Shown one piece after another: positions 1 through 37,396 of a DNA stretch of 37,396 nucleotides. A model generated the notes under the pieces. That model was not told the DNA's origin. It ran no database searches and saw only the letters and a program-made list of their open reading frames with translations. This DNA comes from an uncultured Coriobacteriaceae bacterium (GTDB taxonomy: Bacteria > Actinomycetota > Coriobacteriia > Coriobacteriales > Atopobiaceae), in assembly GCA_947426865.1 (NCBI GenBank), contig CANEFS010000012.1:1-37396 (forward strand), in the 5' to 3' direction. Every line of letters begins with the position of its first letter. Position 1 is the first letter of the stretch. The translations under genes were made by a program, and so were the position numbers.

Positions 1-332
1 GGGCCGTGTCTCAGTCCCAATCTGGCCGGTCGGTCTCTCAACCCGGCTACCCATAATGGCCTTGGTGAGCCGTTACCTCACCAACAAGCTAACAGGCCGC
101 GAGTCCATCCTTCTCCGCCGGAGCTTTCCTAGCTACTGGATGTCCAGAAGCCAGAGTATTCGGTATTAACCCCGGTTTCCCGGGGCTATCCCAAAGAGAA
201 GGGCAGGTTACTCACGTGTTACTCAGCCGTTCGCCACTATCCACAGGACCGAAGTCCTGCTTCTCGTTCGACTTGCATGTGTTAAGCGCGCCGCCAGCGT
301 TCATCCTGAGCCAGGATCGAACTCTCCGTTCA
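1..332 (-). rRNA. rrs: 16S ribosomal RNA, 5' part (3' end outside window)
   Basis: On the minus strand the sequence begins with the conserved 16S 5' region: GAGTTCGATCCTGGCTCAG, then the GAACGCTGGCGGCG block, ACACATGCAAGTCGAACG, and GACTGAGACACGGCCC at the window edge. By alignment with the E. coli numbering that I remember, the mature 5' end lies near position 332. About the first 330 nt of the gene are present; the rest runs off the left edge. The variable stretches and the CTGAGTAACACGTGAGTAACCTGCCC region look coriobacterial to me, but that is recollection and not a search result. Confidence 0.97.
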
Positions 333-781
333 AAATAATGAAATGCTTATCTTTTGATCTCGTTTCCCGCGCAACGCTTCTATCGCTTATATATAAGAGA
401 TGTAGAGAAGGGAAGCGAGGGGAAGGTCGAAAGAGGCATTGTCCATTAAAAGTAATGCACGGTTCGTTTTATCTTGACCGAACGCTGATCGAATTGTTTA
501 AATTGACAATTGTAAATCCGCTGGATCCATTTGGAAGTAGTTGAAAACGTGTCTTATCTGATGTAAGCATCAGAAGGAACATGGCCATCTTTTTGAAACG
601 AAACGAATCGCAAAAATCGCCATGCGAAATTGACATGTAAAAGAACCACTAAAATGGTCTGTCATGCGTAATCTACCTCAGTAGATCACAGTATCCAGTT
701 CTCAAGGTCCACCGCCGAATAATCGCTTGGATGGTTGATTACAAGAGGATTCGTCACGAATCTTTGCTCAACGCGGCGCAA
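333..781 (-). promoter_or_regulatory. rRNA operon leader (pre-16S leader)
   Basis: This stretch of about 450 bp between the likely rrn promoter and mature 16S has no credible gene. Read on the minus strand it contains GGACCTTGAGAACTGGATAC at 691-710, which resembles the conserved TTTGAGAACT/boxA-linked leader sequence found before rRNA genes in Gram-positive bacteria. It also holds two short perfect hairpins: ATCTAC/GTAGAT at 671-686 and CTGATG/CATCAG at 558-573. These fit an rRNA leader with antitermination and RNase III processing signals. The function is inferred from position and partial motif similarity. Confidence 0.55.
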
Positions 782-787
782 GGAGAG

Positions 788-815
788 ATATTACACGCTA
801 CGAAGGATTTTTGAA
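788..815 (-). promoter_or_regulatory. Candidate rrn promoter with AT-rich upstream element
   Basis: On the minus strand a -35-like TTCAAA (810-815) is followed by a 16 bp spacer and a -10-like TAATAT (788-793). Directly upstream (818-836) is an A/T tract that could serve as an UP element, as is usual for rRNA promoters. Each hexamer matches the sigma-70 consensus at only four positions, so the assignment rests mainly on layout: it is the only such arrangement at the head of the 16S leader. Confidence 0.42.
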
Positions 816-929
816 GGGAAAATTTAAAGTTTTTCTCCGATTCCACAATTTCTTCACAATTGCCGAGAAACCCCAGCACATTGCGGCCCTTATTTTACAA
901 CTTTCCGAGAAAAAACCTGCGAAGCTGCA

Positions 930-1001
930 AGGTGAAGGACTGAACGCGCGGCAAGGCGAGGGACTGAACGCGGGGTGAGGCGAGGGGCTGAAAGCGGGGC
1001 G
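930..1001. repeat. Three tandem copies of a 24 bp repeat
   Basis: Three consecutive 24 bp units (930-953, 954-977, 978-1001) share the core AGGCGAGGGACTGAACGCGG with a few substitutions. They lie just upstream of the rrn promoter region and downstream of the surface protein gene. A minus-strand frame would read a repeated AFSPSP peptide, but there is no ribosome binding site or conserved start, so I treat the repeat as non-coding. Confidence 0.85.
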
Positions 1002-1039
1002 CGCTTGATTGAGCTGTGAAGCCAGGCTTTCGACCTGCA

Positions 1040-1071
1040 CGAAAAGGGGCCAGGAGGTGTGCCCCTTTTCG
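1040..1071 (-). terminator. Hairpin terminator downstream of the surface protein gene
   Basis: A perfect 11 bp stem, CGAAAAGGGGC (1040-1050) with GCCCCTTTTCG (1061-1071), encloses a 10 nt loop. It lies about 75 bp past the stop codon of the BspA-like gene and before the rrn promoter. There is no U-run after the stem, because the T tract is inside it, so termination activity is likely but not certain. Confidence 0.55.
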
Positions 1072-1146
1072 CTTTGATAGTAAGAGGTTAAGAAGCTCTT
1101 TAACTTAAAATTCTTCCTAAAGCCCTTCTCACTTAATTGAACTTCT

Positions 1147-2949
1147 TTAATCTCTCTTTAATACGAGTACCGCCCCCAGAATCACCATTGCGGCCGCAAG
1201 GAAGGAATAGAAGGAAACAATGTCTCCTGTAGCAGGAAGGTTGCCCGCGCTTTCTCCGCCCTCTTCCGAAGGATTCACATCGGGCTCTGGGGTGGGGGAA
1301 GGCTCGGGAGCCTCCTCTGCCCACCAAGTTCCTTGGTTCCATTCGCTTCCAAATGCTTTAAAGAGAGCTTCTGTGGAGGGGTATTCTCCTTGGGAAGGAG
1401 TGTCTAAAGAAAGCCACGGAAGATTAGTTTCTCCCTTTGCAGCAGATTGCAAAGCTTCTTCTGTTGGTTGCCAGACCCCAATGGATAAGAGAGCGTCACT
1501 ATCCATTTTGCCCCAGCCCGCACCGAAGCTCATCTTGGTGATAGGAGGAGCTGGAACGTCTTCGTTGAAAGTCTCTGTGCCATCTGCAATTACTGTTGCC
1601 AGGCTTTTGTTGAAAGATCCAAACATGCCAGAAAGTCCGCCAACAAGGAGACCTGGCAAAAGTGGGACCAATTCCTTGTTACTCTCGTCAATCTTCCAAT
1701 CTTTCAAAGCTGAGACGTCCTTTAAGGAAGAACATCCTGAAAACATACCCTCAAATCCCAATTTACCAGAAGCTGCTCCTTTTACTTGAGAGACATTCCA
1801 ATCTTTGAGAAAGGAAATATCTTCCAAAGAAGAGCAATTAAGAAACATTCCCGCGCATTCTTGAATACTTTTCAGTTCAGAAAAAGGAACGGTTTTTAAA
1901 GCAGAACAATTTAAAAACATGCCGGTTGCCTTTGTCACGTTTTTTGGATTAAAGGTCTCCGGCAATTTTGCTAACGCAGAGCAGCCAGCAAACATGTAAC
2001 TATTGTCCGTAGCTAAAGACACCGAAAAAGAAGGGATCTCCTCGAGATTTGCACAATTTTGAAACATGTTTACTACCGTCGTGGAAGCCCTTGCCGTTAA
2101 GGAAGGAAGCTCTTTTAGACTCGAGCAATAGCGAAACATATAGCTCGTGTTCGTAGCTTTTGGAACATCAAATGTGGAGGGAAGCTCTTTGAGGTTGCCG
2201 CAAGATTCGAACATACTTGCCGCTTTATCGATATTGCTAAAGTCAATAGTTCCTTTGATATTTTCTAAAGAAGCCGGTTTCGTGACATTTGATCCCCTAA
2301 ACATGCCCTCGGCATTGGCGTCAGCAGCAAAGGAAAGGCTGTTGTCTTCCCCGTCCAGAAGAACAAAGTTCTTAAGGCTGCTCCATCCTGGCGTCATTGA
2401 AGAGGCGAAGGCATAAGATGAGTTTGTCGGAAATTGTATATGCCCTGAGAACTGAACTGTCTCGATGTTGGCAAGTTCAGCGGCGCTTATGCCTTGAGTT
2501 GTTATCCAGGTTGAGGTGCCATTAAACGGAAGCTCTTCAGGTGCATCTTTGGTGGCTCCCGTAGCCGTTATGGTCAGAATCCGGCCCTCGTCGCTCAGAA
2601 CATAGGAAATAGTTGCATTGATTGGTTGAGGGGTCGCTTCTTGCGGGAGCTCTTCTGTAGAGTCTGAAAGGGTTTCAGGGATTTGCCCAAAAACATCTGT
2701 TTGTTGAAGATCTTCAGAGTACTCAGAAAGAGTATCTGCAATATCAGAAGCAGTTTCTGCCAAAGGTTTTGCAATATTTGCTTGGAAGATAAAGCAAACG
2801 CTGATAAAGAGCGCAAGAGAGAATTTGAAGGTGTGCTTAAGAGAAAGAGAAGAAGCTTTCTTTTTGAAAGAAGATAAAGAAGATTCTAAGAAACGAGAGC
2901 CTCCCTGTTTCTTTTCTTTCATGCATCCTGAGGTGTGATGAAAGTTCAT
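1147..2949 (-). CDS. BspA-like leucine-rich-repeat surface protein, LPXTG anchored
   Basis: A predicted cell-wall protein of 600 residues. The N terminus is basic and followed by a hydrophobic signal segment (FSLALFISVCFIFQA, around residues 44-58). The middle part carries about eight repeats of the form MFxxCxxLxxLPxxF, the BspA/DUF285-type leucine-rich repeat. The C terminus has a proline/glutamate stretch, an LPATG sortase motif, a hydrophobic segment and a KRD tail, so it should be covalently attached to peptidoglycan. I chose ATG at 2949 over the upstream TTG at 2982 because AAAGGA sits five bases before it. Family members bind host or bacterial partners; the ligand here is unknown. The gene is visibly more AT-rich than its neighbours and lacks the TTCTCGG motif common elsewhere, which suggests acquisition. 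Confidence 0.9.
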   Translation of the reverse strand: MNFHHTSGCMKEKKQGGSRFLESSLSSFKKKASSLSLKHTFKFSLALFISVCFIFQANIAKPLAETASDIADTLSEYSEDLQQTDVFGQIPETLSDSTEELPQEATPQPINATISYVLSDEGRILTITATGATKDAPEELPFNGTSTWITTQGISAAELANIETVQFSGHIQFPTNSSYAFASSMTPGWSSLKNFVLLDGEDNSLSFAADANAEGMFRGSNVTKPASLENIKGTIDFSNIDKAASMFESCGNLKELPSTFDVPKATNTSYMFRYCSSLKELPSLTARASTTVVNMFQNCANLEEIPSFSVSLATDNSYMFAGCSALAKLPETFNPKNVTKATGMFLNCSALKTVPFSELKSIQECAGMFLNCSSLEDISFLKDWNVSQVKGAASGKLGFEGMFSGCSSLKDVSALKDWKIDESNKELVPLLPGLLVGGLSGMFGSFNKSLATVIADGTETFNEDVPAPPITKMSFGAGWGKMDSDALLSIGVWQPTEEALQSAAKGETNLPWLSLDTPSQGEYPSTEALFKAFGSEWNQGTWWAEEAPEPSPTPEPDVNPSEEGGESAGNLPATGDIVSFYSFLAAAMVILGAVLVLKRD

Positions 2950-2954
2950 GTTTT

Positions 2955-2960
2955 TCCTTT
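2955..2960 (-). promoter_or_regulatory. Ribosome binding site deciding the surface protein start
   Basis: AAAGGA lies five bases upstream of ATG 2949. The alternative TTG start 33 bp further upstream has no purine-rich site before it. Confidence 0.7.
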
Positions 2961-3047
2961 CGGCTGTTTTTGTTTCTTGCAAGGTTCACTAACATTATTT
3001 GAAATTTGAACCGCACAAAATTCTACCACATAATTCCAAGTCCCACT

Positions 3048-3944
3048 TTATTTAAGCTCCTCGCTGCCCAGCTCTTCAAAGAAAGCGGCGCGCAAGGAAG
3101 GGTCGGTAAGCGTCATCCGAGCGTTCACGCCAGCCCAGGCAGCAGGCGTTCCGGTATCGCAGCCGGTCTTCGCATCCACCACGACCGCATACATCTCCTC
3201 TTCCTCCAAAAGGCGCGCGAGCGCATCGGTCAGCTGAATCTCACCACCGGCACCGGGCGTCTGTGTCTTCAAAAGTTCCATGACGCGCGGGCTCAGAAGG
3301 TAGCGGCCAACGATAAAGAGATTCGTGGGCGCCTCTTCTGGGGAGGGTTTCTCGACAAGGCCTGAAAGCTTGAGAACGGCACCTGGCTCTTCCTCGGCGT
3401 AGGTCTTGCCATCGGGCGAGGCCACGACCTCGCCAGCGACGATGCCGTAGCGAGACACCTGGTCGTGGGGCACGGGAGCAACCGCAATCACCGAGCAATT
3501 TCCATGCGCGCGCGACACCTCCTGCATCGCCTTGCACATCGCCTTGTTGGGCACGAAATAGTCGCCGAGCAGCACAAAAAACGGATCGTCGTCCACAAGC
3601 TCGGCCGCCTGCAGGACCGCGTGGCCCAGGCCCTTGGGATCGTCCTGGTAGCAGAAGGAAACGGGAAGGGCCGCGACCTCTTCGACCTTCTCGGCAAGGT
3701 CAGCTTTACCGTGGCTTTTCAGGTGCTCGACAAGGGCCGCGTCTTCCGAGAAAAACCTCTCGATTTGCGGCTTTTGGTGCGAGTTGATAATGATGGCCTC
3801 GTCGACGCCCTTAGGCGCGAGGGCTTCTTCGACGACGTATTGGATGACGGGCTTGTTGACGACGGGGAGCAGCTCCTTGGGCACGCATTTGGTCGCAGGC
3901 AAAAAGCGGGTGCCGAGGCCGGCTGCAGGGATTAACGCTTTCAT
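3048..3944 (-). CDS. galU: UTP--glucose-1-phosphate uridylyltransferase
   Basis: Makes UDP-glucose from UTP and glucose-1-phosphate in the cytoplasm, feeding cell-wall glycan, glycolipid and exopolysaccharide synthesis. The 298-residue length is normal for bacterial GalU. The N-terminal nucleotide-binding signature (ALIPAAGLGTRFLPATK, with the following PKELLPVV) is intact, as are the FVLLGDYF and LVEKP segments that line the sugar-nucleotide site. The start ATG has AAAGGAG six bases upstream. It lies 48 bp after murA on the same strand, so the two envelope-precursor genes may be cotranscribed at the end of the atp cluster. Confidence 0.95.
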   Translation of the reverse strand: MKALIPAAGLGTRFLPATKCVPKELLPVVNKPVIQYVVEEALAPKGVDEAIIINSHQKPQIERFFSEDAALVEHLKSHGKADLAEKVEEVAALPVSFCYQDDPKGLGHAVLQAAELVDDDPFFVLLGDYFVPNKAMCKAMQEVSRAHGNCSVIAVAPVPHDQVSRYGIVAGEVVASPDGKTYAEEEPGAVLKLSGLVEKPSPEEAPTNLFIVGRYLLSPRVMELLKTQTPGAGGEIQLTDALARLLEEEEMYAVVVDAKTGCDTGTPAAWAGVNARMTLTDPSLRAAFFEELGSEELK

Positions 3945-3975
3945 GATGCTCCTTTACGGGTTGGGGTTATATCTC

Positions 3976-3987
3976 TCTTGGTAAGGT
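3976..3987 (-). other. Copy 1 of a repeated 12-mer, ACCTTACCAAGA
   Basis: This exact 12-mer lies in the 48 bp murA-galU gap and recurs twice upstream of the rpiB-upp gene (15457-15468 and 15479-15490), always on the coding strand of the downstream gene. It could be an operator or an RNA element; the function is unknown. Confidence 0.4.
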
Positions 3988-3992
3988 CGCGC

Positions 3993-5294
3993 TTAGGCAA
4001 AAGGCGAGAGGCCGTCCAAGTTCAGCGGCTGCGCTTTCACGCGCTGGATGTGCGCGCCCAGGCTCGCGAGTTTTTCGACGAAATGCTCGTAGCCTCGGTC
4101 GATGTGGTGGACGCCATCAATCTTCGTGTAGCCGTCAGCCACAAGCCCCGCCATAACAAGGGCCGCTCCCCCGCGCAGATCCGGACTCGTCACGGGCGCT
4201 CCCGAGAAGCCCTTCACGCCGTGCACAATCGCGTGATGGCCTTCGATGCGGATGTCGGCTCCCATGCGGTTCAGCTCGGCTGCCAGCATGAACCGGTTCT
4301 CGAAAACATTTTCGGTGATGAAGGAATCGCCGTTGGCAAGGGCCAGAAGCGTCATCGTCTGCGCCTGCATGTCGGTTGGAAAGCCCGGGAAGGGCAGTGT
4401 CTGGATGTCGGTGGGCTGGATGGGTTGGGTGGTGGGGCGGCTCACCGTGACCTCGTTTTCGCCGCGCACAATCGAAAGACCCATGCCCTCGTATTTGCGC
4501 AGCACCAACGCCAAGTGCTCCGGGTCGAAGTCTTTGACTGTGATGGGGCCGCCGGTGATGCCAGCGATAGCCACGAAGGTTCCGGCCTCGATGCGGTCGC
4601 CGACGACCTTATGCTTGACGGCATGCAGAGAGTCGACGCCATTGATGGTGATGGAGGGGGTGCCGGCTCCCTGAATGTTTGCCCCGGCGTCGTTTAGCAT
4701 ATTGGCCAAATCAATTATTTCAGGCTCGCGTGCGGCGTTGTCAATCGTGGTGGTGCCTTTGGCGCACACCGCACCCATCAGCAGATTCTCGGTGGCGCCG
4801 ACGCTTGCAAACTCAAGCTCAACCTGGGCGCCATGCAAGCCTTCCGGCGTGGAGGCGTGAATGTTTCCGTGGTCAATCTCGAACTGCACACCCAACGCGG
4901 CAAGGCCCTGCAGATGCATGTCAATTTTGCGCGCACCGATGTTGCAGCCCCCCGGCATCGCGACAACCGCTTTGCCAAAGCGCGTGATAAGAGGGCCCAA
5001 AACAGCCGTAGAAGCGCGCATCTTAGCAACGAGCTCGTAGGGAGTCACCCACGAATCGATGCAGGAAGTATCAATTTTGAGCGTGTGCTCGTCGGCGACC
5101 TCAATCACCGCACCGAGACACTGAAGCACCGTGCCCATCGTGTGGACGTCGGAGATGTTTGGGACGTTAGTGAGCGTGGTGACCCCGGGCGCCATCAGCG
5201 TGGCCGCCATCAGTTTCAGCGCAGAATTCTTCGCGCCCTCGACGGTCACCTCTCCGGTCAGCGGAAAGCCACCTTCTACCTGAATAATGTCCAA
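3993..5294 (-). CDS. murA: UDP-N-acetylglucosamine 1-carboxyvinyltransferase (MurA)
   Basis: Catalyses the first committed step of peptidoglycan synthesis, transfer of enolpyruvate from PEP to UDP-GlcNAc. The 433-residue protein has the two-domain EPT fold signatures: Lys22 in GAKNSAL and the active-site loop PGGCNIGAR with Cys117, equivalent to E. coli Cys115, the residue alkylated by fosfomycin. Some actinobacteria carry Asp there; this one does not, so fosfomycin sensitivity is expected at the target level. The start appears to be TTG at 5294, since no ATG or GTG follows the in-frame stop upstream. The Shine-Dalgarno match is weak (AAGAG). It follows atpC by 69 bp, an arrangement common in actinobacteria. 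Confidence 0.95.
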   Translation of the reverse strand: MDIIQVEGGFPLTGEVTVEGAKNSALKLMAATLMAPGVTTLTNVPNISDVHTMGTVLQCLGAVIEVADEHTLKIDTSCIDSWVTPYELVAKMRASTAVLGPLITRFGKAVVAMPGGCNIGARKIDMHLQGLAALGVQFEIDHGNIHASTPEGLHGAQVELEFASVGATENLLMGAVCAKGTTTIDNAAREPEIIDLANMLNDAGANIQGAGTPSITINGVDSLHAVKHKVVGDRIEAGTFVAIAGITGGPITVKDFDPEHLALVLRKYEGMGLSIVRGENEVTVSRPTTQPIQPTDIQTLPFPGFPTDMQAQTMTLLALANGDSFITENVFENRFMLAAELNRMGADIRIEGHHAIVHGVKGFSGAPVTSPDLRGGAALVMAGLVADGYTKIDGVHHIDRGYEHFVEKLASLGAHIQRVKAQPLNLDGLSPFA

Positions 5295-5363
5295 CTCAAC
5301 TCTTTTCTCGAGAAACTCGGCGGATAGTTTTGCCTTAGGTGAGACGCCTCTCTTTTTGCTTTC

Positions 5364-5792
5364 TTAGTGCGAGCCAAACTTCTGGTTTGCCTCGATGAGA
5401 AGGTCGCACCAGGCCATTTTTTGCTCGAAGTAAACGCGCCGCGAATCGCGAGTAGGAAGTTTGTTGAGCTCCGCCTCGGCGGCCCGCTTCGTTTGCGCCA
5501 CGACGTCGGGGTAGATATCGTCGACGTCGCGAGCGTGGTCGGCAAGGACGATGACCTCGCCCTCTGTAATCTCAGCGTAGCCACCAAAAATAGCGATTCG
5601 CGTCTCAGTATTTCCTTCGTCGTCCGGCTCGTGTTGGATGCGACAGATGCCGCGACCCAGAGCACAAATCTCTTTTGCATGTCCAGGGAGCACGCCAATC
5701 TCGCCCGTGCGCGCGACAAGCGTGAGGGAGGTCGCGTCCCCCTCATGAAGGAGTTTATCAGGCCGTACGATGCGATAACCAATCGAGTGCAT
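5364..5792 (-). CDS. atpC: ATP synthase F1 epsilon subunit
   Basis: Part of the central stalk of F1; it couples rotation to catalysis and can inhibit ATP hydrolysis. The 142-residue protein has the N-terminal beta-sandwich pattern (ARTGEIGVLPGHA, then IFGGYAEITEGEVIVLADHA) typical of AtpC. The C-terminal helical part is present (AEAELNKL and following). It is the last atp gene, 34 bp after atpD, with GAGG before the ATG. Confidence 0.95.
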   Translation of the reverse strand: MHSIGYRIVRPDKLLHEGDATSLTLVARTGEIGVLPGHAKEICALGRGICRIQHEPDDEGNTETRIAIFGGYAEITEGEVIVLADHARDVDDIYPDVVAQTKRAAEAELNKLPTRDSRRVYFEQKMAWCDLLIEANQKFGSH

Positions 5793-5826
5793 TTAGACCT
5801 CACATACCTGCTTCAAAGAACTCTGC

Positions 5827-8273
<2,447 letters not shown>

Positions 8274-8339
8274 GCGCTAACTTTGCTTGCAATCCCTCTA
8301 AGCCTCAGAACCTCAAATCCCCAGACGCGCCCGCGCTCT

Positions 8340-10166
8340 TTAAGCCTCGTTTTCCACCGGGTGGGTGGCAGAGGCGTCCGTGAGCGTTCCGTCCGAGGTT
8401 CCCGCAGAATCAGGCAACGTCGACTGGTCGGTGCCCAGCGCAGCTCCCGCTTCTACGATGTCTGCCTCGGCTTTTCCCTGAGACAGGTCGGCGTGTCCGG
8501 CGACGAACTTCTCTTTGTAGGTGTTGATGGCGACCTTCAGCTCCTCGCCCATCTCGTCGGAAATACGACCCTTCAAAATTTTGACGCGCAAAGCCTGCTC
8601 ATTCATCTGCAGGTAGCGCACGAGGCCGTCGCGAAATTCAATCACGTGAGTCAGTGGCAGGTCGTCCAAAAATCCGTTGTTGCCAGCAAAAATAACGGCA
8701 ACCTGGTCTGCCACCGGCATGGCCGAGAAGCGCTGCTGGCGCAGAATCTCAGTCATCCGCGCGCCTCGGTTCAGCTGCTGCTGCGTGGCCTCGTCCAGAT
8801 CAGAGCCAAACTGCGCGAAGCTCTGGAGCTCGGCGTAGCTTGCCAGGTCAAGGCGCAAGTTTCCGGCCACTTGCTTCATCGCTTTAATCTGAGCGTCTCC
8901 TCCTACGCGGGAAACTGAAATGCCCACGTCAACGGCGGGGCGCTGTCCCTGGAAGAAGAGGTTCGATTGCAGGTAAATCTGCCCATCAGTAATAGAGATG
9001 ACGTTCGTGGGAATGTAGGCGGAAACGTCGCCTTCTTGCGTCTCGATGATAGGAAGGGCGGTCATGGAACCGGCGCCGTGCTCCTCATCCAGCTTGCAGG
9101 CACGCTCCAACAAGCGTGAGTGCAGGTAGAAGATGTCTCCGGGGTAGGCTTCGCGCCCAGGAGGACGGTGCAGCGTCAGCGACATCTGGCGGTAGGCAAC
9201 GGCTTGCTTGGAAAGGTCGTCGTAGACAACGAGCACCGCGCGGCCAGGATTTTTCTGCGAGGCCTCCTTGCCGTCTTCGCCCGTGTACATGAAGTACTCG
9301 CCAATCGCCGCCCCTGCCATCGGAGCGATAAATTGCAGCGGCGCCGAGTCTGAAGCAGTCGCAGCCACGATGATGCTTTTCTCGAGAACACCGTGTTCTT
9401 CCAGCGTTTTTTTAATCGTGGCGACGGTGGATGCCTTCTGGCCCACCGCGACATAAATACAAATCATGTCCGAGTCGGCCTGGTTGATAATCGTGTCGAT
9501 GGCGATGGCGGTCTTTCCCGTCTTGCGGTCGCCAATGATGAGCTCGCGCTGCCCGCGACCCACAGGAATCATCGCGTCAATGGCCAAAAGGCCGGACTGG
9601 ACCGGCTCGCAAACGGGCATTCTGGCCATAATACCAGGGGCTTTAAACTCGATTGGCCGAGAAGCCACCGGCTCAATAGGGGCCAAGCCGTCGATGGCCT
9701 CGCCCAGCGGATTGACGACGCGCCCGAGCATGGAAGGCCCTACGGGAATGTCCATGACGCGGCCGGTAGTGCGGACCTCGTCGCCTTCGCGAATCGAGTC
9801 GACCTCGCCAAAGAGGACGGCGCCGACTTCTGTTTCGTCTAAGTTTTGCGCAAGACCGTAGACGTGCTTTCCCGTGAGAGAGCTCGTAAATTCCAGCATC
9901 TCGCCGGCCATCGCCGACTTGAGGCCGGCAATCCGAGCAACCCCGTCGCCAATCTCGATGACGGTGGAGACGTCTTGCGTGTCGATGGGAGCTGCCAGAT
10001 CTTGCAGCTTCGTGCGGAGAACGTGCGTGATGGAATCGGCGTTGATGACGACGTCATTTAGAGCGGCGTCGAGTGTTTTGGCGCTGGGTGCGCTTTGCGC
10101 GGCGGTCGCGGTGCTCGCATCGGTCACGGCGTTGCTTTCATTCTCAGCGGCGGTTTTCTCGGCCAT
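8340..10166 (-). CDS. atpA: ATP synthase F1 alpha subunit
   Basis: Non-catalytic nucleotide-binding subunit of F1. The P-loop [10 protein letters not shown] and the [13 protein letters not shown] segment are intact. At 608 residues it is about 100 longer than typical. The first 35 or so residues are Ala/Ser/Thr-rich, and the last 50 or so form an acidic, Ala/Thr-rich tail after the conserved [10 protein letters not shown] helix. Similar low-complexity extensions occur on the beta and b subunits here, so this seems to be a lineage feature and not a frameshift. The start ATG overlaps the atpH stop by one base. Confidence 0.97.
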
Positions 10167-10630
10167 TACTCCACCCCCTTTTCTTTCAAGGAGCGGCGAA
10201 TCGTCTCGAGGCGCGTGCGAACACTGGCGTCTCGGCGAACTCCGCGAGCGTAAAAAATGATGCCGCCCATGATGGACTTGTCAACGTGTTCCACCATGTA
10301 AACGGGCTTTTTGTACTCTTCTTCAAGCGACTTTTGCACCTTGGCGCGAAGCTCGTCGTCAAGAGGAATCGCCGTCGTCACGTCGACCGCAACAACGTCG
10401 GGCTCCTCGCGGAAAAGCTCTGCGTAGTAGTGCGCAATCTGCGGAAGCAGGTCCTCGTCGCCCTCGTCAATCAGAACGTGGAGCGTGTCGGTGACCTCGC
10501 TCAGCATGTTTGAAAGCGCGTCAAGCGTGTTCAAATCCTTGAGCTCACGCCCCTCGGCCTTGGCAGCCTCCAGGAGCGTGTGCGCATACATCTCGGCCTT
10601 TTGCGAGCGTACGTGGCTAGTTTGAGCCAT
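10166..10630 (-). CDS. atpH: ATP synthase F1 delta subunit
   Basis: Peripheral-stalk connector between F1 and the b subunits. I place the start at ATG 10630 and not at the in-frame start 24 codons upstream, because AGGAGGT lies four bases before it and homologues begin at this point. This gives 154 residues, slightly shorter than the usual 175-180. The C-terminal motif typical of AtpH is recognisable ([20 protein letters not shown]). Its first 14 bases overlap the end of atpF. Confidence 0.88.
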
Positions 10631-11357
10631 GCGCACCTCCTGCGGTGGCGTCGTCGGTCGCGCCGGCAGCGGTGGCAGGCGCAGCGCCCTCAGCCGAGAC
10701 ACCCTCCGGAGTCGTCGCCTCTTTCAGCGAGTCCTCAATCAGCTTCCTCTGCGCCTTGGCGTCCAGGTGCTCACCGATAATCTCGCCCGCAAGGTCAACG
10801 GCCAAATCTGCCATCTGATCTTGAAGCCCAATCATCGCTGCGTTTTTCTCGGCCTGGATGTTTTCGAAGGCCTTGTTGTTGATGCGCTCGGCGTCGGCGT
10901 TTGCCTTCTTAATGATGGCTTCGCGGGTCGCCTCCGCATCGCGGCGGGCCTCATTGACGATGTCTTCTGCTTGGGCCTGCGCGTCCTCAACCGTACCCTG
11001 TGCTTTTTCGTAAGCGCGCGCGGTCTGGAGCTTGTTCTCCTCGGCCGCGTCCAGGTTGTCCTGAATCGTCTGCTGGCGCTTATCGAGCGTCTTCAGAACC
11101 GATGGCCACACGAACTTTGCGAGCGCCACCCAAATGACGAGGAACGCGATGAGAGCCGGGATGAACTCGGCGGGCTTTGGAATCAAAATGTCGAAAGCCG
11201 ACGGTGTTTCCTGCGCCTGATCGGCGGCCTCTTCTGCAAGGGCGGCAAGCGGGCTTCCGAGAAACGCCACGAGCGCGGCTCCTGCGGCGGCGCTGGCAAG
11301 CATCACGTGCGAAAGCGGGCTCTTACCTGCGCCAGAATGCTTCTTTAGTAATCTCAT
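10617..11357 (-). CDS. atpF: ATP synthase F0 b subunit
   Basis: Membrane-anchored stator of the synthase. The 246-residue protein has two hydrophobic segments. One is leader-like, near residues 19-42 (LASAAAGAALVAFLGSPLAALA), and the other is the true b-subunit helix near residues 66-84 (PALIAFLVIWVALAKFVWP). A long charged coiled coil and an Ala/Thr/Gly-rich tail follow. The leader-like N terminus may be cleaved, as has been proposed for other actinobacterial b subunits. The ATG at 11357 has only a weak purine site (GAAAAG), and the gap from atpE is full of small hairpins. Confidence 0.92.
   Translation of the reverse strand: MRLLKKHSGAGKSPLSHVMLASAAAGAALVAFLGSPLAALAEEAADQAQETPSAFDILIPKPAEFIPALIAFLVIWVALAKFVWPSVLKTLDKRQQTIQDNLDAAEENKLQTARAYEKAQGTVEDAQAQAEDIVNEARRDAEATREAIIKKANADAERINNKAFENIQAEKNAAMIGLQDQMADLAVDLAGEIIGEHLDAKAQRKLIEDSLKEATTPEGVSAEGAAPATAAGATDDATAGGAHGSN
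10635..10641 (-). promoter_or_regulatory. Ribosome binding site deciding the atpH start
   Basis: A near-perfect AGGAGGT, four bases before ATG 10630 and inside the 3' end of atpF, selects the internal start over the longer frame. Confidence 0.8.
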
Positions 11358-11369
11358 CTTTTCAAAATC

Positions 11370-11454
11370 CTTAAGCTATTTCTTAAGTTATGCAAGCTAA
11401 AACCTTTAGCCTGTCCAAGCCTCGCAAGGCTTAACAAGGCTTCTTACAAAGCCT
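11370..11454 (-). other. Four consecutive small hairpins between atpE and atpF
   Basis: The 107 bp atpE-atpF gap contains four adjoining 6 bp stems: CTTAAG/CTTAAG (370-375 with 382-387), GCTAAA/TTTAGC (396-401 with 405-410), AAGCCT/AGGCTT (417-422 with 427-432) and AGGCTT/AAGCCT (437-442 with 449-454), each position being 11000 plus the number shown. No U-run follows. They would fold in the operon mRNA directly 3' of atpE, where they could protect or delimit the atpE message. That role is inference. Confidence 0.6.
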
Positions 11455-11464
11455 CGCCCGCGCT

Positions 11465-11656
11465 CTAACCAAGCAGCGAAACGACGAAGCCAATCAGAGC
11501 CAAAGCTTCAACGAACGCCGAGGCCAGAATGAAGACGGTAAACAGACGTCCTTGCACCTCGGGTTGGCGCGCCATCGAAGTCGTTGCGCCGTAGGCAGCA
11601 ATGCCGATGCCTAAGCCGGCTCCAATAACACCAATTCCGTATCCGATAACTCCCAC
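11465..11656 (-). CDS. atpE: ATP synthase F0 c subunit
   Basis: Forms the membrane rotor ring. The 63-residue protein has two transmembrane helices joined by the conserved polar loop ARQPE (residues 29-33) and the ion-binding Glu50 in AFVEALALIG. There is no Gln in the first-helix site and no Ser/Thr after the glutamate, so the Na+-binding signature known from Ilyobacter is absent and proton coupling is expected. It is about seven residues shorter than common c subunits. The GTG start is supported by AGGAGG four bases upstream. Confidence 0.95.
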   Translation of the reverse strand: MGVIGYGIGVIGAGLGIGIAAYGATTSMARQPEVQGRLFTVFILASAFVEALALIGFVVSLLG

Positions 11657-11719
11657 GATTCCTCCTTTACTTGGTTGCGTGGTTGGTTTTCTCGGCCTCC
11701 CGATTTTCTCGAGAAACCC

Positions 11720-12520
11720 CTATTCATCCTCTTCAGCAAGCTGAATGTAGACGGCTGACAAAAGCGAGAAGACGTAGGCCTGAATGGCGGCGACGAGCAT
11801 CTCGACGGCGTAGATGGCAATCAGCACGAGAAGCCAAAGGAGCGAAATGCCGGCTCCGGTGAAGGCCTCCAGCGTGACGCCTTGGGCAAAGCGCTCAATA
11901 AAGAGCGAGGCGAGAATGGCGAAGGTTCCCATAACGATGTGGCCAGCGAACATGTTGCAAAACAGACGAACGGCCAGCGTGATAAGGCGCAAAAAGGTCG
12001 AGAAAATCTCGATGACCCAGACGAGCCAGTTCATGGGAAACGGCACGCCTTTGGGTTTCAGCGACATGAGATATCCCATGCCGCCGTCTTTCTTAACGCC
12101 GACGTAAATGAAGTAAATGAACGAGATGAGCGCGAGCGCGAAGGTGACGCCCATTGTGCCGGTTCCCGGGTGAAAGCCGGGGATGAGGCCCATCAGGTTG
12201 TTGATAAGGATGAAGAAGAAAATGGTTGCGATGAAGGGGAAGTGCTTTCTCCAAGTGGAGCCGAGCATGTCTTGGACGAGGTCTTTTCTCGCGAACTCGA
12301 TGACGTATTCCACGCCGTTGACGAAGCGTCCCTTGGGCACAATGGAAGCCGCCTGCTTCTTGCGGAAAATCAGCAGGATAATGACGAGAATCGCCACCGC
12401 AATAAACATGGCGAGCGAGTATTGGGTTATGCCAAAACGATCCGTTCCGATGATGGGCTCGGAGATGAATGAGTTTACGAGCTCATTAACTTTTGCGGGA
12501 AGCTTATCAAACTCTTCCAC
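11720..12520 (-). CDS. atpB: ATP synthase F0 a subunit
   Basis: Ion-channel half of F0. The 266-residue protein has five or six hydrophobic helices. The essential arginine is Arg185 in LAVRLFCNMFAGH, equivalent to E. coli Arg210. It is the first atp gene of the operon; no atpI is visible upstream. The start has GGAGG seven bases before the ATG. The preceding leader contains the hairpin-forming repeats described separately. Confidence 0.96.
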   Translation of the reverse strand: MEEFDKLPAKVNELVNSFISEPIIGTDRFGITQYSLAMFIAVAILVIILLIFRKKQAASIVPKGRFVNGVEYVIEFARKDLVQDMLGSTWRKHFPFIATIFFFILINNLMGLIPGFHPGTGTMGVTFALALISFIYFIYVGVKKDGGMGYLMSLKPKGVPFPMNWLVWVIEIFSTFLRLITLAVRLFCNMFAGHIVMGTFAILASLFIERFAQGVTLEAFTGAGISLLWLLVLIAIYAVEMLVAAIQAYVFSLLSAVYIQLAEEDE

Positions 12521-12528
12521 AACGCCTC

Positions 12529-12694
12529 CTCAAGGGGTTGCCTTAAGATTCTTCTTTGCGTGCTTAAGGGGTTAGCCCTTAAGGTTTTCGTTCGCGGGTT
12601 TAAGGTTTGGCCTTCAGTTTTCTTATGTGCTCAAAGGCTTTGCCTTCAGTTTTTCGCGCGTGTTTAAAGGCCTTTCCCTCAAATTTTTGCGCGG
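12529..12694. repeat. Five degenerate hairpin-forming repeats before the atp operon
   Basis: Five units of 31-36 bp (starting at 12529, 12563, 12599, 12630 and 12663) each begin with a YTYAAGG-like box and contain an inverted CCTTMAG-like box. The best is a perfect 8 bp stem, CTTAAGGG with CCCTTAAG, at 12563-12583. Each unit ends with a G+C-rich TTCGCG/GCGCG segment. They occupy the 5' leader of the atp operon, directly before atpB. A short minus frame through units 3-5 reads a repeated EGKAF peptide, but unit lengths break frame, so I call them non-coding. Confidence 0.75.
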
Positions 12695-12781
12695 TTAATA
12701 GTTTAGCCAATCTGCAGAAAAAGGCTAGGGATAGAGAGGAAGTTTTGGGGGTGCAGCGATTCTTATAGAAGAAACGCATCA

Positions 12782-12810
12782 TTGCAATGTGGCGCAAAAG
12801 AGCCTACAAT
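12782..12810 (+). promoter_or_regulatory. Sigma-70-type promoter for the secreted protein gene
   Basis: TTGCAA (12782-12787), a 17 bp spacer and TACAAT (12805-12810) form a good housekeeping promoter, with the ATG 59 bp after the -10. TTGCAA is its own reverse complement and could also be read on the minus strand towards the atp operon. The only -10-like sequence there, TATAAG at 12762-12767, is just 14 bp away, so the shared use is doubtful. Confidence 0.6.
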
Positions 12811-12868
12811 ACAAGGTTAATTTGGAAAACCAAATGAACAAAATAAAAACCGAAGGAAGGGGAATAGA

Positions 12869-13636
12869 ATGAAATTTCATACACTAAAAGAGAAGCTACA
12901 CAAAGAGCAAAAAGCGGGCCGTAGAATCGGGGGGTTTTTTGGGGTTATTCTCGGCCTTATCATGGCCTTCTCGTTCTTTCCCGCAAAACAAGCGCAAGCT
13001 TTGGACGTAGATTTATCTGATCAAGATTTTATCCTTCTCCCGAGAGATCCAGCTGATTTAAAATACGACTTTTATAATAACGATGCTTTCGCCTTAGGTA
13101 TTAAAAATGTCGGTGCTACGAACCACTCACCTGCACAAGCAACCCATGGCTTTGATCATTTGGCCGGTACGTATGGTTACAACGTCGGTATGCCTCGCCT
13201 CCATCCAAAGAGTTCAAAATCTTACAACGGAAAATATGGCAACAGAGCCTACACGCTCATGGATGACTCCTATGGCAACAAAAACATCTTTAAAATGCTT
13301 GAAGTGACCGATAAATCAGGAGATGCAGGCAAGAAATTGCGCGGCACTTCCAAATTTTATTCTGGGGATAAGGACTGGCAACGATTCGAGTTTGAGTTTC
13401 TTGACTATTATAACCTTGATTATGATTTTATCATTACTTATACATCGGGTGGTTACCTTTGTATGACCGCGAAGGTCTATCGGGTTCATATGCGCTCGGA
13501 GAAAACTGGAAACTACATTGTGAGCGATGGTCCCAGCCATGGAGCCTCTATGCACGTTGCCAACCCTGGAGATAGTTTAGATTTATGGCTGGTTGTCTGG
13601 CCCCAGGACCATAAGTTCTGGACTAAATTAGTCTAA
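12869..13636 (+). CDS. Secreted protein of unknown function
   Basis: I do not recognise this 255-residue protein. It has a basic N terminus, a hydrophobic core (FFGVILGLIMAFSFFP, about residues 25-41) and a likely signal peptidase I site after AKQAQA, so it should be exported. The mature part is rich in Tyr, Asp, Gly and Asn, with aromatic-rich beta-like stretches (FEFEFLDYYNLDYDFIITY). There are no repeats, no LPXTG and no membrane anchor. The RBS is strong (GGAAGGGG) and it has its own promoter. It is more AT-rich than the operons around it and lies next to a possible IS remnant, which suggests recent acquisition. Confidence 0.8.
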   Translation: MKFHTLKEKLHKEQKAGRRIGGFFGVILGLIMAFSFFPAKQAQALDVDLSDQDFILLPRDPADLKYDFYNNDAFALGIKNVGATNHSPAQATHGFDHLAGTYGYNVGMPRLHPKSSKSYNGKYGNRAYTLMDDSYGNKNIFKMLEVTDKSGDAGKKLRGTSKFYSGDKDWQRFEFEFLDYYNLDYDFIITYTSGGYLCMTAKVYRVHMRSEKTGNYIVSDGPSHGASMHVANPGDSLDLWLVVWPQDHKFWTKLV

Positions 13637-13701
13637 AAAAACTATTGGTTTTTTAAGAAGCAAAAGAAAGATAGTCAATAATGCTCGTATTACTTAGATT
13701 G

Positions 13702-13748
13702 TTGACACTCCCCATAGCTAAAGCAGGGGAGTGTCAAAAGGTTCATGT
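13702..13748 (-). mobile_element. Possible IS200/IS605-type mini-element or right-end remnant
   Basis: A perfect 12 bp stem, TTGACACTCCCC (13702-13713) with GGGGAGTGTCAA (13726-13737), has a loop carrying GCTAAAGC. On the minus strand it reads CCCCTGCTTTAGCTATGGGG and then AGTGTCAA, closely matching my memory of the ISHp608-like right-end hairpin and its TCAA cleavage site. Immediately 5' on that strand is a TTAC tetranucleotide (13749-13752), the usual target of that family. No transposase is present, and there is no U-run to make it a terminator. Confidence 0.42.
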
Positions 13749-13815
13749 GTAATCTGTTGTTACACTAAAGACGTACTGCGATATGTTTTTAATCATCTCA
13801 AAACCTATCCCTAAA

Positions 13816-13851
13816 AAAACGGGTCCGAGAAAAGAGTTTCGGGCCCGTTTT
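13816..13851. terminator. Bidirectional intrinsic terminator
   Basis: AAAACGGG (13816-13823) pairs with CCCGTTTT (13844-13851), extended by a T-G pair and CCGA/TCGG, for a 13 bp stem. T-rich runs follow in both directions. It separates the convergent secreted protein gene and the small membrane protein gene. The CCGAGAA motif lies in its upper stem and loop. Confidence 0.85.
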
Positions 13852-13873
13852 GTTTTGATTGTCCTAAGAAACG

Positions 13874-14344
13874 CTATTTCTGCTTGAGCCTTTGTTGCTC
13901 TTGCATCTTCGCATCAAGCTTCTTTTGTTCAAGCATCCTCCCTTCAAGCCTCTTTTGCTCAAGCTTTTTCTGAGTTGCGCTCATCCACCTAAAGATGAGG
14001 ATGGCCTCAACGATAAAGGTGAGAAGAAAGCTCGCGATGCAAGCAATCGAAAAAGGCAGGAACTTCTCGGGCAAAAATTTAAAAGCGGCGAGCAAGGCAA
14101 CTGTAAAGAAGAGAAACGAAACGAAAAGGACCGCGGCGCCTGCGAGCATGTTTGCATAGGATCGCTTTCTTGCCGCTCGGCACAGAAGGAGCGCAGGAAT
14201 GTTTCCTACAAAGCCAATTATCAGGCCAGAGGTGATGGCGACGATTGTCTCGCTCACGGTGTTTTTGCTGCGAAATCCAAACGACGGCGTTGCGACGACA
14301 GTGTCCAAGCTAGAGCGCTCAGGGCTCAAGCTAGAGCGTTCCAA
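13874..14344 (-). CDS. Small membrane protein with charged C-terminal coiled coil
   Basis: A 156-residue protein of unknown function. It has three hydrophobic segments (about residues 33-55, 66-92 and 97-118) followed by a highly charged Gln/Lys/Glu/Leu repeat (KLEQKRLEGRMLEQKKLDAK and onward) that should form a cytoplasmic helix. The start is uncertain: TTG at 14344 overlaps the end of the RpiB-Upp gene by 14 bp and has no clear ribosome binding site. Just inside lies a direct repeat, GCTCTAGCTTG, that could carry another TTG start. It is probably translated from the same mRNA as the upstream gene. Confidence 0.65.
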   Translation of the reverse strand: MERSSLSPERSSLDTVVATPSFGFRSKNTVSETIVAITSGLIIGFVGNIPALLLCRAARKRSYANMLAGAAVLFVSFLFFTVALLAAFKFLPEKFLPFSIACIASFLLTFIVEAILIFRWMSATQKKLEQKRLEGRMLEQKKLDAKMQEQQRLKQK

Positions 14345-15428
14345 AGATTCTGTCGCCCGCGTCGCCTAAGCCCGGCAGAATGTAGGCGTTGTCGTTCAGT
14401 TGGCGATCAAGCGAGGTCGCAAAAACGCGCACGGTCGGGTCGTGTTCCAGGACGGCATTCACGCCTTCGGGGGCCGCATCAATGACGAGCAGACGCACGT
14501 CCTTCACGCCCGCTTCGCGCAGATAATCGATGGCTGCGTTGGCCGAGCCTCCTGTCGCAAGCATAGGATCTACCAGAAGCACGGTGCGATTCTCGATATC
14601 GCTTGGAAGCTTGCAGTAGTAGGGCTGGGGCTCCTTCGTCTTTGGGTCGCGAAACATGCCGATATGACCAACGCGCGCGGAAGGCAGAAGCTCCAGAAGG
14701 CCGTCGACCATGCCAAGGCCAGCGCGCAGAATCGGGACGATAGCCACTTTTTTGCCCGCAATTTGGGCGGCCTTAGTTTTTTCGAGGGGTGTCTCGACTT
14801 CAATTTCTTCGAGAGGGAAGTCGCGCGTTGCCTCGTAGCCTTCGAAGAGGGCCAGCTCTCGGATGAGCTCGCGGAATTGCTTGGTACCCGTGTTGGTGTC
14901 GCGCAGAATCGCCATCTTGTGCTGGACAAGCGGGTGCGTGATGAGGGAGAAGCGCGACGCGTCCGCAATCTTTTCCAGGGCGTCGGGGTCGGCCACGCAG
15001 TTGCCCATCATCTTTTCCACGCGAACGGCGTGCCTTCCTCCAGCAAACTTCGTCGTGAGAAATTCCTTGACGATTTCAGCGTTTTTCTCGGGCTCTACGA
15101 AGCGACCCGAAAGGCAAATGATGTTGGCGTCGTTGTGCTCACGGGCGAGGTGGGCAAAATCGGGGCGCGTTACAGCGGTCGCGCGCACGCCAGGGAACTT
15201 GTCGGCTGTCATCGCCATGCCAAGGCCGGTGCCGCAGATGAGAATGCCCAGGTCAACCTCGCCGGCCGAGACGGCATTAGCGACGCGCGCGGCATAATCA
15301 GGGTAGTCGACGCGTTCGTCGGTGACAGGTCCGAGGTCTTCGACGGTTGCGCCCAGGCCCTCCGCGGCTTGTATGATGGCGGCTTTTTGGCAAAATCCTG
15401 CATGGTCTGATGCAACAGCAACTTTCAT
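14331..15428 (-). CDS. Fused ribose-5-phosphate isomerase B / uracil phosphoribosyltransferase
   Basis: One uninterrupted 365-residue frame contains two enzymes. Residues 1-150 are RpiB-like: DHAG at 8-11, active-site Cys65 in CGTGLGMAM, and His98 in REHNDANI, matching E. coli Cys66 and His99. Residues 158-365 are Upp-like: THPLVQHKM, LRAGLGMVDGLL, the PRPP loop VDPMLATGGSA at 286-296, and the standard end GLGDAGDRIFGT. The product should interconvert ribulose-5-P and ribose-5-P and make UMP from uracil and PRPP; ribose-5-P is the precursor of PRPP. The genes are often neighbours but normally separate. The start ATG has GGGAG upstream. Either domain could be given its own name, rpiB or upp. 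Confidence 0.92.
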   Translation of the reverse strand: MKVAVASDHAGFCQKAAIIQAAEGLGATVEDLGPVTDERVDYPDYAARVANAVSAGEVDLGILICGTGLGMAMTADKFPGVRATAVTRPDFAHLAREHNDANIICLSGRFVEPEKNAEIVKEFLTTKFAGGRHAVRVEKMMGNCVADPDALEKIADASRFSLITHPLVQHKMAILRDTNTGTKQFRELIRELALFEGYEATRDFPLEEIEVETPLEKTKAAQIAGKKVAIVPILRAGLGMVDGLLELLPSARVGHIGMFRDPKTKEPQPYYCKLPSDIENRTVLLVDPMLATGGSANAAIDYLREAGVKDVRLLVIDAAPEGVNAVLEHDPTVRVFATSLDRQLNDNAYILPGLGDAGDRIFGTL

Positions 15429-15456
15429 TTTGACTCCCTCTTCTTTGGTAGTTAGA

Positions 15457-15490
15457 TCTTGGTAAGGTTTCGGTTAGTTCTTGGTAAGGT
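15457..15490 (-). repeat. Direct repeat with two copies of ACCTTACCAAGA
   Basis: A 20-22 bp sequence containing GTTAGNTCTTGGTAAGGTTT is repeated in tandem upstream of the RpiB-Upp gene; the shared 12-mer is at 15457-15468 and 15479-15490. A TAGAAT -10-like hexamer lies just upstream on the minus strand at 15492-15497, so the repeats would fall at or just after the transcription start, a position suited to an operator. Confidence 0.5.
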
Positions 15491-15543
15491 TTATTCTATG
15501 CCCTGCGCGCGCCGGTTGCCCTCCGCTCTCCTGCTCTTTCCCC

Positions 15544-17541
15544 TTAGTTTTTCTCGGCAACGAGGAACCTTAAATTGAAGAGCTGGTCGCCCGTTGCAGG
15601 CAGCAAGTTATCGGCAGAATCCTCATCGCCTGCGGGCGCATCGTCAGAGTCGGGCACGGGAACGTCAGGTGTCACGGGCGCAAAGTCTCCAGGATCTGGC
15701 AGCGCGCTCCCCTTCTCCCAGCCAGCCGCATGACCCAGGCGCCCAATCAGATTCTGAAAATCGTCCATCGAAAGCTGCGAGGGCGCGGCAGTGTTGCTCG
15801 CCCGGCATGCCATAAAGCGAAGCGAGTCAGCGATGCCCGAACTCACGTCGTCCTCGGAGCAAAGCGTGGGGTTATCGCACCAAACGCAAATGCCCGTCCC
15901 CAGGATGCGCGAGTCGTCGTCAGGCAAAACGGATTCATTTTTCGTGCCTGCGAAAAGCCCGGGGCGCCAAGAATTCCACCAGAGGTTCGTGTTGTCGGAA
16001 GTGTCGAAAGACGGCTCGCCATCGGTGCGCAGCACGAAATAGGTATAAGTGCTGTTGATGTTGCTGAAATGCTTGAAACCGTGATTGACGAGCGTTTGTA
16101 GGCTGGCCACATCAGAGTTCCACGGAATCGAAGACCAGAAGTCAACCACCAAATCCGGGTCAAGCTCGACTTTCTGCTTGAACGATTTATTCGCACCATA
16201 GTAAAGGCCGTCGTTAAAGACGCGCGGACGCAGACCGTTTTCCTTGCAAAACGACGCCATCGTGTTGATGTAGGTCGCAAGCGTATCGGTCCAGTTATAC
16301 TCCGGCCCCAGTTTTTCATGCGCCCAGGCGTCCAGCACCGGTTGATAGCTTGAGAAAAACGGCTCGCGGTCGAACTCCATGTACTCGTCGGCGCCGATGC
16401 TGAAATCGGTCACGCAAGAGTAAGCGCCAAACAGGTTGAAATATTCTTTGTAGAGACTTTTAATATAGGCCACTGCCTCCGCATTTGTAATATCAAGCCC
16501 CGCTCCATAGTGCGTCCCTGTAACCGACACCTGCCCGTATTCAGGATGCACTTTCAAAATGGCGTCAACGTGCCCGGGCGAGTCGAACGACGGAATCACG
16601 TTGATGCCGTAGTGCTCAGCCTCCGCCAAAATCTCGCGCACCTCGGTCTTCGTCAGGTGCTCGTCCGAGACAATGGCGGCGTCCGTGTCGCATTCAATCC
16701 TAAATCCCAAATTTTCCGAGAAGTGTATATCCAGCGTGTTTAGTTTCACGTAGCTCATCTCGCGAATCGTTTGGATGAACCAATCTTTCGAGAAATACTT
16801 GCGCCCGCAATCGATAAAGAGGCGCCGCTCTGGAAGCTCGGCCCAGTCGACGATGGCGCTCGCTGGAATCTGGTTGTTGTTCAGAAGATAGAGGTTTTGC
16901 AGCACGTTAAACGCGTAAATGACGGCGTTTTCCGTCGCTGCTTGTATGACGATACCGGGGGTATTAGCTGGCACTTCTCCCCTAATCGTGACCGAGAAGG
17001 CGTCGTAGGGGTTGGCTTCTTGCGTGATGGATGTGGCAGGCACGAGCGAGATGTAGATATCGTCAAGGCCGCACGCCTCTTCGCTTCCAAAGGCGAGCGT
17101 CGCCGAAAGATTGCGAGCCAGAAGCTCGGAGGCGGAAAGTTTTGCGACTTCTTGCAAGCGCGCATTGTCGCTTTGCGCAGCGTCTACCACAATGCGTGTT
17201 CTCTCCGAGAAAGACCACGGCGCCACGCCATCAATCAAAGCAGCGCTGTGGACGACGGGATTGGTAAGAAGTTGCGCGGGGATGGAAGAAGTTGATGAGG
17301 TTGATGAGGCGAGTGTGGTAGATGCGGAAGTTTGCGCCCGTGACGGAGAAGATGAGGATTCGCTCGCTTGAGCTGCGGTTGCAAGAGGAAAGAAAACGGC
17401 CAGTTGAAAACTGAGAACGAGGAGAAAGAGCGCTTTTATTCCCTTCGCACCCTTTTTTCTCAATGCGTCCTTCACGCCTTTCACGCTCTTGGCGCTTCTC
17501 ACGTTTCTTGTCGCAAAAGTTTTCTTCTGGGCTTTTTGCAT
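15544..17541 (-). CDS. Secreted GH20 beta-N-acetylhexosaminidase with decayed LPXTG signal
   Basis: Predicted to release terminal GlcNAc or GalNAc from host glycans or peptidoglycan fragments. The 665-residue protein has a long basic N terminus and signal segment (ALFLLVLSFQLAVFFPLATAAQA, about residues 37-59), then a Ser/Thr linker. A GH20b-like domain precedes the catalytic barrel from about residue 240. Key residues are visible: FDSPGHVD (319-326), the catalytic pair Asp385-Glu386 in SIGADEY, and FNDGLYYG. Near the C terminus is NLLPATGD, but only 14 polar residues follow, with no hydrophobic segment and no proper tail, so sortase anchoring should fail. GGGGAGA precedes the ATG. Confidence 0.9.
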   Translation of the reverse strand: MQKAQKKTFATRNVRSAKSVKGVKDALRKKGAKGIKALFLLVLSFQLAVFFPLATAAQASESSSSPSRAQTSASTTLASSTSSTSSIPAQLLTNPVVHSAALIDGVAPWSFSERTRIVVDAAQSDNARLQEVAKLSASELLARNLSATLAFGSEEACGLDDIYISLVPATSITQEANPYDAFSVTIRGEVPANTPGIVIQAATENAVIYAFNVLQNLYLLNNNQIPASAIVDWAELPERRLFIDCGRKYFSKDWFIQTIREMSYVKLNTLDIHFSENLGFRIECDTDAAIVSDEHLTKTEVREILAEAEHYGINVIPSFDSPGHVDAILKVHPEYGQVSVTGTHYGAGLDITNAEAVAYIKSLYKEYFNLFGAYSCVTDFSIGADEYMEFDREPFFSSYQPVLDAWAHEKLGPEYNWTDTLATYINTMASFCKENGLRPRVFNDGLYYGANKSFKQKVELDPDLVVDFWSSIPWNSDVASLQTLVNHGFKHFSNINSTYTYFVLRTDGEPSFDTSDNTNLWWNSWRPGLFAGTKNESVLPDDDSRILGTGICVWCDNPTLCSEDDVSSGIADSLRFMACRASNTAAPSQLSMDDFQNLIGRLGHAAGWEKGSALPDPGDFAPVTPDVPVPDSDDAPAGDEDSADNLLPATGDQLFNLRFLVAEKN

Positions 17542-17618
17542 ATTCTCCCCTAACCTGTGCTTTCACTGCGAACAATTTTCGCACACTTCACGTACACTTC
17601 ACGTACTGTTCGCATACA

Positions 17619-17649
17619 AAACGCCGGACCCCTTAGGAGCCCGGCGTTT
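17619..17649 (-). terminator. Intrinsic terminator downstream of groEL
   Basis: AAACGCCGG (17619-17627) pairs with CCGGCGTTT (17641-17649), and on the minus strand TTTTG follows. It lies 50 bp after the groEL stop and before the hexosaminidase gene, so the chaperone operon ends here. Confidence 0.8.
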
Positions 17650-17698
17650 CCTACGAAGTGTTAAGCGCCATGTTTTCTTGGCACTTTAAAAGCACATC

Positions 17699-19348
<1,650 letters not shown>

Positions 19349-19477
19349 TTAGAACTAGTTAGTAGAATTCGTTAGTTAAATAGGGTGGGTATTGAGCGCT
19401 CGCGCATTCGAGAATTCCTTCGTTCAATCGTTCGCGAATTCGCTCGCCGTTCACCCCTTTTTTATTCTGGGAATCTC

Positions 19478-19768
19478 TTAATCCTCGATAATCGCGTAAA
19501 TGTCATCCGAGCGAAGTAGCAAGTAATCCTCTCCGTCGATTTTGATGTCATTTCCGCCAAACTTGCCGTAAAAAACCTCGTCGCCCACTTTAACGTCGAG
19601 AGGAACGCGCGAACCCGAATCATCCAAACGTCCTTCGCCCACAGCGACAACCTTGCCTTTTTGCGGCTTTTCCTGGGCACCAGATGAAATGTAGAGGCCG
19701 GTAGCTGTTTTCTCCTCTTTAGGAGCTGGTTTAACCAAAACTCTGTCACCTAATGGTTTCAATTTCAT
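19478..19768 (-). CDS. groES: Co-chaperonin GroES (Hsp10)
   Basis: Lid of the GroEL chamber. The 96-residue protein carries the typical [11 protein letters not shown] start, the mobile loop ([11 protein letters not shown]) that binds GroEL, and the [15 protein letters not shown]-terminal strand. The ATG has GGAG six bases upstream inside a long purine-rich leader. Neither the CIRCE palindrome of HrcA nor a complete HAIR repeat of HspR is visible upstream, so heat-shock control must use something else or lie outside what I can recognise. Confidence 0.97.
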
Positions 19769-20053
19769 ATCCTTCTCCTTTTCTTTTGTTTTTGCTTTTG
19801 TTCTTCTTTTATTACTTCTTTTATTACTTCTGTTTTAATTTTTACATCTCGTTTGTTCTTCGTTTATGGACTCTTTATGTACTATTTTCTGTTCTTTATG
19901 AGGTCCTTGTAATCTCTTTTAAGCCCTTTATGAGCCCTTTCTTGCGAGCTTCTCAAATCCGCAATAGTTTCGTCATCTTTTAGGCTCAAGTTTTCAATTA
20001 TTCCCTGTTTTACGGTTCGTTTTGCCAAAATTTCGTTGTTTTGAGCGAAATGC

Positions 20054-20059
20054 ATTATA
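20054..20059 (-). promoter_or_regulatory. Perfect -10 box for the groES-groEL operon
   Basis: TATAAT lies on the minus strand at 20054-20059, about 285 bp before groES. No good -35 is found at 16-18 bp; the closest is TAGATT, part of a TAGATTTG direct repeat. If used, it gives an unusually long leader that is very rich in A and G on the RNA strand, including two GTAATAAAAGAA repeats near 19805-19830. Confidence 0.42.
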
Positions 20060-20160
20060 ACAAATTACCCCGAGCAAATCTACAAATCTACTATAAACCA
20101 ACTTAGATTTTGCACATTTGCATTACGTGCAGGAATTACGCATAAACCCTATCTTTCGCC

Positions 20161-22233
20161 TTAAAGCCGCTTGCACAAAGAATCGCACTCCTTGAGCCAA
20201 AGAGACACGCAAGCGTCACTTGCCATCTCAAAACCGCCGCGCGGGCTGAGCGAAATTTCGGTCACCCGAGGCCCGTCAACCGAGCAATTCCTCTTGAACT
20301 GCTGCGAGAAAAATCGCGCAAAGAAAACACGCTCCCATCGCGCAATTGTCTTCGGCGCAACCTTAGGAAACGCTCTTTTTGCAAGTTTAAAAATCTCCTT
20401 TGGCGCCTGGCGGTCGCGCAGAAAATGATAGAGAAAAAAGTCGTGAAGCTCGTAGGGTCCAATGAGGTCTTCGGTTTGTTGCTGAATGCGTCCTTTTTTT
20501 GGCGGCAGAAGTTCTGGGCTGATGGGTGTCTCGACGATGTCGAGAAGAACGCGCGCCAGAGTCGCATCGCTTTTCTCCGTGACCTTCCCTAGAGCGCCGC
20601 TAGTTTCGCGGGCGGTTTTCTCGACAAGGGCACGAACCATCGTCTTGGGCACGCCGCCGTTCACGTTGTACATCGACATGTGATCGCCGTTGAACGTCGC
20701 CCAGCCAAGAGCAGCCTCGGACATGTCGCCCGTCCCCACCACGAGCGCGCCTACGTCGTTTGCCACATCCATCAAAATCTGCGTGCGCTCACGAGCCTGG
20801 GCATTTTCGAAGGCGCTATTATGGTCGCTCATGCGGTGGCCGATGTCTTTGAAATGCTGGCGAACAGCCGCGGCGATGGAAATTTCTTTGTAGGTCGCAC
20901 CCAGGGCTTTTGCGAGAAGCTCGGCGTTTGACTTCGTTATTTTCGTCGTGCCAAAACCCGGCATGCTGATGGCGATGAGGTTTTTTGCGGAAAGGTGAAG
21001 CTCTTTCAAAACGCGCGCGCTTACAAGCATTGCAAGCGTCGAGTCAAGGCCGCCCGATACCCCGACAACAAGTTTTTTGATGCCCGTTGCCAAGAGGCGC
21101 TGCTTCAGGCCTGCGACTTGGATGGCAAACGCCTCGTCGCAGATGGCGTCGGCGCACTCTTTGTCAGCGGTCAGAAATGGCTCGGCCGCGTCAGCGCGCG
21201 TTTGTTTGCGGACGCTTAAGAGCTGACAGGCGGCTACTCTCTTAGCAGCTTTACGGGCAGCCTTGCCGGCAGTTTTGTTAGCGGCTTTGTGGGAGGCTTT
21301 ATGGGGGCCTTCAGCTCTGCCTCCCATAAACCATCCTGTTTCCGAGAAAACCAGCGGGTAACCTTCTTTTTCTCTCAAATAGCAAACGCCGTTAAAAACA
21401 TGGTCGGTTGTGGATTCGCCCTCGCCTGCTCCGGCCCGCACCACGGCTAAATTCTCGACGGCGATACAGGCTTGCACGCACTTCTCCGGGGTTAAAGGTG
21501 CAGCAACGGCAGGGGTAGCCATAGGGTTTGCAATAAGGATGGCGCTTTTGTTGCCCTTGGAAGCAGCTTCCAACAAATCCTTTGCGCTCCCCCGCGTGCC
21601 CGGGTAAAAAGCGCCCAAAAAAGGAGCGTTTCCAACTACCACGCGCAATTCTTTAGGAAGGGATTGGAACGCAGAACGTCCGGCTGCGCGACCAAAAGGA
21701 TTCTTAAGAGCAAAGGCGGGATTAACCGGAACTTTCCTTCCGCCCAGCTCAATCGTTGTTTTCAGCTGCGATCCATCGCTGAACCAGCGCAACTCATGCG
21801 CAAGAAGCTGAGCGGAAATCTTAAAATTCCCCTTTTTCTCAAAGACCCCAAAGGCCCCAGACTGAAGTTTTCCATATACCTTAGGCACAATGCCTTTAAC
21901 CTCGCCTTTAGCTAACACGGCTGCCACGTTATAAAGACGCTCCTCAATCATTAGCGGAAGCCCCACAACCAAAACGGCGTCAAGCGCCTTCGTTTTGGAA
22001 GCCAGCTTGAGAAGGGTTTTCTCGGCTGATTGAATGAGAAGGGGCTGCAAAAAAAGGTCGGCACACGTAACGCCCGTGAGAGAGAGCTCGGGAAAAACCA
22101 CGAGGCGCGCACCTGCTTGGGCAGCCTCTTTGGCGTTGCGGGCGAGCTCCTCGGCGTTGGCGGGAGGGTCAGCTAGATAGACATGGGGCGAGCAGGCGGC
22201 CACAGGAATGAGCGGTGAGGGGGCTGAGGTCAT
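20161..22233 (-). CDS. nadE: NAD+ synthetase with nitrilase-like domain (glutaminase Cys apparently lost)
   Basis: Final step of NAD synthesis: amidation of deamido-NAD using ATP. The 690 residues match the long two-domain form. The C-terminal synthetase has the P-loop GVSGGLDST at 391-399 and the usual SVDGPRVTEISLSPRGG end. In the N-terminal nitrilase-like domain the catalytic Glu49 (FPELSLTG) and Lys118 (VPK) are kept. The segment that should read EICED around the nucleophilic Cys reads VVVGNAPF, with Gly201 in its place. GEGESTTD of the same domain is intact, which anchors the alignment. A Lys/Ala-rich insert (residues 312-332) is unusual. The enzyme may depend on free ammonia. AGGA precedes the ATG. 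Confidence 0.93.
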   Translation of the reverse strand: MTSAPSPLIPVAACSPHVYLADPPANAEELARNAKEAAQAGARLVVFPELSLTGVTCADLFLQPLLIQSAEKTLLKLASKTKALDAVLVVGLPLMIEERLYNVAAVLAKGEVKGIVPKVYGKLQSGAFGVFEKKGNFKISAQLLAHELRWFSDGSQLKTTIELGGRKVPVNPAFALKNPFGRAAGRSAFQSLPKELRVVVGNAPFLGAFYPGTRGSAKDLLEAASKGNKSAILIANPMATPAVAAPLTPEKCVQACIAVENLAVVRAGAGEGESTTDHVFNGVCYLREKEGYPLVFSETGWFMGGRAEGPHKASHKAANKTAGKAARKAAKRVAACQLLSVRKQTRADAAEPFLTADKECADAICDEAFAIQVAGLKQRLLATGIKKLVVGVSGGLDSTLAMLVSARVLKELHLSAKNLIAISMPGFGTTKITKSNAELLAKALGATYKEISIAAAVRQHFKDIGHRMSDHNSAFENAQARERTQILMDVANDVGALVVGTGDMSEAALGWATFNGDHMSMYNVNGGVPKTMVRALVEKTARETSGALGKVTEKSDATLARVLLDIVETPISPELLPPKKGRIQQQTEDLIGPYELHDFFLYHFLRDRQAPKEIFKLAKRAFPKVAPKTIARWERVFFARFFSQQFKRNCSVDGPRVTEISLSPRGGFEMASDACVSLWLKECDSLCKRL

Positions 22234-22258
22234 AGGGAACTTCCTAACGCGAGGCGGC

Positions 22259-22354
22259 GGGCAAATAAATGGACAGATTAATGAACAAGTTTATAGGCAA
22301 GTTAATGGACAGGTTAATGAATGCGTTCATGGACGCGCTCATGAACGAGTCATA
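22259..22354. repeat. Eight tandem degenerate 12 bp repeats
   Basis: Eight 12 bp units of the type GGACAGGTTAAT run from 22259 to 22354, drifting to GGACGCGCTCAT in the last units. They fill most of the gap between the nadE start and the upstream membrane protein gene. As RNA on the nadE strand they would lie in its leader or the intercistronic region. The exact 12 bp period is compatible with slippage. Confidence 0.8.
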
Positions 22355-22396
22355 AACGAAAAAGGCACCAGGCAAAATCAGAAGCACAAAGCGAAT

Positions 22397-22945
22397 TTAG
22401 TGCTGGGCCTCAGCCTCTTCGTCCTTCTTATCAACGAGCTCTTCCATCTGCTTGTTTGGCGTGTTAACCAGAGGGGTCGCCTGAGCATCGGCGGCGGCTT
22501 CAACAACTTCAACTTCTGCCTGCTTGACTTCGCGGTTGCGCATGCGGAAGAAGGACAGAAACGTCAGGATGCACTGCAAAACGACGCAGAACCAAAGCTC
22601 GGGGAGGGTCACCATCGTGACGATATACATAACGGAAGAAATCAGGTTCCACCAGCTCTTTCCCTGAAACGTGGCCAGGGCGTTCATGAGATACGCCACG
22701 ACGAGCGCGATAAACATAGGCGACAGGAAATAAGCGGTCGTCTGAACCACGAAGATGTCGTAACTCATTCCTTCGGCGATAAAATCAAGCAAAAGCCCAA
22801 TCAAATAAGCGGTCGTGATAATAAAGGCCACTACCGAAAGCACGCGGTCAGAAATCACATTGGGATTCCTAATCGAGGTCGCCTTGATCTCTTTCTTTTC
22901 TTTCGCGCTACCGGCCGCGCTTTGAGCTTTCTCTGTATCAGGCAT
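22397..22945 (-). CDS. Integral membrane protein, function unknown
   Basis: A 182-residue protein with a charged N terminus (about 35 residues), four hydrophobic helices (about residues 38-58, 68-88, 101-119 and 120-135) and a long acidic cytoplasmic tail rich in Glu, Val and Ala. I do not recognise a family. The ATG at 22945 is chosen over an upstream TTG because AAGGAG lies five bases before it. It stands between the tRNA-Glu gene and nadE on the same strand. Confidence 0.8.
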   Translation of the reverse strand: MPDTEKAQSAAGSAKEKKEIKATSIRNPNVISDRVLSVVAFIITTAYLIGLLLDFIAEGMSYDIFVVQTTAYFLSPMFIALVVAYLMNALATFQGKSWWNLISSVMYIVTMVTLPELWFCVVLQCILTFLSFFRMRNREVKQAEVEVVEAAADAQATPLVNTPNKQMEELVDKKDEEAEAQH

Positions 22946-22950
22946 CGTGT

Positions 22951-22956
22951 CTCCTT
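22951..22956 (-). promoter_or_regulatory. Ribosome binding site deciding the membrane protein start
   Basis: AAGGAG, five bases before ATG 22945, lies inside the longer frame that begins at TTG 22960 and makes that longer start unlikely. Confidence 0.7.
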
Positions 22957-23114
22957 CCAAAACTTCAAATAAAAGCCGAACATTACCTCGCGCACAGGCA
23001 CTCAGAAAGCTCAGCGTTTCGTTCAGCTCTTACCTTATTCCATTTTTATGTCGTTTCTTGCCCGACTTTTGCCACATTTTGGCCGAGCTCCGGAAAAATC
23101 ATGCATGCCAGAAA

Positions 23115-23190
23115 TGGTAGCCCCAAGGGGAATCGAACCCCTGTTTTCGCCGTGAAAGGGCGATGTCCTAGGCCACTAGACGATGGGGCC
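23115..23190 (-). tRNA. tRNA-Glu (anticodon TTC)
   Basis: The minus strand reads a full 76 nt tRNA beginning GGCCCCATCGTCTAGTGG, with anticodon loop CTTTCAC (TTC), T-arm GGGGTTCGATTCCCC and an encoded CCA. The acceptor stem GGCCCCA pairs with TGGGGCT (with a G-T end pair). Confidence 0.97.
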
Positions 23191-23353
23191 AAGTGGCTTT
23201 ACGCAGTGTAACTGCAGCGCAAAGTATACAAGACCTTCAATTGTCTCGCAACGGAAATTGCCGAGAAGATATTGGCCGAGAAGCGCTTTGGCGAGAAGGA
23301 CGCGAAAAGGGCAAGGCAAACTGGCTCCGCGCTCGGGCCGGCAAAGCATTAAA

Positions 23354-26197
23354 ATGAATGGAAGCGAAAACCCAGAACCCAAAACAAAACCCCAAACCCC
23401 CAACCCCGCCACGCCTATGACCCTCAATCAAAAACAAGCAGCAAAAGAATTCGTCGAGCGCTGGAAAGCAGAGGAAGGCGACGAGATCAAGCAATCCCGC
23501 TCCTTCTGGATTGAGCTTGCCAGCAAAGTCCTCGGCATCAACGACCCCACCTACGTCCTCGAGTTCGAGCGCAAGGTGCAGGGGCGCCTCGTCGACGTCT
23601 TCTACGAAGACATGGGCATTCTGATAGAGCAGAAATCCCGCGGCGTCGATCTTGACAAGAAATCGGAGCGCTCCAAGCAAGCCGGCGAGGAAACCCCCTA
23701 CCAGCAGGCCAAATGGTACGCCGACCATCTCCCCAACTCCATTCGCCCGGACTGGATTATTGTCTCCAACTTCGACGAGTTCCGCATCCACAATCTTGAC
23801 TCGGCCGACCCCAACCACGACCCCGAGCACGACTACGTCTCCTTCACCCTCGACGAGCTCCCCGACCAACTGCATCTCCTCAAGATGTTCACGGACAAGA
23901 GTTCTTCTCGGCTGGTAAAAGAAAAAGAGCTGTCGGTAAAAGCGGGCGAGCTTGTGGGGCGGCTGTACCAGGCGCTTGCGGCGCAGTATCAAAACATCAA
24001 GACGGACAAGAACGAGCAGCGCAGTCTGAACATTCTCATCGTGCGCTTCGTGTTTTTGCTTTACGCGGAGGACGCCGACATTCTTCAGGAGCACCAGGCG
24101 TTTTTGAATTACATGGCTCACGTCGCGCCGGAGGACATGCGCTCGGCCCTCATCCAGCTTTTCGAGGTGCTGGACACGCCGGAAGACCAGCGCGATCCCT
24201 ACCTTCCCGAGAAACTCTCGGCCTTCCCCTACGTCAACGGCTCGCTTTTCGCCGAGGAGGACATCGTCGTCCCGCAGTTCACGCAAAGCCTCAAAGACGA
24301 GTTGCTGAGCAAGGCCTCGGAAGAGTTCAACTGGTCCGGCATCAGCCCCACGATTTTTGGCGCCGTTTTCGAGTCCACGCTGAATCCAGAGACGCGCCGC
24401 GAAGGGGGCATGCACTACACCTCTCTCGAGAACATCCACAAGGTGATTGACCCCCTCTTCCTGGACGACCTGAAGGCGGAGCTTGCCAAAATTGAGGGCG
24501 AGAAAGTCGTCAAGCAGCGCACGCTGAAGCTTCGGCAGTTCCAAGAGAAGCTGGCCTCCATCAAGGTCCTTGACCCGGCGTGCGGCTCGGGCAATTTCCT
24601 GACCGAGAGTTACCTGTCCCTTCGCAAGCTGGAAAACCGCGTGCTGGAGTCGCTCATGGGCGAGCAGATGGGCCTGGCCTTCACCGGCTCCGACGTCGAC
24701 CCCATCAAGGTCTCCATCGACCAGTTCTATGGTATCGAGATCAACGACTTCGCCGTGGCCGTCGCCAAGACCGCCCTCTGGATTGCCGAGGAGCAGATGA
24801 TGGACGTCACGCAAGACATCCTGCTGATGCCCCTCCACTTTTTGCCCCTCACGACGAACAACAACATCCACGAAGGCAACGCGCTGAGGATGGATTGGAA
24901 TGACATTCTTCCTGCCGAGAAGTGCAACTACATAATTGGGAATCCGCCGTTTGTTGGTTACAGCAATCACAGTAGAGAGCAGCAGGCCGACCGCGAACTT
25001 CTCTTTGGCAAAAACTGCAAAGTGCTCGATTATGTCGCGGGTTGGTATAAGAGAGCAGCAGACTACATGGGTCGCTTTCCAATTCACGCGGCCTTCGTTT
25101 CAACGAATTCCATTACTCAAGGCCAGCAAGTAGAGCCGTTATGGAAACCACTTTTTGAGAGCGGACTGCAAATTGATTTCGCATGGACCACTTTCGTTTG
25201 GAATAGCGAGGCTAAAGACCAGGCACATGTACATGTCGTGATTATTGGGTTCTCACGTGCAGGAACGAGGCACAAAAGATTGTTCACTAACGGTGGCGTG
25301 AGGAAGGTCACACATATAAACGGCTATCTTGCTCCGGCTGCTGATGTATTCATTGCTCGGAGAGGGAAGCCCATACAGGGCGTAAAACCGCTGGTTTGTG
25401 GCTGTAAGCCGACGGACGATGGAAACCTTATTCTTTCACCCGAAGAAAAGGAGGGCCTGATTAAGCAGGAACCCCAAGCGAAGAAATGGATAAGACCATT
25501 TTCGATGGGTGCTGAGTTCATCAATGGTAAAGACCGCTACTGCCTATGGCTCGTGGATGCGAATCCTGAAGACTTACATGCAATGCCACACGTAATGCAG
25601 CGCGTCGAAAAAGTGCGAGAGATGCGCCTCAAGAGCCACAAGGCTGCCACCAATAAGAAGGCTGCAACGCCGTGGCTGTTTGACGAGGTTCATCCGCCAA
25701 AAGGGGAGAGTTATCTGGCCATACCGGTAGTTTCATCGGGACGACGCGCTTATATTCCAATTGATTTTGTTACCAACGGGATGATTCCCGGGGACAAGCT
25801 CTTTTTCATGTCCGATGCGGGATTATATGAGTTTGGCATCTTGATGTCGCAATTTCACAACGCATGGATGCGTGTCGTAGCTGGAAGATTGAAAAGCGAC
25901 TACAGCTACTCGAATACCATCGTCTACAACAATTTCATTTATCCAAATCCTACAAAGAAGGAACAACAAGCTATTGAGAGAGCTGCTCAAGCCGTTTTAG
26001 ACGCGCGCGAATTATCCCGCGAAAGCAGTTTTGCTGACCTCTACGATCCTGACAAGATGCCGCAAGATCTTCTCGAGGCTCATAAGGCACTGGACAAGGC
26101 TGTGGAAGAAGCGTATGACGTAAATTTTGATGGAGATGAAGAGAAGATTGTCTCGCACCTTTTTAAGCTATATGCCGAGGCGACAAAGGATGAGTAA
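23354..26197 (+). CDS. MmeI-like (type IIL) single-chain restriction-modification enzyme
   Basis: One 947-residue polypeptide with nuclease, methyltransferase and target-recognition parts, as in MmeI. Near the N terminus is the PD-(D/E)XK nuclease: Asp81 in GRLVDVF, then EQK at 92-94. A helical spacer follows. Methyltransferase motif I LDPACGSGNF (about residue 405) and motif IV NPPFVGY (about 529) mark an N6-adenine enzyme. The last 350 residues should hold the target-recognition domain. Such enzymes cut about 20 bp from an asymmetric site. The start is uncertain: ATG 23354 or ATG 23417, neither with a clear ribosome binding site; the latter gives 926 residues, nearer the 919 of MmeI. G+C drops sharply after about 24900. 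Confidence 0.9.
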   Translation: MNGSENPEPKTKPQTPNPATPMTLNQKQAAKEFVERWKAEEGDEIKQSRSFWIELASKVLGINDPTYVLEFERKVQGRLVDVFYEDMGILIEQKSRGVDLDKKSERSKQAGEETPYQQAKWYADHLPNSIRPDWIIVSNFDEFRIHNLDSADPNHDPEHDYVSFTLDELPDQLHLLKMFTDKSSSRLVKEKELSVKAGELVGRLYQALAAQYQNIKTDKNEQRSLNILIVRFVFLLYAEDADILQEHQAFLNYMAHVAPEDMRSALIQLFEVLDTPEDQRDPYLPEKLSAFPYVNGSLFAEEDIVVPQFTQSLKDELLSKASEEFNWSGISPTIFGAVFESTLNPETRREGGMHYTSLENIHKVIDPLFLDDLKAELAKIEGEKVVKQRTLKLRQFQEKLASIKVLDPACGSGNFLTESYLSLRKLENRVLESLMGEQMGLAFTGSDVDPIKVSIDQFYGIEINDFAVAVAKTALWIAEEQMMDVTQDILLMPLHFLPLTTNNNIHEGNALRMDWNDILPAEKCNYIIGNPPFVGYSNHSREQQADRELLFGKNCKVLDYVAGWYKRAADYMGRFPIHAAFVSTNSITQGQQVEPLWKPLFESGLQIDFAWTTFVWNSEAKDQAHVHVVIIGFSRAGTRHKRLFTNGGVRKVTHINGYLAPAADVFIARRGKPIQGVKPLVCGCKPTDDGNLILSPEEKEGLIKQEPQAKKWIRPFSMGAEFINGKDRYCLWLVDANPEDLHAMPHVMQRVEKVREMRLKSHKAATNKKAATPWLFDEVHPPKGESYLAIPVVSSGRRAYIPIDFVTNGMIPGDKLFFMSDAGLYEFGILMSQFHNAWMRVVAGRLKSDYSYSNTIVYNNFIYPNPTKKEQQAIERAAQAVLDARELSRESSFADLYDPDKMPQDLLEAHKALDKAVEEAYDVNFDGDEEKIVSHLFKLYAEATKDE

Positions 26198-26208
26198 GCC
26201 GGAATAAA

Positions 26209-26300
26209 TGGCGGGGAGAAAGAGATTCGAACTCTTGAGACACCGCAAGGCGCCTAACGGTTTTCAAGACCGCCGCATTCAACCGCTCTGCCATCTCCCC
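26209..26300 (-). tRNA. tRNA-Ser (anticodon TGA)
   Basis: The minus strand gives a 92 nt class II tRNA: acceptor GGGGAGA with TCTCCCC, D-arm with GGTTGAA, anticodon loop CTTGAAA (TGA), a long variable arm (GGCGCCTTGCGGTG region), T-arm AGAGTTCGAATCTCT and encoded CCA. It lies 11 bp beyond the stop codon of the convergent restriction gene. Confidence 0.97.
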
Positions 26301-26399
26301 GAGAAACGTCGCTCGCACGCTTTGGTGCGAACTCGTGCGCGAAACGCGGTATTGTTATCCTAGCGCATATACTCGGTTGGGCAAAGAAGAAAATGGGAA

Positions 26400-26924
26400 A
26401 TGGGTGAGAGAAACGATTCGATAAAAAATCACGCGAGAGAAAATCGCGCGGTAGAAAATCGCTTTCAAGAGCGGGACCAAGAATTCATGCGACTCGCTTT
26501 GGCTGAGGCTGAGGCGGCTGCGTCTAAAGGCGAAGTTCCTGTGGGCGCTGTTGTCGTCTGTGACGGTGAGGTTATCGCTTCTGCTCACAACTTGCGAGAA
26601 ACGAATGCTGACCCTGCGGCCCACGCTGAATTTCTCGCGCTTGAGGAGGCGGCTGAGAAGTTAGAGCGCTGGCGCCTGTCCGACTGCACGGTCTACGTCA
26701 CGCTTGAGCCATGTGCGATGTGCGCGGGCCTCATGGTGAACGCGCGGATTGCGCGGTGCGTGTTTGGGGCATCTGACCCTAAGGCCGGCGCATGCGGGAC
26801 ACTCTTTTCTCTGCAAGATGATGAGCGCTTGAATCATGCGTTTGAGGTGCGCTCGGGAGTTTTGGAGGATGAGTGCCGCGCGCTTCTGCAGAATTTCTTT
26901 AGGGAGCGGCGCAAGGGGCGCTAG
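26400..26924 (+). CDS. tadA: tRNA-specific adenosine deaminase
   Basis: Converts A34 to inosine in tRNA-Arg(ACG), an essential decoding step. The zinc site is complete: His75-Ala-Glu77 (HAEFLAL) and PCAMC with Cys105 and Cys108. The C-terminal GSDPKAG-like loop is represented by GASDPKAGACGTLFSL. At 174 residues it is slightly long; the first 28 residues (rich in Glu, Asn and Arg) precede the conserved MRLALAEAEAA. An internal ATG at that methionine is possible, giving 145 residues. No strong ribosome binding site is seen for either start. Confidence 0.92.
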   Translation: MGERNDSIKNHARENRAVENRFQERDQEFMRLALAEAEAAASKGEVPVGAVVVCDGEVIASAHNLRETNADPAAHAEFLALEEAAEKLERWRLSDCTVYVTLEPCAMCAGLMVNARIARCVFGASDPKAGACGTLFSLQDDERLNHAFEVRSGVLEDECRALLQNFFRERRKGR

Positions 26925-26961
26925 GTTTTTGGTGGTGCGCAGTCGCGCGCGAATGAAAAGA

Positions 26962-27047
26962 TGGTAGGGGCGGTGGGACTCGAACCCACAAGAGCAAAGC
27001 TCGGCAGATTTTAAGTCTGCTGCGTATGCCAATTCCGCCACGCCCCC
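26962..27047 (-). tRNA. tRNA-Leu (anticodon TAA)
   Basis: The minus strand gives an 86 nt class II tRNA: GGGGGCGTGGCGGAATTGG start, anticodon loop CTTAAAA (TAA), variable arm GCCGAGCTTTGCTC, T-arm GTGGGTTCGAGTCCCAC and encoded CCA. It reads divergently from the end of tadA. Confidence 0.97.
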
Positions 27048-27142
27048 GCGTGCTTCAAGAACCTTTTTCGTGCGTGCTTTCGTGCGCCAATCTCACAAGG
27101 TTTTCTTGAGAGTTTTTATACTAGCAAAAAAATGGGTCGAAA

Positions 27143-27156
27143 GGCGCTAAGACGCC
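27143..27156 (-). terminator. Weak candidate terminator after the divIC-like gene
   Basis: A short GGCGT/GCGCC stem with a 4 nt loop lies two bases past the stop codon. TTTCG follows at once and a run of seven T about ten bases later. The stem is short, so this is a tentative call. Confidence 0.3.
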
Positions 27157-27158
27157 GT

Positions 27159-27728
27159 CTAGCTCTTGTTGTACATAAAAAGGAAGTCGAGGATTTGGAC
27201 GTAGAAGGGGTCAGGCTCGTCGAGGACCGCTTGCGATATCTCTTTTGGGATACGGCTTTCCTCCGAGGTTGTGTCGGTGTTCTCGTCGCCTGGCAGGCCC
27301 TCGACGGTTGCGACGCTTTCGCCCTGCTCGACGTAGCCGTGCTTGCGCGCCTCTTCTACCTGGCCCTCGTCGGTGTTGAGGTAGTCGGCTCGGTCCTGCA
27401 TCTCGCTGTTGCTTTCGTTGTAGCGCGTCAGCTGCTCCTGGTAAATCTGATTGTCGCGCAGGGCGCCGTACCAGAGGCAAAAGGGCTGGTAGATGAAGTA
27501 GGCGAAGGCGCCGATAATAACAAGGATGATGAGGATTTTCTTCCCTCTGGAGACAGACGAGAAGCGGCCCTGCTTTTTAGGCTTGGTGGGTTTGGAGTTT
27601 TTGGTGGGCTTGGAGGACTTGGCGGCCTTTGTTGTTTTGGTGGAGTTGGTGGAGTTGGTGGCGGCGCGTTGGTTGCTCGCGTTCGTTGAAGCCTTTTTTG
27701 GCTTGGCTGCGCTCTTATTCTTCTTCAT
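27159..27728 (-). CDS. DivIC/FtsB-like septum formation initiator
   Basis: A 189-residue single-pass membrane protein. An extreme Lys/Ser/Thr/Asn-rich cytoplasmic tail (about 60 residues) leads into a basic patch, one hydrophobic helix (KILIILVIIGAFAYFIYQPF, about residues 63-82) and then a polar extracytoplasmic coiled coil (RDNQIYQEQLTRYNESNSEM) followed by GYVEQGESV, the usual end of the DivIC/FtsB core. The extra C-terminal tail is acidic. Family members join the divisome with FtsL and DivIB/FtsQ. ATG 27728 is preceded by GGGAGGTG; the first 14 bases overlap the mfd end, so translation is coupled. Confidence 0.85.
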   Translation of the reverse strand: MKKNKSAAKPKKASTNASNQRAATNSTNSTKTTKAAKSSKPTKNSKPTKPKKQGRFSSVSRGKKILIILVIIGAFAYFIYQPFCLWYGALRDNQIYQEQLTRYNESNSEMQDRADYLNTDEGQVEEARKHGYVEQGESVATVEGLPGDENTDTTSEESRIPKEISQAVLDEPDPFYVQILDFLFMYNKS

Positions 27729-30700
27729 CGTCACCTCCCACCATCTCGAGTACCTGTAACGCCTTTGCAAGGACGGCGTTTTCTTCCACCGGATATTCTA
27801 CGCTATCAGGCGCGTTTGCTGAAGGCTCCGCTGTTTGCGTGCGCGAGGCCCCGCCTGCCACCTTCACGACCACCTTGTGCGTCTTCGGGAAAATGGTTGC
27901 GCCTGTGCTCTTGAGTTTCTCGGCAAGAGAAGCGGGAACCTGCAGGCCTTCAAAGGTCAGGCGCCCCTTCGCATAGACGATCTTGTCCACGCCCAGGCGC
28001 TCCGAGCGAATGCGCAGGGCCTGGCGCGCGAGCAGGTTCAGGCCCGCCTCCTCCAGGGGCCCGTATTCTTCCTCAAGCTCTTCTCGGAGATTTTCTAACT
28101 GGAAGAGCTCTGCGGCTCCCGCGACGCGACGGTAGGCCAGGACGCGCTTATCGATGGCGGGCAGGTACTCTTCCGAGAAGAAATAGTTGGCCGGGATGTT
28201 GATGGTGACGTCGGCGGCGGCTACGTCGGGCACTTCGCCCTTGGCCTCCTCGACCGCCTGGCCGAGCATCTGCGTGAAAAGGTCGAAGCCCACGCTGGAG
28301 AGGTTGCCGTGCTGCTCGGTGCCCACGAGCGAGCCGGCACCGCGAATCTCCAGGTCGCGCATGGCGATGCGAATACCGCTTCCCAGCTCTTGGTGCTCGT
28401 TGATGGCGCTCAGGCGCTCCGTTGCCTCTTCTGTGAGAGGCTCGGTTGCCGGGAACATGAAGTAGGCGTAAGCCTGCTTGTGGCCACGGCCCACGCGCCC
28501 TTTCAGCTGGTAGAGCTGCGCGAGACCCAGGCGCTGAGCGTCTTCAATGATCAGCGTATTGGTGTGGGGATTGTCCAGACCGGACTCAATAATGGTGGTG
28601 GCGATGAGGACGTCAATCTCTTGGTTTTGAAACTTTAGCATGACGTCTTCAATCTGGCGCGGATTCATTTGCCCGTGCGCCACGGCCACGCGCGCCTCAG
28701 GGGCTGCCGCTTGAACGTGGGCCACTGCCTCGTCAATCGTTTTCACGCGGTTGCTCACGTAGTAGACCTGGCCGCCGCGCGCCTTCTCTGCCCTTATAGC
28801 GTCTGCCACCGTGTCCTCGTCGTATTCGTGCACGACAACCTTGACGGGAAGGCGCCCTGTGGGAGGCGTCATGATGAGGCTCATGTCGCGCACCCCGCTC
28901 ATACTCATCTGCATCGTGCGCGGAATAGGCGTGGCAGAAAGCGTCAAAACGTCCACCTGCTCGCGCATGTTTTTCAGCTGCTCTTTGTGGGCGACGCCAA
29001 AGCGCTGCTCTTCGTCGACGATGACAAGGCCTAAGTCCTTGGGGTTTACATCGGCCGAGAGAAGCCTATGGGTCCCAATCAAAATGTCGACTTTGCCATC
29101 GGCGAAATCTTTGAGCGTCTGGGTTTGCTCGGCTGCGGTGCGGATGCGGCTTAAGACGTCGACCTGCACGTCAAAGGGGGCTAGGCGCTTGTTGAACGTC
29201 TCGAAATGTTGTTGGGCCAAAATCGTTGTGGGCGCCAACAGCATAACTTGCCGCTTGTCCTCCACCGCCTTGAACGCGGCGCGCAGAGCCACCTCCGTTT
29301 TGCCAAAGCCCACGTCGCCGGAGAGGAGGCGGTCCATCGGCTTTTCAGATTCCATGTCCGCCTTGATGTCGACGAGCGCGCGAGCTTGGTCGGCCGTGAG
29401 ATTGTAGGGGAAAGCCGCCTCCATCTCCTTGAGCTCGGGTGTATCGGGGCTGAAGGCGTTGCCGGTCACCGCGGCGCGGCGCGTGTAAAGGTCGACAAGG
29501 TCAAACGCGAGCTTTTTGGCGTTCTTGCGCGCGCGCCCTTTCGCCCGCGTCCAGTCGGCGGTTCCCAGGCGCGTCAGACGCGGGTTTTGCCCGTCCGGGC
29601 CCACGTAGCGCGTAAGGTAGTCGACGCGCTCCAGCGGCACATAAAGCTTCTGGTTGTCGGCGTAAATCAGCAGGAAGTAGTCGCGCTCAAAGCCCTCCAA
29701 GTCGCGCCGGACAACCGAGTCGAACTTGGCAATACCGTGGTTGGCGTGCACGACGTAGTCGCCCGGCTTGAACGGAAACGTCAGGTTCGTGATGTCGATG
29801 CGCGCCTTCGCGTTTCGCTTGACGTGCCTCTGCGTCAAGTCTCCTACCGAGAAAATCGCAAGCTTCACGGAAGGTATGATCGCTCCCGCCGGTATAGAGT
29901 CCGAGAAAAACGTAACAAGCCCGCGGGCGGGGGCGCCCCTTGTGTGACCCGCGCCCTCCTCGAAAGGAATGTGCTCGTCCAGCAAGGTTTGCTCGAAATG
30001 GTCGAGGGTGCCTTTGTCGGGGAAGGCGAAGGCGATGCGGAAGTGCTCGTTGATGAACTGGCGAAGGCGGCCCAGGAGGCGCTCGTTCGAGCCGGCGATT
30101 TGAGGCGCGCGGGTGATGAGCTCGGCGTCCAGGTGGGCGGTGGAGCGAATCAATGCCGAGAAATCCCAGCGCTGGAAGCCCTCAAAATTCATCTCTTTGA
30201 GCGGGGTGTAGAGCGCGCGAAGGTCCTTCTCTGTGACGTTGGCGGCTTGCGCGGCGGCGTCGATTTCTTCTGTGGCTCGGACACAATCGTCGAAAAGCGC
30301 GCGGGGCTCATTGAGCACGATGAGCGTGTGCGGATCGAGGTGATCGAGCGGCGAGGCCGTCTTGCGGTAGAGAGCGCCCAGGTAGCGGGTGGTGCGCGCG
30401 TTAGGGATGCCGGCCTCAATTGCCTCTAGGTCGGCGGCGATTTCTGTGTCGTCTTTGGCGGCTTCCCAGAGCTTCTTCTTTGCGCGCGCGACCGTCTCGT
30501 CGGTGAGGGCAAACTCTGCCGCGGGCAGGATGTCGACGGATTCTAGGTCTGTAATGGTCTGGAAGGTCCCGGGGACCATTGAACGGACGCGGTCAATCTC
30601 GTCGCCAAAGAACTCGAAGCGGACGGGGTGGGTGGCCTGCGCGGGAAAGACGTCGATGGTGTCGCCATGGATACGGAACTCGCCGGGGGCTGCAACCTCG

Positions 30701-31410
30701 CCGGCGTTGACGTAGCCAAGCTGCAAGAGCTCGTTGCCGGCTTCTTCAAACGGGATCTCTTGGCTTTTGCGCCAGGTGAGGGAGTTGTAGTACGAAGCTG
30801 CATCATTTCCCGCCTTCGCAGCTAAGGCCGGCGGCACGCGGCGCAAAAGTGAGCGCGCCGAGCACACGACCACCGAAGCGTTGCCGGCTGCCAGCTGCGC
30901 GATGGCCTGCGTCCTCTGCCCAATCTCTGCGAGCGAATTTTGCTTCTTCTCTTTGGGAACCGAGGTCGCAAAGGGGCTGTCGGAGCGCTCGGGGTAATGA
31001 AAGACGCGCCCGGCGCCAAGCCAGGCAGTGAGCGTTGCGGTGGCGTGTACGGCCGCCTCCTCGCCCGAGACCACGTAGAGGATGGGTCGCTCGTGCACGG
31101 CGGCAAAAGCTGCCACCATCAACGCGCGCGCCGATTGCGCAACGCCGAGCGACGCGTCTTGGCCGCCCTCTAATCTTTCAAGGATGGCCTCCATTCCCTT
31201 GTCCGAGAAAAGAATCGGCGCAAGGGAGTCGATGAAGCGGGGCGCGCCGGAAGCCGCCCGGAACTTCTCGGCGGGTCGGGGGTTCTCAGCAGCCCGGGGC
31301 TTCTCGGCAGCAGGCGCGGGCTGCGCAGCTTGACCGTGTTTGTCAGAAGCCTGACGGGACTTCTCGGCAGCCCGGGGCTTCTCGGAAGATTGATCGAAAG
31401 AAGGCGCCAT
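27715..31410 (-). CDS. mfd: Transcription-repair coupling factor
   Basis: Removes RNA polymerase stalled at DNA lesions and recruits UvrA. The 1231 residues contain the UvrB-homology module in the first third, the RNA-polymerase-interaction domain (FKPGDYVVHANHGIAKF), a superfamily 2 translocase with P-loop SGDVGFGKTE and Walker B VIVDEEQRFG, the SATPIPRTMQMSMSG motif III region, and the C-terminal TRCF domain. The first 56 or so residues are a low-complexity Ala/Glu/Lys/Pro repeat (AEKPRAAE units) before the conserved start. The ATG shares one base with the nhaA stop. The translocase is RecG-like. Confidence 0.97.
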   Translation of the reverse strand: MAPSFDQSSEKPRAAEKSRQASDKHGQAAQPAPAAEKPRAAENPRPAEKFRAASGAPRFIDSLAPILFSDKGMEAILERLEGGQDASLGVAQSARALMVAAFAAVHERPILYVVSGEEAAVHATATLTAWLGAGRVFHYPERSDSPFATSVPKEKKQNSLAEIGQRTQAIAQLAAGNASVVVCSARSLLRRVPPALAAKAGNDAASYYNSLTWRKSQEIPFEEAGNELLQLGYVNAGEVAAPGEFRIHGDTIDVFPAQATHPVRFEFFGDEIDRVRSMVPGTFQTITDLESVDILPAAEFALTDETVARAKKKLWEAAKDDTEIAADLEAIEAGIPNARTTRYLGALYRKTASPLDHLDPHTLIVLNEPRALFDDCVRATEEIDAAAQAANVTEKDLRALYTPLKEMNFEGFQRWDFSALIRSTAHLDAELITRAPQIAGSNERLLGRLRQFINEHFRIAFAFPDKGTLDHFEQTLLDEHIPFEEGAGHTRGAPARGLVTFFSDSIPAGAIIPSVKLAIFSVGDLTQRHVKRNAKARIDITNLTFPFKPGDYVVHANHGIAKFDSVVRRDLEGFERDYFLLIYADNQKLYVPLERVDYLTRYVGPDGQNPRLTRLGTADWTRAKGRARKNAKKLAFDLVDLYTRRAAVTGNAFSPDTPELKEMEAAFPYNLTADQARALVDIKADMESEKPMDRLLSGDVGFGKTEVALRAAFKAVEDKRQVMLLAPTTILAQQHFETFNKRLAPFDVQVDVLSRIRTAAEQTQTLKDFADGKVDILIGTHRLLSADVNPKDLGLVIVDEEQRFGVAHKEQLKNMREQVDVLTLSATPIPRTMQMSMSGVRDMSLIMTPPTGRLPVKVVVHEYDEDTVADAIRAEKARGGQVYYVSNRVKTIDEAVAHVQAAAPEARVAVAHGQMNPRQIEDVMLKFQNQEIDVLIATTIIESGLDNPHTNTLIIEDAQRLGLAQLYQLKGRVGRGHKQAYAYFMFPATEPLTEEATERLSAINEHQELGSGIRIAMRDLEIRGAGSLVGTEQHGNLSSVGFDLFTQMLGQAVEEAKGEVPDVAAADVTINIPANYFFSEEYLPAIDKRVLAYRRVAGAAELFQLENLREELEEEYGPLEEAGLNLLARQALRIRSERLGVDKIVYAKGRLTFEGLQVPASLAEKLKSTGATIFPKTHKVVVKVAGGASRTQTAEPSANAPDSVEYPVEENAVLAKALQVLEMVGGDDEEE
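27733..27739 (-). promoter_or_regulatory. Ribosome binding site deciding the divIC-like start
   Basis: GGGAGGT, about four bases before ATG 27728, lies inside the end of mfd and rules against the longer frame that starts at 27770. Confidence 0.75.
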
Positions 31411-32804
31411 CAGCGTTTTTTCTCATCAGTTCGCTGCGACGTTACTAGTAAATAGATGCAACCCAAAATAGCGGCCACGACCGAGCAGACCAGGATGGCG
31501 CACTTGGCGGCGAGGATCTCCTCGGAGTCGGTGAAGGCGAGGTTGCCGATCAGGATGGACATCGTGAATCCCAGGCCACCCATGATGCCGACGCCGATGA
31601 TTTGGTGCCAGTTGACGCCTTTGGGCAGCCGCGCAAACCCGATTTTCACGAGCAGCAGCGTCACCAAAATAATACCCAGCGGCTTTCCCAGAAGCGCGCC
31701 GAAGAACGTGCCGCCGGCGATGGGGCTGGTCAGAATGTGCATGGGGTCGACGTCAACGAAGCGCACTTGCGCGTTCACGAAAGCAAAGAGCGGTAGGATC
31801 CCAAAATTCACAAACGTCGAGATAGAGTGTTCAACGCGTTGCAGGGGCGGGGTCACGTGGCGCATGATTTTCTCGACACCGGAGGCGATTTCGGTGAAGT
31901 TGTGCTGGCCTAAAACGCTCATTTCCTCGTCATAGTTGGTGGAGAGCTCGGCCGACTTTTTCTTGAGCCAGGGCTGCAGCGCCGAGAGACGAATGTCGGA
32001 GTTGTCGGGCAAAAAGAGCGCAACGATAACGCCGGCGAGCGTCGCGTGAATGCCGGAGTTGAACATGCAAAACCAGAGGACAGCGCCGACAATGAGGTAG
32101 TAGCGGGCGTAGTAGACGCGGGCTCGGTTCAGCATGAAAAGCGCGACGACGCAGACGGCCGAGGCGGCCAAAAACGGGACGGAGGGGGTGGTGCCGTAGA
32201 AGAGCGCGATGACGACGATGGCCAAGATGTCGTCGGCTATCGCCAGGGTCGAGAAGAACACCTTCGTTGCCGGCGCGACGCGATTTCCCAAAAGCGACAT
32301 GACGCCGAGGGCAAAGGCGATGTCTGTTGCCATGGGGACGGCCCAGCCGGAAAGGCTAGGCTTTCCAAAGTTGAACGCGACGTAGATGGCGGCCGGCACG
32401 ACCACGCCTCCCACAGCAGCAAGCATGGGAAGGGCGGCTTGGCGCGGTTTTCGCAGCTCGCCTACGCTAATTTCGTATTTGAGCTCGATGCCCACGAGCA
32501 AAAAGAAAATCGCCATCAGAAAGTCGTTTACGAAATACTCAATTGAAATGTGCCCGCCAAAAAATCCGATGTCCAGCTGGATGGGCTCGACCATGATTTT
32601 GTGCACGACGAAGTAGGCATCGGTGTTGGCGACGATGAGGGCAATGAGCGCTGCCATCACCATTGCGGCCGCGGCTAACGTCCCATTCGAAAAAATCTTC
32701 TGACGCTTGATGCGACTTGCGCGGCGTTTGACTACTTTAGGCTCGGCAATAATCGCGGCGGCTTGTGAGGAAGTTTTTTTCTTGCTTTTTGGCATGAATG
32801 TCAC
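31410..32804 (-). CDS. nhaA: Na+/H+ antiporter NhaA
   Basis: Electrogenic exchanger of internal Na+ for external protons in the cytoplasmic membrane. The 464 residues include the paired aspartates Asp191-Asp192 in LAIADDILAI, which match the ion-binding Asp163/164 of E. coli, and the MATDIAFALG segment. The N terminus carries an unusual 40-residue basic extension. The start is GTG 32804, with GGAGG seven bases upstream; ATG 32795 is too far from that site. It is the first gene of the nhaA-mfd-divIC-like operon. With a proton-type ATP synthase in the same window, it would use the proton gradient to expel Na+. Confidence 0.95.
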   Translation of the reverse strand: MTFMPKSKKKTSSQAAAIIAEPKVVKRRASRIKRQKIFSNGTLAAAAMVMAALIALIVANTDAYFVVHKIMVEPIQLDIGFFGGHISIEYFVNDFLMAIFFLLVGIELKYEISVGELRKPRQAALPMLAAVGGVVVPAAIYVAFNFGKPSLSGWAVPMATDIAFALGVMSLLGNRVAPATKVFFSTLAIADDILAIVVIALFYGTTPSVPFLAASAVCVVALFMLNRARVYYARYYLIVGAVLWFCMFNSGIHATLAGVIVALFLPDNSDIRLSALQPWLKKKSAELSTNYDEEMSVLGQHNFTEIASGVEKIMRHVTPPLQRVEHSISTFVNFGILPLFAFVNAQVRFVDVDPMHILTSPIAGGTFFGALLGKPLGIILVTLLLVKIGFARLPKGVNWHQIIGVGIMGGLGFTMSILIGNLAFTDSEEILAAKCAILVCSVVAAILGCIYLLVTSQRTDEKKR

Positions 32805-32811
32805 GAATCTG

Positions 32812-32816
32812 CCTCC
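32812..32816 (-). promoter_or_regulatory. Ribosome binding site deciding the nhaA GTG start
   Basis: GGAGG lies seven bases before GTG 32804 and sixteen before the alternative ATG. Confidence 0.65.
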
Positions 32817-32826
32817 ATTTTTCTTG

Positions 32827-32896
32827 GGTTTTTGCGCCTTTGGAGCTTTATTCTATCCGTAGGTTTTTGCGCTTTTGGAGCTTTATTCTACCCGTA
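32827..32896. repeat. Tandem duplication of 35 bp upstream of nhaA
   Basis: Two adjoining 35 bp units (32827-32861 and 32862-32896) differ at two positions. On the minus strand each carries a TAGAAT -10-like box, so the duplication may have doubled a promoter element of nhaA. No consensus -35 is evident. Confidence 0.85.
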
Positions 32897-32940
32897 AAAA
32901 GAGAGAGGAAGGTTTAAGATGGGTATAGAAAGAAGAATGC

Positions 32941-32955
32941 GTCCGAAAATCGGAC
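32941..32955. promoter_or_regulatory. Perfect palindrome before the DegV gene
   Basis: GTCCGA-AAA-TCGGAC lies 20 bp upstream of the ATG. It could be an operator or a small hairpin in the leader. The stem is too short and lacks a U-run, so it is not a terminator. Confidence 0.4.
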
Positions 32956-32974
32956 AAAACGGAAAAGATACGCT

Positions 32975-33886
32975 ATGAATAAAGAAAAAATCGCCATTAT
33001 CACTGACTCCGGGACGAACGTTCCTCCTGCCTTTGCAAAAAAATACGATATCCGCATTCTTCCCTTACAAATTTCTTACCAGAAAAAATCGTACCAATCC
33101 GGCGTTGATATCACTTCTGACGAAGTAATAGAGCGCCTAAAAACCGAGATTCCAACGACTTCCCTACCCTCTCCCTCTTCCATCAAAAATGTTCTTTCCC
33201 AATGTAAGCGCGACGGGTATGAGAAAGGCATTATCGTCACGATTAGCTCGGGACTCTCGGCGACGTTCCAAACCTGCGAGCTTGTGGCCAACCAGATAGA
33301 AGACTTTCCTTGTGCCGTCATCGATACGAAAAGTATTGGCGTTGCCGCGGGCATGACCGTGATGGATGCGGCGTTGATGGCGGAGGCCGGTAACACGGCG
33401 TTTGAAGAAATGCCGACACGCCTTGAAGCGCTAGCAGAAGATACGTTAGTGCTCTTCACTGTGAAGGCTCTTGACCTTCTGCGCAAGGGCGGTCGCATCA
33501 CCGAGGCGCAATATCGCCTGGGTTCGATTTTGAACATTAAGCCTATTTTTAAGTGCAATCCAAATGGCGTATATGAAACGGTAAAGAAGGTGCGCGGCTG
33601 GGACAAAACCATCTCGACCATGCAGCACCTCGTTGCCGAGAAAGCCAAGGATTTTGCGGAGGTCGTCATTGCATATTGCGCTGCCGAGAAAACCGCCCCC
33701 ATGAAAGAGTGGGAAAAGGAACTCAAAAAACTCATTCCTAATTGCAGGGGATTTATCTTGAGTGGTGTAACGCCCGATCTTCTTGTGCACACCGGTCCGT
33801 CCCTCATTGGCTTTAGCGTGCAACCTTTAACGCCAGAGATGCAGCTTTACTTAGAAGAGCATAACGGCATCGTCAACGCGTTTTAA
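32975..33886 (+). CDS. DegV family fatty-acid-binding protein
   Basis: A 303-residue cytoplasmic protein of the DegV/FakB type, which binds a fatty acid and, with a FakA kinase, presents it for phosphorylation. The N-terminal IITDSGTNVPP motif, the ISSGLSATFQT loop, the LRKGGRIT motif and HTGPSLIGF near the end are all diagnostic. There is no FakA kinase in the window. The ribosome binding site is poor (GGAAAAGA). It is transcribed divergently from nhaA. Confidence 0.93.
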   Translation: MNKEKIAIITDSGTNVPPAFAKKYDIRILPLQISYQKKSYQSGVDITSDEVIERLKTEIPTTSLPSPSSIKNVLSQCKRDGYEKGIIVTISSGLSATFQTCELVANQIEDFPCAVIDTKSIGVAAGMTVMDAALMAEAGNTAFEEMPTRLEALAEDTLVLFTVKALDLLRKGGRITEAQYRLGSILNIKPIFKCNPNGVYETVKKVRGWDKTISTMQHLVAEKAKDFAEVVIAYCAAEKTAPMKEWEKELKKLIPNCRGFILSGVTPDLLVHTGPSLIGFSVQPLTPEMQLYLEEHNGIVNAF

Positions 33887-34497
33887 CACGCTGAGTTGCT
33901 TTCATTAAGCCCTGAAATCTTTTCTTTCTTCAAAGTCTATTTTCAAAGTCAATTTTTCTAAATTTACCTGCTTCAATCGCTGAAAGAGACATTGGATGAA
34001 ACGTATCTAAAGCACCAATTTAAAAAATACCAATGGAATGTGTACAAAATATGGAGGAAAAGATGTAAGAGCGCACGCTAACAGAGACTTCTCTTTTGGC
34101 GAAAAGATCTATTTTTCCTTTGTTGCGCCAGTTGTGACGAATGCGTGACAGAGGGCTAAATACGTTTATATCGATACTCTGTTGCAACACCCAAAATCAA
34201 GGAAAAAGAGGCCCAAATCATCTCATTTGAGCCTCTGGACAGAAGAAATTTATTGCATCAGCCTCGACGAAGGGGCAAAATATTTCCTTGTTGCATTAGT
34301 TGTGAGAATCAAGCACAGAAAAATGTAATGCCAAATGCAAATCTTCTTAATGAAACAGTGCTTCCAAGAGCCGGGGATGTCCCTCGTATTTTCTTTTTTG
34401 AGGTATTCTGATGCAAGAGATTGGTATTTTTGCTGATGACCCAAGGAAATGCGCGGCAAAATACTTTTCATAAATTTAAGCAAAACGGCAACGCGTC
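33887..34497. other. AT-rich gap without a convincing gene
   Basis: About 610 bp are noticeably AT-rich, with no credible conserved gene. The segment at 34098-34152 recurs in diverged form at 34272-34319 (both contain TTGTTGC, AGTTGTGA and GACAGA/CACAGA), and a third weaker trace begins near 34450. A minus-strand frame of 77 codons (34250-34483) contains a hydrophobic segment but no recognised domain or ribosome binding site. It may be the remains of a decayed gene or mobile element. Confidence 0.5.
34207..34236 (-). terminator. Intrinsic terminator for the lemA-DUF2207 operon
   Basis: AGAGGC (34207-34212) pairs with GCCTCT (34231-34236), with an inner AAAT/ATTT extension. On the minus strand the stem is followed by TTTTTCC. 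It lies 260 bp beyond the stop of the DUF2207 gene. Confidence 0.65.
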
Positions 34498-36465
34498 CTA
34501 ACGGGCGCCGCCACCCCCGCCGCCGCAGCCGCCTCCGCCACCACCAGAGAATCCTCCACCTCCACCCAACGCATTTCCACCACCCGAGTTCGAAAACGCG
34601 GTCGACATTGAGCTCGACAACGCATGCGCAAAGCTCGTTCCAACAACACTGGTAAAGCCTCCCCCAACCGAGCCGCCCAGCGAATGATGCGGCGCAAAGA
34701 CCGTAGGAATGTAGGTTGTCTCGGATTCAAAAAGCTCAGGCAGCGTCAGACGCAACTCCTTCACAACCTTCTCCGAGATTCCAAACAGGTACGCGTAGAC
34801 GAGGAACTCGCCCCAGACCTTGGCGTCGGTGGGGATGCTTTCCTTCAGATTCGTGAAGTCGAGAAGCCATCGGCGCAGTCCCAAGGCCTTGTTGTAGACG
34901 ATGTCACCCTCGGGCGTTCTGGGGTCCTGGAAGCGCAGGATGAGGATGGCCGAGAGCTCAAGCGCGATTCCGACGATTGCAGCACAGACCATGACAACCA
35001 ACGACTGAGAAAAGATTGGCGACAGGCTAACGGCGGTAAAAATAAGGACTCCCAAAATGACGCAACAAACGGAGCGGACCTCGTGGGAAGGCGCAAATTT
35101 GCTCTTCCAATTTTTGGCCTTAATGTACTCTTTCATCTTGCTTTTCCAAAGGAGCAATCCTTCCGAGAATTCCTTTGGATGGACCTCGGCATAACCTGAA
35201 ATATCGGCAAATTCAATCGATTTATCGCCGAGACCGCAAACCTCGAACAAAAGATTCAGCGTCGCGTTGTCTGCGGGGGTTGCGTTTTTCTCGGCTGCTC
35301 GATTGCGGGTCAGGGTATAGACGCCGTCCTTCTCGGAAATGGTGATAATTTTGCGCTCTGCCATGTCGAGGATGTTCGCCACGATGTCTGAGGAGTCGAA
35401 CCGCTGGCGGCGAAGGAGGTAGCCAATCTCGGCGGGGCAGGCGTTTTTGTCGGGAATGTCTCTGAAATAATCGACGTAGTAGCGGCGCTTTTTCGCGTGG
35501 AAGTAGACCAGGACCAGAATGGTCACCAAAACAATTGCGAGGAGCAACAGAGCCGAAATCCAAATCGCCTGTATTTCATAGGTGGCCAGGGACTTTACGG
35601 GGATCTCCGCGTAATACTTTTCCTGAGACAGAATCAGGGAGAGCCCATCGTAGTTGCGGACATTCGTGAGCTCTTGGCTTGTGTTGTCGGCCCAGGCTCT
35701 GGGATAAATGACGCGGGCCTCCGCAAAGCCCTTGGGGGCGATGTAGTCGTTGTGAAAAACAATGGTTCCGTCTGTGTCGTTAATCTCGACCGTTCCCTCC
35801 GAGCCGTGCCCCCAAGCACGCAGGTCTTCGCCTTTAGCGTAGGGGGCGTATCCCGTGGACGTATCGGCTTTTGGCGCGACGTGGAGGGTGCACGTTACAT
35901 TGGTGAGATCAACCTCCCAATCTGCGGCGTACTTCCAATATATTTGGTTGACGTCGTTGAAGTGCGTGATGGTGTTGGGAATCTCATACTTAAACGAGAT
36001 GGTGGCGCTTGAGGGTTCGTCATTAAAGAAAAACCATAAATTTCCTTCGTATGGATCGTAGGACCAAGCTTCATAAGCGGGATTCTTGTCTTCAAAGGAG
36101 CTCTGCCAGGACGTTGATGACAAGGAGCGTCCATTAATGGAGACGGAGTTGATGCTTTTTTCTTCCAAGCGGCTGTTATATATTCCGTTCGTCGAGAGAT
36201 TTTTTCCGATGCCAACATAGACGGCCTCATAACTGCCCCATCCATGGAAATTAAACGTTTGCTGCTGCGAAATCTCCAGGTTGTTGGGGTTTGTCTCTGA
36301 GACGCACGCGTCAATATTCACATCAGAAACGTCGTACCACTTCGTGAAGAGGTGAGGCGCAAACTGAAAGAGGAGAAAGAACACAAGAAGAACAGCAAAC
36401 CCAATAACTGTTCCTAGTTGCTTGGGTCTTGTAATTTGGACGGGGGATTTAAAACGCTCAAACAC
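34498..36465 (-). CDS. DUF2207 membrane protein with Gly-rich tail
   Basis: A 655-residue membrane protein of the DUF2207 family. It has an N-terminal hydrophobic segment (about residues 20-37), a large extracytoplasmic domain with Trp/Tyr-rich beta strands, a helix at about 304-326, a cytoplasmic part (YYVDYFRDIPDKNACPAEIGYLLRR is the family hallmark; it sorts DNA- or partner-facing winged-helix-like segments), two further helices near 470-515, and an extreme glycine tail. The tail GGGGGGCGGGGGGAR is typical of the family. The role is unknown; it is repeatedly found beside LemA. The start is GTG 36465 with only GAGAA before it, part of a CCGAGAA motif. Confidence 0.88.
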   Translation of the reverse strand: MFERFKSPVQITRPKQLGTVIGFAVLLVFFLLFQFAPHLFTKWYDVSDVNIDACVSETNPNNLEISQQQTFNFHGWGSYEAVYVGIGKNLSTNGIYNSRLEEKSINSVSINGRSLSSTSWQSSFEDKNPAYEAWSYDPYEGNLWFFFNDEPSSATISFKYEIPNTITHFNDVNQIYWKYAADWEVDLTNVTCTLHVAPKADTSTGYAPYAKGEDLRAWGHGSEGTVEINDTDGTIVFHNDYIAPKGFAEARVIYPRAWADNTSQELTNVRNYDGLSLILSQEKYYAEIPVKSLATYEIQAIWISALLLLAIVLVTILVLVYFHAKKRRYYVDYFRDIPDKNACPAEIGYLLRRQRFDSSDIVANILDMAERKIITISEKDGVYTLTRNRAAEKNATPADNATLNLLFEVCGLGDKSIEFADISGYAEVHPKEFSEGLLLWKSKMKEYIKAKNWKSKFAPSHEVRSVCCVILGVLIFTAVSLSPIFSQSLVVMVCAAIVGIALELSAILILRFQDPRTPEGDIVYNKALGLRRWLLDFTNLKESIPTDAKVWGEFLVYAYLFGISEKVVKELRLTLPELFESETTYIPTVFAPHHSLGGSVGGGFTSVVGTSFAHALSSSMSTAFSNSGGGNALGGGGGFSGGGGGGCGGGGGGAR

Positions 36466-36615
36466 GATTTTCTCGGCAGTCTATTGTTTTTGGATACTGT
36501 TTTTCGCGAACGATTCTTCTTGAAACTTTTCTTGAAATGCTTTTTCTTGGCGCGTGATTCAATGTTGCTCGATGTTAGTCAATGTTACTCAAAGTTGCCC
36601 AAACGTTAGCCAACG

Positions 36616-37164
36616 TTATTCGAACTTGACGTCCGGCACTTCCGAGGCACCCTCGGTAGGTTGGAAGCTCTCGCGCTGGGCGAACTTCGACTTAAAAAGC
36701 ATGCCCGGGAACGTCTGGATGGCGGTGTTGTAGCGCATGACGGTGTCGTTGTATGACTGGCGCATGTAGCTTATTTTGTCCTCGGTCTCTGCCATCTGCG
36801 CTTGCAATTCCGAGAAGTTCGTTGAGGCCTTAAGATCTGGATACGATTCTGCCACCGCAAAAAGGGTCTTCAGGGCGCTTGTCAGCTCGCCGTCTGCTGC
36901 AGCGGCTTGCTCTGGGGTTTGAGCGTTGACGACACTAGTGCGAGCTTTCGTCACGGCGTCTAGCGTATTGCGTTCATGGTGCATGTAGCCCTTGACCGTC
37001 TCGACCAGGTTGGGGATAAGGTCGCAGCGGCGCTGCAGCTGCACGTTGATTTGCGCCCACGCGTTGTCAACGCGATTGCGAAGCGTGACCAAATTGTTGT
37101 AGAGCAGAACTGCGGCGATAGCGAGAACCGCGATAATGACCAAAACAATAATAAGAGCAACCAT
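36616..37164 (-). CDS. lemA: LemA family protein
   Basis: A 182-residue membrane-anchored helical protein. One hydrophobic segment (VALIIVLVIIAVLAIAAVLLY) is followed by the LemA core: NLVTLRNRVDNAWAQINVQLQRR, then DLIPNLVETVKGY, and a C-terminal NDTVMRYNTAIQTFPG motif. The biochemical role is not known; the family is often next to DUF2207 proteins, as here, with 150 bp between. ATG 37164 is preceded by AGAAAGG six bases upstream; the longer frame from TTG 37188 runs through that site and is rejected. Confidence 0.95.
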   Translation of the reverse strand: MVALIIVLVIIAVLAIAAVLLYNNLVTLRNRVDNAWAQINVQLQRRCDLIPNLVETVKGYMHHERNTLDAVTKARTSVVNAQTPEQAAAADGELTSALKTLFAVAESYPDLKASTNFSELQAQMAETEDKISYMRQSYNDTVMRYNTAIQTFPGMLFKSKFAQRESFQPTEGASEVPDVKFE

Positions 37165-37170
37165 GAGAAA

Positions 37171-37177
37171 CCTTTCT
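37171..37177 (-). promoter_or_regulatory. Ribosome binding site deciding the lemA start
   Basis: AGAAAGG lies six bases before ATG 37164 and inside the longer TTG-started frame. Confidence 0.65.
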
Positions 37178-37261
37178 GGACCGTTCAAGCCCTAGGGAAC
37201 TTTTCGGGACCTTTTGATTTGTGTGGGAGAAGACACCACCCCTCCCCTTTTTCCTGGCTAA

Positions 37262-37267
37262 ATTATA
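37262..37267 (-). promoter_or_regulatory. Perfect -10 box for lemA
   Basis: TATAAT on the minus strand lies about 100 bp before lemA. The only -35-like match, TTGGGA, is 19 bp upstream, which is slightly long. Confidence 0.4.
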
Positions 37268-37303
37268 CAAATTGTCCGGAGGCCCATCCCAAGAAATTTT
37301 AGT

Positions 37304-37339
37304 AAAAAAATGGAGCCATTCATATGGCTCCATTTTTTT
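37304..37339. terminator. Strong bidirectional intrinsic terminator
   Basis: A 16 bp stem, AAAAAAATGGAGCCAT (37304-37319) with ATGGCTCCATTTTTTT (37324-37339), has a 4 nt loop and T runs on both strands. It isolates the lemA operon from whatever lies to the right of the window. Confidence 0.92.
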
Positions 37340-37396
37340 CAAGGGTTATAGGACAAAAAGTGTGTCTAGGGTTAATAGATTTCATCGGGATATCTA

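Follow-up and report, generated by a model that had tools for sequence, protein, structure and literature searches.

Two-domain NAD synthetases are usually regarded as enzymes that use glutamine. Every type F NAD synthetase characterised by 2012 did so (PMC3376133), and in the Mycobacterium tuberculosis enzyme (NadE) the YRE loop is reported both to contact glutamine and to couple the two sites (PMC6946656). Enzymes with a live glutaminase, the human and M. tuberculosis ones included, also accept free ammonia, and the human enzyme has a Km for NH3 of 42 mM (PMC6946656). Among amidotransferases, mammalian CPS1 uses ammonia and carries a glutaminase-like domain without the Cys (Ser294 in the human protein; PMC4655335). 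For two-domain NadE we found no report of a Cys-less form in the open-access literature.

Domain organization of the NAD synthetase

The DNA analysed, a stretch of 37,396 nucleotides that we call the window, carries nadE on the minus strand, the plus strand of the same interval being interrupted by stops. The features of the gene are as follows.

20161..22233, minus strand: nadE, two-domain NAD synthetase of 690 aa (open reading frame; PRK02628, 572 bits; PDB match to M. tuberculosis NadE, E 8e-87)
21289..22212, minus strand: nitrilase-like glutaminase domain, residues ~8-315, predicted to be catalytically dead (partial CN_hydrolase match; fold kept in the model)
22087..22089, minus strand: Glu49, catalytic acid/base column, kept (invariant in the 61-protein alignment)
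21880..21882, minus strand: Lys118, catalytic Lys column, kept (near-invariant in the 61-protein alignment)
21778..21876, minus strand: segment replacing the YRE loop (alignments; pLDDT <50 at residues 123-138)
21625..21633, minus strand: residues 201-203 (Gly-Asn-Ala), nucleophile elbow, with Ala203 at the Cys column (alignments; model strand 197-200)
20164..21180, minus strand: synthetase domain, residues 352-690, intact (NAD_synthase, 103 bits; invariant motifs)
21040..21057, minus strand: ATP-pyrophosphatase P-loop SGGLDS, residues 393-398 (invariant columns in the 61-protein alignment)

The standard annotation model, NCBIfam NF002730/PRK02628, names the protein an ordinary NAD(+) synthase, the score of 571.9 bits exceeding the cut-off of 473. 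The protein's best relatives in the PDB include M. tuberculosis NadE (E 8e-87). The score above the cut-off, domain order, synthetase P-loop and substrate motifs fit the PRK02628, or M. tuberculosis NadE, type, in agreement with the preliminary description, which had read the gene as a two-domain NAD synthetase. Pfam returned NAD_synthase with 103 bits and a CN_hydrolase match confined to residues 11-111. In our main alignment of 61 proteins, the window protein and 60 homologs, the synthetase motifs (SGGLDST, GTGDxSE and others) are invariant and intact in the window NadE.

Two other genes of the window may be noted. A 1004-aa MmeI-type restriction-modification protein adjoins nadE on the opposite strand (23183-26197, plus), and a ribose-5-phosphate isomerase B-like domain is fused to uracil phosphoribosyltransferase at 14331-15428 (minus).

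The structure prediction that the preliminary description had proposed was carried out with AlphaFold2 and the 61 sequences, giving a model with a mean pLDDT of 74.6 and a pTM of 0.79. VIA-align superposes this model on M. tuberculosis NadE with a Z of 38-39 over 540-575 residues and an rmsd of ~20 A, which shows that the domains are positioned differently with respect to each other than in the M. tuberculosis enzyme. The nitrilase-like part retains the nitrilase fold, with a Z of ~24 to amidases by VIA-align and concurring matches by Foldseek.

The glutaminase domain lacks the nucleophile and the YRE loop

Type F NAD synthetases have a complete Glu-Lys-Cys triad and a YRE loop for glutamine binding and coupling. 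In the window protein Glu49 and Lys118 occupy the expected columns, as had been described, while the Cys is missing and the loop, YNEFYE in relatives, is replaced by a longer, unrelated segment. We defined the Cys column as one with at least 90% Cys; the VEICED motif of M. tuberculosis NadE aligns with the family profile. The 61-protein alignment places Ala203 of the window protein at this column, a second alignment concurs, and the near-invariant flanking E, E, D and W columns correspond to G201, P204, F205 and G207. The Cys was originally proposed to be replaced by Gly201, which would require a two-residue shift of the alignment; the model shows a strand at 197-200 followed by G201 in a stretch of low confidence, and the long branch of the window protein makes the alignment uncertain at the residue level around 120-220. 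By alignment, therefore, Ala203 occupies the Cys column, although the exact residue is uncertain. The loss of the nucleophile, with no other Cys nearby, is upheld in either register, the closest cysteines along the sequence being residues 57 and 252. None of the three frames read across the stretch contains an EICED-like motif, which rules out a hidden frameshift.

With the Cys, its E and D neighbours and the YRE loop all gone and the synthetase motifs intact, the window NadE is, on the evidence of its sequence, very probably a working, ATP-dependent NAD synthetase that depends on ammonia and retains a dead glutaminase domain for structure; the loss of glutamine use put forward in the preliminary description is thus supported. 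The enzyme would take free ammonia, or ammonia freed by other enzymes, and the nitrilase-like domain would have been retained since folding and oligomeric assembly rely on it. Given the Km of the human enzyme for NH3, such use of ammonia may need a high local concentration.

Recurrence of the loss in Atopobiaceae and beyond

The family of the window was assigned by sequence identity to Atopobiaceae, the NadE proteins of Olsenella massiliensis and Atopobium sp. oral taxon 199 being 100% identical to those of family members. A match was found in 136 of the 140 genomes of the family. The Cys column could be read in 83 sequences, 66 with Cys and 17 without, a frequency that is biased since the sampling was skewed to window-like sequences. 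The Cys-less proteins are spread over 8 genera: the window itself (g1), the single examined genomes of g2, g5, g14 and g35, 8 of 14 in g28, 3 of 4 in g32 and one of g10, in which the region is deleted. Wherever a residue is present the replacement is Gly (14 of 16 rows) or Ala (G096 and the window), and the Gly is encoded by GGC, GGA, GGG and GGT against TGC and TGT for Cys.

In two genomes of g32, G031 and G106, the Cys is gone and the loop intact, whereas g28 and most other Cys-less rows lack both, which suggests that the Cys went before the loop. The g32 genomes also provide natural Cys/Gly pairs (G107 versus G031 and G106), making the question of the nitrogen donor directly testable. On a gene tree built only from the synthetase domain, the Cys state must have changed at least 3-4 times: the minimum count is 4, and starred branches force 3 of these changes. 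The place of the window in this tree is unsure owing to its long branch. The window NadE groups on long branches with another protein (L093), in which the whole stretch around the Cys is absent; it comes from a second very small genome of the family (G009), ~0.6 Mb and 57% complete. In our main reading the family has undergone several parallel losses, that in the window among them, and the Atopobiaceae relatives that share it probably make NAD from free ammonia.

Outside the family, 76 of the 80 homologs listed from named genomes read E-x-C-E/Q-D and one further sequence (L200) is incomplete. The remaining three, two from Lachnospiraceae MAGs (L127 and L178) and one from a Candidatus Epulonipiscium MAG (L203), all of them unrelated MAGs from the gut, have EIGED in place of EICED. 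A phylum-wide scan of the DNA for the pattern E-x-G-E-D-L-W, which misses diverged cases, matched 6 of 396 genomes, none of them in NadE.

Selection on the Cys-less domain

We compared terminal branch lengths on a fixed topology by a one-sided Mann-Whitney test and found a glutaminase/synthetase ratio of 2.49 in Cys-less lineages versus 1.65 in the others (P = 0.023). Pairwise dN/dS of the glutaminase domain, measured in relatives outside the window's genus, was 0.06-0.32 for Cys-less and 0.03-0.22 for Cys-bearing proteins. In the pair G094 and G105, which lack both Cys and loop, dN/dS was 0.057 for the dead domain and 0.063 for the synthetase. Taken together, the branch ratios and the dN/dS values of close relatives indicate that constraint is somewhat relaxed, yet the domain is kept by selection. 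That purifying selection still acts on the domain in close relatives sharing the loss, and that the model has the nitrilase fold, agrees with the earlier proposal that the domain survives as structure.

An alternative is that the Cys-less domain now serves another function, in which Gly exposes the ammonia tunnel to solvent or a different ligand bound in the pocket regulates the synthetase. The prevalence of Gly in the family with all four of its codons in use, its appearance in three outside lineages and the equal dN/dS of the dead domain and the synthetase in G094 and G105 all speak for this idea. We nevertheless consider it unlikely, as the window itself has Ala at the Cys column, the domain evolves faster than in Cys-bearing lineages and Gly may merely ease strain at the nucleophile elbow. 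The recurrent Gly may reflect either strain relief at the elbow or opening of the tunnel.

Ammonia supply in the genome of the window

The window belongs to a draft MAG, 94% complete, whose 29 contigs total 1.04 Mb. PF02540 has three matches in this assembly, namely the window NadE, GuaA and a NadE-like protein on contig 1:

L002:628-2715 (contig 1:93785-95869), plus strand: NadE-like paralog of 695 aa, degenerate in both domains

The paralog has TGDLNSS in place of SGGxDS and lacks the Glu/Lys/Cys triad. It has relatives in most genomes of the window's family and in family f10, and is a probable conserved pseudoenzyme. Lacking Glu, Lys, Cys and P-loop, it can be ruled out as a compensating glutaminase. 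Only the window NadE and this paralog carry a CN_hydrolase domain in the 94%-complete assembly, whose missing sequence could carry a subunit; within this assembly a separate glutaminase subunit was rejected because the sole other CN_hydrolase protein is the degenerate paralog, and no second G-subunit of the CN_hydrolase type, as in NADS types C and R, is present in the genome. The class I glutaminases found, GuaA and PyrG, each retain their Cys, which rules out a general loss of glutaminases. Glutamine use as such has therefore not been lost, and the loss in NadE is specific.

Ammonia might instead come from a non-homologous partner enzyme, a glutaminase or an amidase, docked on the dead domain, given that glutamine is the usual amide donor of amidotransferases and that single-domain NADS have separate G-subunits (PMC3376133). 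The loop that couples glutamine is absent, though, and neither this genome nor G031 or G106 has a second CN_hydrolase-type subunit, so that we regard such a partner as quite improbable. That the gene is an artefact of assembly or sequencing, or a pseudogene in decay, for which the draft assembly and the long branch might speak, is the least credible explanation of all, since the frame is open over 690 codons with intact synthetase motifs, no frame hides the motif, independent genomes show the same loss and the assembly contains no other intact NAD synthetase.

Across genomes, the presence of the ammonium transporter Amt or of glutamine synthetase followed no clear pattern with Cys-less or Cys-bearing status. 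The window's own genome gave no Amt match and a partial glutamine synthetase match in a 739-aa frame, perhaps glutamine synthetase type III; the matches of relatives likewise lie in frames of ~700 aa.

NAD synthetases across the order

Within the order to which the window's family belongs, families f3-f9 have a different, PRK13981-like, two-domain NadE type, while most NadE proteins of f2 consist of just a synthetase domain, ~275-330 aa long. The PRK13981-type protein is the sole NadE in the other families of the order. We sampled 30 sequences from f2-f9 (L255-L284), with 24 from the rest of the phylum as controls. Glu, Lys and Cys were each found in 0 of the 30 order sequences, all of which keep SGG, versus 23, 24 and 24 of the 24 controls, respectively. 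The degenerate paralog of f10 and of the window's family (f1) groups with the PRK13981-like set of the order with a support of 99, on long branches.

In the simplest reading, glutaminase activity would have been lost in the NadE of the ancestor of the order, and f2 would then have shed the domain. The window's family and f10 would have gained the M. tuberculosis-type enzyme while the old gene decayed further, and in the former the glutaminase of the new enzyme would have been lost again, several times, on top of the older order-wide loss in the other NadE type. More broadly, free ammonia may have become the nitrogen source for NAD synthesis in the whole order through in-place inactivation of the glutaminase domain, once in each of two NadE types independently, with the dead domain, typically with Gly, kept in a positive role in ammonia entry, assembly or regulation and the doubly dead paralog being a family-wide pseudoenzyme; we offer this wider scheme as a tentative one, possible rather than probable.

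Whatever its extent, recurrent loss in place means that the customary assumption of glutamine use fails across a family and, in the other NadE type, across its order. It also suggests that these bacteria rely on free ammonia for the nitrogen of NAD in vivo.

Comparison with known systems

The window NadE shares with the M. tuberculosis NadE type (PRK02628; PDB 3dla, 3syt and 6ofc) the domain order, the fold, the synthetase motifs and the Glu and Lys of the triad, but lacks the nucleophile Cys, the E and D beside it and the YRE loop, and is not expected to use glutamine. Free ammonia is the expected nitrogen source that it has in common with the single-domain NH3-dependent NadE of Escherichia coli and Bacillus subtilis (type N; PMC3376133). 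Type N enzymes have no glutaminase domain, whereas in the window NadE a nitrilase-like domain is still fused and folded in the model; within the same order, f2 does have a bare synthetase domain.

The C176A mutant of M. tuberculosis NadE (PDB 3sdb, 3seq, 3sez and 3szg) has Ala at the nucleophile position, like the Cys column of the window protein, and keeps its fold. It is an engineered single change, while the natural Cys-less proteins have lost surrounding residues too. CPS1 resembles the window enzyme in having a fused glutaminase-like domain that has lost its Cys and in using ammonia, which for the window NadE is predicted. It is, however, an unrelated enzyme with an unrelated class of glutaminase, and its change is Cys to Ser rather than mostly Cys to Gly; unlike the CPS1 case, the loss in NadE has been repeated several times.
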